Assembly: GCF_036924645.1 (NCBI RefSeq) | Contig: NZ_JAZHRX010000001.1 | Coordinates: 806,001 to 870,000 of the forward strand | DNA from: Bradyrhizobium sp. AZCC 2176 | GTDB lineage: Bacteria > Pseudomonadota > Alphaproteobacteria > Rhizobiales > Xanthobacteraceae | Direction: 5' to 3' | DNA length: 64,000 nt | Part shown: piece by piece, positions 1 through 64,000 of the stretch | Position numbering within the stretch: the first letter of the stretch is position 1 | Layout: each line of letters starts with the position of its first letter | Translations under genes and position numbers: made by a program | Notes under the pieces: model-generated | What the model was told of the DNA's origin: nothing | Seen by the model: only the letters and a program-made list of their open reading frames with translations | The model's database searches: none

Positions 1-35
1 GCCGCACCCCGTAAACCCTTCGCCGAATATTGCAT
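1..35 (-). CDS. possible start of a leftward gene cut by the window edge
   Basis: An ATG at 33-35 on the minus strand opens a reading frame that stays open to the left edge, giving about eleven residues (MQYSAKGLRGA). It lies downstream of a good leftward promoter at 115-142, which implies some transcript starts near 105 and runs off the window. The ribosome binding site in front of this ATG is weak, so the true start may lie further left. Product unknown. A regulator or efflux component would fit the TetR-like operators, but that is only a guess. Confidence 0.2.
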   Translation of the reverse strand, partial: MQYSAKGLRGA

Positions 36-114
36 GTGACTATCAATCCCGAGCAAGGGGGTGCGGCGGCTCGCGCCGCTGTCCCGAGAAAAGAGCAAGG
101 CTGTTACAAACCTG

Positions 115-142
115 AGTATAGCAAATCTTGAGCGACGCTCAA
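115..142 (-). promoter_or_regulatory. leftward sigma-70-type promoter
   Basis: Read on the minus strand, TTGAGC (137-142) and TATACT (115-120) are separated by 16 bases, close to the housekeeping -35/-10 pattern. The -35 box is half of a 15-bp palindrome, so a bound repressor would block polymerase directly. It would drive a gene leaving the left side of the window. The deleted tarD gene lies upstream and reads in the same direction. Confidence 0.5.
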
Positions 143-164
143 GAATTATTTGAGCAACGCTCAC
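128..164. promoter_or_regulatory. two tandem palindromic operators, TetR-like
   Basis: TTGAGCGACGCTCAA at 128-142 is a perfect 7+1+7 palindrome. TTGAGCAACGCTCAC at 150-164 is the same site with two changes. Their centres are 22 bp apart, about two helical turns, so both would be bound on the same face. Palindromes of the TTGAGC-N3-GCTCAA form are typical of TetR-family operators in rhizobia. The regulator is not in the window. Confidence 0.5.
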
Positions 165-221
165 AAAATTGGTGAACAATCCGTTGGCAGACCCATCCGG
201 CAATCCGAACTGCCTGGCCCG

Positions 222-572
222 CTACGCCGCCAGGGCCTTCATTTCCTTGTAAAGATCGGATTCTCCTTCGAATCCGATGCCCGGTAGGTCCCAGACCTTG
301 TCCGGATCGAGATTGTCGCCATCGGCATCGAGCAGCGTCTTTGGATCGGCCTCCTTGAGCCGCGGCGCAAAGCGTTCGCGGATCAGTCCGCCCTGCCCGT
401 AGCGGCCATTGGAATTGAAGCCGTAACCGACCACGCGCTTGCCGTCGCGCACGGCATCGGTGACGACGGCGACCAGGCTCGTCGTCATCTTGGTGAAGTC
501 GATATAGGCGTTGCGGATCGGCGAGGAGATCGGTTTTGTGATTTCGCAGACGTCGACGATACGGACGGACAT
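222..572 (-). pseudogene. tarD: D-tartrate dehydratase remnant with in-frame internal deletion
   Basis: The frame encodes 116 residues. Residues 1 to about 94 match, from memory, the N-terminus of the enolase-superfamily D-tartrate dehydratase of Bradyrhizobium (start MSVRIVDV, ending NLDPDKVW). The last 22 residues (DLPGIGFEG to KEMKALAA) match that protein's extreme C-terminus. The intact enzyme has about 389 residues, so some 270 are missing: the whole barrel with its catalytic lysines, histidine and the Asp/Glu magnesium ligands. The join preserves frame, near position 288 (codons for W then D). The product cannot be a dehydratase. A short protein could still be made, because start and stop are intact. 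Confidence 0.8.
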
Positions 573-598
573 GAGATTGGCCCCTTATGCCTCCACCG

Positions 599-682
599 TC
601 ATTGCGAGGAGCGAAGCGACGAAGCAATCCATCAAGCAACGCGTACGGAGGTATGGATTGCTTCGCTTCGCTCGCAATGACG
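599..682. repeat. palindromic intergenic repeat (ATTGCGAG/CTCGCAAT type)
   Basis: The left arm TCATTGCGAG-GAGCGAAGCGA and the right arm ending TCGCTCGCAATGAC are inverted copies around a short middle. The same arms recur at 60684-60763 between kdpC and kdpB. This is a dispersed repeat of Bradyrhizobium intergenic spaces. It sits between the DUF3297 gene and the tarD remnant. Confidence 0.8.
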
Positions 683-696
683 AACGAAAGACCGCG

Positions 697-966
697 TCAA
701 GACGAACTCTTGTCGCGGAAATACGGCTCGACCGGGCCGTGCACCTTGATCGTCAGCGGGTTGCCGTAGCGGTCCTTGGCGTTGCCTGCGGTGACGCGCA
801 CCCAGCCCTCGCTGATGCAATACTCCTCGACATTGGTTTTCTCGACACCCTTGAAACGAATGCCGACGTCGCGCGCGAGGATCTCGGCATTGTAGTACGG
901 GCTGTTCGGATCGACCGAGAGACGGTCGGGGAATTGGTCGTTCATCGCTTTGTTGGTCTCGCTCAC
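697..966 (-). CDS. DUF3297 family protein
   Basis: A small conserved protein of unknown function, 89 residues if translated from the GTG at 964-966. That GTG overlaps the TGA of the glutathione peroxidase gene (GTGA) and has GAGG about eight bases upstream. An ATG at 943-945 would give 82 residues. The core (PDRLSVDP, GIRFKGVEKTNVEEYC, EGWVRV, NPLTIK) is the DUF3297 signature. It is soluble, with no signal peptide. Overlap with the peroxidase gene implies co-translation and perhaps a shared stress role, but no activity is known for the family. Confidence 0.85.
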   Translation of the reverse strand: MSETNKAMNDQFPDRLSVDPNSPYYNAEILARDVGIRFKGVEKTNVEEYCISEGWVRVTAGNAKDRYGNPLTIKVHGPVEPYFRDKSSS

Positions 967-1439
967 AGCAGTGCCTCGATTTCTCTTCGTAGTCCCTCGG
1001 GCGTCACGGTCGGGGCATAGCGCCCGACCACCCTGCCCGACCGGTCGACCAGGAATTTGGTGAAATTCCATTTGATCGACGAACCGAGCAGCCCGGATTT
1101 CTCATTCTTCAGGTGGTTGAACAACGGATGCGCATGGCTGCCGTTGACGTCGATCTTGGCGAACATCGGAAACGTCACGTCATATTTGCGTTCGCAGAAC
1201 TCTCCGATCTGTTTGGCGTCGCCCGGCTCTTGCCCGCCGAACTGGTTGCAAGGAAAACCGAGCACCGCAAAGCCACGCGGCGCGAGTTCGCGTTGCAATT
1301 GCTCGAGGCCCTTGTACTGCGGCGTGAATCCGCAGGCGCTCGCGGTGTTGACGATCAGGAGCACCTGACCTTCAAACCGCTTCAGCGGCACCTCGTCGCC
1401 GGCGAGCGACTGCGCCGTAAAATCATAAACGCCTGGCAT
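963..1439 (-). CDS. glutathione peroxidase family protein
   Basis: This 158-residue thiol peroxidase reduces hydroperoxides, probably with thioredoxin or glutathione as donor. The family motifs are all present: the peroxidatic cysteine in NTASACGFTPQY, the second conserved cysteine in GFPCNQFGGQEPG, and WNFTKFLVD. The active site uses Cys rather than selenocysteine. Length is normal for the bacterial BtuE/BsaA-like group, and there is no signal peptide. The stop overlaps the start of the DUF3297 gene, and the amidase gene ends only 15 bases upstream, so the three genes are probably one minus-strand transcript. Confidence 0.93.
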   Translation of the reverse strand: MPGVYDFTAQSLAGDEVPLKRFEGQVLLIVNTASACGFTPQYKGLEQLQRELAPRGFAVLGFPCNQFGGQEPGDAKQIGEFCERKYDVTFPMFAKIDVNGSHAHPLFNHLKNEKSGLLGSSIKWNFTKFLVDRSGRVVGRYAPTVTPEGLRREIEALL

Positions 1440-1454
1440 CTCGTTCTCTCGAAG

Positions 1455-2846
1455 TCAGCCGGCGGGATCGATCGCCGCCGACGGTGTTCCACCCGCTTCG
1501 ACCGCCTCGCCTGCTGCGAGGCAGAGATCTTCACGGTAGCGGCTGGCGACGAGCTGCACGCCGACAGGAATGCGCCCGACCAGCCCGGTCGAAACCGTTA
1601 GCCCGGGCAGCCCCATGAAGGGAATGGCGATCTGCGGCAATTGCGCATGCCAGACGCGCGCAAACGACGCCTCGTCCTTGCGGTCGAGCTGATCGGGGAA
1701 CGGCAATTCGCCGGATACCGGCATCAGCAGCACCGCATAGTTTTCGAAGAACGCCAGCCATTCGCGGGTCAGCGTCGCGCGGCGCGTCAGCGTTTTCGAC
1801 AGGTCGAACGAATGCACTTTGGCGCGGTTGCCGCGCAGGCAGGCCAGCGCGCCGGGATCGCCTTCGCGCTCGGCCGCTTCCAGTTGCGCCTCGTAGCCGT
1901 CACCGAGCCAGAGTTTTGTCTGGAGATCGGCGGCCTCGCGCAAGGGCGGCGTGTTGGCGATCTCCTCGACGATCCAGCCAGCGCGGGCGAGCCGCTTGCC
2001 CGCATCGGCGACCGCGGCTTTCACCTCGGGCACGGGATCGAGTCCATCCGGGTTGAGACACATCGCGACGCGCTTGGGCATCGCCGGCCCCTCGAGCGGC
2101 GCCGGCACCCACCAGGGATCGCGATAGTCCCTGGCCGACATCGCAGCCAGCGCGATCCTGATATCGCCGACGGTGCGCGCCAGCGGGCCCGAGACGGCGC
2201 TGATCTGTGGCCCGATCGGCCGCTCAGGGAGCGCCGCGTTGAAAGCTGCAATACGTCCCATGGTCGGCCGCAGGCCATGCACGCCGCAGGCGTAAGCCGG
2301 ATAGCGGATCGATCCCGCAATATCAGTGCCATGTGCGATATGCCCGATGCCGGCCGCGACCGCAGCCCCCGCGCCGCCGGACGAGCCGCCCGGGGTGATC
2401 GAGGGATCGCGCGGGTTCTTGGTGTCGCCATGAATGAGATTGGTGGTGAACCAGCGATAGGAAAACGCCGGGCAGTTGGTGCGGCCCAGAATGACGGCGC
2501 CGGATTTGCGCAGATTGTCGATCACCGGGCTGTTGCTTTTTGCGATAGCGTCGCGCTGCAGCTTCAGCCCGTTGGTGGTGGCAAAGCCTTCCTGGTCGAT
2601 ATTGACTTTTACCGTCACGGGCACGCCCGCCAGCGGACCGACATCTTCGCCGCGCCCGATCGCAGCGTCGATAGCGGAAGCCTGCGCCAGGACGTCCTCG
2701 GGCCTGTGGTCGACGACGGCGTTGATCCTGGGGTTGACCGCGTCCAACCGAGCCAGCGCCGCAGCGGCCGCTTCCTTCGCCGAGACGTTCTTCGACCTGA
2801 TCAGCGAAGCCATTTCCGCAGCCGACAGACGCCATAGATCGTGCAT
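1455..2846 (-). CDS. amidase (amidase signature family)
   Basis: This 463-residue hydrolase cleaves a carboxamide; the substrate is not known. The Ser-cisSer-Lys triad is visible: Lys about 80 in GVPVTVKVN, GGSSGGAG near 153-160, and the nucleophile Ser about 179 in GTDIAGSIRYPA. The start at 2846 (MHDLWRLS) is chosen because GGAG lies seven bases before it; an in-frame ATG four codons earlier sits on that site. It is cytoplasmic with no signal peptide. Many enzymes of this family are annotated as GatA, but no gatB or gatC is nearby, so a catabolic amidase is more likely. Confidence 0.9.
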   Translation of the reverse strand: MHDLWRLSAAEMASLIRSKNVSAKEAAAAALARLDAVNPRINAVVDHRPEDVLAQASAIDAAIGRGEDVGPLAGVPVTVKVNIDQEGFATTNGLKLQRDAIAKSNSPVIDNLRKSGAVILGRTNCPAFSYRWFTTNLIHGDTKNPRDPSITPGGSSGGAGAAVAAGIGHIAHGTDIAGSIRYPAYACGVHGLRPTMGRIAAFNAALPERPIGPQISAVSGPLARTVGDIRIALAAMSARDYRDPWWVPAPLEGPAMPKRVAMCLNPDGLDPVPEVKAAVADAGKRLARAGWIVEEIANTPPLREAADLQTKLWLGDGYEAQLEAAEREGDPGALACLRGNRAKVHSFDLSKTLTRRATLTREWLAFFENYAVLLMPVSGELPFPDQLDRKDEASFARVWHAQLPQIAIPFMGLPGLTVSTGLVGRIPVGVQLVASRYREDLCLAAGEAVEAGGTPSAAIDPAG

Positions 2847-2917
2847 GCAAAACTCCATCCGTTGCCGCCCTTGTAGCGCCGGGCGCAGGGCAGCGCCAGC
2901 GGGCCGCCGCCCGGATT

Positions 2918-3484
2918 TTAGCGCATACGGGCGATGAAATAGGCGAGATCGGCGATCTGCTCTGGCGAGATCGGCGCCATCACGTCGGCCATGCTGGCAT
3001 CATAGCCGTGGCGGCTGTTGTCCTTGTACTCGGCAAGCGTCTTGGCGAGATAATCCTGGCGCTGGTTGGCGATGCGCGGGACGTTTTCCTTGCCCGACAA
3101 ATCGGGATTGTGACAGGTGTCGCAGCGGTGCTGCTGCACCAGCGCCTGCCCGCGCTGCATCCGCGCTGGATCGCCATTTTCCGCTGGCGGCGAGGGCTTC
3201 GGTATCCTGGCGATGAAGTCTGAAAAGAGGCGAAGATCGTCGTCGGTGAGCGGCTTCGCCATTTCGTTCATCGGCTCGAAGGTGCGCAGCCTTTCGCGAA
3301 ACATGAAGAGCTGGATCAGGGTGTAAGGCGCCTGCTGGCCGCCGAGCGAGGGCGTGTTCTCGGTCTCGGACTGACCTTTCTCGCCGTGGCAGGCGAGACA
3401 CGGCACGATGCGTTGTTCGATGGTTTCAGCCGGTGCGCATGTTGAAATCAACGCAAACGCCAGTGCCGTTATTGTTTTACGCAT
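2918..3484 (-). CDS. periplasmic diheme cytochrome c
   Basis: The protein has 188 residues and a cleavable signal peptide ([19 protein letters not shown]). Two CxxCH haem sites, CLACH at 29-33 and CDTCH at 121-125, mark two cytochrome c domains in the c4-like manner. The start at 3484 has GGAA seven bases upstream; an upstream in-frame ATG at 3508 lies inside a repeat and lacks a usable site. It follows the sorbosone/glucose dehydrogenase-like gene on the same strand, so it may accept electrons from that enzyme in the periplasm. That pairing is inferred from position. Confidence 0.88.
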
Positions 3485-3503
3485 CAGCCATTTCCGGTAC
3501 GTC

Positions 3504-3584
3504 GTCATTCCGGGGCGATGCGAAGCATCGAACCCGGAATCTCGAGATTCCGGGTCTGGTGCTAACGCACCAGCCCGGAATGAC
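3504..3584. repeat. palindromic intergenic repeat (GTCATTCCGGG type)
   Basis: GTCATTCCGGG at 3504-3514 is mirrored by CCCGGAATGAC ending at 3584. Two smaller hairpins lie inside (GCGATGCGAAGCATCG, and CGGAATCTCGAGATTCCG). It is a dispersed Bradyrhizobium-type repeat lying between the dehydrogenase-like gene and the cytochrome gene, so it would be in their shared transcript if they are co-transcribed. Confidence 0.8.
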
Positions 3585-3608
3585 CAAGTGGAGCGTTCGT
3601 CGCTTCTC

Positions 3609-4895
3609 CTACGACTTCCCCGCCACCTTCTGCTTGCCGTAGGTGATGCGGTAGACCGCACCGTTCCAGTCGTCGGAGACCAAGAGCGAGCCATCCTTCA
3701 TCGGCAGCACGTCGACCGGACGGCCAATATATTTGTTGTCTTCGAGGAAGCCGGTGAGGAACGGCTCCATCGACTTCATCGAGCCGTCCTTGTTCAGCTT
3801 GACGATCACGACGTCACCGCCGACTTTCTTGGTGCGGTTCCATGAGCCGTGCCGCGCGATGATGGCCGCGTTCTTGTAGCCCTTCGGGAACATGCTGCCG
3901 GTGTAGAACCGCATGCCGAGCGCCGCGGAATGCGGTCCCAGCAGGCCGACCGGCGCGGTGTATTCGCTGCAGGATTTGCCCCAGCCGAATTCGGGATCGA
4001 CAATATTGCCCTGCAGACAGTAGGGCGCGCCGAAATGTTCACCAACCTTGGTGATGCGGTTGAGCTCGTCCTCCGGCACGTCTTCCGACATCCAGTCGCG
4101 GCCATTGTCGGTGAAGTAGAGCTGCTTGGTCACCGGATGCCAGTCGAAGCCGACGGTCTGGCGAACGCCCCTGGCGATCACTTCCGCGCCCGAACCGTCG
4201 AGATTCATCCGGCGGATCTGGCCGTGCTCGTCGCTGTGCAGCACGTTGTTGCCGGGCTGGCCGACCGGAACATAGAGCTTGTTGTCGGGGCCGATGCCGA
4301 TGAACTTCCAACCGTGGGCCTCGTCCTTCGGCAGCTTGTCGTAGATCAGGGTCGGCTTCGGCGGGTTGTCGATGACGTCTTCAACCTTGTCGATCTTGGA
4401 GACCTTCGACAGCTCCGCGATGTAGAGCGTGCCGTCCTTGAACGCGATGCCGTTCGGACGGTAGAGGCCGGAGGCCAGCACCTTGACCTCGCGCTTGCCG
4501 TCCTTGTTGACGATGGCATAGACCTTGTCGACGAGGCGGCTGCCGACGAACACCGTGCCCTTGTCGCCCACGGCAAGCGAGCGCGCATTCGCCATGCCCG
4601 CGGCATAGACCTCGATGTTGAAGCCGGCCGGCACTTTGAGCTTCGCCGTCGGCAATTTGTCCGGCGCCGCGGGAATCGGCGGCGGCGCATTCGGCGCGAG
4701 CTTGGCGGCGGCTTCGTTGCCCGCGGGACGTCCCATCAACGGCGATCCCGGCGGAAGCGCGGGTGCGGCCGCAGGCGGTGCGTCGGCGGCAGGTGGCGAT
4801 GCGGCGGGCTGCTGGGCCGCGGCGCCGAGCGTGAAGGCACCGAGGAAGGCACCGGCCAGCAACAGGCTGCGCGGTGCCGACGAATGGCTGATCAT
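3609..4895 (-). CDS. periplasmic sorbosone/glucose dehydrogenase-like beta-propeller protein
   Basis: A 428-residue protein starting at 4895, where AGGGAG stands a few bases upstream. It begins with a signal peptide ([18 protein letters not shown]) and an Ala/Pro-rich linker of about 70 residues. The rest is a six-bladed propeller of the glucose/sorbosone dehydrogenase type ([64 protein letters not shown]). Some members bind PQQ and oxidise aldoses or sorbosone; many are uncharacterised. A cytochrome c gene follows and the pqq genes lie within 1 kb, which supports but does not prove PQQ dependence. Confidence 0.85.
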
Positions 4896-5061
4896 GGGTG
4901 TTCTCCCTGGCGGAAGCCTGTTCTCTACACGCGGCACATGGCAGTGCCGACGCCGGTGGCTTTCCGAGCGGCAATCTCCGATATTTTTCCGTCGAAGCGC
5001 AACCGGAAACATGCTTCACGGAAACTGCGCCGGCCGAATCGGCGGCCGGCTTCATCGCACG

Positions 5062-5319
5062 TCAGTGCTTCGTGACCGAGCCGCCGGGGGCGTCGAGGAT
5101 CGCTTCGGCGAACGGAAACTCCAGCACGATTTCACCGTCGTCGTCGGTCACCTCGATGATCGCGCTCAGCAGCGCGCCATCGGCGCCGTCGGTCTTGAGC
5201 AGCTCCCGGATCATGGCGCGCGCCATTTCCCAGGCGCGATCGGGATCGACAAGCACTTCGCCGTCGGGATCTGAGATCAGCTCGTCGCCGATACGGGTGT
5301 TGAAATAATATCTCGGCAT
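5062..5319 (-). CDS. DUF6894 family small protein
   Basis: An 85-residue acidic protein starting MPRYYFNTRIGDEL, with DPDGEVLVDPDRAWEMARAMIREL and a terminal VLEFPFAEAI segment. This is the layout of the DUF6894 family, small cytoplasmic proteins abundant in Bradyrhizobium and without known function. It stands alone on the minus strand, 166 bases upstream of the dehydrogenase-like gene. A 9-bp inverted repeat (CTCCGGTTG / CAACCGGAG, 5334-5360) lies just before its start. Confidence 0.8.
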   Translation of the reverse strand: MPRYYFNTRIGDELISDPDGEVLVDPDRAWEMARAMIRELLKTDGADGALLSAIIEVTDDDGEIVLEFPFAEAILDAPGGSVTKH

Positions 5320-5625
5320 CGGCTGAAACCTGGCTCCGGTTGATGGCCCCGCAACCGGAGGCCGCCTCTATCTCACAAGTTCTTTATCCGGAGCCGGCTG
5401 CGCTCCGTCATACCCAGAATCGCCATTCGCGGTGGCGCGAACAACCGCGAAAGGCTTGATCCCACGTTGTTTTGAGCAACGTCCTCCACACAACCCCGTG
5501 AAATCTCTTTGCGACGCAGCATAAACAAATGGGGTTCCAGGCAAAAGATTTAACTGGCGAACTTTTTGATCCGCAGTACCTTAACCTGCAAGGGTGGAAT
5601 CGCCCGGGTAGCAAGGGAGAGCCAA
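5320..5625. other. intergenic space before pqqA
   Basis: About 300 bases separate the divergent DUF6894 and pqqA genes. It holds an inverted repeat at 5334-5360 (9-bp arms) and a smaller one at 5464-5482 (ACGTTG / CAACGT). No clear -35/-10 pair could be fixed by eye, but the pqq promoter must lie here. No credible gene was found in it. Confidence 0.6.
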
Positions 5626-5706
5626 ATGGCCTGGAAAGCGCCGAAAATCGTCGAAGTATCGGTCGGCATGGAAATCAACATGTATATGTGTGCCACCCGC
5701 AAGTAA
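5626..5706 (+). CDS. pqqA: PQQ precursor peptide PqqA
   Basis: A 26-residue peptide, MAWKAPKIVEVSVGMEINMY followed by MCATRK. It carries the conserved Glu16 and Tyr20 spaced by three residues, which are cross-linked by PqqE and become the PQQ backbone. AGGGAG lies ten bases before the ATG. It is the first gene of the pqq cluster and precedes pqqB by 147 bases, a usual arrangement that lets the peptide be made in excess over the enzymes. Confidence 0.97.
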   Translation: MAWKAPKIVEVSVGMEINMYMCATRK

Positions 5707-5853
5707 GCGGCGCGCGTTTCATAGTCTCACGCAGGTGGACCTCCGGGCCTGACACGTTCCCGATCGCGGGACTGTGTCCGACGCCGGTGTCCACTTTGCG
5801 GCGTTTGTAATTCAGTTTGTGTCTTCAAATCCGAAATCTCCAGGAGACGGATC

Positions 5854-6783
5854 ATGCTTCGCGTCGTCGTCCTGGGCGCCGCGGCAGGCGGCGGTGTTCC
5901 GCAGTGGAATTGCGGATGTCCGGTGTGCGTGAAGGCACGAAGCGACAATCCTGAGCTGCGCAGTACCCAAGCCTCGATCGCGGTCAGCGCCGATGGCGCG
6001 CACTGGTATCTTATCAACGCCTCGCCTGACCTGCGTCAGCAATTGATCGCGACGCCGCAGCTTCACCCCAAGGCCGGACAGCTCCGGCACAGCCCGATTG
6101 CCGGCGTAGTCCTGACCAATGGCGAGGTCGACGCGGTCGCAGGGCTGTTGTCGATGCGCGAGGGGTCGCCCTTTACGCTCTATGCGCATCAGCGGGTGCT
6201 TGCGATTTTGCGATCCAACAGCATCTTTAACGTGCTGGGCGAAAATAACGTGAAACGGCGGCCGATTGAGGTCGACAGGGCGTTCGAGCCCGCCCTGCCT
6301 GACGGCTCCCCATCCGGCATGGAAATCCTTCCCTTCGCGGTTCCCGGCAAGGGCGCGTGGTATCTCGAAGGCAAGGCGCATCCGGCGGGCGGCGATGCCG
6401 CGGGCGATACGCTGGGCTTACGGATTCTGGACAAGGGAACCGGCAGGTACTTCTATTTCCTGGCTGCCTGCGCGAGGGTGACCGACGAACTCAAATCGCG
6501 CCTAGCGGGTGCTGCGCTGGTCTTCTTCGACGGCACCGTGTGGCGCGACGACGAATTGATCGTCCAGGACCTCGGCACCAAGACGGGACAAGGGATGGGC
6601 CATATTTCAATGTCGGGCGAACATGGCGCGATCGAGAGCCTTGCCGGCCTCGATATCGGCCGCAAGATGTTCCTGCATATCAACAACTCCAACCCCGCTC
6701 TGCTCTCCAGCTCGGACGAGCGAAAGGAACTGGAACAAGCGGGCTGGCAGATTCCAGCCGATGGAACGGAGATCACGCTGTGA
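5854..6783 (+). CDS. pqqB: PQQ biosynthesis protein PqqB
   Basis: A 309-residue member of the metallo-beta-lactamase fold, proposed to hydroxylate the tyrosine ring in PQQ assembly. The N-terminus has the fold start (MLRVVVLGAAAGGGVPQWN) and the PqqB-specific zinc site CGCPVC. The usual HxHxDH is replaced by TNGEVDAVAGLL, as expected for PqqB. Length is normal. Its TGA overlaps the GTG start proposed for pqqC. Confidence 0.96.
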   Translation: MLRVVVLGAAAGGGVPQWNCGCPVCVKARSDNPELRSTQASIAVSADGAHWYLINASPDLRQQLIATPQLHPKAGQLRHSPIAGVVLTNGEVDAVAGLLSMREGSPFTLYAHQRVLAILRSNSIFNVLGENNVKRRPIEVDRAFEPALPDGSPSGMEILPFAVPGKGAWYLEGKAHPAGGDAAGDTLGLRILDKGTGRYFYFLAACARVTDELKSRLAGAALVFFDGTVWRDDELIVQDLGTKTGQGMGHISMSGEHGAIESLAGLDIGRKMFLHINNSNPALLSSSDERKELEQAGWQIPADGTEITL

Positions 6784-7559
6784 ATGTCATGGCCAAGGCG
6801 GAAATGACCGCCCACTCGATCGGCAAGGGCATCACGCTCAACAATGCCGATGAACTCGAAGCGATGCTCCGCCACATCGGCGCGACGCGCTATCACAACC
6901 TGCACCCGTTCCACCGGCTGCTGCATGGCGGCAAGCTCAACAAGGGGCAGGTGCAGGCCTGGGCGCTGAACCGCTATTTCTACCAGAGCACGATCCCGCT
7001 GAAGGACGCGATGGTGATTTCGCGCTTCCGGGACCGCGCCACGAGGATCGAATGGCGGCACCGGATCGAGGACCACGACGGCGACCAGGACAGTGAAGGC
7101 GGCATCGAACGCTGGCTCAAGCTGACCGAAGGCCTCGGGCTCGACAGCGCCTATGTGGAATCGACCGAAGGCATCCTGCCGGCGACGCGGTTTGCGGTGG
7201 AAGCCTACGTGCATTTCTGCCGGGACAAGACGCCGCTGGAGGCGATCGCCTCCTCGCTCACGGAACTGTTCGCGCCGAACCTGCATGAGGAACGCATTTC
7301 CGGCATGCTGCAGCACTATGATTTCGTCAATCCTGACATCATGACCTATTTCAGCCGCCGCCTGACGCAGGCCCCGCGCGATGCGGGCTTCGCGCTGGAA
7401 TACGTCAAGGCCAATGCGAAGACGCCGGCGGAACGCGAGGCGGTCTGCAACGCGCTGATCTTCAAGACCAATGTGCTATGGGTTCAGCTCGATGCGCTGT
7501 ATCATGCCTATGTCGAGGGCCATATACCGCCCGGCGCGTTCGTGCCCAAAGGAGAGTAG
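6780..7559 (+). CDS. pqqC: PQQ synthase PqqC
   Basis: A cofactorless oxidase of 259 residues that catalyses the last ring closure and eight-electron oxidation to PQQ. The haem-oxygenase-like helical core is clear (ATRYHNLHPFHRLLHGG, ALNRYFYQSTIPLKD, RHRIEDHDGD, STEGILPATRFAVEAYVHF). The start is taken as GTG at 6780, which overlaps the pqqB stop and has GGAG eight bases upstream. ATG at 6789 would remove three residues and has no site. It is translationally linked to pqqB. Confidence 0.96.
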   Translation: MNVMAKAEMTAHSIGKGITLNNADELEAMLRHIGATRYHNLHPFHRLLHGGKLNKGQVQAWALNRYFYQSTIPLKDAMVISRFRDRATRIEWRHRIEDHDGDQDSEGGIERWLKLTEGLGLDSAYVESTEGILPATRFAVEAYVHFCRDKTPLEAIASSLTELFAPNLHEERISGMLQHYDFVNPDIMTYFSRRLTQAPRDAGFALEYVKANAKTPAEREAVCNALIFKTNVLWVQLDALYHAYVEGHIPPGAFVPKGE

Positions 7560-7565
7560 TGATCG

Positions 7566-7877
7566 ATGGCTGCGAGCCGCAACATCAGTGTCAGCGAGGC
7601 GAGCCGGCCGAAACTGCCGCGACACGCCCGGCTGAAATTCGATGAGACGCGGCAGGTCTGGGTAATCCTGGCGCCGGAGCGCGTGCTGGCGCCGGACGAA
7701 ATCGCGGTGGAAGTGCTGCAGCTCTGCGACGGCGTACGCAGCGTCGGCGATATGGCCGATCAGCTCGCCGCCAGATATGCCGCGGCGCGCGAGGCGATCC
7801 TGACCGACGTTATCGGGATGCTGCAGGACCTCGCCGATAAGGGTTTTCTGACCGAAGCGCGTGAGAAGACGTCATGA
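7566..7877 (+). CDS. pqqD: PqqA-binding chaperone PqqD
   Basis: A 103-residue winged-helix protein of the RiPP recognition family. It binds PqqA and presents it to PqqE. Recognisable stretches are RPKLPRHARLKFDETR, WVILAPERVLAPDE, LCDGVRSVGDMADQLAARY and the C-terminal DLADKGFL. The stop overlaps the pqqE start by four bases (ATGA), fitting the known complex of the two proteins. Confidence 0.96.
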   Translation: MAASRNISVSEASRPKLPRHARLKFDETRQVWVILAPERVLAPDEIAVEVLQLCDGVRSVGDMADQLAARYAAAREAILTDVIGMLQDLADKGFLTEAREKTS

Positions 7878-9082
7878 GCGACATTCTCGCAGATGGCAAA
7901 ACAACCAGCGCCGCGCCCAGTGACGGGCTCGCGGTTCTGGAATCGCAGCGTTCGACCGCGGAGACGTTCGGCATTCCCCTCGCCGTGCTCGCCGAGCTGA
8001 CGCACCGTTGCCCGCTGCAATGCCCCTATTGCTCCAACCCGATCGAACTCGACCGCGGCGGCAGCGAACTGACGACCGACGAATGGAAGAAGGTCTTGAG
8101 CGAACTCGCCGAAATCGGCGTGCTGCAGATCCATTTCTCGGGCGGCGAACCGACCGCGCGCAAGGACCTGGTCGAGCTGGTGCAGCACGCGACCGACGTC
8201 GGGCTGTACAGCAACCTCATCACCTCGGCGATACTACTGACCAAGGAAAAACTCTCCGCGCTGGCCGATGCCGGCCTCTGCCACGTGCAGATCAGCTTTC
8301 AGGGCAACGAGCCCATGGTGGCCGATCGCGTCGCCGGATTGAAGAACGCGCATGAGAAGAAGATCGAAGCCGCGAAATGGACGCGCGAGCTCGACCTGCC
8401 GCTGACGGTCAACGCCGTCATGCACCGCCAGAACCTGCACCAGCTCTCCGACATCATCCAGATGGCCGTCGATCTCGACGCCGACCGGCTGGAAGTGGCC
8501 AATGTCCAGTATTACGGCTGGGCCTTGAAGAACCGCGCCGCCTTGATGCCGACGCTCGAACAGATCGAGGAGACCAGCCGCATCGTCGAGGAAGCTGTGG
8601 TGCGGCTTAAGGGCATTCTCGCCATCGACTATGTCGTGCCGGATTATTACGCGCTGCGGCCGAAGAAATGCATGGGCGGCTGGGGCCGCCAGTTCTTCAA
8701 TATTTCGCCAGCGGGCAAGGTCCTGCCCTGCCACGCCGCGGAGAGCATCACCGGGCTCAAATTCGAATCGGTGCGGTCCAATCATTCGATCGCCTGGATC
8801 TGGCAGAATTCCGAGGCCTTCAACCGCTATCGCGGCACCGGCTGGATGCCGGAGCCGTGCAAGAGCTGCGAATTCCGCGAAGTCGACTTCGGCGGCTGCC
8901 GCTGCCAGGCCTTTGCGCTGACCGGCGATGCCGGCAATACCGATCCGGCCTGCACGCTGTCGCCGATGCACGAGCAGATCTTCAAGCAGGCCGAACGCGA
9001 GGCGGCCGCGCACCAGGACCGCTTCCTCTATCGCAATTTCGCCGGCGGCACGCTGGAGACGGAAGGCGAGCATGGCGCCTGA
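7874..9082 (+). CDS. pqqE: PqqA peptide cyclase PqqE (radical SAM)
   Basis: A 402-residue radical SAM enzyme that forms the Glu-Tyr carbon-carbon bond in PqqA. The CxxxCxxC cluster site is at Cys46, Cys50 and Cys53 (HRCPLQCPYC). The SAM-binding GGEP motif follows (HFSGGEPTARKD). The C-terminal SPASM region has further cysteines (PCHAA, CKSCEF, GGCRCQAF, DPACTLS) for auxiliary clusters. Length is slightly above the usual 370-385 because of an N-terminal extension. The end overlaps the next gene by 11 bases. Confidence 0.97.
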   Translation: MSDILADGKTTSAAPSDGLAVLESQRSTAETFGIPLAVLAELTHRCPLQCPYCSNPIELDRGGSELTTDEWKKVLSELAEIGVLQIHFSGGEPTARKDLVELVQHATDVGLYSNLITSAILLTKEKLSALADAGLCHVQISFQGNEPMVADRVAGLKNAHEKKIEAAKWTRELDLPLTVNAVMHRQNLHQLSDIIQMAVDLDADRLEVANVQYYGWALKNRAALMPTLEQIEETSRIVEEAVVRLKGILAIDYVVPDYYALRPKKCMGGWGRQFFNISPAGKVLPCHAAESITGLKFESVRSNHSIAWIWQNSEAFNRYRGTGWMPEPCKSCEFREVDFGGCRCQAFALTGDAGNTDPACTLSPMHEQIFKQAEREAAAHQDRFLYRNFAGGTLETEGEHGA

Positions 9083-10058
9083 CGCCGACGCCGGCAAATC
9101 CATCAAACCCGCCGATCCGTTTGCCCCGCTGACGTCGGAGCAGTTCCCAGTCAGCGACAGTCACGATATCTACGTCGAAAGCGTCGGCCGGCTAGGCGGC
9201 ATTGCCGCGGTCTATCTGCATGGCGGGCCCGGCAGCGGCTGCCAGCCCGACCATCGCCGCCTGTTCGATCCCGAACGCTTTCACGCGGTGCTGTTCGACC
9301 AGCGCGGCGCCGGCCGCAGCCGCCCCAAGGGCTGCCGCGAAGCCAACACGCTGCCGCATCTGATCTCCGACATGGAGGCGATCCGCGAGAAATTCGGCTT
9401 CGAACGCTGGATGATCGTCGGCGGCTCGTGGGGCGCGACGCTGGCGCTGGCCTATGCGCAGGCCCATCCCGACCGCGTCACCGGCATCGTGCTGCGCGCC
9501 ACCTTCCTCGGCACATTAGAGGAAATCGAAAACGGTTTTCTCAAGGTGTTGCCGCGGTTCTATCCCGGCCTTTACGACGACTTCCTGAGCGTGCTGCCCG
9601 AAGATGAACGCGCACAACCGATCCAGACCTATTTTCGCCGTATCCTCGATCCCAATCCTGACGTGAATATTCCGGCAGCGCGGGCATGGGGCGAAACCGA
9701 ACGCATTCTTTCCGAACACGCGCCGAACCGCACCCGCCTCGATCTGGCAGCGCTCAGTTCATCGCGGGGCCTGCCGGCCACGCCGTTCATGGAAGCGCAC
9801 TACTTCGCCAATAACTGCTTCATGCAACCCAACCAGTTGCTGCGCGACGCGGGCAGCCTGAAAGGCATCCCTGGCATCATCGTGCAGGGCCGCTACGACC
9901 TGCTGTGCCCGCCCGCGACCTCGCATGCGCTTGGCGCGCTGTGGCGCGAGGCCGAGATCCGCTTCGTCGAGGGCGCCGGCCACACGCTGTACGATTCCGG
10001 TGTCCGTGATGCCGTGATGAAGGCGATCGCGGACATGGCTTCCAGAACTGGCAAATAG
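9072..10058 (+). CDS. alpha/beta hydrolase, proline iminopeptidase-like
   Basis: A 328-residue S33-type serine peptidase or related hydrolase. The oxyanion motif HGGPGSGC is at about 50-57, DQRGAGRS follows, the nucleophile Ser119 sits in GGSWGAT, and the acid and His are in RYDLLCPP and GAGHTLYD. Proline iminopeptidases release N-terminal proline. Its start lies inside pqqE, so it belongs to the pqq transcript. PqqA must be trimmed by peptidases after cross-linking, and no pqqF or pqqG is seen here, so a role in processing is possible but unproven. Confidence 0.88.
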   Translation: MAPDADAGKSIKPADPFAPLTSEQFPVSDSHDIYVESVGRLGGIAAVYLHGGPGSGCQPDHRRLFDPERFHAVLFDQRGAGRSRPKGCREANTLPHLISDMEAIREKFGFERWMIVGGSWGATLALAYAQAHPDRVTGIVLRATFLGTLEEIENGFLKVLPRFYPGLYDDFLSVLPEDERAQPIQTYFRRILDPNPDVNIPAARAWGETERILSEHAPNRTRLDLAALSSSRGLPATPFMEAHYFANNCFMQPNQLLRDAGSLKGIPGIIVQGRYDLLCPPATSHALGALWREAEIRFVEGAGHTLYDSGVRDAVMKAIADMASRTGK

Positions 10059-10070
10059 GAATCAAGAAAA

Positions 10071-10739
10071 ATGCCAATAGCCGGTAAAGGCATGCTGCTG
10101 ACGTCGATGAACATCGATGCATCCGACGAGGCCGAATTCAATCGCTGGTACGACCGCGAACATCTCGAGGAACGCGTGGCGATCGCAGGCTTCCTCGAAG
10201 CACGTCGTTATGTCGCCCACGACGGCAACCCGAAATATCTCAGCCTCTACTCGACCGAAACGTTTGAGGTGCTGGACAGCCCGGCCTATCGCACGGCGCT
10301 TTCGAACCAGACCGCATGGTCGATGGCCAACATCGCCCGTTTCAGGAACATGATCCGTTCTGTCGCGCGCATCACGGTCAGCCGCGGCACCGGCCGCGGT
10401 GCGGCGCTCGGCATCATCAGGCTGCGTCCCTCGGCTGGCGGTGAGGACAAATTGCGCACCGCGCTCGCCGAGCAACTCGATCCGGCGCAACTCGACGGAA
10501 TCATCTCCATGCATTTGATCGAAGGCGACCCGGCGCTGTCGAAGCCGATCACCGACGATCCCTCTGCGCCCAACCCCGGCGCCGGCGACTGGTTCGTGCT
10601 GATCGATGCGACCGATGTTGGCGCGTTGCCCGCGGCCATGCTGCGCTTCAGCGGCAATATCGCATTGAAGCCGCTGACGATCTCGAGCGGAATCTACCGG
10701 CTGATGTGGGATCTGACGAAGAGCGATATCGGCGGCTAA
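10071..10739 (+). CDS. conserved hypothetical protein, possibly alpha-beta barrel
   Basis: A 222-residue protein without signal peptide or membrane segments. The N-terminal part (KGMLLTSMNIDASDEAEFNRWYDREHLEERVAIAGF, read in shorter pieces as MNID and EFNRWYDREH) resembles dimeric ferredoxin-like barrels such as EthD/NIPSNAP, where a Trp-Tyr-Asp-x-Glu-His segment is typical. The second half may repeat the fold. It starts 13 bases after the peptidase gene and is probably the last gene of the pqq transcript. Function unknown. Confidence 0.75.
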   Translation: MPIAGKGMLLTSMNIDASDEAEFNRWYDREHLEERVAIAGFLEARRYVAHDGNPKYLSLYSTETFEVLDSPAYRTALSNQTAWSMANIARFRNMIRSVARITVSRGTGRGAALGIIRLRPSAGGEDKLRTALAEQLDPAQLDGIISMHLIEGDPALSKPITDDPSAPNPGAGDWFVLIDATDVGALPAAMLRFSGNIALKPLTISSGIYRLMWDLTKSDIGG

Positions 10740-10918
10740 GCGCCCCGGCCGCTGCTGGCGGCCGCCGGCAGCTTGAGCGGCCATCCAAAGCTGACGGCAC
10801 GGCCCGACAGGAAATCCCTGACCCAACGCTGCGCGGGACGTAGCAGATCGAGCAATTCGACACGCGACGTTGAACTGGTGGATGGCGGCATGATCGGGAC
10901 GTTCCGGCGCGGGAACAA
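10736..10918 (-). CDS. possible small gene or gene fragment
   Basis: A 60-codon frame on the minus strand whose end overlaps the stop of the preceding plus-strand gene. The segment LLDLLRPAQRWVRDFLSGRA looks protein-like, but the rest is low complexity, no ribosome binding site is evident and no family was recognised. It may be the tail of a decayed gene. The remaining spacer to 11039 shows nothing else. Confidence 0.25.
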   Translation of the reverse strand: MFPRRNVPIMPPSTSSTSRVELLDLLRPAQRWVRDFLSGRAVSFGWPLKLPAAASSGRGA

Positions 10919-11039
10919 GTGGCAATGCCGCTATCCTAGGAACCGCCAATGAAGGCCCTATTAACGGGAGATACTGCAAACCAGCGGTCGGTGTTTGCTA
11001 TTTGGCAAGAAACTTCCGGCACCGGTCCAATCGGCCAGC

Positions 11040-11255
11040 TCACTGCTTGCGCCAAGCGGCTTCGTTCTTCTTCTCGTAATCGTCGAAGGCCTTGGTGAGG
11101 CCGGTCAGAACTTCCGCCGAAGTCTCGAACATCGCTTTCAGTTGGGGTTCATCGACCTTGCTGATGTCCTGTCGCAAATGCGTGATGGTTTCCTGGAAGC
11201 GCTTCTTCATGTTCTGGGTATGGTGCTGTGGGGACCGATCGGCTGGGGATGCCAT
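11040..11255 (-). CDS. small hypothetical protein with EcfG-type promoter
   Basis: A 71-residue hydrophilic protein predicted to be largely helical, with charged stretches (MKKRFQETITHLRQDISKV, KAFDDYEKKNEAAW). The start at 11255 has AAGGAG eight bases upstream; an ATG two codons earlier is too close to that site. No family with known function was recognised. An exact general-stress promoter (11290-11314) precedes it, so it is likely induced by stress. It is divergent from chrA. Confidence 0.75.
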   Translation of the reverse strand: MASPADRSPQHHTQNMKKRFQETITHLRQDISKVDEPQLKAMFETSAEVLTGLTKAFDDYEKKNEAAWRKQ

Positions 11256-11289
11256 GCGCATTTCTCCTTTGCTAAAGGTCGTCTGAACA

Positions 11290-11314
11290 AACGCTTGGTG
11301 ACATTGCCGGTTCC
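11290..11314 (-). promoter_or_regulatory. EcfG general-stress promoter, exact consensus
   Basis: On the minus strand GGAAC (11310-11314) and CGTT (11290-11293) are separated by 16 bases, matching the EcfG/RpoE2 consensus of alphaproteobacteria exactly. A start site near 11283 would give a leader of about 28 bases ending in AAGGAG before the 71-residue gene. Confidence 0.7.
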
Positions 11315-11348
11315 CGATATCGTTGCCCCGATGACGGAGTCGAACTAC

Positions 11349-12545
11349 ATGGCGGAAAAATCTGCGGGCAATATCGCCGAGGTTTTCGCCGCCTTCCTCA
11401 AGCTGGGGCTCACATCATTCGGCGGGCCGATCGCGCATCTCGGTTACTTCAGGGCGGAATTCGTCGAACGGCGAAAATGGCTCAGCGAAAGCAGCTATGC
11501 CGACGTCGTTGCGCTCTGCCAGTTCTTGCCCGGTCCGGCATCCAGCCAGGTCGGTTTCACGCTCGGCATTTTGCGCGGCAACGGCCTGCTCGGCGGACTG
11601 GCGGCGTGGTTCGCCTTTACCATGCCGTCGGCACTCACTCTGTTCGCCTTCGCGCTCGGTGCGACCGCCTTCGCCGGCCCTGTCGCCGAAGGGGTTCTCC
11701 ACGGCCTGAAGCTGGTCGCGGTTGCGGTGGTCGCGCAGGCGATCTGGGGCATGGCCAACAGCCTGACGCCGGACCGGGCGCGGGCGGCGATCGCGCTCGC
11801 GGCTGTTGCGATCGTGGTTTTCATCGGCGGATCGTTTGGGCAGATCGGCGCCATCGCGCTGGGGGCTGTCGCCGGGCTCTGGCTGTGCCGCGGAAATGGG
11901 CCTTCCCCTGCCGGCCATCTCGGCTTTGCGGTATCGCGCGGGCACGGCGCGGTCGCGCTGGTGCTGTTTGCAGCGCTGTTCGTGATCGCGCCGCTAGTGG
12001 CGACGAAGACCGGTTCGCAAGGCCTCGCGCTGTTCGACGCTTTCTATCGTTCCGGTTCCCTAGTGTTCGGCGGCGGCCATGTCGTGCTGCCGCTGTTGCA
12101 GGCGGAAGTGGTGACGCCCGGCTGGGTCAGCAATGCGGATTTCCTCGCTGGTTATGGCATGGCGCAAGCGGTGCCCGGACCGCTGTTCACCTTTGCGGCC
12201 TATCTCGGCGCCATAGGACCTGCTCCCAACGGTCTCGCCGGCGCGGTGATCGCACTTATCGCCTTGTCCCTGCCGGGCCTGCTGCTGGTCTATGGCATGT
12301 TGCCGTTCTGGGATGCGCTACGCCTGCGTCCCACCGCGCAGGCCGCCATGCGCGGCACCAATGCCGCCGTCGTCGGCATCCTTGGCGCGGCGCTCTACAG
12401 TCCGGTCTGGACCAGTGCCGTGCTCACCCCGCGCGATTTCGCCGTGGCGCTCGCCGGCTTCCTACTGCTTGCGGTTTGGAAACTGCCGCCGTGGATTGTC
12501 GTCGTCCTTCTGGCCGCGACCGGCGCCATCCTGCGTCTGATCTGA
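11349..12545 (+). CDS. chrA: chromate transporter ChrA
   Basis: A 398-residue inner-membrane protein with two homologous CHR halves. The N-half has LKLGLTSFGGPIAHLGYF and CQFLPGPASSQVGF; the C-half has the matching RSGSLVFGGGHVVLPLL and MAQAVPGPLFTFAAYLG. About ten to twelve hydrophobic segments are visible. The family exports chromate or related oxyanions. The start at 11349 has GGAG nine bases upstream, while the upstream ATG at 11331 lacks one. It stands alone, without chrB. Confidence 0.9.
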   Translation: MAEKSAGNIAEVFAAFLKLGLTSFGGPIAHLGYFRAEFVERRKWLSESSYADVVALCQFLPGPASSQVGFTLGILRGNGLLGGLAAWFAFTMPSALTLFAFALGATAFAGPVAEGVLHGLKLVAVAVVAQAIWGMANSLTPDRARAAIALAAVAIVVFIGGSFGQIGAIALGAVAGLWLCRGNGPSPAGHLGFAVSRGHGAVALVLFAALFVIAPLVATKTGSQGLALFDAFYRSGSLVFGGGHVVLPLLQAEVVTPGWVSNADFLAGYGMAQAVPGPLFTFAAYLGAIGPAPNGLAGAVIALIALSLPGLLLVYGMLPFWDALRLRPTAQAAMRGTNAAVVGILGAALYSPVWTSAVLTPRDFAVALAGFLLLAVWKLPPWIVVVLLAATGAILRLI

Positions 12546-12838
12546 GCAGACGTCATCGCATCCACGCAGATTCGTCTGCTCGACATGCACGAACGCGTGA
12601 CGTTCGAAAGTAGAAAGCTGCACTGCACATGTTGCACTGCCACATAACGCTGCGACACCAGGTCCAAGCTCCCATGCATTGAAAGCTGGTGATCTCGCAA
12701 AATTGGCTTGTGTGCCGCGTCTGGAATGGCTCTAATAAGATAAGCCTATGATCCAATTCAAAAACCACAAGAACGCTCGTTAAGCGTTCGCAGGCAAAAT
12801 AAGGCCGCGTTGTCGTTGTTGGCGCGGACAAGGTAGGA
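12546..12838. other. intergenic space before the 2-oxoacid oxidoreductase genes
   Basis: This 293-base spacer has no credible gene. It contains repeated TGCACTGC-like words around 12618-12645 and an AT-rich stretch near 12733-12765, where the promoter of the following three-gene operon is most likely. No EcfG or FixK-type site was seen. Confidence 0.5.
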
Positions 12839-14638
12839 ATGAAACCGACTGATATCTCGGCGCCAGACTACTTTCACAAAGTGGTCGATTGCCAATGGGC
12901 CTGCCCCGCACACACGCCGGTTCCCGAGTACATCCGATTGATTGCCGAGGGGCGTTATAGCGACGCCTATATGATCAACTGGAAATCGAATGTGTTTCCC
13001 GGAATTCTGGGACGCACCTGCGATCGTCCATGCGAGCCGGCGTGCCGCCGCGGCCGCGTCGAGGAAACCCCGGTCGCGATCTGCCGCCTGAAACGCGTCG
13101 CCGCCGACTTCAAGGACGACGTCAAGCACCGCATGCCGAAGCCCTCGGCGAAGAACGGCAAGCGCATCGCGCTGGTCGGCGGCGGTCCCGCCTCGCTTAC
13201 GGTGGCGCGCGACCTCGCGCCGCTCGGCTATCACTGCACCGTGTTCGATGCCGATCCGAAGGCGGGCGGCATGATGCGGAGCCAGATTCCAAAGTTCCGC
13301 CTGCCTGACACCGTCATCGACGAGGAAACAGATTACATCCTCAACCTCGGCGTCGAATTCAAGGGCGGTCATCGCATCGACAGCCTGAAGCAGCTGCTCA
13401 ACGAAAACTACGACGCGATCTTTATAGGCTCCGGCGCCCCGCGCGGCCGCGAGCTTGACATCCCCGGCCGCAGGGAGGCCGCGGGAAACATCCATATCGG
13501 CATCGAGTGGCTGGCGTCGGTTTCGTTCGGCCATGTCGAGAAGATCGGACGCCGCGTGATCGTGCTTGGCGGTGGCAATACCGCGATGGATTGCTGCCGC
13601 ACCGCGCGCCGACTCGGCGGCGCTGACGTGAAAGTGATCGTGCGCTCCGGCTTCGAGGAAATGAAGGCGAGCCCCTGGGAAAAGGAAGACGCCCTTCACG
13701 AGGATATTCCGATCCTCAATTACATGGTGCCGGTGGCATTCAAGCATGTCAGCGGCAAGCTCATCGGCGTCACCTTTCAGAAGGTGAAAGCCGAATACGA
13801 CGCTAAAGGCCGCCGCAATCTGGTGCCCTCTGGCGAGCCGGACCAGACCATTCCGTGCGACGACGTGCTGGTCGCGGTCGGTCAGGAGAACGCGTTCCCC
13901 TGGATCGAGCGCGATTGCGGTATCGAGTTCGACAAGTGGAACATGCCGCAGGTCGACCCCACGACCTTCGTCTCGACCAATCCAAAAGTGTTCTTCGGCG
14001 GCGACGCGGCGTTCGGCCCCAAGAACATCATCTGGGCGGTCGCACACGGCCATGACGCCGCGCTGTCGATCCACAAGATGATCTCGGGCGAAGACATCAC
14101 CGAGCGCCCGCTTCCCGAAGTGCACGTTTCCTCGCAGAAGATGGGCATCCACGAGTGGAGCTACGACAATGATATCTCCGGCGACAAGCGCTACAAGGTG
14201 CCGCATCGCGACAAGGTGATTGCGCTGAAGGACATCAAGACCGAGGTCGAGCTCGGCTATGACGTCAAGCTCGCGCTCGGCGAGGCGCAGCGCTGCCTGA
14301 ATTGTGACGTGCAGACCGTGTTCTCGGCGCCCGCCTGCATCGAATGCGACGCCTGCGTCGACATCTGCCCGATGGACTGCATCACGTTCACAGAGAATGG
14401 CGAGGAAGAGGACCTGCGGCAGCGGCTGAAAGCGCCATCGCCGCATCACGACCAGGCGCTCTACGTCGCCGAAGGCCTCAAGACCGGGCGCGTGATGGTG
14501 AAGGACGAAGACGTCTGCCTGCATTGCGGGCTATGCGCCGAGCGGTGCCCCACCGGCGCCTGGGACATGCAAAAGTACCTCATCGATATGACTCACGCGG
14601 GATCAACATGCCAGTCCAAAGCCCGATCAGCAGCGTAA
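12839..14638 (+). CDS. FAD/NAD(P)-binding electron-transfer subunit with Fe-S clusters (KorC-like)
   Basis: A 599-residue GltD-like oxidoreductase. The N-terminal cysteine domain (CQWACPAHTPVPEYI, GRTCDRPCEPACRRG) is followed by an FAD Rossmann motif (ALVGGGPASLTVA near 120), an NAD(P) site (VIVLGGGNTAMDCCR near 245) and two C-terminal 4Fe-4S motifs (CIECDACVDICP, CLHCGLCAERCP). The two downstream genes encode 2-oxoacid oxidoreductase subunits, so this protein probably passes their electrons to NAD(P), as described for the KorABC enzyme of Azoarcus evansii. It overlaps the alpha gene by 31 bases, which supports a fixed complex. Confidence 0.85.
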   Translation: MKPTDISAPDYFHKVVDCQWACPAHTPVPEYIRLIAEGRYSDAYMINWKSNVFPGILGRTCDRPCEPACRRGRVEETPVAICRLKRVAADFKDDVKHRMPKPSAKNGKRIALVGGGPASLTVARDLAPLGYHCTVFDADPKAGGMMRSQIPKFRLPDTVIDEETDYILNLGVEFKGGHRIDSLKQLLNENYDAIFIGSGAPRGRELDIPGRREAAGNIHIGIEWLASVSFGHVEKIGRRVIVLGGGNTAMDCCRTARRLGGADVKVIVRSGFEEMKASPWEKEDALHEDIPILNYMVPVAFKHVSGKLIGVTFQKVKAEYDAKGRRNLVPSGEPDQTIPCDDVLVAVGQENAFPWIERDCGIEFDKWNMPQVDPTTFVSTNPKVFFGGDAAFGPKNIIWAVAHGHDAALSIHKMISGEDITERPLPEVHVSSQKMGIHEWSYDNDISGDKRYKVPHRDKVIALKDIKTEVELGYDVKLALGEAQRCLNCDVQTVFSAPACIECDACVDICPMDCITFTENGEEEDLRQRLKAPSPHHDQALYVAEGLKTGRVMVKDEDVCLHCGLCAERCPTGAWDMQKYLIDMTHAGSTCQSKARSAA

Positions 14639-16458
14639 ACGATTTCGTCGTCCGCTTCGCCAACGTCAACGGCTCGGGTTCGGCCAGCGCCAACGAACTG
14701 TTCGCGCGCTCGATCCTGCGCCACGGCGTGCCGGTTTCTCCGCGCAACATCTTCCCCTCCAACATCCAGGGTCTTCCGACCTGGTACGAGGTGCGGGTCA
14801 CCGAGGCCGGCCATCTCGGCGCCCGCGGCGGCGTCGACATGATGGTGGCGATGAACCCGCAGACCTGGGACAAGGACGTCGCCTCGATCGAGCCGGGCGG
14901 CTATTTGTTCTACGACTCGACCAAGCCGATGCCGACGTCGAAATTCCGCGCCGATATCAACGTGATCGGTGTGCCGCTGACTGCGATCACCAACTCGACC
15001 TATACCGATCCGCGCCAGCGCCAGCTCTTCAAGAACATCATCTATCTCGGCGCGCTCTGTGCACTGCTCGACATGGACCCCAAGGTCGTCGAGCAACTCA
15101 TCGGCGAGCAGTACAAGGGCAAGGAGAAACTGCTTTCCTCCAACGTCCATGCGCTGCACCTCGGCCGCGACTGGGCTCTGCAGAACCTGAAATGCCCGAT
15201 CGGGCTGCAGGTGAAGAAATCGGACAAGGTCGGCGATCGCATTTTCATGGAAGGCAACAGCGCGGCTGCGCTCGGCGCCGTCTATGGCGGCGCCACCGTC
15301 TGCGCGTGGTATCCGATCACGCCGTCGTCGTCGGTGGCGGAGGCGTTCACGAGCCACTGCAAGAAGCTGCGGCACGATCCCGAAACCGGCAAGGCCAAAT
15401 ACGCGATCGTGCAAGGCGAAGATGAGCTCGCATCCATCGGCATCGTGATCGGCGCCTCCTGGAATGGCGCACGCGCCTTCACCGCGACCTCCGGCCCCGG
15501 CATCTCCCTGATGACCGAATTCATCGGCCTGTCCTATTTCGCGGAAATTCCGGCCGTAATCATGAACATCCAGCGCGCCGGCCCCTCGACCGGCATGCCG
15601 ACGCGCACCCAGCAATGCGACATCATCGCCTGTGCCTATGCTTCGCACGGTGACACCAAGCATATCCTGCTGTTCCCGGAAGATCCCGCCGAAGCGTTCG
15701 AGTTCGCGGCGCAATCGTTCGATCTTGCCGAGCGGCTGCAGACCATGATCTTTTTGATGCTCGACCTCGACATCGGCATGAACCACCGGCTGTGCCGCCC
15801 GCTGAAATGGGACGACGCCCGGCAATATGACCGCGGCAAGGTGATGACCGCGGAAATGCTCGACGAGCCCGGCCGCGATTTCGGCCGCTATCTCGATGTC
15901 GACGGCGACGGCATTCCCTATCGCACCTATCCCGGCACGCACCCGACCAAGGGCTCGTTCTTCACCCGGGGCACCTCGCGCGACCGCTACGCGCGCTACT
16001 CGGAAGAAGGCGCGGTTTATGCCGACAACATGCAGCGGCTGGTGCGCAAGTTCGAGACCGCGCAGGACATGGTACCACGGCCGTTGCAGGCCAATGCCGC
16101 CAAGCCGACCAAATACGGCGTGATCTATTTCGGCTCGACCGCACCGGCGATGGACGAGGCGATCGGGCTGTTGGAAGCACGCGGGCATCAACTCGACCGC
16201 ATGCGCATCCGCGCCTTCCCGTTCCACTCCAGCGTGGCGAGCTTCATCGCGGACCATGATTTCGTTTACGTTGTGGAGCAGAACCGCGACGGGCAGTTAC
16301 GGCAGTTGATCGTCAACGAGAACGGCATCGATCCGGTTCGGCTGGTGCCGATCCTGCACTATGACGGCACGCCTATCACCGCCCGCTTCATCGCCAACGC
16401 CATCGGCGACCACCAGGACCACCTCAAGGTGACCCCTCTCCGCAAGGCCGTGTCATGA
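14608..16458 (+). CDS. 2-oxoacid:acceptor oxidoreductase, alpha subunit (gamma-alpha fusion)
   Basis: A 616-residue subunit. Residues 1 to about 190 form the gamma-type domain (ANVNGSGSASANELF, EVRVTEAGHLGARGGVD). The rest is the alpha pyrimidine-binding domain (GNSAAALGAVYGG, WYPITPSSSVAEAF, EDELASIGIVIGASWNGA, TSGPGISLMTEF, RAGPSTGMPTRTQQCD). The fusion resembles KorA-type 2-oxoglutarate enzymes, though substrate choice cannot be read from sequence by eye. It converts a 2-oxoacid and CoA to acyl-CoA and CO2. The start is the ATG at 14608, inside the preceding gene. A repeat separates it from the beta gene. Confidence 0.88.
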   Translation: MPVQSPISSVNDFVVRFANVNGSGSASANELFARSILRHGVPVSPRNIFPSNIQGLPTWYEVRVTEAGHLGARGGVDMMVAMNPQTWDKDVASIEPGGYLFYDSTKPMPTSKFRADINVIGVPLTAITNSTYTDPRQRQLFKNIIYLGALCALLDMDPKVVEQLIGEQYKGKEKLLSSNVHALHLGRDWALQNLKCPIGLQVKKSDKVGDRIFMEGNSAAALGAVYGGATVCAWYPITPSSSVAEAFTSHCKKLRHDPETGKAKYAIVQGEDELASIGIVIGASWNGARAFTATSGPGISLMTEFIGLSYFAEIPAVIMNIQRAGPSTGMPTRTQQCDIIACAYASHGDTKHILLFPEDPAEAFEFAAQSFDLAERLQTMIFLMLDLDIGMNHRLCRPLKWDDARQYDRGKVMTAEMLDEPGRDFGRYLDVDGDGIPYRTYPGTHPTKGSFFTRGTSRDRYARYSEEGAVYADNMQRLVRKFETAQDMVPRPLQANAAKPTKYGVIYFGSTAPAMDEAIGLLEARGHQLDRMRIRAFPFHSSVASFIADHDFVYVVEQNRDGQLRQLIVNENGIDPVRLVPILHYDGTPITARFIANAIGDHQDHLKVTPLRKAVS

Positions 16459-16480
16459 TCGATGCGTCGACTTCTCCGGC

Positions 16481-16564
16481 GTCATGCCCGGCCTTGTGCC
16501 GGGCATCCACGTCTTCCTTTTTCTCGGCCAAGACGTGGATGGCCGGGACAAGCCCGGCCATGAC
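16481..16564. repeat. palindromic intergenic repeat (GTCATGCCCGGC type)
   Basis: GTCATGCCCGGCCTTGTGCC at the left is mirrored by ACAAGCCCGGCCATGAC at the right, and the inner arms ATCCACGTCTT / AAGACGTGGAT pair around a short AT-rich loop. It lies between the alpha and beta genes of the oxidoreductase and, if transcribed, would fold into a long hairpin. The beta frame happens to be open through it, but its start is downstream. Confidence 0.85.
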
Positions 16565-16588
16565 GAGCCGGGAGCCGCAGGTGTTGTC

Positions 16589-17644
16589 ATGACCTACATT
16601 GCAAAGCCCAAGTTTCATCATCCCGGCCTGCCGAAGAACGAGCTCGGCTATACCCATCGCGACTACGAGGGGAAAATCTCGACGCTGTGCGCCGGCTGCG
16701 GCCACGACTCGATCACGGCCTCGATCATCGAGGCCTGTTACGAGTTGTCGATCGAGCCGCATCGCGTCGCAAAAATCTCCGGCATCGGCTGCTCGTCGAA
16801 GACGCCGGACTATTTCCTCGGCAATTCGCACGGCTTCAACTCCGTACACGGCCGCATGCCGTCGGTGCTGACCGGCGCCAACCTCGCCAACCGCGACCTG
16901 ATCTATCTCGGCGTCTCCGGCGACGGCGACAGTGCCTCGATCGGCTTCGGCCAGTTCGCGCACTCGATCCGGCGCGCCGTCAACATGACCTATATCGTCG
17001 AGAACAACGGCGTATACGGCCTGACCAAGGGCCAGTTCTCGGCCACCGCCGACCGCGGCTCGAAGTCCAAGAAGGGTGTGATGAATACCGATAACGCCAT
17101 CGACCTGGTGGCGATCGCGCTGCAGCTCGGCGCGAGCTTTGTGGCGCGCAGCTTCTCCGGCGACAAGACCCAGCTCGTGCCGCTGATCGCTGCCGCCATC
17201 CGGCACAAGGGCGCGGCCTTCATCGACGTCGTCAGCCCCTGCATCGCCTTCAACAACCACGCCGGCTCGACCAAGAGCTTTGACTATGTTCGTGAGCATA
17301 ATGACGCGGTGAACCGCCTCGACGTGCTCACCGGCCGCGACCCGATTACGGTCGATTATGCGCCCGGCACCGTGCAGGTGGTCGAGCAGCATGATGGCAC
17401 GAGGCTGGCGCTGCGCAAAATCGACGCCGACTATGACGCCAACGACCGGCTGGCGGCCATGACCTTCCTGCAGAAGCACGCGGCGAAGGGCCAGGTGGTT
17501 ACCGGGCTGCTCTACGTCGATCCGGACTCCGAGGACCTCCACACCCATCTCGACACCGTCGAGACGCCGCTCAACACGCTGGAAGCCAAGGATCTGTGCC
17601 CCGGCTCGGCGGCGCTGGAAAAGATCAACGCCAGTCTCCGGTAA
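16589..17644 (+). CDS. 2-oxoacid:acceptor oxidoreductase, beta subunit
   Basis: A 351-residue thiamine-diphosphate subunit. CAGCGH near residue 32, GIGCSS and SPCIAF supply cysteines for the 4Fe-4S cluster. The TPP site is GDGDSASIGF with the matching VENNGVYGLTKGQ. The start at 16589 (MTYIAKPKFHHPG) is taken because upstream codons fall in the repeat, and CAGG lies about seven bases before it. It pairs with the alpha subunit to form the catalytic core. The gene ends in a tandem duplication shared with the convergent spoVR gene. Confidence 0.9.
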   Translation: MTYIAKPKFHHPGLPKNELGYTHRDYEGKISTLCAGCGHDSITASIIEACYELSIEPHRVAKISGIGCSSKTPDYFLGNSHGFNSVHGRMPSVLTGANLANRDLIYLGVSGDGDSASIGFGQFAHSIRRAVNMTYIVENNGVYGLTKGQFSATADRGSKSKKGVMNTDNAIDLVAIALQLGASFVARSFSGDKTQLVPLIAAAIRHKGAAFIDVVSPCIAFNNHAGSTKSFDYVREHNDAVNRLDVLTGRDPITVDYAPGTVQVVEQHDGTRLALRKIDADYDANDRLAAMTFLQKHAAKGQVVTGLLYVDPDSEDLHTHLDTVETPLNTLEAKDLCPGSAALEKINASLR

Positions 17645-17675
17645 CTACGCTGCCGCGGGTAACTACGCTGCCACG
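17640..17675. repeat. 18-bp tandem duplication at convergent gene ends
   Basis: GGTAACTACGCTGCCGCG (17640-17657) is followed directly by GGTAACTACGCTGCCACG (17658-17675), with one mismatch. The first copy contains the TAA of the beta-subunit gene (17642-17644). The second contains, on the minus strand, the TAG of spoVR (17663-17665). The duplication therefore separates two genes that would otherwise overlap at their stops. Confidence 0.9.
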
Positions 17676-19207
17676 GAGATATTCCGCGGGTGTGCAACGT
17701 ACTCCTTCAACACCGTGCCGGCCGCGTCGGCCTCGACGAGCGAGACGTCGTAGCTCCAGAGATCGGCAAGGTGCTGCAGCACGCGCTTGGTGTCGGCTTC
17801 GTTGAGCTGGGCGCCCTTTACTACGGTATGGCGCAACATCAGCCGGCGATCGCCGGCGAGGTCGACGTCGACGACTTCGATGTTCGCGTCGATGAAACCG
17901 ACATCGTATTGCCGCGCCAGTTCGCGCCGCAGCCGGCGATAGCCGCGCTCGTCGTGGATCGCATCGACCCGGATGCCGGCCCGCTCCTCCGGATCGTCAT
18001 GCAGGTGGAACATGCGGAAATGCCGGATCAGCCGCGGGCTCATGAACTGGCTGATGAAGCTCTCATCGCGATAATTGGCCCAGATGTCGCGTAGCACACC
18101 CATCGTATCGCCGGAGCCGGCGATATCCGGGAACCACTCGCGATCCTCGGCCTCCGGATTGGTGACGATGCGCTCGATGTCCTGCATCATGGCAAATCCC
18201 AGCGCATACGGGTTGAAGCCGGAATAGCGCCGGTCGTCGAACTCGGGCTGGAACACGACGTTGGTGTGCGACTGCAGAAATTCCAGGAAATTGCCGTCCG
18301 TCAGCCGTCCCTGCTGGTGCAGCCGGTTGATGATGCGATAGTGAACGTAGGTCGCCGTTCCCTCGTTCATCACCTTGGTCTGGCTCTGCGGATAGAAATA
18401 CTGCGCGATGTGCCGCACGATCCGCAGCAATTCGCGTTGCCAGGGGCGCAGGCGCGGCGCCGTCTTCTCGAGAAAATACAGCAGGTTTTCCTGCGGCAGA
18501 CCGAGCATCTGGCGGCGCCGCTCGACGTCCAGTATTGCGCCGCTTTTCGCCGGGCCGGTCGGAACGGTGCGCCACAAATCGTTGAATGCGGCCTCCTCGT
18601 GGGCACGGCGCCTGCCCGCCCGCTTTTCCTCCGCGCGAAGATCGAGACTCTTCTTGCCGGGATAGCGATCGATGCCGTGCGACATCAGGGCGTGCGCGGC
18701 ATCGAGAGTGTGCTCGACCGCCAGCCGGCCGTGGCGTTCCTCGCAATGCGCCACATAGCGCTTGGCGAATTCGAGATAATCGAGAATGCCGTCGGCGTCG
18801 GTCCATTGCTTGAACAGATAGTTGTTCTTGAAGAAATGATTGTGGCCGAAGGCGGCATGCGCGATCACGAGCGTCTGCATCGTCGCGGTATTTTCTTCCA
18901 TCAGGTAGGAAATACACGGCGACGAGTTGATGACGATCTCATAGGCCAGTCCCATCAGCCCCTTGCGATAGGATGCCTCCTGAAAGGCAAAGTGTTTGCC
19001 GAACGACCAGTGCTTGTAGAACAGCGGCATGCCGACCGACGAATAGGCGTCCAGCATTTGCTCGGCGGTAATGACCTCGATCTGGTTGGGATAGACGTCG
19101 AGCTTCAACTCGTCCCGCGCAACCTGCTCGCAGGCGCCGCAGATCCGTTGCAGCGTCCGGAAGTCCCACTCGGCGCCCTCAAACAGCAGTTGGTCGGTCG
19201 CGGTCAC
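17663..19207 (-). CDS. spoVR: SpoVR family protein
   Basis: A 514-residue cytoplasmic protein of the SpoVR/YcgB family, whose biochemical role is unknown. Typical stretches are DWRTLQRI-like WDFRTLQRICGA, YPNQIEVI, GLAYEIVINSSPCISYLMEENT, GHNHFFKNNYLF and NEGTATYVHYRI. It is the last gene of prkA-yeaH-spoVR, a set conserved across proteobacteria and linked to stationary phase and stress in E. coli. The start overlaps the yeaH end by four bases. The C-terminal codons lie in the 18-bp duplication. Confidence 0.95.
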   Translation of the reverse strand: MTATDQLLFEGAEWDFRTLQRICGACEQVARDELKLDVYPNQIEVITAEQMLDAYSSVGMPLFYKHWSFGKHFAFQEASYRKGLMGLAYEIVINSSPCISYLMEENTATMQTLVIAHAAFGHNHFFKNNYLFKQWTDADGILDYLEFAKRYVAHCEERHGRLAVEHTLDAAHALMSHGIDRYPGKKSLDLRAEEKRAGRRRAHEEAAFNDLWRTVPTGPAKSGAILDVERRRQMLGLPQENLLYFLEKTAPRLRPWQRELLRIVRHIAQYFYPQSQTKVMNEGTATYVHYRIINRLHQQGRLTDGNFLEFLQSHTNVVFQPEFDDRRYSGFNPYALGFAMMQDIERIVTNPEAEDREWFPDIAGSGDTMGVLRDIWANYRDESFISQFMSPRLIRHFRMFHLHDDPEERAGIRVDAIHDERGYRRLRRELARQYDVGFIDANIEVVDVDLAGDRRLMLRHTVVKGAQLNEADTKRVLQHLADLWSYDVSLVEADAAGTVLKEYVAHPRNISVAA

Positions 19208-20484
19208 GACGCGCTCCTTTCCTGCTGGCTACGGCGCTGGAAGAGATCGTGAAACACCGGGAATATCTCGCTGCGCTCGTTGACCTTGCGCATCGATAGC
19301 GGCGCGCCGTTCGCGCGCAGGCCCTCGTAAAGGGTCCACAGCGACGAATTGGGCATTTCGTAGGACAGGCCGTTTTCCTGGCCGACCTCCAGATAGGCAA
19401 AGAACTGGCTGACCGGCAGGATATTGTTGGTCAGCAGCCGGCTGGTGACCTCGCCGTCCGCGTAGGAATTGTCGCCGTCTGAAGCCTGCGCGGCATAGAT
19501 GTTCCAGTCCGCCGGCCGGAATCGCGACCGCACGATGTCGTGCATCGCCTGCAACGCGCTCGACACCAGCGTGCCGCCGGAAGCCGGTCCGTAAAAGAAC
19601 GTCTGCTCGTCGACCTCCTCGGCCCGATCGGTATGCCGGATGAAAACGATCTCGACGTGGCGATAGCGCCGCTTCAGGAACACGTAGAGCAGCATATAGA
19701 ACCGCTTGGCGAGATCCTTCATATGCTCGGTCATCGAACCGGAGACGTCCATCAGGCAGAACATCACGGCCTGCGCCACCGGCTTCGGCACCGTCTCGAA
19801 ACGCCGGTAGCGGATGTCGATCGGATCGATGAACGGGATGCGGCGCATCTTGGTCTTCAGCGCCTCGATCTCGGCCATGAGTTCGGCGCGGCGCGCCTCG
19901 TCGCGGCAATCGGCAAGCTCGGCTTCGAGCGCCGCCAGCACCTCCGGCCTTGGCCGCCGCAGCGCGACGCGCCGCGCCAGGGCGCGACTTACCGTTCGGC
20001 TCACCGAAATATTGGCGGGCGAGCCAGAGGTTGTGTAGCCCGCCCGGCGAATGCCTTGGCTTTCGACCTCGGCCAGCTTTCGCTTGGCGAGGTCCGGCAA
20101 TTCCAGGTCGTCGAGGAACAGGTCGACAAACTCGTCGCGGCTGAGAACGAAGCGGAACGTATCTTCGCTGTCGCCCTCGCCCGCACCCCTCCCCTTGCCA
20201 CCGCTCGGGTTCGGCCGCGGGAGAATATCGCCCTCGATGAACTTCTTGTTTCCAGGCAGCACCATGTCGCGCGTGCCGCCCTCTCGGCGAAAGCGCGGCT
20301 CGTCCATGCCGTCGATCGGGACGCTGACCTCGCCGCCTTCCAGGACATCCTTGATGTCCCGGTCCTGCGACGATTTCTTCACGGCCCCCTGAACCAGCGC
20401 CTTGGCACGGCGCAGAAAGCGCTGGCGATTCTCGAGACTCTTGCTACCCGGATTCAGGCGCCGGTCGACAATATGAATGGCCAC
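19204..20484 (-). CDS. yeaH: YeaH/YhbH family protein (DUF444) with VWA domain
   Basis: A 426-residue protein. The N-half is basic and flexible, with a glycine-rich segment at about 92-107. The C-half is a von Willebrand A domain with the metal site DVSGSM at 246-251. It starts with GTG at 20484, 12 bases after prkA. The family is always found with PrkA and SpoVR and is thought to work with the kinase. The ribosome site is weak, so coupling to prkA translation is likely. Confidence 0.94.
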   Translation of the reverse strand: MAIHIVDRRLNPGSKSLENRQRFLRRAKALVQGAVKKSSQDRDIKDVLEGGEVSVPIDGMDEPRFRREGGTRDMVLPGNKKFIEGDILPRPNPSGGKGRGAGEGDSEDTFRFVLSRDEFVDLFLDDLELPDLAKRKLAEVESQGIRRAGYTTSGSPANISVSRTVSRALARRVALRRPRPEVLAALEAELADCRDEARRAELMAEIEALKTKMRRIPFIDPIDIRYRRFETVPKPVAQAVMFCLMDVSGSMTEHMKDLAKRFYMLLYVFLKRRYRHVEIVFIRHTDRAEEVDEQTFFYGPASGGTLVSSALQAMHDIVRSRFRPADWNIYAAQASDGDNSYADGEVTSRLLTNNILPVSQFFAYLEVGQENGLSYEMPNSSLWTLYEGLRANGAPLSMRKVNERSEIFPVFHDLFQRRSQQERSAS

Positions 20485-20496
20485 GTTTCATCCGCC

Positions 20497-22440
20497 TCAG
20501 CCAGCCTGTTTTACGCGCATGTACCACTCGACCAACCGGCGGACTTGCCGCTCGGTGTAGCCGCGCTCGACCATGCGCGCGACGAAGTCGTCATGCTTCT
20601 TCTCGGTCTCGCCGTCCTTCTTCGAGCCGAAGGAAATCACAGGCAGCAAATCCTCGACCTGGGAGAATATCCGCTTCTCGATTACTTCGCGAATCTTCTC
20701 GTAGCTGGTCCAGGACGGGTTCTTGCCACCGTTCTGGGCACGCGACCGCAGCGAGAACTTGACGACTTCATTGCGGAAGTCCTTGGGGTTGGCGATGCCG
20801 GCCGGCTTTTCGATCTTGGTCAGCTCCTGATTGAGCAGTTCGCGATCGAGCAGTTGTCCGGTGTCGGGATCCTTGAAATCCTGATCCTCGATCCAGGCAT
20901 CGGCATAGTCGACATAGCGGTCGAACAGGTTCTGGCCGTAGTCCGCATAGGACTCGAGATAGGCCTTCTGGATCTCATGCCCGATGAATTCGGCATAGCG
21001 CGGCGCCAGTTCGGCCTTGATGAACTCGATATAACGCTTCTCGACCTCGTCGGGAAGCTGCTCGCGCCGGATCGCCTGCTCCAGCGTGTACATCAGATGG
21101 ACCGCGTCGGCACCGACCTCATTGGTGTCGTGGTTGAAGGTCGCAGCGAGAACCTTGAAGGCGAAGCGGGTCGAAACGCCGTCCATGCCTTCATCGACGC
21201 CCGCGGCATCCCTGTATTCCTGAACGCTGCGCGCCTTCGGATCGGATTCCTTCAGGCTTTCACCGTCGTAGATCCGCATCTTGGCGAACACGGTCGAGTT
21301 CTCGTGCCTGTGCAACCGCGACATCACCGAGAAGCGCGCCAGCGTTTCCAGCGTGGCCGGCGCGCACGGCGCGGTGGCCAGCTCGGACCCCTGGATCAGC
21401 TTCTCATAGATCTTCTGCTCTTCGGTGACGCGCAGGCTGTACGGCACCTTGATGACGCAGATGCGGTCGATGAAGGCCTCGTTGTTCTTGTTGGCCTTGA
21501 AGCTTTGCCATTCCGACTCGTTGGAGTGGGCGAGAACGATACCGGTGAACGGGATCGCGCCGATGTTCTCGGTCCCGATATAGTTACTCTCCTGCGTTGC
21601 CGTGAGCAGCGGATGCAGCATCTTGATCGGCGCCTTGAACATCTCGACGAATTCGAGAATGCCCTGGTTGGCGCGATTGAGACCGCCCGAGTAGCTGTAA
21701 GCGTCGGGATCGTTCTGGGCGAAGGTCTCCAGCTTGCGGATGTCGACCTTGCCGACCAAGGACGAGATGTCCTGGTTGTTTTCGTCGCCGGGCTCGGTCT
21801 TGGCGATTGCGATCTGGCGCAGCCGCGACGGCTGGATCTTGGCGACGCGAAATTGCGAGATGTCGCCACCGAAGGATTCGAGACGCTTGTAGCACCATGG
21901 GCTCATCAGCCCGCTGAGGCGTCGGCGCGGAATGCCGTACTTTTCCTCGAGCATCGGCCCGAGCGATTCCGGATCGAACAGGCTGAGCGGGCTTTCGAAC
22001 ACCGGACTGAGTTCGTCACCGGCCTTCAACACGTAAATGGGGTGGACTTCCATCAACGACTTGAGGCGTTCGGCGAGCGAGGATTTTCCGCCACCAACAG
22101 GCCCGAGCAGATAGAGTATCTGCTTGCGTTCTTCGAGGCCTTGAGCGGCGTGGCGGAAGAACCCGACGATGCGCTCGATCGTGTCCTCCATGCCGTAGAA
22201 GCCGGCGAAGGCCGGATAAAGCCGCATCGTGCGGTTCAAGAAGATACGGCCAAGGCGAGGGTCCTTGGCCGTGTCAATCATCTGAGGCTCACCGATCGCA
22301 GCTAGCAATCGCTCGGTTGCATTGGCATATCGCATCGGATCGCTTCGACACGACTCCAGATATTCCGCCATCGACATATCGGTCTGGCTTCTGGCTTCGA
22401 AGGACCGGGCGAAAGCATTGAACAGAGAATCGTTGTACAT
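20497..22440 (-). CDS. prkA: PrkA family serine protein kinase (AAA+)
   Basis: A 647-residue protein with an N-terminal AAA+ ATPase module and a C-terminal kinase-like PrkA domain. Walker A is GPVGGGKSS at about 113-121. ILAHSNESEW, SRLHRHENS and DPDTGQLLDRELLN-type family blocks are visible. The start at 22440 (MYNDSLFNAF) is chosen because GGAGAG lies eight bases upstream; the longer frame includes that site. The E. coli homologue YeaG acts in stress and starvation adaptation. A possible EcfG promoter sits 27 bases upstream. Confidence 0.95.
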   Translation of the reverse strand: MYNDSLFNAFARSFEARSQTDMSMAEYLESCRSDPMRYANATERLLAAIGEPQMIDTAKDPRLGRIFLNRTMRLYPAFAGFYGMEDTIERIVGFFRHAAQGLEERKQILYLLGPVGGGKSSLAERLKSLMEVHPIYVLKAGDELSPVFESPLSLFDPESLGPMLEEKYGIPRRRLSGLMSPWCYKRLESFGGDISQFRVAKIQPSRLRQIAIAKTEPGDENNQDISSLVGKVDIRKLETFAQNDPDAYSYSGGLNRANQGILEFVEMFKAPIKMLHPLLTATQESNYIGTENIGAIPFTGIVLAHSNESEWQSFKANKNNEAFIDRICVIKVPYSLRVTEEQKIYEKLIQGSELATAPCAPATLETLARFSVMSRLHRHENSTVFAKMRIYDGESLKESDPKARSVQEYRDAAGVDEGMDGVSTRFAFKVLAATFNHDTNEVGADAVHLMYTLEQAIRREQLPDEVEKRYIEFIKAELAPRYAEFIGHEIQKAYLESYADYGQNLFDRYVDYADAWIEDQDFKDPDTGQLLDRELLNQELTKIEKPAGIANPKDFRNEVVKFSLRSRAQNGGKNPSWTSYEKIREVIEKRIFSQVEDLLPVISFGSKKDGETEKKHDDFVARMVERGYTERQVRRLVEWYMRVKQAG

Positions 22441-22466
22441 GATCCGTCTCTCCATGGTCACCTGTA

Positions 22467-22492
22467 AATGCCGGACGCACCACTCGGGTTCC
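22467..22492 (-). promoter_or_regulatory. EcfG-like promoter before prkA, one mismatch
   Basis: On the minus strand GGAAC (22488-22492) is followed after 17 bases by CATT (22467-22470), against a consensus of GGAAC-N16/17-CGTT. The distance to the prkA start leaves room for a short leader holding the ribosome site. The rest of the roughly 500-base spacer up to 22941 shows no gene. Confidence 0.35.
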
Positions 22493-22941
22493 AGTGTCGG
22501 AGCGTCACAGCTTCCGTTCGCGAATCACAATCAGCACATAGGTCGATTGGACACGCGAGCGACTTCACAATGCAATGCAATAGTCGTGCTAACGACCTCC
22601 ACCTCGTATTGATACGGTCCCATTTGGCTCGCGTTGTAGCCGTGCTGCAACATTTTTTACCGGTTTAGTACGGAGCACGCTGTAAGGGATTTTTTAAGGA
22701 ATCTGGGCGGTCGCGCGGCTCGAATCCGCATCCGCCTGGCAAACCCGAAACAGCCAAACGAAGCAATTCGGGCTTCTGAGCGGCCCGAAAGTGCGATAAC
22801 GGCGCCTTTTGTGACCTTCGGGCGGCCGGCCGGCGGCAAAAAACGCCATATGAACACGCGTTCATTTGGGGTCGGTGTTTGAGCGCACGCGGCGCCAACT
22901 GCAACTAAAGTAATATGCCGCGCGTTTAATCCGAGTCTGCC

Positions 22942-23561
22942 ATGAAATACGTCTGGATCGTCGCCGCATTTGCCTCCGTCCCCGGAGCCGATGCCTGTCA
23001 CGCCCAGGGGAGCGTCGACAAAGCCAAGGCCACCGCCTTCGACACCCAAATGCTCGGCGGCCCGCTCAGCCAGAAGACCTATGCCCGCTTCGTGCGTCGC
23101 TATGACGCCAATCATCTGGCGCAACATCCGAGCAGAAAGGCAGCGCGATGAGGCTATTGGTGACGGCCGAGGACGTACCGGAAGACAAGATCGTCAATTA
23201 CTCGTTCCGCCTAGGGCTTCAAATATCGCCACCGCGCCGGCAATTTCGATTCCAGCGGCTATTGCAATCACATCGTCTCCGAGAACACCGGCGGAGAAAT
23301 CCGGCTTGGCTGCGGCGTCGATTGCGAAGGCGGCGGCATTGAAGTGGCGATGAAAGACGATAAATCTGTGCTGGTCCGGCTGGAGCGGATCAGGATCTGG
23401 GAACGCAACAAGGCCAACGACGACGCCAGCAATGATCTGGTTGCCGGCGCCGACGACAAGATCTTTCGCGTCGATCGCGCGGACTTGCGCGAATGCGCCG
23501 AACTGGCGTGGTGCGCATCGCCGAGCTGCAATTGCAAGGCTATCTTTATCTGCGACCGTGA
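22942..23561 (+). pseudogene. secreted hypothetical protein gene with three frameshifts
   Basis: Reading through three shifts restores one continuous protein of about 205 residues. Frame one runs from the signal peptide (MKYVWIVAAFASVPG) to HLAQHP near 23126, where a base appears missing. The next frame gives SAMRLLVTAEDVPEDK to FRLG near 23216, where a base is extra. The third gives FKYRHRAGNF, then GYCNH, GCGVDCEGGG, LVRLERIRIW and LRECAEL. Near 23505 two extra bases (TG) separate it from the tail VRIAELQLQGYLYLRP and its stop at 23559-23561. The protein family is unrecognised. Confidence 0.75.
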
Positions 23562-23898
23562 GGTCTGAGGCCTTCATCTTGCCGATTGACGTGAATCTTT
23601 CGCATCGATCGCTTATTTGGGCGATTTGGTCGCCGTAGTTCAACTGCGCATGACGGCCTCCTTCACGACTTCGTGCTTGTGCCCGTTGGTGTCACAATTC
23701 GGGATGCCGGTTCGACCGATCCGCTGGGATCGAGGCCGGCAAGACCAGCCATTTTCGGGATCGAACCGGTGCCAATGGCGTTATCGTCCCGGACCGTCCC
23801 ATTCCACCCGGCTGCATGCCCAACCAAATGTTGACTTTCCGGCCCTGCCCCCGAAAGCTGCCGGAAACCCAAAAAACTGACCGAACAGAACAGGCACC
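23562..23898. other. intergenic space before the tal-pgi operon
   Basis: About 340 bases without a convincing gene. Frames on both strands give low-quality proteins. The promoter for the pentose phosphate operon should be here, but no EcfG motif or strong -35/-10 pair was found by eye. Confidence 0.5.
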
Positions 23899-26745
23899 AT
23901 GAATCCCGTCAAAGCACTCGAAAACCATGGCCAGGCGATCTGGCTGGACTTCCTCGCCCGCGGCTTCGTCGCCAAGGGCGATCTCAAGGCGCTGATCGAC
24001 ACCGACGGCGTCAAGGGCGTGACGTCGAACCCCTCGATCTTCGAAAAGGCGATCGGCAGTTCGGACGAATATGACGGCGCGATCGGTCACGCCCTGAAGG
24101 TGGGCGACCGCCCTGTCGCCGACCTGTTCGAGACGCTCGCCATCGAGGACATCCAGAATGCCGCCGACGTGCTGCGACCGGTTTACGACCACTTGAACGG
24201 CACCGACGGTTTCGTCAGCCTCGAGGTCTCGCCCTATCTGGCGATGGATACCAAGGCGACCATCGCGGAAGCCGAACGGCTCTGGAAGGACGTCAAACGT
24301 CAGAACCTGATGGTGAAGGTCCCGGCCACGCCGGAAGGACTGCCCGCGATCGAGCATCTTATCGGCGAAGGCATCAGCATCAACATCACGCTGTTGTTCT
24401 CGCAAGACGTCTATCGCGAGGTGGCGGAGGCCTATATCGCCGGCCTTGAAAAACTCGTCGCCAATGGCGGCGATCCCGCGCCCGTCGCCAGCGTCGCCTC
24501 CTTCTTCGTCAGCCGCATCGATACCGCAGTCGACAAGCAGCTCGACGAGAAGATCGCCAGGGCCAACGACCCCAGCGAGAAGGAGCGGCTGAGCGCGCTA
24601 AAGGGCAAGGTCGCCGTCGCCAACGCCAAGCTCGCCTATCAGGATTACAAGCGGCTGTTCGCCGGCCCCCGTTGGGAGAAGCTCGCGGCCAAGGGCGCAA
24701 AGCCGCAGCGTTTGCTGTGGGCGTCCACCGGCACCAAGAACAAGGACTACAGCGATGTGTTGTATGTCGAGGAACTGATCGGCGCCAACACCGTCAACAC
24801 CGTGCCGCCGGCAACGCTTGATGCGTTCCGCGATCACGGCAAGCTGAGGGACAGCCTCGAGGAAAATATCGAGGACGCAAGGCGCGTACTGGAAGAGCTC
24901 GAAAAGTCCGGCATCTCGCTCAACGCCATCACGGAAGAACTGGTCAAGGACGGCGTCAAGCTGTTCGCCGATGCCGCCGACAAGCTCTATGGCGCAGTCG
25001 CGCAGAAGCGCGCGGCTTCGCTCGGCGGCGGTATCGACCGCCAGCAACTCGCACTCGGCGACGGCATCAGGAAAGCCGTGGCGAAGAGCACCGAGGACTG
25101 GCGTGCGTCAGCTACGATCCGCCGGCTGTGGCAGAAGGACAAATCGGTCTGGACCGATGACGACGAGGACAAGTGGCTGGGCTGGCTCAACAGCCCCGCG
25201 GCCGCCGACGTCGCCGATTACGAGGATTTTGCCCGCCGCGTGAAGGGACAGAATTTCAGCGACGCTGTGGTGCTCGGCATGGGCGGATCGAGCCTCGGGC
25301 CGGAAGTGCTGGCGGAAACGTTTGCCAAAAAATCCGGTTTCCCGAAGCTGCATGTGCTCGATTCCACCGATCCCGCGCAGGTGCGCGCGATGGAGGATAC
25401 GGTCGACCTCGCCCACACGCTCTTCATTGTCTCCAGCAAATCGGGCGGCACCACCGAACCGAACGTGATGAAGGACTATTTCTTCGATCGGGTTTGCAGG
25501 ACTATCGGCAAGGACAAGGCCGGCCACCGCTTCATCGCCATCACCGACCCCGGCTCGTCGCTGGAGAAGACAGCGATCAAGCAGGGCTTTGCCCGCATCT
25601 TCCATGGCGATCCCGCGATCGGCGGACGCTATTCCGTGCTCTCGCCGTTCGGACTGGTGACGGCGGCCGCCGCCGGTATCGACGTTCGCAGCCTGATCAC
25701 GCACGCCCTCGCGATGGCGCGGTCCTGCGGCGCCGACGTGCCGCCGCATGAAAACCCCGGCGTGCAGCTTGGGCTGGCGATGGGGCTCGCCGGCCTCGAC
25801 GGCCGCGACAAGGTGACGATCACCTCGTCGGAGAAGGTCGCCGATTTTGGCGCCTGGGCCGAACAACTGATTGCCGAATCCACCGGCAAGGACGGCAAGG
25901 GCCTGATCCCGATCGACGGCGAGCCGCTGGACGCGCCGTCGCTCTACGGCAACGACCGTTTCTTCATCGATATCCGCACCGATGGCGAGGACGACGCCTC
26001 GCATGATGACCGGCTCAAGGCGCTGGAGGCGGCCGGGCATCCCGTCGCCCGCATCGTCATGAAATCCATCGAACATATCGGCCAGGAGTTTTTCCGGTTC
26101 GAGATGGCTACCGCCGTGGCAGGCGCGATCCTCGGCATCAATCCGTTCAACCAGCCCGACGTGGAGGCGGCCAAGATCAAGACCCGCGAGCTGACGGCTG
26201 CGTTCGAGAAGACCGGCGCGCTGCCTGCGGAGAAGCCGGTGGTTTCAACCGATGAGGCCGATCTCTACACAGACGCGCACAACGCCGCCGAGCTGCGCAA
26301 GGCCGGCGCCGACGGCACGCTCGGCTCCTGGATCAAAGCGCATCTCTCGCGCTCGGACAGCGGCGACTATGTCGCCCTGCTCGCCTATATCGCGCGCCGC
26401 CCCGGCACGATCGGCTCGCTGCAGAAGATGCGGCTTGCGGTGCGCGACACGCACCACGTTGCAACCTGCGCCGAATTCGGCCCGCGCTTCCTGCACTCCA
26501 CCGGCCAAGCCTACAAGGGCGGCCCCGACAGCGGCGTGTTCCTGCAGATCACCGCCGACGATGCCGAGGATTTGCCGGTGCCCGGACAGAAGGCGAGTTT
26601 CGGCATCATCAAGGCGGCGCAGGCGCGCGGCGATTTCGACGTGCTCACCGAGCGCGGCAGGCGCGCGCTGCGCGTCCATCTCAAGGGCGACCTCGGATCG
26701 GGACTGTCCGTACTCGATGCCGCGATTGCGGAAGCGCTCAGTTAG
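23899..26745 (+). CDS. bifunctional transaldolase / glucose-6-phosphate isomerase
   Basis: A 948-residue fusion. Residues 1 to about 365 are transaldolase (GVTSNPSIFEKAI, EVSPYLAMDTKATI, LMVKVPATPEGLPAIEHL with the Schiff-base Lys, LWASTGTKNKDY). From about 390 to the end it is phosphoglucose isomerase (VVLGMGGSSLGPEVLAETF, SSKSGGTTEPN, TDPGSSLEKTA, FNQPDVEAAK). It links the non-oxidative pentose phosphate branch with fructose/glucose-6-phosphate exchange. This fused form (tal-pgi) is known in several bacteria. It heads the operon gnd-zwf-pgl-gntK. Confidence 0.95.
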   Translation: MNPVKALENHGQAIWLDFLARGFVAKGDLKALIDTDGVKGVTSNPSIFEKAIGSSDEYDGAIGHALKVGDRPVADLFETLAIEDIQNAADVLRPVYDHLNGTDGFVSLEVSPYLAMDTKATIAEAERLWKDVKRQNLMVKVPATPEGLPAIEHLIGEGISINITLLFSQDVYREVAEAYIAGLEKLVANGGDPAPVASVASFFVSRIDTAVDKQLDEKIARANDPSEKERLSALKGKVAVANAKLAYQDYKRLFAGPRWEKLAAKGAKPQRLLWASTGTKNKDYSDVLYVEELIGANTVNTVPPATLDAFRDHGKLRDSLEENIEDARRVLEELEKSGISLNAITEELVKDGVKLFADAADKLYGAVAQKRAASLGGGIDRQQLALGDGIRKAVAKSTEDWRASATIRRLWQKDKSVWTDDDEDKWLGWLNSPAAADVADYEDFARRVKGQNFSDAVVLGMGGSSLGPEVLAETFAKKSGFPKLHVLDSTDPAQVRAMEDTVDLAHTLFIVSSKSGGTTEPNVMKDYFFDRVCRTIGKDKAGHRFIAITDPGSSLEKTAIKQGFARIFHGDPAIGGRYSVLSPFGLVTAAAAGIDVRSLITHALAMARSCGADVPPHENPGVQLGLAMGLAGLDGRDKVTITSSEKVADFGAWAEQLIAESTGKDGKGLIPIDGEPLDAPSLYGNDRFFIDIRTDGEDDASHDDRLKALEAAGHPVARIVMKSIEHIGQEFFRFEMATAVAGAILGINPFNQPDVEAAKIKTRELTAAFEKTGALPAEKPVVSTDEADLYTDAHNAAELRKAGADGTLGSWIKAHLSRSDSGDYVALLAYIARRPGTIGSLQKMRLAVRDTHHVATCAEFGPRFLHSTGQAYKGGPDSGVFLQITADDAEDLPVPGQKASFGIIKAAQARGDFDVLTERGRRALRVHLKGDLGSGLSVLDAAIAEALS

Positions 26746-26757
26746 GAAAGTCAGGCT

Positions 26758-27753
26758 ATGCAACTCGGCATGATCGGGCTCGGCCGGATGGGCGGCAATA
26801 TCGTCCGCCGGCTGATGAAGAACGGCCACACCAGCGTGGTATACGACAAGGACGCGAAAGCGGTCGCCGCACTCGCCGCGGAAGGCGCCGTCGGCGCCGA
26901 CACGCTGGAAGATTTCGTGGCGAAACTCGAAAAGCCACGCACCGCCTGGGTGATGCTGCCGGCAGGCAAGATCACCGAGGCGACGATCGAGGCACTGGCG
27001 AAGCTGATGCAGCCCGGCGACGTCATCATCGATGGCGGCAACACGTTCTGGCAGGACGACGTTCGCCGCGGCGCGGCGCTGAAGGCAAAGGGCCTACATT
27101 ATCTCGACGTCGGCACCAGCGGCGGTGTCTGGGGTATCGAACGCGGCTATTGCATGATGATCGGTGGCGACAAGGCAGTGGTTGATCGACTCGACCCGAT
27201 CTTCAAGACGCTGGCACCGGGCATTGGCGACATACCACGCACGCAGGGACGCGAGAGCCGCGACCCGCGCATCGAGCAAGGTTATATCCACGCCGGTCCA
27301 TCGGGAGCCGGACACTTCGTCAAGATGATCCACAACGGCATCGAATACGGCTTGATGCAGGCCTATGCCGAAGGGTTTGACATTCTGAAGAACGCCAATA
27401 TCGAGGCGCTGCCTGCCGAGCATCGTTTCGACCTGAACGTTGCCGACATCGCCGAGGTGTGGCGGCGCGGCAGCGTGATCCCGTCCTGGCTGCTCGATCT
27501 CACATCCTCCGCGCTCGCGGAAAATCAGACGCTGGATAATTACTCCGGCTTTGTGGAGGATTCCGGCGAGGGACGCTGGACCGTGAATGCCGCGATCGAC
27601 GAGGCCGTGCCCGCGGAAGTGCTGACGGCGGCGCTCTACGCGCGCTTCCGTTCGCGCAAGGATCATACCTTTGCGGAAAAGATCCTGTCCGCGATGCGGG
27701 CCGGCTTCGGCGGGCACAAGGAGCCGCCGAAAAAACCTGACACGAAGGCTTGA
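26758..27753 (+). CDS. gnd: 6-phosphogluconate dehydrogenase, decarboxylating (short form)
   Basis: A 331-residue enzyme converting 6-phosphogluconate to ribulose-5-phosphate and CO2. The nucleotide site is [15 protein letters not shown] with YDKDAKAV after it. [20 protein letters not shown] and the catalytic-lysine helix [19 protein letters not shown] follow. At this length it belongs to the shorter, often NAD-preferring group (Gnd/YqeC type) rather than the 470-residue NADP form. It starts 12 bases after tal-pgi and is followed after 6 bases by zwf. Confidence 0.95.
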
Positions 27754-27759
27754 GCGGTC

Positions 27760-29271
27760 ATGGCGGTCGGTCAGACAACGCAGAAGAAACCCGATCCCTG
27801 TTCCTTCGTCATTTTCGGAGTGACCGGCGACCTCGCGCACCGGCTGGTCGTCCCTGCCCTGTACAACCTCGCGGCAGCCGATCTCTTGCCGGACAAGTTC
27901 TGCGTGGTCGGTATCACGCGCGAAGGGATGTCGAACGACGCACTTCGCGACAATCTGATGAAGGGCCTGCGAGAGTTTGCGACCCGCCCGGTGGATGATA
28001 AGATCGCGCGGCGTCTGCTCGAATGCGTCACCTGCATCGAGGCCGACCCAAAGCGTCCACCCTCGTTCGACGCGATGAGCAAGCAGCTCGCCGAATTGGA
28101 AGCCGCGCGAAACACAGGCGGCAACCGGCTATTCTATCTGGCGACCCCGCCCAACGCATTCCTGCCGATCAGCCGCGAGCTTGGCCGCACCGGCATGCTG
28201 GCCGAGAACGGCGCGTGGCGGCGGCTGGTGGTGGAAAAGCCATTCGGCACTGATCTCGCCTCCGCAAAGGCGCTGAACAGCGAGTTGCTCAGACTCGTCG
28301 ATGAGCACGAGATCTACCGGATCGATCACTATCTCGGCAAGGAGACGGTGCAGAACATTTTGGTGCTGCGCTTCGCCAACGGCATGTTTGAGCCGATCTG
28401 GAACCGCAACCATATCGACCATGTTCAGATCACGGTCAATGAACAGCTCGGCGTCGGCCACCGCGGCAGCTTCTACGACCAGACCGGCGCGCTGCGCGAC
28501 ATGGTGCCGAACCATCTCTTTCAATTGCTGTCGCTGGTCGCAATGGAGCCGCCGATCCGCTTTGACGCGCATTCGGTCCGCACGGAAAAGGCGGACGTGC
28601 TCGCCGCGATCCAGGTCCAAAGCGAGGCGGAGGCGTTGCGCAATTCGGTGCGCGGCCAGTATCTCGCCGGCCGGATCGGTGAGAGCGAGATTGCCGACTA
28701 CCGCAAGATCGAGGACGTCGCACCCGGCAGCACCACCGAAACCTATGCGGCGCTGAAGCTGATAATCGACAATTGGCGCTGGGCCGGCGTTCCCTTTTAC
28801 CTGCGCACCGGCAAGGCGCTCGGCGTCAAGCGCACTGAAGTCGCGATCAAGTTCAAGCAGGCGCCGTTCGCGATGTTCAACTGCACGCCTGTCGAAGCGC
28901 TGGCGCAGAATTACCTCGTGATCGGCGTAGCGCCGAACGAAGGCATCGCGCTGCAGTTCAACACCAAGGTGCCCGGCCCCTCGATCCTGATCGACGGCGT
29001 CGAGATGAAGTTTCGCTACAAGGACTATTTCAAGGCGGAACCCTCGACCGGCTACGAGACGCTGATCCATGACTGCATGATCGGCGACAACATCCTGTTC
29101 CAGCGCGCCGACAGTGTCGAAGCCGGCTGGAAGGCGGTACAACCGTTCATCGACGCCTGGAAGAAGGCCGGCGCGGAGGGATTGAAGACGTACAAGGCCG
29201 GCAGCGAGGGGCCCGAGCAAGCCAACGAGCTCTTGGCCCGCGACGGCCGAAGCTGGCGAAAGCTCGGGTGA
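27760..29271 (+). CDS. zwf: glucose-6-phosphate 1-dehydrogenase
   Basis: A 503-residue enzyme oxidising glucose-6-phosphate to the lactone and making NADPH. The nucleotide-binding motif is FGVTGDLAHRLVVPALYNL, the substrate site RIDHYLGKETVQN contains the catalytic His and Lys, and the C-terminal dehydrogenase domain includes NHLFQLLSLVAMEPP. Length is standard. It lies between gnd and pgl, and its stop is three bases from the pgl start. Confidence 0.97.
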   Translation: MAVGQTTQKKPDPCSFVIFGVTGDLAHRLVVPALYNLAAADLLPDKFCVVGITREGMSNDALRDNLMKGLREFATRPVDDKIARRLLECVTCIEADPKRPPSFDAMSKQLAELEAARNTGGNRLFYLATPPNAFLPISRELGRTGMLAENGAWRRLVVEKPFGTDLASAKALNSELLRLVDEHEIYRIDHYLGKETVQNILVLRFANGMFEPIWNRNHIDHVQITVNEQLGVGHRGSFYDQTGALRDMVPNHLFQLLSLVAMEPPIRFDAHSVRTEKADVLAAIQVQSEAEALRNSVRGQYLAGRIGESEIADYRKIEDVAPGSTTETYAALKLIIDNWRWAGVPFYLRTGKALGVKRTEVAIKFKQAPFAMFNCTPVEALAQNYLVIGVAPNEGIALQFNTKVPGPSILIDGVEMKFRYKDYFKAEPSTGYETLIHDCMIGDNILFQRADSVEAGWKAVQPFIDAWKKAGAEGLKTYKAGSEGPEQANELLARDGRSWRKLG

Positions 29272-29274
29272 GCG

Positions 29275-30030
29275 ATGACGGCGAACGACAACCGCCACGT
29301 GATTTTGGCCGCCGATCCCGCGGCGCTGGCAACAGTCGCGGCCGAGCGTATGCTGGCCCGAATAGCGGCGAATAATGGCCGCGTGGCGATCTGCCTGACC
29401 GGCGGTTCGAGCCCGAAGCAACTTTATCAATTGCTCGCGACGGATGCGTATCGAAGCCGGATTCCCTGGGAGCGTGTACACTGGTTCATCGGCGACGAGC
29501 GCTTCGTGCCCGCGAGCGACCCGCTCAACAACATGGGCATGGCGCGGTCGATCTTTCTGGATCGGCTCGCACCGGCGGCAAACATCCATCCGATTCCGAC
29601 CGCGACCGCCGACCCTGCCGATCCCGACCGGGGCGCTGCGCTGTACGAGCAGGAGTTGAAGTCGTTCTATGGCGCGGATGCGCTCGATCACGCCCGTCCC
29701 CTGTTCGATCTCGTGCTGATGGGCGTCGGTCCCGACGGCCATACGGCCTCGTTGTTTCCGGATGATCCTGCGCTTGAGGAGATCGCGCGCTGGGTCGTCG
29801 GCGTTCCCCGGGCCAATGTCGAGCCGTTCGTCCCACGGGTCACCCTCACGCTGCCCACCCTCGCCTCCTGCCGCGAAATGCTGTTCGAGGTTGCCGGTGG
29901 GACCAAGCGCGCGATCTTGACGCGCCTCTTCGCAGGCGAGAACCTGCCCGCCAATCGCGTGCGATCCACCGGCGAGACGGTCTGGCTGGTGGACCGGGAA
30001 GCGATTCCGGAGAATTTTGGTGGGCAGTAA
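29275..30030 (+). CDS. pgl: 6-phosphogluconolactonase
   Basis: A 251-residue DevB-type lactonase hydrolysing the zwf product. Family blocks are VAICLTGGSSPKQLYQLLA, VHWFIGDERFVP, NNMGMAR and LMGVGPDGHTASLFPDDPAL. It follows zwf directly, a near-universal pairing. Its end overlaps the gluconokinase start by about 11 bases. Confidence 0.96.
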   Translation: MTANDNRHVILAADPAALATVAAERMLARIAANNGRVAICLTGGSSPKQLYQLLATDAYRSRIPWERVHWFIGDERFVPASDPLNNMGMARSIFLDRLAPAANIHPIPTATADPADPDRGAALYEQELKSFYGADALDHARPLFDLVLMGVGPDGHTASLFPDDPALEEIARWVVGVPRANVEPFVPRVTLTLPTLASCREMLFEVAGGTKRAILTRLFAGENLPANRVRSTGETVWLVDREAIPENFGGQ

Positions 30031-30541
30031 GACTCCTTGTGCGCTGGTGGTGATGGGCGTTTCCGGCTCCGGCAAGAGCACCATCGCCGATCATCTCGCT
30101 GGACGACTCGGCTGGCGTTACGAGGACGGCGACAGGTTTCACCCGGCAGGCAACGTCGCGAAGATGAGCGCCGGCCATCCGCTGACGGACGAGGACCGCT
30201 GGCCGTGGCTGCAGGCGATTGCCGATGAGATCGACCGTCTCTCGGCCGCCGGTGAGCGCGCCGTCATCGCCTGCTCGGCGCTAAAGCGCGCCTATCGCGA
30301 CGTTCTCGTCCACGGCCGCGACGACGTCTGCATCGTCTTTCTCGACGGCACGCAGGATCTGATCGCGGCCCGGCTTGCGTCCCGCAAGGGACACTTCATG
30401 CCGCCGGGCCTGCTCGCCAGCCAGTTCAGGACACTGGAGCGGCCGGGAGCGAACGAACGGCCGATCACGGTATCGATCGATGCACCGGTCGAGCGAATCG
30501 TGGATGATATCGTCAGTCAATTGAACCTGGTTCCCCAATGA
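30020..30541 (+). CDS. gntK: gluconokinase
   Basis: A 173-residue P-loop kinase phosphorylating gluconate to 6-phosphogluconate. The P-loop is GVSGSGKST near 13-21, followed by EDGDRFHP, SAGHPLTDEDRWPWL, CSALKRAYRD and KGHFMPPGLLASQF. The start is taken as GTG at 30020, seven bases after GGAG; a TTG one codon earlier is less suitable. It feeds externally oxidised gluconate into the same pathway as zwf-pgl, a link to PQQ-dependent periplasmic glucose oxidation upstream. Confidence 0.93.
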   Translation: MGSKTPCALVVMGVSGSGKSTIADHLAGRLGWRYEDGDRFHPAGNVAKMSAGHPLTDEDRWPWLQAIADEIDRLSAAGERAVIACSALKRAYRDVLVHGRDDVCIVFLDGTQDLIAARLASRKGHFMPPGLLASQFRTLERPGANERPITVSIDAPVERIVDDIVSQLNLVPQ

Positions 30542-31341
30542 CCCGCATTGCGCTTGTTGTTTCCGACGTCGACGGCACCCTGTTGACGAAGGACAAGGTT
30601 CTGACCGATGGCGCAAAGGCGGCCGTGCGCAGGCTGCATGCGGCCGGCATCGGCTTCACCATTGTCTCCAGCCGGCCGACCATCGGAATGGGGTTTCTGA
30701 TCGATCCGCTTTCGATCACGCTTCCCGTCGGCGCCTTCAACGGCAGTTCGATCGTCGACGCCGGGCTCAGACCAATCGAGCAGCACCTGATTCGGCCTGC
30801 GGTAGCGCAGCGCAGCCTCGACGTGCTCGCCGCGTTCGGCGTGGATATCTGGCTGTTCACCAACGCGCGGTGGTACACGCGCAATCCCGACGGCGAATAC
30901 GTTCCGCACGAGAAACGCGCGATCAAGGCCGATCCGACCATCATCGCCGACTTCACGCCGTATCTCGCAGAGACCTGCAAGATCGTCGGCGCCAGTTCGG
31001 ACGCCGCACTGCTGCAGCGTTGCGAGGTGGCGATGAAGGAAGCCGTCGGCCTGGAGGCGACCGCGGTCCGCTCGCAGACCTATTATCTGGATGTGACGCC
31101 CCCCGGTCATGACAAGGGCACCTTCGTGGAAAATATCGCCCGGCGACTAGGCATCCCGGCCGACGCGATGGCTACCATCGGCGACATGGAGAACGACCTG
31201 CCGATGTTTGCGAAAAGCGGCGTCTCGTTCGCCATGGGCGATGCCGCCGACAACATCAAGCAGCACGCCACGCATGTGACCGACAGCAACGAGCGCGACG
31301 GATTCGCGGCGGCAATCGAGACGGTGCTGCAGCTCGGATAG
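30538..31341 (+). CDS. Cof-type HAD-IIB family phosphatase
   Basis: A 267-residue sugar-phosphatase-like protein. HAD motif I is VVSDVDGTLL with the two aspartates, motif II lies in IVSSRPTIGM, and motif III/IV in IGDMENDLPMF. A type IIB cap lies between about 85 and 185. It overlaps gntK by four bases, so it is co-translated with the pentose phosphate operon. The natural substrate is unknown. Confidence 0.9.
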   Translation: MTRIALVVSDVDGTLLTKDKVLTDGAKAAVRRLHAAGIGFTIVSSRPTIGMGFLIDPLSITLPVGAFNGSSIVDAGLRPIEQHLIRPAVAQRSLDVLAAFGVDIWLFTNARWYTRNPDGEYVPHEKRAIKADPTIIADFTPYLAETCKIVGASSDAALLQRCEVAMKEAVGLEATAVRSQTYYLDVTPPGHDKGTFVENIARRLGIPADAMATIGDMENDLPMFAKSGVSFAMGDAADNIKQHATHVTDSNERDGFAAAIETVLQLG

Positions 31342-31600
31342 GAATTCTTTTTCGACACGTTTTCTTCACGCGCATCCGGCATTCACGTCGCTCGAAAATG
31401 CCATACGCCGGCGTGTCAAGCCTGGGTGAAGGATAAATCGAGGAATTCTCAAAGTCTTCGCACCGCGAATCCGCTTCTGTCGTCAGGCACGATCGGCAAG
31501 CGCGAGCCGGTGCCCGACCGCCGCCTCCTCCCATGAAGGCAGGTTCATCCCAGCCCGGGCCTGCCGCGGCCAGGACGGGTGCCGGCTCGCGCGACTCGTT

Positions 31601-31632
31601 GAGGCACAAGTTTTTAGAGGCGCAAGTTTTTG
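31601..31632. repeat. 16-bp tandem repeat
   Basis: GAGGCACAAGTTTTTA and GAGGCGCAAGTTTTTG stand side by side at 31601-31616 and 31617-31632, differing at two positions. The T-runs make it distinct from the surrounding GC-rich spacer. Confidence 0.7.
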
Positions 31633-31680
31633 CCCGGCCTCGTCGGGCATTCTCCCGTCGTCCCTGCGAACGCAGATGGG

Positions 31681-31722
31681 CCGTCATTTCGAGCCGTGCG
31701 AAGCACGAATCCGGAATGACGG
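31681..31722. repeat. palindromic intergenic repeat (GTCATT/AATGAC type)
   Basis: CCGTCATT at the left is mirrored by AATGACGG at the right, with an inner hairpin GTGCGAAGCAC. It is a short relative of the repeat at 3504-3584. It ends just beyond the stop of the GH15 gene and could also terminate transcription. Confidence 0.7.
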
Positions 31723-31725
31723 CCG

Positions 31726-33525
31726 CTATTTCGAGCGCTGCTTCGCCGGCTTCTCGGCCGATTGCTTCGTTACACTCAAATTATGCGCGGTGTTGATCAG
31801 CGCGATGTGCGTCAGCGCCTGCGGGAAATTGCCGGTCTGGCGGCCGGCCGCCGTATCGTACTCCTCGGCCAGAAGGCCGAGATCGTTGGCCACCGCGACT
31901 ACGCGGCTAAACAGCTCTTGCGCGCGAGCGGACTCGCCCGCCAGCACATAGGCGTCTGCAAGCCACAGCGTGCAGGCGAGGAACGCACCCTCGGCCGGCT
32001 GCTTCTCCACTTCACGGGGATCGTGCCGCAGCACAAAGCCGTCGCGCATCAGATGCCGTTCGACCGCGGCGATCGTGCCGCGGACGCGCGGATCTTCCGG
32101 CGGCAAAAAGCCTACCGACGGCAGCAACAGGATGCTGGCATCGAGCATCTTCGAGCCGTAGGACTCGACGAAGGCGTTCAATTCCGGATCGAAGCCTTTT
32201 GCGCAGACGTCGAGATGGATGGTGTCGCGCAGCGCGCGCCACTTCTCGAGCGGCGCCTTGAAGCCGAACGTCTCGGCGCTCTTGATGCCGCGGTCGAACG
32301 CGACCCAGGTCATCACCTTCGACGAGACATAATGCCTGCCTGCGCTGCGGCGCTCCCAGATGCCATGATCCGGCTGATCCCATCGTTCGGCAAGGTGCTG
32401 CAGCACCGCACATTCCAGCGACCAGCTCGTTTCATCCAGCCCTAACTTGGCGGTGCGCCACTGGTGAAAGGCATCAATCAGTTCGCCGTAGACGTCGAGC
32501 TGCAGTTGTGCGTGCGCGGCATTGCCGACCCGCACCGGCCTTGCACCTTCGTAGCCGGGCAGCCATACGGCCTCCCATTCCAGCAGGCGGCGCTGGCCCA
32601 TGATGCCGTACATGATCTGCATGTTGGCGGGAGAACCCGCCGCCGCCCGCAACAGCCACTGGTGCCAGGCGGAGGCTTCCTCGGTATAGCCCGAATTCAT
32701 CAGCGCCAGCAGGGTGAAGGTGGCGTCGCGCAGCCAGCAGAAGCGATAGTCCCAGTTGCGTGCGCCTCCGAGCTTTTCCGGCAGCGAGGCCGTTGGAGCT
32801 GCGACAATGCCGCCGGTCGGGGCGTAGGTCTGCGCCTTCAGCGTTATCAAGGAGCGCATCACGAGGTCACGGCGCTCGCCCTGATAGGTGCAACGGCTGC
32901 ACCATTCGGTCCAGAACGCTTCGGTATCCTTCAACGCATAGGAGGGGTCGATCGGCTTGGGCACGGGCAGATGCGAGGGACCATAGGTCAGCACGAAGGG
33001 AACGGTATCGCCCTCGCCGACCTCGAAATCGGCGACCGTCGTCAGATCTTCGCCGCGGGTCTCGACCGGTGTCCGCAGCACCGTCATATCCTGCCCGCAG
33101 ATCGCGAGCAGCGCCGAACCGTCCTCGCTTTTCTTAACCCAGGGAATGTCGATGCCGAAGCCGAAACGGATTACCAGTTGCATATGCATCTTGACCCGGC
33201 CGCGAACGCCGCGCACCAGCCGCACCACATCGGAGGCATTGCCGCGCGGCGGCATGAAATCGATCAGGTCGACCGCGCCGTCGGCGGTCTCGAATCGAGT
33301 CTCAAGGATCAGCGTGTCGTCCCAATAGCGGCGCGAGGTGCCGGTAACTTCACCTGCCGGCGCGATCAGCCAGCGGCCGTGCTTCTCGGTGCCGAGCAGC
33401 GCGGCAAAGCAGGCATCCGAATCAAAAGCCGGCCAGCACAGCCAGTCGATCGATCCGTCCCGGCCGACCAGCGCCGCGGTTTCGCAATCGCCGATCAGCC
33501 CATAGTCTTCGATACGGCACGGCAC
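31726..33525 (-). CDS. glycoside hydrolase family 15 protein (trehalase or glucoamylase-like)
   Basis: A 599-residue cytoplasmic enzyme beginning at GTG 33525 with PCRIEDYGLIGDCETAALVGRDG (read in parts: IEDYGLIGD, SIDWLCWP). GH15 blocks are RNWDYRFCWLRDATFTLLAL with the first catalytic Glu region, DHGIWERR and QTGNFPQALTHIALI. This full-length type includes trehalases characterised in mycobacteria and archaea; glucoamylase or dextranase activity is also possible. Being next to treS and treYZ, trehalose or maltodextrin breakdown fits. It lies downstream of malQ on the same strand, separated by two hairpin repeats. Confidence 0.88.
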   Translation of the reverse strand: MPCRIEDYGLIGDCETAALVGRDGSIDWLCWPAFDSDACFAALLGTEKHGRWLIAPAGEVTGTSRRYWDDTLILETRFETADGAVDLIDFMPPRGNASDVVRLVRGVRGRVKMHMQLVIRFGFGIDIPWVKKSEDGSALLAICGQDMTVLRTPVETRGEDLTTVADFEVGEGDTVPFVLTYGPSHLPVPKPIDPSYALKDTEAFWTEWCSRCTYQGERRDLVMRSLITLKAQTYAPTGGIVAAPTASLPEKLGGARNWDYRFCWLRDATFTLLALMNSGYTEEASAWHQWLLRAAAGSPANMQIMYGIMGQRRLLEWEAVWLPGYEGARPVRVGNAAHAQLQLDVYGELIDAFHQWRTAKLGLDETSWSLECAVLQHLAERWDQPDHGIWERRSAGRHYVSSKVMTWVAFDRGIKSAETFGFKAPLEKWRALRDTIHLDVCAKGFDPELNAFVESYGSKMLDASILLLPSVGFLPPEDPRVRGTIAAVERHLMRDGFVLRHDPREVEKQPAEGAFLACTLWLADAYVLAGESARAQELFSRVVAVANDLGLLAEEYDTAAGRQTGNFPQALTHIALINTAHNLSVTKQSAEKPAKQRSK

Positions 33526-33540
33526 GATGCTTCACCACTG

Positions 33541-33577
33541 GAGCGGGATGGCAGTTCCTCGAACTGTCATCCCGCTC
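33541..33577. repeat. strong 17-bp stem-loop
   Basis: GAGCGGGATGGCAGTTC is followed by a three-base loop and its near-perfect reverse complement GAACTGTCATCCCGCTC. It lies between malQ and the GH15 gene, 15 bases before the latter's start on the minus strand. It could act as a transcription terminator for malQ or hide the GH15 start in RNA. Confidence 0.8.
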
Positions 33578-33590
33578 TACCTTCATCCTT

Positions 33591-33640
33591 GAGCATGATC
33601 TTTTCGAAAAAACCGGCAACTACTTTTTCCGGATCATGCT
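33591..33640. repeat. palindromic intergenic repeat (GAGCATGATC type)
   Basis: GAGCATGATCTTTTCGAAAA at the left is partly mirrored by TTTTTCCGGATCATGCT at the right. This element is common in Bradyrhizobium and Nitrobacter spacers. It begins four bases after the malQ stop. Confidence 0.8.
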
Positions 33641-33643
33641 GTA

Positions 33644-35596
33644 TCAGAGCGCGGCGCGCGACCGCTCATGGGTTGCCGCCTTGAGCGCGGCGACGTCTAC
33701 CGTGGATGTCATTTCCTCGATCGGCACCGGAAGCCGCCGCCGCCAGTTCGGATGCTCGTCGACGGTGCCAGGAATGTTGGGCTGATCCACCACCCCGAGC
33801 AGATCCTCAAGCGAGACCGCGAGCAGGCGCGATTTGGTGCGCGCCAGGAAATTCGTCACTGAATAGAGATCGTTGCGATCGATGGTGTGATGGTGGAGCA
33901 CCTCGTCCAGCATCGCCAGCGCATGCCAGCGCGCATCGTCGCTCTCGCCGGGATCGATCCCGAGCGATCGCTTCAGCTTGAGATCGCCGAACGAGCGCCA
34001 GCCGGCGTAGGTTGAGAGATCGTGGGTATTGAAGGTGACGAGCGCATTCGTCAGGTAATGATCGATGTTGCGGAACGACCCGGCATCGTCGCGCTCGAAC
34101 ATCATCACGAGATACGACCAGATGCCCCAATCGGCAATCTGGTCGCGAAAGCCTTCCGGCACCGTGCCGAGGTCTTCGCCGATCACGACGCAGCGATTGG
34201 CAACGCTTTCCTGCGCGGTCGCCGCCAGCAGCGCCTCGAACGGCATCTGGACATAGACGCCGTCGCGGGCGCTGAAGCCTTGCGGCACCAGATAGAGCCG
34301 CTTCAGCCCGAGCACGTGGTCGAGACGGATGGCGCCGGCGTGGCGCATCGAGGCGCGCAGCATGTCGCGGTACGGCGCAAAGGACTCAAGCTCAAGCCCA
34401 GCGGCATTGAAGCCGGCGAGGCCCCAGGTCTGGCCGGCGGTGTTGAGCGGATCGGGCGGCGCTCCGACGCCGAGATGGCGGGAGATCGCCACCTGCTCGT
34501 TCCAGGCATCGAACCCGTCGGCTTGCACGCCGACCGCCACGTCGAGATAGAGCCCGACCTTCATACCGAGCTTCTTCGCCAGATCGGCCGCCGCCCCCAA
34601 CTGCCGGTCGGCGGTCCATTGCGCGAATTCGACGAACTCGATCTCGCTGGCATCCTCGCCCTGGCGCATCGCAGCACATCGGGCATCGTCCGGCTGCCGC
34701 CACTCTACCGGCCATTCCCACCATGGCTTGCCGAATTTGTGCCGCAGCACCTCGAAGCAGGCAAAGTGCGACAGCAAGGTGCCGCGCTCGGCGCGGAATT
34801 TGTCAAAATCCTGTCGGCGGTCCGGCTTGGCGTTGGCCTTGAAGGCAGCGAAGGCGCTGCGGAGCGCCCGCCACTTCAGACCGGCGACGCCGACGTAATC
34901 GACGACATTGCCCGCCCGCAACGGCGCCAGCGCCTCGCTTGTTTCGGAATCGGGCCGAAATTCGGGAAGCTTTTCGACGTCGATATAGAGCGCGTTGAGA
35001 AACAGCCGGCTGTTCGGCGAATAGGGGCTGCAATCGGCCGGGCGATCGTCAAACAGGGCATGCAACGGATTGAGGCCGACGCCGTCGGCGCCGAGATGAT
35101 CGGCGAGTTCGATCAGGCTGGCGAGGTCGGTGAAGTCGCCCATGCCCCAGTTGCGCGCAGAACGGACGCCATAAAGCTGGACCGCAAGCAGCCAGCAACG
35201 GTCGAATTCGCCGCCAAACGCCCGTTCCGGCGCCGAGATCAGCGGCACGTCCTCGGCGGTCGTGGCGTTGCTCACCTGCAGCCGGTAGACGCCATGCGGA
35301 AGGTCCCTGGGCCAGTCGATGGCGTGATCCGAGCTCTTACCCTTGGCGATAACGACGCCCGCCCCCGCAACGATTTTCCATTCCACCGGAAGCTTGGCCG
35401 TAGCCGGCAGTTCGGTTCGCGACGGCCGCCCGGAGCGGACCACCACGGGGTGTCCGACCAGCGGTCCCGGGGCCTGCGGCGGCAGGGCATCCAGGATGAT
35501 TTTGAGCGCGGCAGCGTCCGTCACACGGCGGTGACCTTGGCCGTCCAGGAACTCGGTCTGGATTCCCTGGGCTTTGGCTTGAGCAAAAAGGTCCAT
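33644..35596 (-). CDS. malQ: 4-alpha-glucanotransferase (amylomaltase)
   Basis: A 650-residue GH77 enzyme that moves glucan segments between maltodextrins. Family blocks are LYGVRSARNWGMGDFTDL, NPLHALF, SPYSPNSRLFLNALYID, the nucleophile Asp in IRLDHVLGLKRLY, the acid in VIGEDLGTVP and NTHDLSTYAGW. The start is ATG 35596 (MDLFAQAKAQG); no clear ribosome site precedes it. An exact EcfG promoter lies at 35675-35699. It is divergent from the treS operon, and both share the 200-base spacer. Confidence 0.94.
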   Translation of the reverse strand: MDLFAQAKAQGIQTEFLDGQGHRRVTDAAALKIILDALPPQAPGPLVGHPVVVRSGRPSRTELPATAKLPVEWKIVAGAGVVIAKGKSSDHAIDWPRDLPHGVYRLQVSNATTAEDVPLISAPERAFGGEFDRCWLLAVQLYGVRSARNWGMGDFTDLASLIELADHLGADGVGLNPLHALFDDRPADCSPYSPNSRLFLNALYIDVEKLPEFRPDSETSEALAPLRAGNVVDYVGVAGLKWRALRSAFAAFKANAKPDRRQDFDKFRAERGTLLSHFACFEVLRHKFGKPWWEWPVEWRQPDDARCAAMRQGEDASEIEFVEFAQWTADRQLGAAADLAKKLGMKVGLYLDVAVGVQADGFDAWNEQVAISRHLGVGAPPDPLNTAGQTWGLAGFNAAGLELESFAPYRDMLRASMRHAGAIRLDHVLGLKRLYLVPQGFSARDGVYVQMPFEALLAATAQESVANRCVVIGEDLGTVPEGFRDQIADWGIWSYLVMMFERDDAGSFRNIDHYLTNALVTFNTHDLSTYAGWRSFGDLKLKRSLGIDPGESDDARWHALAMLDEVLHHHTIDRNDLYSVTNFLARTKSRLLAVSLEDLLGVVDQPNIPGTVDEHPNWRRRLPVPIEEMTSTVDVAALKAATHERSRAAL

Positions 35597-35668
35597 TCGG
35601 CACGTACTTTGCACGCAAACATCAAACCGATGTCGCGAAATTGTCCAATTACGGGAAGGAGATAGAGG

Positions 35669-35803
35669 ATGCGTAACGCCCGGACCCAGCAACGGTTCCA
35701 CTGGAACCAAAGCGAGCCGAGCGGATTCTATCTCAGTCCGGAACGTCCCTTTCTGCAAACGAAACGGGGACGTCATTTCCATGGCACAATGGCATCACCG
35801 TGA
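35669..35803 (+). CDS. 44-codon leader reading frame overlapping the treS start
   Basis: ATG at 35669 is preceded by AAGGAG with eight bases between, the best ribosome site in the spacer. The frame encodes 44 residues (MRNARTQQRFHWNQSEPSGF, then YLSPERPFLQ and a basic tail). Its TGA at 35801-35803 overlaps the GTG start of treS (GTGA). treS itself has no ribosome site, so translation of this frame may deliver ribosomes to treS. The peptide matches no family I recognise and it overlaps the malQ promoter. Confidence 0.5.
   Translation: MRNARTQQRFHWNQSEPSGFYLSPERPFLQTKRGRHFHGTMASP
35675..35699 (-). promoter_or_regulatory. EcfG general-stress promoter before malQ, exact consensus
   Basis: On the minus strand GGAAC (35695-35699) and CGTT (35675-35678) are separated by 16 bases, an exact match. 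A start near 35668 would give malQ a leader of about 70 bases. It puts malQ, and possibly the GH15 gene, under general-stress control. Confidence 0.65.
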
Positions 35804-38800
35804 ACAAAAAAGCGCAAACCGCCGAGAGCTCCACCCCCGGCGTCTCCCTCGCTATCGAGGGTACCTATCCCCTGGATAAAGATGGCAGCATTGTACTGGA
35901 GGCAAAGAAGGTGCCAGCCATCGACGCCGTCACCGACGAGCTCTGGTACAAGGACGCCATCATCTATCAGCTCCACGTCAAGGCCTTTGCCGACAGCAAC
36001 AATGACGGCATCGGTGACTTTGCGGGGCTGACCGAGAAACTCGGCTATCTGCAGGATCTCGGCGTCACCACGCTGTGGCTGTTGCCGTTCTACCCCTCCC
36101 CTGGCCGCGACGACGGCTACGACATCGCCGATTACGGCGACATCAACCCCGATTTCGGGACGATGAAGGATTTCCGCCGCTTCATCCAGGAAGCCAAGAA
36201 GCGCGGCCTGCGGGTGATCACCGAACTCGTCGTCAACCACACGTCCGACCAGCACGACTGGTTCAAGCGCGCCCGCCGCTCGGACCCGAATTCCTCTGCC
36301 CGCAACTGGTATGTCTGGAGCGATACCGACCAGAAATATCAGGGCACGCGGATCATCTTCACCGACACCGAGAAATCGAACTGGACCTGGGACCCGGAGG
36401 CCGGCCAATTCTACTGGCATCGCTTCTTCTCGCATCAGCCGGACCTGAATTTCGACAATCCACGCGTGGTGAGCGCGCTGGTGCAGGTGATGAAGCGCTG
36501 GCTCGACACCGGCGTCGACGGCTTCCGGCTCGACGCGATCCCCTATCTCTGCGAGCGCGACGGCACCAACAACGAGAACCTGCCCGAGACGCACGCCATC
36601 ATCAAACGGCTGCGCAGTGAGCTCGACAATTACGCAAGGGGCAAGGTGCTGCTGGCCGAGGCCAATCAATGGCCGGAGGACGTGCAGGAATATTTCGGCC
36701 GCGGCGACGAGTGCCACATGGCCTATCACTTCCCGCTGATGCCGCGCATCTACATGGCGATCGCGCAGGAGGACCGCTTTCCGATCACGGACATCCTGCG
36801 TCAGACACCGGACATCCCGGGCAATTGCCAGTGGGCGCTGTTCCTGCGCAATCACGACGAGCTGACGCTGGAAATGGTCACCGACGTCGAGCGCGACTAT
36901 CTGTGGTCGACCTACGCCAACGATCCCCGTGCGCGCATCAACGTCGGCATCCGCCGCCGGCTGGCGCCCTTGATGGACAATGACCGGCGCAAGATCGAAC
37001 TGATGAACTCGCTGCTGCTGTCGTTCCCGGGCACGCCGATCATCTATTACGGCGATGAGATCGGCATGGGCGACAATATCTATCTCGGCGACCGCAACGG
37101 GGTGCGCACCCCAATGCAATGGACGCCGGACCGCAATGGCGGCTTCTCCCGCGCCGATCCGGCAAGACTCTACGCGCCGACCATCATGGACCCCGTCTAC
37201 GGCTATGAATCGGTCAATGTCGAGGCGCAGTCACGCAGCCTGTCGTCGCTGCTATCGGCCACCAAGCGCCTGATCGCGGTCCGCAAGTCGACGCTCGCCT
37301 TCGGCCGCGGCACCATGACGTTCATCCGCCCGGAAAACCGCTCGGTGCTGTGCTACGTGCGTCAATATCAGGGCGAAGTCATCCTGTGCGTTGCCAACCT
37401 TTCGCGATCGGCGCAGGCGACCGAACTCGACCTTTCCGCCTTCAAGGATCGCATTCCGCTGGAAATGCTCGGCCGCACCCGCTTCCCGGCGATCGGCGAA
37501 CTGCCCTACATGGTCACGCTCGCACCTTACGGCTTTTACTGGTTCGAGCTGCAGGAGCGCGACAAATCGGCGCCGCCGCCGCAGCGCGCGGTGCCCGAAT
37601 TCGAAACGCTGGTGGTGCCGCTGAACGCGACCTGGGTGTCGCTGGCGCGCGAACGCGGCGTGTTCGAGCGCGACGTGCTGCCGGGACATCTGGCGCGCAG
37701 CCGCTGGTATCCGGAACGGTCGGCGAAGGCGATCCGGCCGACGCTGACGTCGGCCATTCCGTTCTGCGACATCGGCGACAACCGGCCGTGGCTCGCCTTT
37801 TTCGAGACGACGCAGCGCAATGTCACCACGCGCTACGTGCTGCCGATGCAAATCGAATGGGTACGCTTCGACCGCGAGCGCTACAATCCGCAAGCGCTGG
37901 CCGCCGTTCGGCAAGGAGCCCGCGAAGGCACGCTGCTCGACGTCGCCAACGACCAGATCTTCATCTCCCTGCTGTTGCGCAACCTGCAGCAATCGCTGAC
38001 GGTCGATGAGAGCGAACAGGGCTTGCGGCTCGAATTCCGGCCGACCAGCCGCTTCGGTGACAAGCCGATCCGGCAGCCCGAACACATCCGCACCGTCGAG
38101 TCCGACCAGCCGCGCAGCACCGCCCTGGTGGACAACGACTATGTCGTCAAGATCTACCGCACGCTTCAGCCCGGCCCCAATCCCGAGATCGAGATGGGAC
38201 GCTTTCTCACCGATGTCGCCAACTTCGCCAACACGCCGGCGCTGCTCGGCAGCGTCGAGTTGGTCGAGGGCAACGAGAAGAGCGCGGTCGGCGTCGTCCA
38301 CGCCTTCGTCGCCAATCAGGGCGACCTCTGGACCGTGAGTGCGGCCTATCTCGATCGCTTCGTCGAGGAACAGCGTCTCTTGACGGAGAGCATCCACCCC
38401 GGCGAGCGCGAGGAAGAGATCCCTTATCTGCGTCACATGTCGCAGGCCGGGCGGCGCGTGGCCGAACTGCACGTTGCGCTGGCCGGCAACAGCGAGCCTG
38501 CCGAATTCGCGCCGGAGCCGACTGCGCGCGACGATGTACAGCGCTGGATCGACGATGTGACGCTCTGCGCCGGGCGCGTTTTCGATGCACTCAGGCAGCG
38601 GCGGGATACGCTGAAGGAAGCTGACCGGACGTTGGTCGATCAGGTGCTGGCGTTGCAGCCAACCCTGCCGGACCGGCTCGAAAGGCTGCTGCCGCGCGAA
38701 CTCGACGCCGCCAGCATCCGCTGCCATGGCGACCTCGACCTCAGCCAGTTGCTGATCGTCAAGGACGACATCTTCATCATCGACTTCGAGGGCGCGCCGC

Positions 38801-39183
38801 GGCGCACCATCGCTGAACGCCGGCGCAAGGCACCCGCTGCGCGCGACGTCGCCAGCCTGATCCGCTCGATCGATTATTCGGCAACCGCTGCCCTTGAGCG
38901 CGCGCTCAAGGTAGCCCAAGATGAGCAAGGCAAGCTCGGCGCGGCGCTTGGCGAGTGGCGCGACCGGGCGACCGTCGCATTTTTCGCCGCCTACAGCGAA
39001 GCCATGGCCGATCAACGGCTGTGGCCGACCGATCCCAGTGCCGCCGAGGGCATCCTGACCTTCTTCCTGCTCGAGAAGGCCCTGAACGAAATCGAATACG
39101 AATTGTTATATCGACCAGACTGGCTACGCATGCCGCTCACCGGAATTATCCGAACGTTGTCGCAACCACCATTCGAGGCCTAA
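35800..39183 (+). CDS. treS: trehalose synthase fused to maltokinase (TreS-Mak)
   Basis: A 1127-residue fusion. Residues 35 to about 590 are the GH13 trehalose synthase that interconverts maltose and trehalose ([25 protein letters not shown] nucleophile, EANQWPEDV acid, LRNHDELT). The remainder, from about 605, is a maltokinase that would make maltose-1-phosphate: [12 protein letters not shown] and IIDFEGAP are the catalytic and metal loops. The HGDxHxGQ form common in this family is changed to HGDLDLSQ. The start is GTG, overlapping a leader frame. It ends TAATG, linking it to glgB. No glgE is in the window. Confidence 0.93.
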
Positions 39184-41330
39184 TGACCAAGCTACCCGCT
39201 GAGGCCTATGCAATCATCGAAGGCAAGCATTCCGACCCCTTTCATTACCTCGGCTTGCACAGCGAAGGCGGTCGCAGCGTGGTGCGCGCTTTCATTCCCG
39301 AAGCCTCCAACGTGGAGGCGATCGGCGAGCATGGCGAGACGGCGCCATTGGAGCGAATTCACGATGCCGGACTGTTCGCAGGCGCGCTGCCGAACGGCGC
39401 CAAGCGCTACCAGCTCCGGGCCCGCTTCGGCGAAAACGTCGTCGATCTCGACGATCCCTATCGCTTCCCGCCCGTGCTCAGCGACTTCGATCTCTATCTC
39501 CTGGGCGAAGGCACCCACCGGCGGATCTACGACAAGCTCGGTGCCCATCCGATGACGCTCGACGGCGTCGACGGCGTCGCGTTTGTGGTGCTGGCGCCGA
39601 ACGCGAAGGCCGTCAGCGTGGTCGGCGATTTCAATTTCTGGAACGCGCGGCGGCATCCGATGCGGGTGCGCGGCGTCGGCTATTGGGAATTGTTCGTGCC
39701 CCATGCCCGCGCCGGCGACCGCTACAAGTTCGACATCACCGACTCCGACGGGCGGCATCTGCCGCTCAAATCCGATCCGGTAGCCTTTGCGGCTGAAGTG
39801 CGCCCCTCAACGGCCTCGATCGTCGTCGACGAAAGCAGGATTCCGCATCCGCGCGCCGCGCCGTCAGGCATCAACGCGCTGGGCGCGCCGATCTCGATCT
39901 ACGAGGTGCATCTCGGCTCCTGGCGGCGCAAGAACGGCAATGAATGGCTGAGTTATCGCGACCTCGCCGAACAGCTTCCGGCCTATGCGAAGGATATGGG
40001 CTTTACCCATATCGAGTTTCTGCCCGTCAGCGAACATCCGTTCGACGGCTCCTGGGGCTATCAGCCGACCGGCCTGTACGCCCCGACCAGCCGGTTCGGC
40101 ATGCCGGAGGACTTTTCCGCCCTCGTCGATGCCTGCCATCGTGAGGGGATTGGTGTTTGGCTCGACTGGGTGCCCGGACATTTTCCCGACGATCCGCACG
40201 GGCTCGGCTATTTCGACGGTACCGCGCTCTACGAGCACGCCAATCCGCTGCAGGGCCGCCACCTCGACTGGGGCACGCTGATCTATAATTACGGCCGCAC
40301 CGAAGTGGTCAACTTCCTGGTCTCCAACGCGCTGTTCTGGCTCGATCGCTATGGCGTCGACGGCCTGCGCGTCGACGCGGTCGCCTCGATGCTCTACCTC
40401 GACTACAGCCGGCCCGCCGGCGAGTGGATTCCGAACCGGCATGGCGGTCGGGAAAATCTCGAAGCCATCGAGTTCCTGCGACGCTTCAACATCGAACTGT
40501 TCGGGCATTTTCCGGAAGCCACCACGGCTGCGGAAGAATCCACCGCATGGCCGCAGGTTTCGCAACCGGTCGAATATGGCGGGCTCGGCTTCGGCTTCAA
40601 ATGGAACATGGGCTGGATGCACGACACGCTGAAATATGTCGGCAAGGATCCGGTGTACCGCAAGCACCATCACGGCGACATCCTGTTCGGCCTGCACTAC
40701 GCGTTTTCGGAGAATTTCATTCTGCCGCTGTCGCATGACGAAGTAGTGCACGGCAAGCGGTCGATCCTCGGCCGCATGCCCGGCGACGAATGGCAGCGTT
40801 TTGCGAATTTGCGCGCCTATTACAGCTTCATGTTCGGTCATCCCGGCAAGAAGCTGTTGTTCATGGGCTGCGAGTTCGGCCAGGAGCGCGAATGGAATCA
40901 CGATCATTCGCTCGACTGGCACCTCCTGGGGCAGCGCCGCCATAGCGGCATTCAGAACCTGATCCGCGACCTCAACCGCCTCTATCGCAGCGTACCGGCG
41001 CTGCACGAGATGGACTGCAACCAGGCCGGATTTGAATGGGTCATCACCCATGATTCCGGCGGCAACGTCTTTGCCTGGCTGCGCAAGGGCTTCGATGCGA
41101 AGGCGCGCTGTCTCGTGGTCGTGAACTTCTCGCCGAATGTTTATCAGAATTATCGCGTCCGGGTGCCGTTTGCCGGCAAGTGGAAGGAAGCGCTCAATTC
41201 CGACTCCGCCCATTATGGCGGCAGCAATGTCGGCAATGTCGGCGAAGTCCATACCCTGGAAGGCAGCATCCCCGAGCTCTCACTGACCATTCCGCCGCTG
41301 GCCGCGATCTTTCTCGTACCGGAAAGCTGA
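39183..41330 (+). CDS. glgB: 1,4-alpha-glucan branching enzyme
   Basis: A 715-residue GH13 enzyme that forms alpha-1,6 branches in glycogen. There is an N-terminal CBM48-like pair of modules ([25 protein letters not shown]) and the catalytic domain ([29 protein letters not shown], nucleophile in [37 protein letters not shown]). The start shares the A of the treS TAA (TAATG). Length is standard. Confidence 0.97.
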
Positions 41331-41333
41331 CGC

Positions 41334-43409
41334 ATGCGATTGTCCGCGGGAAGCCCTGCCCGCCTCGGAGCAAGCTGGGACGGACGGGGCACAAACTTTG
41401 CGCTGTTTTCGGCCAATGCGGAAAAGGTCGAGCTTTGCCTGTTCGACGGCCAGGGACGGCGCGAACTCGAGCGGATCGAACTTCCCGAGCGCAACGAGGA
41501 CGTCTGGCACGGCTACCTCAACGACGTCTCGCCCGGCCAGCTGTATGGCTATCGCGTCCACGGCCCCTACGCGCCCGAGCGTGGGCACCGCTTCAACGCC
41601 AACAAGTTGCTGCTCGATCCTTATGCCAAGCGGATCGCCGGGCGCCTGGTGTGGAGCGATGCGCATTTCGGCTATCGCACCGGCAGCGCGCGCGAGGATC
41701 TTTCCTTCGACCGCCGCGACAATGCGCGCGGCATGCCGAAGGCGGTCGTGGTCGACGAGACCTTCAACTGGGGCCGCCGCGAGATCCGGCCGAACGTCGC
41801 CTGGGAAGACACCATCATCTACGAAGCCCACGTCAAGGGCCTGACGCAGAAGCGCGACGACGTCGCGCCGGGTTGGCGCGGTACCTATGGCGGGTTGTGC
41901 TCGCCGGCGATGATCGACCATCTCAAGAAGCTCGGCGTCACCACCATCGAATTGCTGCCGATCCACGGGCTGATCGATGACCGCGTGCTGGTTGAGCGGA
42001 AGCTTGCCAACTACTGGGGTTACAACACATTGGCGTTCTTCGCGCCGGAACCGCGCTATGCGCAGGACAACGCGCTCGACGCGTTTCGCACTACGGTAGC
42101 GCGGCTGCACGACGCCGGCATCGAGGTGATGCTCGACGTGGTCTATAACCATACCGCCGAGGGCAATCATCTCGGACCAACGCTGAGTCTCCGCGGCATC
42201 GACAACGCGTCCTATTATTGGCTCAACAAGGACAATCCGCGCTACTACGACGACTTCACCGGCTGCGGCAGCTCGGTCAACCTCACCCATCCGCGCGTAT
42301 TGCAGATGGTGATGGATTCGCTGCGCTACTGGGTCGAGGTCTGTCACGTCGACGGCTTCCGCTTCGACCTCGCCACCACGCTGGCGCGGATGCCGAACGG
42401 CTTCGACCGCAATTCCGCGTTTCTGACCGCGGTGCGGCAGGACCCGGTGCTGGCAACCGTAAAGCTCGTCGCCGAGCCATGGGATCTCGGCATGGGCGGT
42501 TATCAGGTCGGCGCGTTTCCATCGCAATGGTCGGAATGGAACGACCGTTATCGGAGCGCAATGCGGCGCTACTGGAGCGGCGAAGGCAGCCTGATCGGCG
42601 AAGTATCGCGCCGCATGACCGCTTCATCCGATCTGTTTCATCACGACAACCGAGCGACGCGCGCCAGCATCAATCACATCACCGTCCATGATGGGTTCAC
42701 GCTGGCCGATCTGTTCAGCTACAACGAGAAGCACAACGAGGCCAACGGCGAGGACAATCGCGACGGCTCCAACGACAACCACAGCAACAATTGCGGCCAT
42801 GAGGGCCCGACCAGCGACGCGGCGATCGTTGCGCTGCGCCGGCAGCTCCGCAAGAACCAGCTCGCCTGCCTGTTCCTTGCGCAAGGCACGCCCCTGATGC
42901 TGGCCGGCGACGAGGTCGGCAATTCGCAGAACGGCAATAACAACGCCTATTGCCAGGACAACGAGACCGGCTGGGTGAGCTGGGACAATCTCGGCAAGCC
43001 AGGCGATGATCTCACCGGTTTCGTCGGCTACATGACCGCGCTCCGCCGGCGCTTTCCCCAACTCCGCTCCCAGCGCTGGCTCTCCGGGCGGAGAAAGGAC
43101 GGCTCCTTTGGCGTGCTGTGGTTGACGCCCGCAGCCGAGGAAATGCAGGAAGCCGACTGGAATTTTCCGGAAGGCCGGTTTCTCGCTTACGTGCTGGGGC
43201 CATTGGAACAAGGACAGCCGCCGATCTTTATCGTCCTGAACGCCGCCCCTGAAGAGATTGCTTTCACTTTGCCCAGGATGCCCGAGTACAAAAACTGGCA
43301 GCAGCTGCTGAACACGACTGAGGCCGTTGAGGCCAACAGCGAATTCGCATCCGGCGCCAAGACCAGCGCACCGCCGCGGTCGGTGCTTGCCTTTGCGGGC
43401 GCGGCATGA
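41334..43409 (+). CDS. glgX: glycogen debranching enzyme GlgX
   Basis: A 691-residue isoamylase-type GH13 enzyme that removes short alpha-1,6 branches. The N-terminal domain shows SPARLGASWDGRGTNFALFS. The catalytic parts include YEAHVKGLT, DVVYNHTAEG, GFRFDLATTLAR (nucleophile), EPWDLGMGGYQVG (acid) and NHITVHDGFTL. It lies three bases after glgB, so the pair shapes glycogen and releases maltodextrins for TreY. Confidence 0.96.
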   Translation: MRLSAGSPARLGASWDGRGTNFALFSANAEKVELCLFDGQGRRELERIELPERNEDVWHGYLNDVSPGQLYGYRVHGPYAPERGHRFNANKLLLDPYAKRIAGRLVWSDAHFGYRTGSAREDLSFDRRDNARGMPKAVVVDETFNWGRREIRPNVAWEDTIIYEAHVKGLTQKRDDVAPGWRGTYGGLCSPAMIDHLKKLGVTTIELLPIHGLIDDRVLVERKLANYWGYNTLAFFAPEPRYAQDNALDAFRTTVARLHDAGIEVMLDVVYNHTAEGNHLGPTLSLRGIDNASYYWLNKDNPRYYDDFTGCGSSVNLTHPRVLQMVMDSLRYWVEVCHVDGFRFDLATTLARMPNGFDRNSAFLTAVRQDPVLATVKLVAEPWDLGMGGYQVGAFPSQWSEWNDRYRSAMRRYWSGEGSLIGEVSRRMTASSDLFHHDNRATRASINHITVHDGFTLADLFSYNEKHNEANGEDNRDGSNDNHSNNCGHEGPTSDAAIVALRRQLRKNQLACLFLAQGTPLMLAGDEVGNSQNGNNNAYCQDNETGWVSWDNLGKPGDDLTGFVGYMTALRRRFPQLRSQRWLSGRRKDGSFGVLWLTPAAEEMQEADWNFPEGRFLAYVLGPLEQGQPPIFIVLNAAPEEIAFTLPRMPEYKNWQQLLNTTEAVEANSEFASGAKTSAPPRSVLAFAGAA

Positions 43410-45160
43410 ATGACCGGCAATTCGGCCCCTGTCTCGCCAACTACGGCACGCGGTTTCGGCTGTGGGCGCCGGCGGCGAAACGCGTCGATGTCATGCTGGA
43501 GCAGCCTCACGCGATGAAGCGCGGCGAGGACGGCTGGTTCACCGCCGACATCGCAGGCATAAAGGCCGGCGCGCGCTACAAATTCCGCATCGATGATGAG
43601 ATCGACGTGCCGGATCCGGCGTCGGCGTTTCAGCCCGATGATGTCTTTGGCCCGAGCGAGGTGATCGATCATGAAGCCTATCCGTGGCAGGCCGCGGGCT
43701 GGCGTGGGCGGCCGTGGCAGGAGGCCGTGATTGTAGAGGCCCATGTCGGAACTTTCACCAGGCAAGGCAGCTATCGCGCGATGATCGACAGACTCGATCA
43801 TCTCGCAGAGACCGGCATTACCGCGCTGGAATTGATGCCGCTGGCGGATTTCGCGGGTGCGCGCAACTGGGGCTATGACGGCGTCCTGTGGTACGCGCCC
43901 GACAGCGCCTATGGCCGCCCCGAAGATCTCAAGGCGCTGATCGATGCAGCGCATCTGCGCGGACTGATGGTGATGCTCGACGTGGTCTATAATCATTTCG
44001 GCCCCGAAGGAAACTATCTCGGCCGCTACGCGCCCTCCTTCTTCACCGAAGCCCACACGCCCTGGGGCAGCGCGATCGACTATCGCGTGAAGGAAGTCCG
44101 CGCCTTTGCGATCGAGAATGCGCTCTCCTGGCTGCGCGACTATCGCTTCGACGGGCTGCGGCTCGATGCCGTCAACTCGATCGTCGAGCCGGGTGGGTTG
44201 TCGCTGCTGCACGATCTCAGCGCTGCCGCCGGAAAGCTCGCCGCGGAAACCGGCCGGCATATTCACCTCGTGCTGGAGAACGGCGACAATCGCGCCAGCA
44301 TTCTGGACGCCGCGCAGGATCCGCCGCAGGGAAAATACCGCGCGCAGTGGAACGACGACTATCATCACGCCTGGCGCGTGATGATGACCAGCGAGAAGCA
44401 GGGCTATTATATCGACTACCAGCGCTCGCCGATTTCGGATATCGCGCGCTCGCTGTCGTCAGGCTTCGTCTACCAGGGCGAGCCATCGGCGTTTCGCGGC
44501 GTCAGGCGTGGCGAGCCAAGCGGCCATCTCGCGCCGACAGCCTTCATCAACTTTCTGCAGAACCACGACCAGATCGGCAATCGCGCGCTGGGCGACCGGC
44601 TCGAAAGCTACGCGGATGGGCAAGCTATCGAAGCGGCACTCGTAGTGCTGCTGCTGGCGCCATCCATTCCCATGCTGTTCATGGGCGAGGAATGGGGCTC
44701 GAAGGCGCCGTTCCCGTTCTTCTGCGATTTCGGTGGCGATCTCGCCGACGCGGTCCGCAAGGGCCGCCGCGCCGAATATGCCTGGGCCTATGCGGAATTC
44801 GGCGACGAGGTGCCGGATGCACTCGACCCATCGACGCGCGATTCCGCCGTGCTCGACTGGAACGAGCGCGACGTGCCGGCGGCACGGAAGCGGCTAGCGC
44901 TGGTGCGGGACCTGTTGAAGGTTCGCCGGCAGGAGATCGTCCCACGGCTTGCGGGCGCCGCCTTCGGCGAGGCGCACGCAGCCAATCGCCTGCTGACGGC
45001 CCATTGGCGGATGGGCGATGGCGCAACGCTCCGCCTGCGCGCCAACCTGTCGGACCAGGCCATCAGCCATGCGGCCGGAGCGCCCGCGGGAACCCTGATC
45101 TGGGGCAGCGAGTTGGGCGACAGCGTCCCGCCATGGACGGTGCTCTGGCGCATCGGATAG
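43406..45160 (+). CDS. treZ: malto-oligosyltrehalose trehalohydrolase
   Basis: A 584-residue GH13 enzyme releasing trehalose from malto-oligosyltrehalose. Visible blocks are FRLWAPAAKRVDVMLE, VIVEAHVGTFT, ELMPLADFAGARNWGYDGV, DVVYNHFGPEGNYL, GLRLDAVNSIV (nucleophile), VLENGDN (acid) and LQNHDQIGNRALGDR. The start overlaps the glgX stop (ATGA). It acts after TreY, encoded next. Confidence 0.96.
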   Translation: MNDRQFGPCLANYGTRFRLWAPAAKRVDVMLEQPHAMKRGEDGWFTADIAGIKAGARYKFRIDDEIDVPDPASAFQPDDVFGPSEVIDHEAYPWQAAGWRGRPWQEAVIVEAHVGTFTRQGSYRAMIDRLDHLAETGITALELMPLADFAGARNWGYDGVLWYAPDSAYGRPEDLKALIDAAHLRGLMVMLDVVYNHFGPEGNYLGRYAPSFFTEAHTPWGSAIDYRVKEVRAFAIENALSWLRDYRFDGLRLDAVNSIVEPGGLSLLHDLSAAAGKLAAETGRHIHLVLENGDNRASILDAAQDPPQGKYRAQWNDDYHHAWRVMMTSEKQGYYIDYQRSPISDIARSLSSGFVYQGEPSAFRGVRRGEPSGHLAPTAFINFLQNHDQIGNRALGDRLESYADGQAIEAALVVLLLAPSIPMLFMGEEWGSKAPFPFFCDFGGDLADAVRKGRRAEYAWAYAEFGDEVPDALDPSTRDSAVLDWNERDVPAARKRLALVRDLLKVRRQEIVPRLAGAAFGEAHAANRLLTAHWRMGDGATLRLRANLSDQAISHAAGAPAGTLIWGSELGDSVPPWTVLWRIG

Positions 45161-45164
45161 GAAA

Positions 45165-47954
45165 ATGCCCCCGGCGATCCCGATCGCGACCTACCGCCTG
45201 CAATTGTCTGCGGATTTCGATTTCGACGCCGCCGCTGCCGTGGTGCCCTACCTGAAGGCGCTCGGCATCACCCATCTTTATGCCTCGCCCTTCATGCGCG
45301 CCCGCAAGGGCAGCGCGCACGGCTATGATGTCACCGACCACGCCCAGTTCAATCCGGAGCTCGGCGGCGAAGCCGGCTTCGAGCGGCTGAGCGCCGTGCT
45401 GCGGCAACACGATCTCGGGCTGATCCTCGACTTCGTGCCCAACCATGTCGGCGTGCACTACGACGATAATCCATGGTGGCTCGATGTGCTGGAATGGGGC
45501 CCCGCCTCGCCGCACGCAGCCTCCTTCGACATCGACTGGGAGCAGTTGCCATACCGCGCACGTGGCGGCGTGCTGTTGCCGATCATCGGCTCATCTTACG
45601 GCCAGGCATTGGAAAACGGCGAGATCGAACTGCGCTACAATTCCGCCGAAGGCAGCTTTTCGGCCTGGTATTTCGAGCATCGGCTGCCGATCGCGCCGGA
45701 ACGCTACGGCGAAATCCTGCGCATGATTCTCAAGGACGCGAGCGCGGAAGCGAGCGCGCCCGGCAAAGCCATGCTTGCGCTGGCCGCCAATTATCAGGGG
45801 CCGCGACGGCCCAACCGCAAGGAAGCGCCAGCCTTCAAAGCCGAACTGAAAGGCACTCCGGGAGCCGCCGAGATCATCGCGCGCGGGCTGGACGCCTATC
45901 GCGCCGGAGAGGATCGCGCCGCGCAGACACTGGCGCTGCACCATCTGCTCGAGCGCCAGCACTACAAGCTCGGTCACTGGCGGCTTGCCTCCAGCGACAT
46001 CAACTACCGGCGCTTCTTCGATATCAATACACTGGCGGGCTTGCGTATCGAGGACGCCGGCACGTTCGAGGCGATTCACCGGCTGGTTAAACGGCTCATT
46101 GCAGAAGGAAAGCTGGGGGGATTGCGGCTCGACCACATCGACGGCCTGCGCGATCCCGTCCAGTATTTCCAGCGCCTGCGCCGGCTGATCCGCGAAGCGC
46201 ATGGCGGCCGCAACCGGCCGTTCTACGTGGTGATCGAAAAAATTCTCGGCGAACACGAAAGGCTGCCGTCATTTGCCGGCGTTCACGGCACCACCGGCTA
46301 TGAGTGGATGAACGCCATCACCCATGTGCTGACCGACGGAAGCGGCCTGGAGCCACTCGACGAGATCTGGCGGCAGGTCAGCAACCAATCGCCAAAACTC
46401 GAACCGATCCTGCGGGACGCAAAACGCCGCGTGCTGGAAACGCTGCTGACCAGCGAGTTCACGGTGCTGACGCGCCTGCTGGCGCGGATCGCCAGCGGGC
46501 ATTACTCCACCCGCGACTATTCTGCCGACAGCCTGCGGCAGGCGCTCGAACTCTACGTGCTGCACTTTCCGGTCTACCGCAGCTACCTGACATCGTCGGG
46601 CCCATCCGCGCATGATCGCCAACTGATATCCGGGACAATCGAACGGGCACGCGCCGACTGGTTTGCCGCCGATGACGGCATTTTCGACTTCCTGCGCGAC
46701 GCGTTGACGATGGATCTGATCAAACCCGGGCGCGCGCACCACAGCGCGCCGCGCGTGCGACGTTTCGCGCTGAAGGTGCAGCAGTTCACCGGTCCCATGA
46801 TGGCGAAGTCGCTGGAGGACACGACCTTCTACCGCTACCACCGCCTGCTCGCCCTCAATGAAGTCGGCGGCGATCCGGCCGCAAAAGCGCTTTCGGCCGG
46901 CGATTTTCACCTGATGATGCAGGCCCGCGCCGCCGAGTGGCCGCATGGGATGACGGCCACTGCGACGCATGACACCAAGCGCGGCGAGGATGCGCGAGCA
47001 CGCATCATGGCACTTTCGGAAATTCCGGGCGAATGGACCAGCACGGTGGCCCGATGGAAGCTGCTCAACGCGCCGCATCTGCTCGTCGATGGTGATTTGC
47101 GCGCGCCGTCGGCGACATTCGAATACATGCTGTATCAGGCGCTGCTGGGGGCATGGCAGCCGGACGAGGCCTCGTTTGCTGAACGGATGCAGGAATATGC
47201 GCTGAAGGCCGCGCGCGAGGGCAAGCAGGAAACGAGCTGGCTCAATCCCCACACGGCCTATGAGGAGGGCGTAAAAGACTTCATCGCCAAAATCCTCGAT
47301 CCTGCTCTCTCAGGGGAATTCTTGAACTCCCTGCAAACGTTGGCGCAGCGGCTGTCACTGCTGGGCGGCTTGAATTCGCTCAGTCAGGTCACGCTGAAGG
47401 CCATGATGCCGGGCGTGCCGGATTTCTATCAAGGCACGGAGCTTTGGGATTATTCACTGGTCGATCCCGACAACCGGCGGCGGGTCGACTTTGCCGAACG
47501 CGCAGGGCGGCTCGACGCGCTGGAGAAGCCGGATTGGAATCGGCTGATCGAGAAGTGGCCGAGCGGTCATCTGAAGCTGGCCTGGACGCGACACCTGCTC
47601 CAGCTTCGAACCGAAAGCGCCGATTTATTCACGAACGGCGACTACGAGCCTTTGCCAGTGAGCGGACCGCAGCACGATCATTTCATCGCGTTCGCCCGAC
47701 GGCGCGGCCGCGAGGCTGCGATAACCGTGGTTACGCGTTGGTTTGCGCCGTTGACCGACGGCGGCAGACACTGGCCTGGACCGGAGAATTATGACGCCGC
47801 ACTCAACGTCGGCGGCTATGCGGTGGAGGGTTTTGCCGACGCCGATGCCACGCAGTTGCGGCTGTCGGATCTGCTGGCGCATCTGCCGGTCGCCGTGCTG
47901 AAAGCCAGGTTCAACGGCGCGACAACGCAGGCACGAAAGCGCAACCGTACCTAA
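45165..47954 (+). CDS. treY: malto-oligosyltrehalose synthase
   Basis: A 929-residue GH13 enzyme that turns the reducing end of maltodextrins into a trehalosyl unit. Markers are IATYRLQLSADFDFDAA, YASPFMRARKGSAHGYDVTD, DFVPNHVG, GGLRLDHIDGLRDP (nucleophile), YVVIEKILGEHERLP (acid) and TATHDTKRGEDARAR. It starts four bases after treZ and ends the operon treS-glgB-glgX-treZ-treY. A PHA-system gene converges from the right, only three bases away. Confidence 0.96.
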   Translation: MPPAIPIATYRLQLSADFDFDAAAAVVPYLKALGITHLYASPFMRARKGSAHGYDVTDHAQFNPELGGEAGFERLSAVLRQHDLGLILDFVPNHVGVHYDDNPWWLDVLEWGPASPHAASFDIDWEQLPYRARGGVLLPIIGSSYGQALENGEIELRYNSAEGSFSAWYFEHRLPIAPERYGEILRMILKDASAEASAPGKAMLALAANYQGPRRPNRKEAPAFKAELKGTPGAAEIIARGLDAYRAGEDRAAQTLALHHLLERQHYKLGHWRLASSDINYRRFFDINTLAGLRIEDAGTFEAIHRLVKRLIAEGKLGGLRLDHIDGLRDPVQYFQRLRRLIREAHGGRNRPFYVVIEKILGEHERLPSFAGVHGTTGYEWMNAITHVLTDGSGLEPLDEIWRQVSNQSPKLEPILRDAKRRVLETLLTSEFTVLTRLLARIASGHYSTRDYSADSLRQALELYVLHFPVYRSYLTSSGPSAHDRQLISGTIERARADWFAADDGIFDFLRDALTMDLIKPGRAHHSAPRVRRFALKVQQFTGPMMAKSLEDTTFYRYHRLLALNEVGGDPAAKALSAGDFHLMMQARAAEWPHGMTATATHDTKRGEDARARIMALSEIPGEWTSTVARWKLLNAPHLLVDGDLRAPSATFEYMLYQALLGAWQPDEASFAERMQEYALKAAREGKQETSWLNPHTAYEEGVKDFIAKILDPALSGEFLNSLQTLAQRLSLLGGLNSLSQVTLKAMMPGVPDFYQGTELWDYSLVDPDNRRRVDFAERAGRLDALEKPDWNRLIEKWPSGHLKLAWTRHLLQLRTESADLFTNGDYEPLPVSGPQHDHFIAFARRRGREAAITVVTRWFAPLTDGGRHWPGPENYDAALNVGGYAVEGFADADATQLRLSDLLAHLPVAVLKARFNGATTQARKRNRT

Positions 47955-47957
47955 GCG

Positions 47958-48269
47958 TCAACTTTTCTTGGTTAGCAACAGCTTGCCGCGGTTCTGGATC
48001 GCGGCCTGGGCCACCTCGGCAAAGCGCTGCAACAGCCATGGCAGCACGACTTCTACCTGCACATGATCTTCCGCAACATCGACATGGCCGGCGGCGGCCT
48101 GCCCGAGGGCGCGAACGCGGAAGATCATGCGGTTGTCTTCCCATCGCTCCTCATCGACGCTCAGCACCGGCACGCTGGAAGCGGCGCGCGAAAGCCCGGT
48201 CTTCAGGCGGCGCATGGCCTCGTCGCGTCCCAGACTATGCGGAATGGAAACTACCAGCGGCTTAGTCAT
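47958..48269 (-). CDS. polyhydroxyalkanoic acid system family protein
   Basis: A 103-residue cytoplasmic protein. The opening MTKPLVVSIPHSLGRDEAMR and the central RVRALGQAAAGHVDVAEDHV followed by EVVLPWLLQRFA match the PHA_gran_rgn family (polyhydroxyalkanoic acid system proteins), small proteins associated with PHA granule loci. Its exact role is unknown. It is monocistronic and convergent with treY. Confidence 0.85.
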   Translation of the reverse strand: MTKPLVVSIPHSLGRDEAMRRLKTGLSRAASSVPVLSVDEERWEDNRMIFRVRALGQAAAGHVDVAEDHVQVEVVLPWLLQRFAEVAQAAIQNRGKLLLTKKS

Positions 48270-48354
48270 CGCAAAAATCCTCTCCTCAACTTAAGCGTAT
48301 GTAACTACACACGGTTCGAAGGGAAGAGGCGCAGGGACCGTCGCGACGCAATAA

Positions 48355-48379
48355 GGAACTTTGATGAATCCGATTTGTT
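48355..48379 (+). promoter_or_regulatory. EcfG-like promoter before the DUF3309 gene, one mismatch
   Basis: GGAAC at 48355-48359 is followed after 16 bases by TGTT (48376-48379), one change from CGTT. A start near 48387 would leave a leader of about 50 bases before the ATG at 48436. DUF3309 genes are often stress induced, which fits. Confidence 0.35.
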
Positions 48380-48435
48380 GTTCCTGTCACAGGGCAGAAC
48401 AAACAAGAGGGCCCTACCGGGCTGAGGAGAGACTC

Positions 48436-48600
48436 ATGTCAATCGGCACCATCATCCTGATCATTCTCGTCATCGCCCTGCTGGGCGGTTTCAGCGGCAT
48501 CGGCGGCGGACCGTTCTATGGCACCGGCTACTACGGCGGCGGTGGGCTGGGCCTGGTGATCGTGATCCTGCTGATCCTGCTGCTGCTCGGAAAGCTTTGA
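48436..48600 (+). CDS. DUF3309 family small membrane protein
   Basis: A 54-residue peptide with two hydrophobic segments (TIILIILVIALLGGF and LGLVIVILLILLLLG) joined by a glycine/tyrosine-rich loop (GGGPFYGTGYYGGGG). This is the DUF3309 layout, of unknown function and probably in the inner membrane. The start has GAGGAGA seven bases upstream. It is followed by a terminator-like hairpin. Confidence 0.9.
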   Translation: MSIGTIILIILVIALLGGFSGIGGGPFYGTGYYGGGGLGLVIVILLILLLLGKL

Positions 48601-48610
48601 GCGGAATCGC

Positions 48611-48652
48611 AAGGTGGGCAAAGGCGCGCTTGCGCCGCGCCCACCTTTTCTT
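48611..48652 (+). terminator. hairpin with T-run, probable terminator
   Basis: AAGGTGGGC (48611-48619) pairs with GCCCACCTT (48639-48647), with an inner GGCGC/GCGCC pairing, and TTTTCTT follows. It is also a copy of a GTGGGC...GCCCAC repeat common in Bradyrhizobium. It follows the DUF3309 gene by ten bases and faces the end of ligD. Confidence 0.7.
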
Positions 48653-48724
48653 ACGCGATCAAAGACGTTGGCATGCTTCCGCCTTCGCTCGTTAAGCTAC
48701 GGCGGACAAGTCGCTTTGCCTACC

Positions 48725-51403
48725 TTATTTTCCAGCGAGCTTTTTCATCGCCGCCTTGATCGACGCTCCGGCGTCATCGTAGCCGTCCCACGCCTTGGTC
48801 TTTGCCAGCAGCGAAGGCACGGTGCGAACCGTGTACTTCTTCGGATCGAGATCGCCGCGCACCTGCGTCCAAGTCACAGGCATCGAGACAGTAGCGCCGC
48901 CGCGCGCACGCGGCGACAGCACGGCGACCGCCGTCGACATCCGGTCGTTGCGAAGATAGTCGAGGAAGATTTTTCCCTTGCGCAGCTTCTTCGACATGTT
49001 GAGCAGGTAGCGCTCGGGGTCATCATTGGCCATCCACTGGCAGATGCCTTGCGCGAAGGCCTTGGCTTCCTTCCAAGTGACCTTGTCCCTTGCGCCGTAG
49101 AGCAGTGGCGCCACCACGTGCAGGCCCTTGCCGCCGGTGGTCTTGCAGAAGCTTTCGAGGCCAACGGCCGTCAACCGCTCACGCATGTCCTTTGCTGCTT
49201 CGATCACTTCGGAGAATTCGACCTCCGGCGCGGGGTCGAGATCGAACACCAGCCGGCCCGGCGTGTCATAGGCATCGGGTGCACAATTCCAGGGATGCAG
49301 CTCCAGCCCGCCGATCTGCGCCACCGCGGCCAACCCCTCGATCCGGTCGATCTGCAGATAGGGTTTGCGGTCGCCCGAAACCTTGGCCAGTTCGAACAGG
49401 TTGGACGCGCCTTGCATGGCGTGGCGCTGGAAGAATTTTTCGCCGTGGATGCCATCGGGCGCGCGAACGATCGAGCATGGACGGCCCTTGAGGTGGCCAA
49501 TCATCCATTCGCCGACCGCCTCGAAATATTGTGCAAGATCGAGCTTGGTGACGGCCTCGCCGTCACCGGCATCAGGCCATAGCTCCTTGTCGGGCTTGGA
49601 GATCACGACGCCCATGACTTCGCCGGTCTTCTTGTTCGTGGCTGGCTTTGCCCGGGTCGCTGCTGCCTTGCCCTTGCCCCCAGCCGGCTTGGGCTGTGCG
49701 ACCTCGGCCTTGGACGGTGTTTCGGCCTCCACCTCTTCGGCCGGCTTGTCCTGCCGCAGACCCTTGAACGCGGCCTGGCGGATATTTCCATCCGCCGTAA
49801 AGCCCGCGAATTCGATCTCGGCGACCAGTTCGGGTTTCAGCCAATGCACATCTCGGGTCTTCTTCGGCGCGTTCTTGCCGCCAAACGGGCTCTTGTCGGA
49901 GGCTGCTGCCTTCAGCGCCGGCATGATGCGGCGGACCTTGTCTTGCCCGAAGCCGGTGCCCACGATGCCGACAAAGGCGAGATGGTCGCCGCGATAGACG
50001 CCCGCCATCAGCGAGCGGAATTTGCCGTTGGTGGTCTTCCAGCCACCCAGCACCACCTCATGCCCGGCCCGGCACTTTGTCTTGGTCCAGATCTCCGTAC
50101 GCCCCGAGCGGTAGGGCGCGTCGAGCTTCTTGGAGACAACCCCTTCCAGTTCGAGCTTGCATGCCGACTGCAGCACGGCATCGCCGCCGCTTTCGAAATG
50201 CTCGACATAGCGGATCTGCTTTCCCTTGCCCTTGCGCGCTTCCAGGAGCTGCTTCAGCCGCGCCTTGCGCTCGCCGAGCGGCAGGCCGCGAAGATCTTCG
50301 CCCCCGGCGAACAGCAGGTCGAATGCATAGAAGATCAGGCTCTCGCTGTCGCCGTCCGATAGTGCCGCCTGCAGGGTGGAGAAGTTGGGCGCGCCGTTGT
50401 GATCGAGCGCGACGATCTCGCCGTCGATCAGCACGTCCGGAAGCGACTTCGCCTCGTTGGCGATCGCCTTGAACTTGTCGGTCCAGTCGAGCCCCTTGCG
50501 CGTGTTGAGTACGGCATCGCCGTCCTCAACCCGCAACTGCACGCGATAGCCGTCGAACTTGATCTCGTGGCACCATCCCTCCCCGCCGGGCGGGCGCCCG
50601 ACCACCGTGCAGAGTTGCGGCGCGACGAAATCCGGCATCGCCGCGACCTTCCTCGGCTTTGCTGCTGGCGCCGGTGTGCGCGTCTTGGTCTCCGGGGTGG
50701 CTCGCAGTGCCACGGTCTTCCTGCTGGCGCGCGCCTCGGCGGCATCGCCACGATTCGACTGCCAGACCGCGTCGGCCTTTGTTTTGCTCGCCAGCATGAA
50801 CGGTGTTGGCGCCTTGCCCTTGCCTTGCGCGATCTGCACCATGGTTCGCCCCGAGGCCACGGAGCGATCCTCCTCCAGGAGGTCGTTGGCCTCGCCTTCT
50901 TTGGCGTACTCGTCGCGGTGCTTGATCAGGAGCCAGTTGGTGCGCTTGCCGCCGTAGCGGTCGCCCTTCATCCGCACCAGAACCCAGCTTCCCTGCAGCT
51001 TGTCGCCCTGCAACGTGAATTTCAGGTCGCCCTTCTTGAAGCCGCGCTCGGGATCGTCGGACTCCCAATAGCCGCGATCCCACAGCATGACGGTGCCGCC
51101 GCCATACTGGTCTTCGGGAATGGTGCCTTCGAAATCGCCATAATCGAGCGGATGGTCCTCAACTTCGACCGCCAGCCGCTTGTCATGCGGATCGAGCGAT
51201 GGCCCCTTGGTGACCGCCCAGGATTTGAAGACGCCATCGAACTCCAGCCGGAAATCGTAGTGCAGCCGGCTCGCGTCGTGCTTTTGAACGATGAATCGCC
51301 GCTGCCTTGCCGGCGCGACCTTGACCTCGCCGGAGGGCTCCGTCGTCTTGCCGAAGTCGCGCTTCTTCCGGTACGTGCTGAGTTTCTTCAACGCCACGGC
51401 CAA
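48725..51403 (-). CDS. ligD: ATP-dependent DNA ligase D
   Basis: An 892-residue multidomain enzyme of bacterial non-homologous end joining. The order is 3'-phosphoesterase (about 20-180: [34 protein letters not shown]), ligase (about 260-560, nucleotidyl Lys282 in HEIKFDGYR) and polymerase/primase (about 615-880, FDLDPAPEV with the metal aspartates, [11 protein letters not shown]). A Lys/Ala-rich linker near 575-600 joins the last two. It works with Ku, encoded divergently 95 bases away. All three activities look intact. Confidence 0.96.
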
Positions 51404-51439
51404 ACCTCAATCAACACCCGCGCCCCTGCGGCAGTGCCC

Positions 51440-51464
51440 GGAACGAAAACCCATACTAGCCGTT
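51440..51464 (+). promoter_or_regulatory. EcfG general-stress promoter before ku, exact consensus
   Basis: GGAAC (51440-51444), 16 bases, then CGTT (51461-51464): an exact match. A start near 51471 leaves a leader of about 28 bases containing the GGAG before the ku ATG at 51499. This would make Ku a general-stress protein. Confidence 0.7.
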
Positions 51465-51472
51465 GAAGTTCC
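51448..51472 (-). promoter_or_regulatory. EcfG-like promoter before ligD, one mismatch
   Basis: On the minus strand GGAAC (51468-51472), 16 bases, then GGTT (51448-51451), one change from CGTT. It overlaps the ku promoter on the other strand almost completely, so the two would compete for the same polymerase footprint. A start near 51441 suits the ligD ATG at 51403. Confidence 0.4.
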
Positions 51473-51498
51473 TAAACCCAACTATGCCGGAGATTGCA

Positions 51499-52380
51499 AT
51501 GCCCCCCCGCGCCTATTGGAAAGGCACGTTAAAACTCTCCCTGGTGTCATGTCCGGTGGTGCTGTATCCGGCCTCGACATCGGTCGAGAAAACCCGCTTT
51601 CACATGATCAACAGAGAGACCGGCAACCGGCTGAAGCAACAGATGATCGACGCCGAGACCGGCGACGTCGTCGAGAGCGACCAGAAGGGCCGCGGCTATG
51701 AGCTAAAAAAGGGCCAGTATGTCGAGATCGAAAAGGAGGAACTCGAAGCTGTCCAGATCGAGAGCAATCACACCATCGAGATCGACAGTTTCGTGCCGAG
51801 GGAAGAAATCGACAAGCGATATTATAACCATCCCTATTACGTCGCCCCCGACGGCAAGGCGGCGGTGGACGCCTTCGCCGTGATCCGCGACGCCATGAAG
51901 GATGAGGACCGGGTCGCGCTGGCGCGCATCGTGCTGACCAACCGCGAGCACGTCATGGCGATCGAGCCGCTCGGCAAGGGCCTGCTCGGCACCACGCTGC
52001 GATATCCTTACGAACTGCGCGACGAGGAGGACTATTTCGACGGCATCAAGACGCCCAGGATCACCAAGGACATGGTCGAACTCGCCGGCCATATCCTGCA
52101 TACCAAGGCCGCGCATTTCGATCCGTCGAAATTCAAGGACGAATACGAAGACGCGCTGAGGGCGCTGGTGCGCCGGAAAGCCTCCGGCAAGCCGGTCAAG
52201 GTCGCTGAGCGCGAGGAGAAGCCCGACAACGTCATCAACCTGATGGACGCGCTCAAGGCGAGCCTTAAGGGCAAGTCGGCGAAACGGCGGGCGCATGCCT
52301 CGACCGCGCGGCGAGCACCGGCACGCCGGACGGCAAAAAGGGCGCACCGCTCCGCGGCCAGGCATCGCAAGGCAAGCTGA
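51499..52380 (+). CDS. ku: Ku end-binding protein
   Basis: A 293-residue homodimeric ring protein that binds DNA ends and recruits LigD. Family blocks are PRAYWKGTLKLSLVSCPV, RFHMINRETGNRL, VESDQKGRGYELKKGQYV, DKRYYNHPYYV and KTPRITKDMVELA. The start at 51499 has GGAG seven bases upstream; earlier in-frame ATGs lack a site. After about residue 250 there is a Lys/Arg/Ala-rich tail, typical of rhizobial and mycobacterial Ku, which may aid DNA binding. Confidence 0.96.
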   Translation: MPPRAYWKGTLKLSLVSCPVVLYPASTSVEKTRFHMINRETGNRLKQQMIDAETGDVVESDQKGRGYELKKGQYVEIEKEELEAVQIESNHTIEIDSFVPREEIDKRYYNHPYYVAPDGKAAVDAFAVIRDAMKDEDRVALARIVLTNREHVMAIEPLGKGLLGTTLRYPYELRDEEDYFDGIKTPRITKDMVELAGHILHTKAAHFDPSKFKDEYEDALRALVRRKASGKPVKVAEREEKPDNVINLMDALKASLKGKSAKRRAHASTARRAPARRTAKRAHRSAARHRKAS

Positions 52381-52502
52381 CGACTCTTGGGCCGCCGCCA
52401 CGCCGCCAGTCCACTCCCGCTTGCATTGATGGCCGCCGGAAGGCATTTTCCCCTGAGAACCTGACGCCACGACAATAATGGCGCTGGACCGGGGAGGATT
52501 TG

Positions 52503-54110
52503 ATGGCATTAACGAAGTCGCACGTCGCAGGCCCGACGACGCCTGCGGTGCGGGAGATGACGTTCGGCGACCTCTTGCGCAAGGCGGCTGAGGCGGCGCC
52601 CGATCGCTTGGCCCTGATTGCAGGCGTGCCTGATCCGAAGCTGCGCCGTCAATGGACCTACGCGCAATTCTATCATGAAGCCCAGCGGACCGCCCGCGCG
52701 CTGCTGTCGCGCTTTCGGCCGGGCGAGCGCATTGCCGTCTGGGCACAGAACCTCCCGGAATGGGTGATGCTCGAATTCGGCGCCGGCATGGCGGGCATGA
52801 TCCTCGTCACCGTGAACCCGGCCTTTCGCGCCCGAGAGCTCGAATATGTGTTGAAGCAGTCGCGCTCGGCCGGAATCTTCGTCGTCGACGGTTTTCGCGG
52901 CAATCCGATGCTGGAGACGGTGCAGGCGGTGGCGCCGAACTGCCCCGAACTGCGCGAGATCATCTGTTTCGACGACTGGAATGCGTTCATCGCCGCGGGC
53001 GATGACGAGCACATCAAACTGCCGGCCGTCAGTCCCGACGATCCCGTCATGATCCAGTACACCTCGGGCACCACGGGCTTTCCGAAGGGCGCCCTGCTCC
53101 GTCATCGCGGACTTCTCAACAACGGCGCCGATACCGCCGACCGGATGGGCGTCGATGCCGGCGACGTCTTCATCACCACGATGCCGCTGTTTCACACCGG
53201 CGGCTGCGTCTGCTGCGTGATCGGCGCGGTATCGAAAGCCTCGACCCAGGTGCTGGTCGAAGCGTTCGAGCCCGGGCTGGTGCTGGAAATGCTCGGAACC
53301 TATCGCGGCAATGCGATGCTGGGCGTTCCCACGATGCTGGTCGCGATGCTGGAGCATCCGACATTCGCGGCGACCGACCTCTCCTCGGTCAAGGCGATCT
53401 GCTCGGGCGGCTCGACGGTGCCGGCCGCGCTGGTGCGGCTATTGGAAGAAAAGCTCGGCGCGCCGTTCACGATTGTTTTCGGACAGACCGAATGCTCCCC
53501 GGTCGCGGCGCAAACCCGCACCACCGACAGCGTCGAGGACAAGGCCAATACGATCGGCCTGCCGCTTCCGAACATGGAAACAAAGATCATCGACCCCGCG
53601 ACCGGCGAGACCGTTCCGGTGGGCACGATCGGCGAGTTCTGCACCCGTGGCTACCACGTAATGCTCGGTTACTTTGAAATGCCGGATGCGACCGCAGCCG
53701 CGATCGATGCGGACGGCTGGCTGCATACCGGCGATCTCTGCGCGATGGACGCGCGCGGCTATTGCACGGTGGAGGGCCGCCTCAAGGACATGATCATCCG
53801 CGGCGGCGAGAACATCTATCCGCGCGAGCTGGAGGAGCTCTTGTTCAAACATCCGAAGGTCGGCGAAGTCGCCGTGATCGGCATTCCCCACGAGAAGTGG
53901 GGCGAAGAGGTCGCGGCCTTCATCCGCCCGGCGCCCGGCGCAACAATCGAAAAGGAAGAACTGATCGACTACATGCGCGCCTCGCTCGCCCCGCACAAGA
54001 CGCCGAAGCACTGGTTTGTCGTGGACGCGTTCCCGCTGACGGGATCAGGCAAGATCCAGAAGTTCAAGCTGCGCGAAGCCTGGAGCAAAGGTGAGATGGC
54101 GGCGATCTAG
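52503..54110 (+). CDS. AMP-binding acyl-CoA synthetase
   Basis: A 535-residue ANL-superfamily ligase activating a carboxylic acid to its CoA thioester through an acyl-adenylate. The P-loop is YTSGTTGFPKGALLRH, followed by FGQTECSP, GYFEMPDATAAAIDADGWLHTGDL, RLKDMIIRGGENIYPRELE and the catalytic Lys near the end (TGSGKIQKFKL). It resembles medium/long-chain fatty acyl-CoA ligases; the substrate is not known. GGGGAGGA precedes the ATG. It is a single gene. Confidence 0.92.
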   Translation: MALTKSHVAGPTTPAVREMTFGDLLRKAAEAAPDRLALIAGVPDPKLRRQWTYAQFYHEAQRTARALLSRFRPGERIAVWAQNLPEWVMLEFGAGMAGMILVTVNPAFRARELEYVLKQSRSAGIFVVDGFRGNPMLETVQAVAPNCPELREIICFDDWNAFIAAGDDEHIKLPAVSPDDPVMIQYTSGTTGFPKGALLRHRGLLNNGADTADRMGVDAGDVFITTMPLFHTGGCVCCVIGAVSKASTQVLVEAFEPGLVLEMLGTYRGNAMLGVPTMLVAMLEHPTFAATDLSSVKAICSGGSTVPAALVRLLEEKLGAPFTIVFGQTECSPVAAQTRTTDSVEDKANTIGLPLPNMETKIIDPATGETVPVGTIGEFCTRGYHVMLGYFEMPDATAAAIDADGWLHTGDLCAMDARGYCTVEGRLKDMIIRGGENIYPRELEELLFKHPKVGEVAVIGIPHEKWGEEVAAFIRPAPGATIEKEELIDYMRASLAPHKTPKHWFVVDAFPLTGSGKIQKFKLREAWSKGEMAAI

Positions 54111-54117
54111 GTCGCCG

Positions 54118-54723
54118 CTAACCCTTGAATGTCGGCTGCCGTGGATGAATGCAGTCCTTGAAGTCCGCAAAGCCCTTCCACGCCGGCTCCGGCGCGGCCT
54201 GTCCGGCGGCGGGTACGTACATCGACGGTTCGATCGAACTCATCGTCGGAATATAGCGCGGACAATTCGGAAAGATCGCCCGCGCGGTGACACGAACGAC
54301 AAGCTGCGCGCCGACGGTCTCCGCAAGCAGCGGATCGCGGTCACTCACGCGTGCGCTGCCGTTGACCCGCAGACGCCGTGGCTTGTCATGCATGGCGATG
54401 AAGAGCAAGCCGACATCGGCATTGGCGACGATGTTGCCGAGACTCTTGAACATGCCGTTGCCGTCATAGTCGGGGAATGCGATCTCGGAAGGTCCGGTGA
54501 TGCGCACAAAGCCCGGTGCCCCGCCCTTGAACGAGCAATCGGGCCGCCCCTCGGCGTCGGCCGTCGCCAGGAAAAAGTAAGGAAGGCCTTCGATGAACTG
54601 CTTGTCGTCAGCCGAAAATTCCTTGCGCATCAACTTCTCTTCCAGCCGGTCCGAAATCCGGCGGCTGTCGAACTGATCCTGCAATTGCCGGTTGCCTTCG
54701 TGATACATGACGCTCTCAGCCAT
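54118..54723 (-). CDS. pyridoxamine 5'-phosphate oxidase family protein
   Basis: A 201-residue split-barrel flavin-binding protein. It has FIEGLPYFFLATADAEGRPD, GFVRITGPSEIAFPDYDGNG and HDKPRRLRVNGSARVSD, which are the usual FMN-barrel blocks; a helical N-terminus with RRISDRLEEKL precedes. The family includes oxidases, reductases and flavin or haem sensors, so the activity is not known. AGGAGGA stands before the ATG. It converges with the acyl-CoA synthetase gene. Confidence 0.85.
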   Translation of the reverse strand: MAESVMYHEGNRQLQDQFDSRRISDRLEEKLMRKEFSADDKQFIEGLPYFFLATADAEGRPDCSFKGGAPGFVRITGPSEIAFPDYDGNGMFKSLGNIVANADVGLLFIAMHDKPRRLRVNGSARVSDRDPLLAETVGAQLVVRVTARAIFPNCPRYIPTMSSIEPSMYVPAAGQAAPEPAWKGFADFKDCIHPRQPTFKG

Positions 54724-54942
54724 GGCCGTGCTTCCTCCTGCCTGAGTTTCCTGCGCGCGAGCTCAGTCTGGATCAAACTGCACGATTGAGCATACCACTT
54801 TACGGTTGCAGCGCGTGCGGCAAGCTGACCCGCACGCTCGATGGCAAACCGGCGCATGAGGAGCTATTGGCTCTGGCTGCCGCGGCCGTCGGGAAAGTAA
54901 CGTCAGAATTGAAAGATGGTTTCGGCGAGAGGCGGCCGCCTC

Positions 54943-56503
54943 TCACTCCTTCACTTCTCCGTACAGCGTTGCCTTGGTGCCATCGGTATTTTCAAAGGCG
55001 ATTTCAACCTTGTTGCCATCGAAAGCGAGAATCCAAAGCTGCGTTTCGCTACGTCCGAGTATTCGGCGCTCCAATGCAAATCTACGCTCGTCGAGCCAGC
55101 GTCCCTTGGATGCATTGATCCCATAATTAACCGGCGGGCTTCTTCGATAAATCCCGTCAAGTCCGAGAAGTCCTGAAAAGTGCCCCTCAGGCTGGTCCGC
55201 CCTTCCAGCATAGGTGATGATTTCCCAGAACGGATCCGGATCGGTGAGGTTCAGCGCGAACGTCTTTACTCTCAGAGTGTTGCTGCTCACCTGATAGGTC
55301 TTCCCCGATATCTGTTTCGCCAGTTCGGGGGTCTTGCCGAGCGGCGACGGCCGCTCCGTGGCCGCTTCGCGAACCGATGCCGCGAGCAGGGATTGCGCAA
55401 TAACATCAGGCGGCAGCGGCTGGTCCGACTTGACGGCGCTGGCGATATCATCGATCAGCCTGATTGTTGGATAAAACTGGTCGTCGCGCAGAATGCCGGT
55501 CATGACGGCAACAATATCCAGCTTCGGAAGAACGAGGATCAGTTGCGAATGGCGACCTCGCGCCATGTAGGCCCCCTTTTCGGGCAGCGACCACCACAGA
55601 TTTGCGTAGCGAAACCCGAAAGTCGCCGTAACCTTTCCTTCCCTCGCCCGATCGACCCATGACGATGGGATGATCTGCTTGCCGTCCCACATTCCGTTGC
55701 GGAGGTAGAGATAGCCAAATCGGGCCATGTCGTGCGGCGCAAGCGACAGTCCGGCTTCGCCGTCGATGACTCCCTGGGCGTCGGGCCGGCCCCAGCGAGC
55801 GCTGGTGATGCCAAGCGGCCCGAACAGTTCCCTCTTCGCAAAGTCCAGCGCGTTCTGACCGGTCTTCCTGTTGATGAGCGCGGACAGCACGTATGGATTG
55901 CCGCTGTTGTAATAGAATTTGGCACCGGGAGTATCCGACATCGGCTGGCTTAGCACGAAAGCGGTCCGATCCGGCGCCTGATACATCCGCATGAGGGTCT
56001 CGTCGGGGCGTATAGGATTTCTCCTGCCACTCGAAGCCCGAGGTCATGTCCAGCAGGTGCTGAACGGTAATCGCCTTCTTGGCTTCGTCGATGTTGGGAA
56101 TTTGCTTGTCGGCGAACAAGTCCATGACCGGATGATCAACGCTGTCGAGCAGGCCCTGTTTGATTTCGATGGCCGTCAACGTGCTGACAACACTCTTCGT
56201 TACCGACCTCAGGTCGTGGGTAATGTTAGGCTGATAGGGTGCATAATAAGCATCAAGCACGATCTTCCCGTGCCGGGCGATCAGCAGGCTGTCCTGCTTG
56301 TAGCCCCCGACGGTCTCTACCAGCCGGGCGAGCGTACCGGATTGCATCCCCTGCTCTTCGGGGGTTGAGACCGGCCAGGCCTTGGTGGGCCATACCGCTT
56401 CCTGAACCTGATTATCCGCCGTGCCTGCAATCGAACCGGAGGCGGTGAAACATTGAAGCCCGGCGAAAAGCACTACGGCTGTCGCGTGACGCAGACGCAG
56501 CAT
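54943..56503 (-). pseudogene. serine hydrolase (beta-lactamase family) with one frameshift
   Basis: The N-terminal frame (from ATG 56503) has a signal peptide (VVLFAGLQCFTASG) and the SxxK nucleophile in LRSVTKSVVS, then GFEWQEKSYTP. The rest, in another frame, continues with ETLMRMYQAPDRTAF, the YYNSGNPYVLSAL motif and the domain end. The shift is one extra base in a run of four G at 56005-56008. Joined, the protein has about 520 residues and resembles class C beta-lactamase/esterase proteins. Either the gene is broken or the G-run was misread; neighbours have no such errors. Confidence 0.8.
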
Positions 56504-56617
56504 CGGAGGTCCCCCTATGATCGCTATTATCTTCTCGAACGGAAAACTTTCTTCAGTAGAGCGTTTCTTTTTACGCTACGCAAGATTGTTTCGTGCTCAA
56601 ACGACATCGTGTGCCCC

Positions 56618-57307
56618 TTAATCCGGCGCGCGCAACCGATAGCCGATGCCGGTCTCGGTCAGCACGAATTGCGGGCGCTCGGGATCGGCTTCGATCTTCT
56701 GCCGGAGCTGGCGGACATAGACGCGCAAATATTGCGCGTCCGTCAGTTCGTCCCAGAGCTCCTTCAGCAGAAAGCGGTGGGTCAGCACCTTGCCGGCGTG
56801 CTGCACCAGCACGCGCAGCAGATCATATTCCTTCGGTGAGAGTTTTACCTCTCGCTCACCGACCTTGACGATGCGGCGGACCAGGTCGACCGAGAGATCG
56901 CCGGCGCGAAACACCGGCCGCTCGCCCTGCACCTGCAATTGGTGCCGCAGCGCAGCGCGCATCCGCGCCAACAGCTCATCCATGCCGAACGGCTTTGTCA
57001 GATAGTCGTCAGCGCCGAAGTCGAGCGCCTGCACCTTGCCGGCCTCGTCGCCGCGGCTCGACAGCACCACGATCGGCACGCTGTCGTTGCGGCCGCGGAT
57101 CATGCGCAGCAGGTCATGGCCCTGGATGTCGGGCAGGCCCAGATCGAGGATGATCAGCGCCGGATTTTCGGTCAGCTTCTCCAGCGCGATCTTGCCGTTC
57201 GAGGCTTCCAGGATGTCGTAGCCTTGCGTGCTCAGCCCCATCCGCAACAGCTTGCGGATCGGCGGCTCGTCGTCGATGACCAGGACCTTGATGGCGGGAG
57301 CATTCAT
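56618..57307 (-). CDS. kdpE: response regulator KdpE
   Basis: A 229-residue OmpR-family regulator. The receiver has the acidic pair IDDEPP and phospho-acceptor Asp55 in LIILDLGLPD, then VVLSSRGDE and YLTKPFG with the conserved Lys. The C-terminal winged helix is KLSPKEYDLLRVLVQHAGKV. It switches on kdp transcription when phosphorylated by KdpD. The kdpD stop overlaps its start by four bases. No clear terminator follows. Confidence 0.96.
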   Translation of the reverse strand: MNAPAIKVLVIDDEPPIRKLLRMGLSTQGYDILEASNGKIALEKLTENPALIILDLGLPDIQGHDLLRMIRGRNDSVPIVVLSSRGDEAGKVQALDFGADDYLTKPFGMDELLARMRAALRHQLQVQGERPVFRAGDLSVDLVRRIVKVGEREVKLSPKEYDLLRVLVQHAGKVLTHRFLLKELWDELTDAQYLRVYVRQLRQKIEADPERPQFVLTETGIGYRLRAPD

Positions 57308-60021
57308 GCGGCGGTATCCAGCGCACTGTCGGTGGCCGGGACTGGCAGCCGAATTGATATCACCGCCCCACTGCGGTCGCTGCGATTGGCGGCCGAGATC
57401 GTGCCATGCATCGCCTCGACAAAGCCACGGGAAATCGCAAGGCCAAGACCGGTGCCGGGACGAACGTGATCGCCCTTCTGCGCGCGATGGAATTTGTCGA
57501 ACACGCTCTCCAGCTCTTCCGGCGGGATACCGTTGCCCTCGTCCAGGATCTGCAGCGAGACCTTTCCCTGATCGCGCGTTCCCCTGATCGAAATCGTAGT
57601 GCCTGATGGCGCGTACTTGGCGGCGTTGTCGAGCAGGTTGAACAGCACCTGCTCGAACAACACGGCATCGAGCTCCAGCATCGGCAGATCGGAGCCGAGT
57701 TCCAGCGACACCTTGTGATGCACGAGGATCTTGCCGGCGCGGCGCAGCGCGCTGCCGACGATCTCGCCGACATCGTGCCGCGCGGTATTCGGCACGATCG
57801 CGCCGGATTCGAGTTTGGTCATGTCGAGCAGGTTGGCGATGAAGCGGTTGAGCCGCTCGGATTCGTCGATCATGGTGACGAGCAGATCGTTCTTCTGTGC
57901 ATCGTTAAGGCCGGCGCCGAGATCGCGCAGGGTAGAGGCGGCGCCGAGCACCGAGGCCAGCGGCGTCTTCAGATCGTGCGAGATAGAGGTCAGCAGCGCG
58001 CCACGCAGCCGGTCAGATTCTACGGTGCGCTTGACGCGATCCATGTCCTCGACCAGCAGCACCCGCTCGATTGCGAGCGCGCCCTGATCGACCAGGGCGT
58101 CCAGCAGGCGACGCTGATCCGGCGTCAGCAGCGGTCCGGTCCGATCGTCGTCGATGCCGATGACGCCGATCGGGCCGCGTCCGGTTCGCATCGGCAGGAA
58201 CAGCCGCTTGGCGCCCGGCAGTGTGTCCGAGCCGCGCCCGGCCGGACGGTCGTTGTCCCAGGCCCAGTTGGCGGCGGCGAGATCGGCCTGGTCAAGCTGG
58301 TCTTCCGGCGGATAGCCGGACTTCACGGTCAACACGCCCTCTTCCGGCAGCAGCAGCACCACACGCACCTTCAGCATCAGCGCGGTCTGATAGGCGGTCG
58401 CCCACAGCACGTCGTCGAGCGTCGCGGTGCTGGCGAGTTTACGGCTGAAGGCGTAGAGCAATTCGGTGGTCCGCATCCGGCCGATCGCGGTATCGGCCTG
58501 CGACCGCACCCGCGCAGCGACGTTAGAGACCAGCAGCGCAATCAGCATGAAGAAGAAGAACGCCGCGACATTGGTCGGGTCGGCGATGGTGAAGGTATAG
58601 TACGGCGACATGAAGAAGAAATTGTAGCACAGCGATGCCGCGACGCTCGCCAGCAGTGACGGCCATAGCCCAAAGCGCACCGCAACACTCACCACGGCGG
58701 TGAGGAACACCAGATCGACATTCTCGACGCCGCCGAACAGCGGCTGGATCACCGCGGCGGCGGCAAGGCCGATCGCGACGAACAGCAGCGCCATCAGATA
58801 AGGCCGCGCGTTGAACGGTTCCTGCCGCGCCGCGGTCTGCACCGCCGGCTTCGCCACGCCCTGTTCGTCGCCGGCGATCACGTGGACGCTGATGTTGCCG
58901 GCGCGCCGCACCAGATCGCGTACGACAGAACCGCGCGTCAGTTCGAACCACCATGAACGCGTCGACTTGCCGATGATGATTTGGGTCACGTTGTTGGCAT
59001 GCGCGAAATGGATGACGTCGTCGGCAATACGGCGGCCAACGCCGGGAATGGTGAGCGCCTCAGCCCCGAGCGCTTCGGCAAGCCGCATGGTGTCGGCTAG
59101 CCGGTCGCGCTGCTCGTCGGTCAGTTGTAAGCTGCGCCGCGTCTCGATGCTGATCGCCGTCCATTGCGCGTGCAGCCGGTCCGCCAGCCGTTTGGTGTAG
59201 CGCACGAGGCCGGCTGCGCGCGGGTCTTCGCTGACGCAAACCAGAATGCGCTCGCCCGCCGCCCACGGACCTGCGATAGCGTTTGCCTGCATATGGGTGA
59301 GCAACTGCTCGTCGACCCGCTCGGCGGTGCGCCGCAGCGCCAGCTCGCGTAGCGCGGTCAGGTTGCCCGGCGAGAAATAATGCTCCAGCGCGCGCTCGGC
59401 CTGTTTGGGGACATAGACCTTGCCCTCCTTCAGCCGCTGGATCAGGTCGTCAGGGGTCAGGTCGATCAGCTCGATGGCGTCGGCCCGGTCGAACACCTTG
59501 TCCGGCACGGTTTCGCGCACCCGCACATGCGTGATCTGCGCGACCACGTCGTTGAGGCTTTCGATGTGCTGGATGTTGACCGCCGTATAGACATCGATGC
59601 CATGGGACAGCAGTTCCTCGACATCTAGATAGCGCTTGGGATGGCGGCTGCCCGGCGCGTTGGTGTGGGCGAGTTCATCGACGAGCGCAATCTGCGGCCG
59701 CCGCGCAATCAGCGCATCGAGGTCCATCTCCTCGAGTATCTGCTCCTTGTAGGCGAGCCGCCGGCGCGGCAGCACTTCGAGGCCGTTCAAAAGCGCTTCG
59801 GTTTCGGCCCGGCCATGGGTTTCGACGATGCCAACGACGACATCAGCGCCCGCTTTTTTCTTGGCGTGAGCGCTCTGCAGCATCTCGTAGGTTTTGCCGA
59901 CGCCGGGAGCGGCGCCGACGAAGATCTTGAGCCGGCCCGCGCGGCTGTCCTCGCGCCGGGCCGCTTCCAGGAGGGCTTCCGGCAAGGGACGCTGTTGGGG
60001 GTCGCGGCGGGTTTTGACCAT
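57304..60021 (-). CDS. kdpD: sensor histidine kinase KdpD
   Basis: A 905-residue membrane kinase. The N-terminal KdpD domain has Walker A GAAPGVGKTYEML near 36-48 and VDELAHTNAPGSRHPKRY. A Usp-like domain follows (ILVCVSEDPRAAGL). About four membrane segments lie near 405-500, then a GAF domain, the phospho-His in SISHDLKTPLASV and the ATPase domain (NLLDNAAKYAP, GTGLGLAI). It senses potassium limitation or turgor and controls KdpE. It lies 41 bases after kdpC. Confidence 0.96.
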   Translation of the reverse strand: MVKTRRDPQQRPLPEALLEAARREDSRAGRLKIFVGAAPGVGKTYEMLQSAHAKKKAGADVVVGIVETHGRAETEALLNGLEVLPRRRLAYKEQILEEMDLDALIARRPQIALVDELAHTNAPGSRHPKRYLDVEELLSHGIDVYTAVNIQHIESLNDVVAQITHVRVRETVPDKVFDRADAIELIDLTPDDLIQRLKEGKVYVPKQAERALEHYFSPGNLTALRELALRRTAERVDEQLLTHMQANAIAGPWAAGERILVCVSEDPRAAGLVRYTKRLADRLHAQWTAISIETRRSLQLTDEQRDRLADTMRLAEALGAEALTIPGVGRRIADDVIHFAHANNVTQIIIGKSTRSWWFELTRGSVVRDLVRRAGNISVHVIAGDEQGVAKPAVQTAARQEPFNARPYLMALLFVAIGLAAAAVIQPLFGGVENVDLVFLTAVVSVAVRFGLWPSLLASVAASLCYNFFFMSPYYTFTIADPTNVAAFFFFMLIALLVSNVAARVRSQADTAIGRMRTTELLYAFSRKLASTATLDDVLWATAYQTALMLKVRVVLLLPEEGVLTVKSGYPPEDQLDQADLAAANWAWDNDRPAGRGSDTLPGAKRLFLPMRTGRGPIGVIGIDDDRTGPLLTPDQRRLLDALVDQGALAIERVLLVEDMDRVKRTVESDRLRGALLTSISHDLKTPLASVLGAASTLRDLGAGLNDAQKNDLLVTMIDESERLNRFIANLLDMTKLESGAIVPNTARHDVGEIVGSALRRAGKILVHHKVSLELGSDLPMLELDAVLFEQVLFNLLDNAAKYAPSGTTISIRGTRDQGKVSLQILDEGNGIPPEELESVFDKFHRAQKGDHVRPGTGLGLAISRGFVEAMHGTISAANRSDRSGAVISIRLPVPATDSALDTAA

Positions 60022-60062
60022 GCGGCAATATAGTCCTCACCCCTCGGCGGGCCTAGCGGGTC

Positions 60063-60665
60063 TCATTTGGAAGCCTCGTCCAATGCGAGATTCAACGCCA
60101 ATACGTTAACGCGCGGTTCGCCCAGCAATCCAGCCATGCGGTCCTGGATGTGCTCGGTGACCAGCTGGCGGACCCGGGCTTCTGGCAGGTTGCGCGCCTT
60201 CGCCACCCGCGGCACCTGGAACAGCGCGCCCTCCGGCGAAATATCCGGATCAAGCCCGCTCCCCGAGGTCGTGACGAGGTCGACAGGCACAGCAGCGGAC
60301 GGATTTTCGGCCTTCAGCTTCTCGACGTCCTCCTTGACCCGGTCGTTCAGCGCCTTGCTGGTCGGCCCGAGGTTGGAGCCGCCGGAATTGGCGGCGTTAT
60401 AGGGCGCGGACACGGTCTTGCTCGAATCGGCTGGGTCCGGCGCCAGCGTCGCCGAAGGGCGGCCGTGGAAATACTTGTCGTCCTTGAACTCCTGCCCGAT
60501 CAGGGTGGAGCCAATGATCTTGCCGTCCCTCTCGATCAGGCTGCCTTGCGCCTGCTTCGGAAAGATTACGCCGGCAATCGCGGTCATGGCGAGGGGATAG
60601 GCGAGGCCGATGATCGCGGTAAGCAGCAGCAGGATGAGGATGGCGGGACGAATTTCTCTGAGCAT
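60063..60665 (-). CDS. kdpC: potassium-transporting ATPase subunit KdpC
   Basis: A 200-residue inner-membrane protein with one N-terminal membrane helix (PAILILLLLTAIIGLAYPL) and a periplasmic part. Conserved blocks are GSTLIGQEF, YFHGRPSA, NSGGSNLGPTSKAL, PVDLVTTSGSGLDPDISPE and VNVLALNLALD. It stabilises the KdpFABC pump. A palindromic repeat separates it from kdpB. Confidence 0.96.
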   Translation of the reverse strand: MLREIRPAILILLLLTAIIGLAYPLAMTAIAGVIFPKQAQGSLIERDGKIIGSTLIGQEFKDDKYFHGRPSATLAPDPADSSKTVSAPYNAANSGGSNLGPTSKALNDRVKEDVEKLKAENPSAAVPVDLVTTSGSGLDPDISPEGALFQVPRVAKARNLPEARVRQLVTEHIQDRMAGLLGEPRVNVLALNLALDEASK

Positions 60666-60683
60666 TGTGCGTCTCCTTGGTTC

Positions 60684-60763
60684 TCATTGCGAGCGAAGCG
60701 AAGCAAGCCATGGGGCGGCAAAGAAAGAATGGATTGCTTGGTCGCTCCGCTCCTCGCAATGAC
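60684..60763. repeat. palindromic intergenic repeat (ATTGCGAG/CTCGCAAT type)
   Basis: TCATTGCGAGCGAAGCGAAG at the left and GCTCCGCTCCTCGCAATGAC at the right are inverted arms, the same family as at 599-682. It lies inside the kdp operon between kdpC and kdpB, so the transcript would carry a long hairpin there. Confidence 0.8.
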
Positions 60764-60771
60764 GGCTAGAG

Positions 60772-62886
<2,115 letters not shown>

Positions 62887-62911
62887 GGACGTAACTCCGA
62901 AAAGGAATCTA

Positions 62912-64000
62912 TCAGAACAGCGTGTTGGCATTGCCGGCGAGGTGCTCGACGATCGGCCCGAGCGCCAACGCCGGGAAGAAAGTGAGGCCGCCGATGATCA
63001 GGATGACGCCGACGACGAGGCCGACAAAAAGGCCGCCGGTGGTCGGGAACGTGCCCACCGATGGCGGGATTGATTTTTTCTCCGCGAGCGAGCCTGCAAT
63101 CGCCATTGCCGGCACGATCATGAAGAAGCGGCCAACGAACATCGCCATCGCACCGGTCAGATTGTAGAAGAACGTGTTGCCGGTGAGGCCCGCGAAAGCA
63201 GAGCCGTTATTGCCGGTTTGAGAGGTGTAGGCGTAAAGCACTTCGGTGAAGCCATGCGGACCGCCATTGGCCATTGACGCCACCGCCGGCGGGAACACGA
63301 CCGCGACGGCCGTCCAGCCAAGGATCATCAGCGGCAGCACCAGGATCGCGAGCATCGCCATCTTGACCTCGCGCGCCTCGATCTTCTTGCCGACATACTC
63401 CGGCGTGCGGCCGACCATCAGGCCGGCAACGAAGATCGCCAGCACCACGAACAGCAGCATGCCGTACATGCCGGCGCCGACGCCGCCGACGATGATTTCG
63501 CCGAGCTGGATGTTGATCAGCGGAATCATGCCGCCAAGTGCGGTGAAACTATCGTGCATGGCGTTGACCGCGCCGCACGAGGCCGCCGTGGTGATGACCG
63601 CGAAGAGTGAGGAAGCGACGATTCCGAAACGGACTTCCTTGCCTTCCATGTTGCCGCCGGACAGGCCGAGCGCGCTCAGCGCCGAGGTGCCGTTGGCTTC
63701 GGCCCAATAGGTGACGGCGACACCCGACAGGAACAGCACGCCCATCACGGCGAGGATCGCCCAGCCCTGACGCTGGTTGCCGACCATGCGGCCGAACACG
63801 TTGGTCAGCGCCGCGCCAAGCGCGAAGATCGAGATCATCTGCACGAAGTTCGACAGCGCGGTGGGGTTTTCGAAGGGATGCGCGGCATTGGCGTTGAAGA
63901 AGCCGCCGCCATTGGTGCCGAGCATCTTGATGGCGACCTGCGAGGCGACGGGGCCTACAGCAATGGTCTGCTTGGCGCCTTCCAGCGTCGTCGCCTCGAC
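62912..64000 (-). CDS. kdpA: potassium-transporting ATPase subunit KdpA, 5' end outside window
   Basis: The C-terminal 362 residues of the channel-like subunit are present, and the frame runs off the right edge. Selectivity-type loops are [37 protein letters not shown] and [17 protein letters not shown]. Many membrane segments are visible. It binds and moves potassium for KdpB. kdpF, if present, lies beyond the edge. The full protein is usually about 560-570 residues. Confidence 0.96.

Follow-up and report, generated by a model that had tools for sequence, protein, structure and literature searches.

An open reading frame of 116 codons, running from ATG to TAG at 222..572 on the minus strand of the window (the whole 64,000-nucleotide stretch of Bradyrhizobium sp. 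AZCC 2176 DNA analysed here), raises the question of whether a frame that keeps both ends of a metabolic enzyme is a working small protein, a product of assembly or a gene in decay. An earlier note, made from the sequence alone, had read it as the first ~94 residues of D-tartrate dehydratase fused to the last ~22.

The remnant ORF consists of the two ends of tarD1

The name TarD for the D-tartrate dehydratase of B. japonicum appears in a passage of PMC10079672, which gives Yew 2006 as its source. The ORF comprises residues 1–94 and the last 22 residues of the 389-residue enzyme. Its 5′ part (codons 1–94; 291..572, minus strand) showed 99% protein identity to residues 1–94 of B. murdochi TarD1 and 97.9% DNA identity to strain CSA112, while its 3′ part (the last 22 codons and the stop; 222..290, minus strand) matched residues 368–389. 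In a phmmer search of PDB sequences, remnant residues 1–96 aligned with residues 1–96, and residues 94–115 with residues 367–388, of the 389-residue enolase-superfamily protein Bll6730 (2dw6/2dw7), which we take to be B. japonicum TarD. The two stretches abut (E 4.3e-59 in all; i-E 3.9e-05 for the tail stretch alone), and the fusion that had been proposed is borne out by the ORF and this alignment. The 22-residue tail also aligned with the end of the enzyme in all 17 other rows of alignment A1, which confirms its assignment.

Despite this high identity at both ends, the remnant lacks residues 95–367 of TarD, including K184 and H322, presumably catalytic, and D213, E239 and E265, presumably metal-binding. 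The barrel domain MR_MLE_C, with its catalytic and metal-binding residues, occupies residues 167–377 in the intact CSA112 protein, and nearly all of it lies in the missing segment. The remnant itself matched no Pfam or NCBIfam family.

Upstream of the remnant and on the same strand lie a DUF3297 gene (697..960, minus; Pfam PF11730, E 1.4e-40) and then a glutathione-peroxidase-family gene (963..1439, minus; Pfam PF00255, E 1.5e-42). Just upstream of the remnant start is an unstranded, dispersed palindromic repeat (599..681), a 28-base arm of which is exact at 654–681 and recurs with 2 mismatches at 60683–60710 (0 expected by shuffling). The region downstream of tarD1 varies among relatives (L001 1–1500; L003, L004, L008, L142): between tarD1 and a GNAT-like gene there is an acyltransferase-like gene, a phosphoglycerate-dehydrogenase-like gene or neither, these names being our own presumptive readings of the sequences.

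Size and junction of the deletion

As the gene of intact relatives has 389 codons, 819 bp, or 273 codons, are missing from the remnant. DNA alignment with five close relatives placed the remnant in two blocks 819 bp apart, with the junction at 288..293 (minus strand). The join had been put near position 288; the junction itself stands, and its position is about 290/291, with a 2-bp ambiguity. The borders of the missing segment share 2 bp (GG) in all five relatives (B. murdochi, CSA112, sp. 190, SRL28 and AUGA SZCCT0283), and when 819-bp deletions were placed at random along these regions, 13–21% had an overlap at least as long. None of the three relatives searched contained a direct-repeat family with a spacing of 819 bp. 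Direct-repeat slippage was rejected on these two grounds, and the short direct repeats that had been proposed to flank the missing segment are absent from the intact relatives examined. Description of the deletion as unusually clean was overstated, because any deletion keeps the frame one time in three; chance is sufficient for the kept frame, which needs no explanation.

The genome carries three Ku genes, one of them inside the window, where a Ku-domain match exceeded the PF02735 cut-off at 51535..52080 on the plus strand (G000:C1:857535–858080). Joining with little homology is possible because of these genes, and end joining may have made the join. A genome with three Ku genes may also be of interest for studies of bacterial end joining. 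Two database proteins (P0003 and P0066) leave the TarD frame just past the VWA stretch, near the start of the window's deletion; these exits could mark a minor hot spot, or stem from sequencing errors or chance.

The deletion was seen in one of 265 genomes

A search of 265 same-genus genomes for a 32-base pattern spanning the junction, allowing up to 3 mismatches, gave a match in one only, the window's own. On this scale the deletion is confined to a single genome, and a deletion common to a clade was rejected. Intact orthologs occupy the same place in relatives, and the named relatives L003–L007 combine the same upstream neighbours with an intact 389-codon gene. A scan of named genomes gave no full match to residues 1–116 in the 80 loci kept, of at least 561 places encoding a relative, a scan in which records of the window's own genome were possibly left out.

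In a protein search, only one of the 120 matches listed out of 2851 covered both ends of the remnant. This metagenomic protein, P0001, has 168 residues and comes from a tarD gene that has lost another internal segment in frame, running to VWTTL (about residue 97) and resuming at CIPHGG; it may be an assembly product, because its contig is only 921 bases long. The window's own 116-residue protein was absent among the same 120 matches, and there is therefore no independent record of the remnant protein. Judged by titles, none of the papers listed in literature searches deals with decay of this gene.

The absence of the protein from those matches, and the existence of a single assembly, would agree with the assembly collapse that the earlier note had raised, in which an intact gene would have lost its middle only in the assembled sequence. 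We regard such an artefact as very unlikely. The junction has no repeat to collapse on, the remnant lies on one contig of 7,146,351 bases (completeness 99.99), and its tail carries 3 private changes, one of them at an otherwise invariant residue (see below). Furthermore, the genome has no copy of the missing middle beyond its 86%-identical counterpart in a second homolog.

A second full-length homolog is present in the genome

This second homolog is full-length, is located at 2,891,744–2,892,904 (2.89 Mb) of the genome, and is 83–84% identical to intact TarD1 proteins. It agreed with B. murdochi TarD1 at all 14 positions checked, including K184, D213, E239, E265 and H322. No NCBIfam cut-off was reached by this protein or by the intact TarD of CSA112. 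Its gene follows one for the C4-dicarboxylate transporter DctA (NF002461, above cut-off), with a LysR-type regulator gene beyond on the opposite strand. The homolog probably acts on D-tartrate, and its presence would make tarD1 dispensable. Loss of tartrate use, another explanation that had been offered for the remnant, is not implied, because a second full-length homolog stands beside a DctA-type transporter gene. Movement of the missing middle to another location was also considered and rejected: besides the second homolog, there were six remoter matches, of 29–38% identity.

tarD1 has been broken repeatedly in the genus

The 265 genomes were sorted by their matches to the CSA112 protein, by identity and coverage, by eye and not by tree. 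The tarD1 type alone was found in 209 genomes, the second type alone in 25 (75–86% identity, match from residue 2 or 3) and both types in 15; nine were ambiguous (86–87% over 1–389), one had a partial match at 71% (G041), and six had no match (G006, G035, G115, G137, G179 and G250). Second matches at 31–49% in G004, G192, G213 and G228 were kept out of the second type.

tarD1 is broken in 4 of the 15 genomes with both types and full-length in the other 11. Besides the window's genome, these are G269, in which an extra base after codon 41 causes a frameshift; G028 (matching B. valentinum LmjM3), in which homology stops at about codon 78–79; and G099, with a frame break at codon 22–23 and one TGA counted in the match. 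Among the 209 genomes with tarD1 only, it is clearly broken in four: G178, where it is split near residue 238 by an IS110-family transposase gene (L176 2282–3439, minus strand), and G077, G118 and G235, whose frame breaks are in draft genomes and are possibly sequencing errors. A fifth, G072, in which tarD1 ends at residue 317, was left out of the four clear breaks. Partial matches in G016, G030, G033, G091, G249 and G268 were apparently cut by contig ends. The difference between 4/15 and 4/209 gave a Fisher p of 8e-4, or 0.001 with G072 counted; leaving out the window's genome raised these to 0.006 and 0.009, and all four values ignore shared ancestry. Redundancy is not required for the loss of tarD1, because G077, G118, G178 and G235 are broken without a second copy.

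The two ends of the remnant appear to differ in ancestry

The 5′ part has its closest counterpart in CSA112, with 6 differences in 282 sites (15 to the next nearest), while the tail is furthest from CSA112 among the 23 compared, with 18 differences in 69. The largest tail difference was 13 in 126 intact-gene pairs with 1–15 differences in the 5′ part, a set that still includes some near-duplicate genomes. In the tree of the upstream region, the window was placed beside SRL28 (support 49), within a wider group (75) of the window, SRL28, G269, AUGA283, sp. 190, G204, G205, G054 and G019. The 5′-part tree grouped the window with CSA112 (90) and then with B. valentinum (77), and the best matches of the downstream region were G054 and G269 (88–89%). 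Because the trees and best matches of the parts disagree, a recombination tract probably ends within the deleted segment or at its border, with modest support, and the pattern suggests imported DNA reaching into tarD1.

The deletion might have occurred during the import itself, if a 5′ segment like that of CSA112 or B. valentinum recombined homologously on one side and, on the other, became linked to the resident tail by illegitimate joining. In PMC6382021, this homology-facilitated illegitimate recombination is described in naturally transformable bacteria, from laboratory transformation. The locus resembles that process in its discordant ancestry across a low-homology junction; it differs in that the process is known there from laboratory transformation and not as a deletion of this kind. 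The contrast between the two ends and the grouping of the 5′ part away from the upstream region speak for such an origin, which we nevertheless think unlikely: the CSA112 pair was chosen for being extreme, the stretches compared are short, the upstream grouping has modest support, and the import may have happened separately from the deletion. The fuller proposal, that deletion and mosaic 5′ end arose together in this way during natural DNA import and left a translated, barrel-less cap fragment, appears scarcely credible. Should import and deletion have coincided, the locus would offer a natural case for testing in more strains.

Age of the deletion and fate of the peptide

Among 25 relatives, the 5′ part had no substitution private to the window in 282 sites, compared with 9 in 1245 sites of the upstream region and, among 23 relatives, 3 in the 69-base tail (p = 0.007 for tail versus 5′ part, 0.02 for tail versus upstream and 0.38 for 5′ part versus upstream). 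Codon 104 in the tail, corresponding to K377 of the full enzyme, encodes glutamate; lysine is present in all 121 distinct full-length homologs. On these counts the deletion appears relatively recent, and the change at K377 suggests that constraint on the tail has begun to relax. No trace of decay is seen in the 5′ part, where the numbers are too small to prove constraint. Where a recent recombination event had been suggested, the in-frame internal deletion stands and "relatively recent" fits.

The lack of private substitutions in the 5′ part is also what might be expected if the 116-residue product had been maintained as a small working protein built from parts of the cap domain. Start, stop and frame are retained together with a plausible ribosome-binding stretch (aagggg), and in P0001 the gene likewise seems to have lost an internal segment in frame, albeit on a short contig. 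However, AlphaFold2 gave no confident fold of the remnant (18-sequence alignment; mean pLDDT 52.8, pTM 0.47, tail below 50), the invariant lysine is lost, no family matched, and the form was seen in no other of the 265 genomes. We give this reading hardly any credence. The earlier note had allowed that the residual peptide might still be made; a working peptide is not supported by the predicted fold or by the fate of the lysine, a function is possible though unsupported, and the peptide is presumably without one.

Discussion

Taken together, the remnant is probably a pseudogene of the widespread tarD1, produced by one deletion and tolerated through the second homolog. A single 819-bp event would have removed residues 95–367, ends sharing 2 bp would have been united by illegitimate or Ku-type end joining, the frame would have been retained by chance, and the remnant could persist through the second full-length homolog. 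Ordinary decay of a spare gene is the most likely course because the genome keeps that copy. The remnant resembles bacterial pseudogenes formed by loss of an internal segment with short homology at the junction, in that the ends are kept, the middle is lost with a 2-bp overlap at the join, the form occurs in one genome only and a second full-length homolog is present; it differs in that the frame happens to be kept and the two ends seem to be of different ancestry.

The locus is a clear example of the decay of a spare metabolic gene, within a genus in which the same gene has been lost through several kinds of lesion. It also calls for caution in annotation: good ends and an open frame do not add up to a working enzyme, and a lost copy does not amount to a lost trait.
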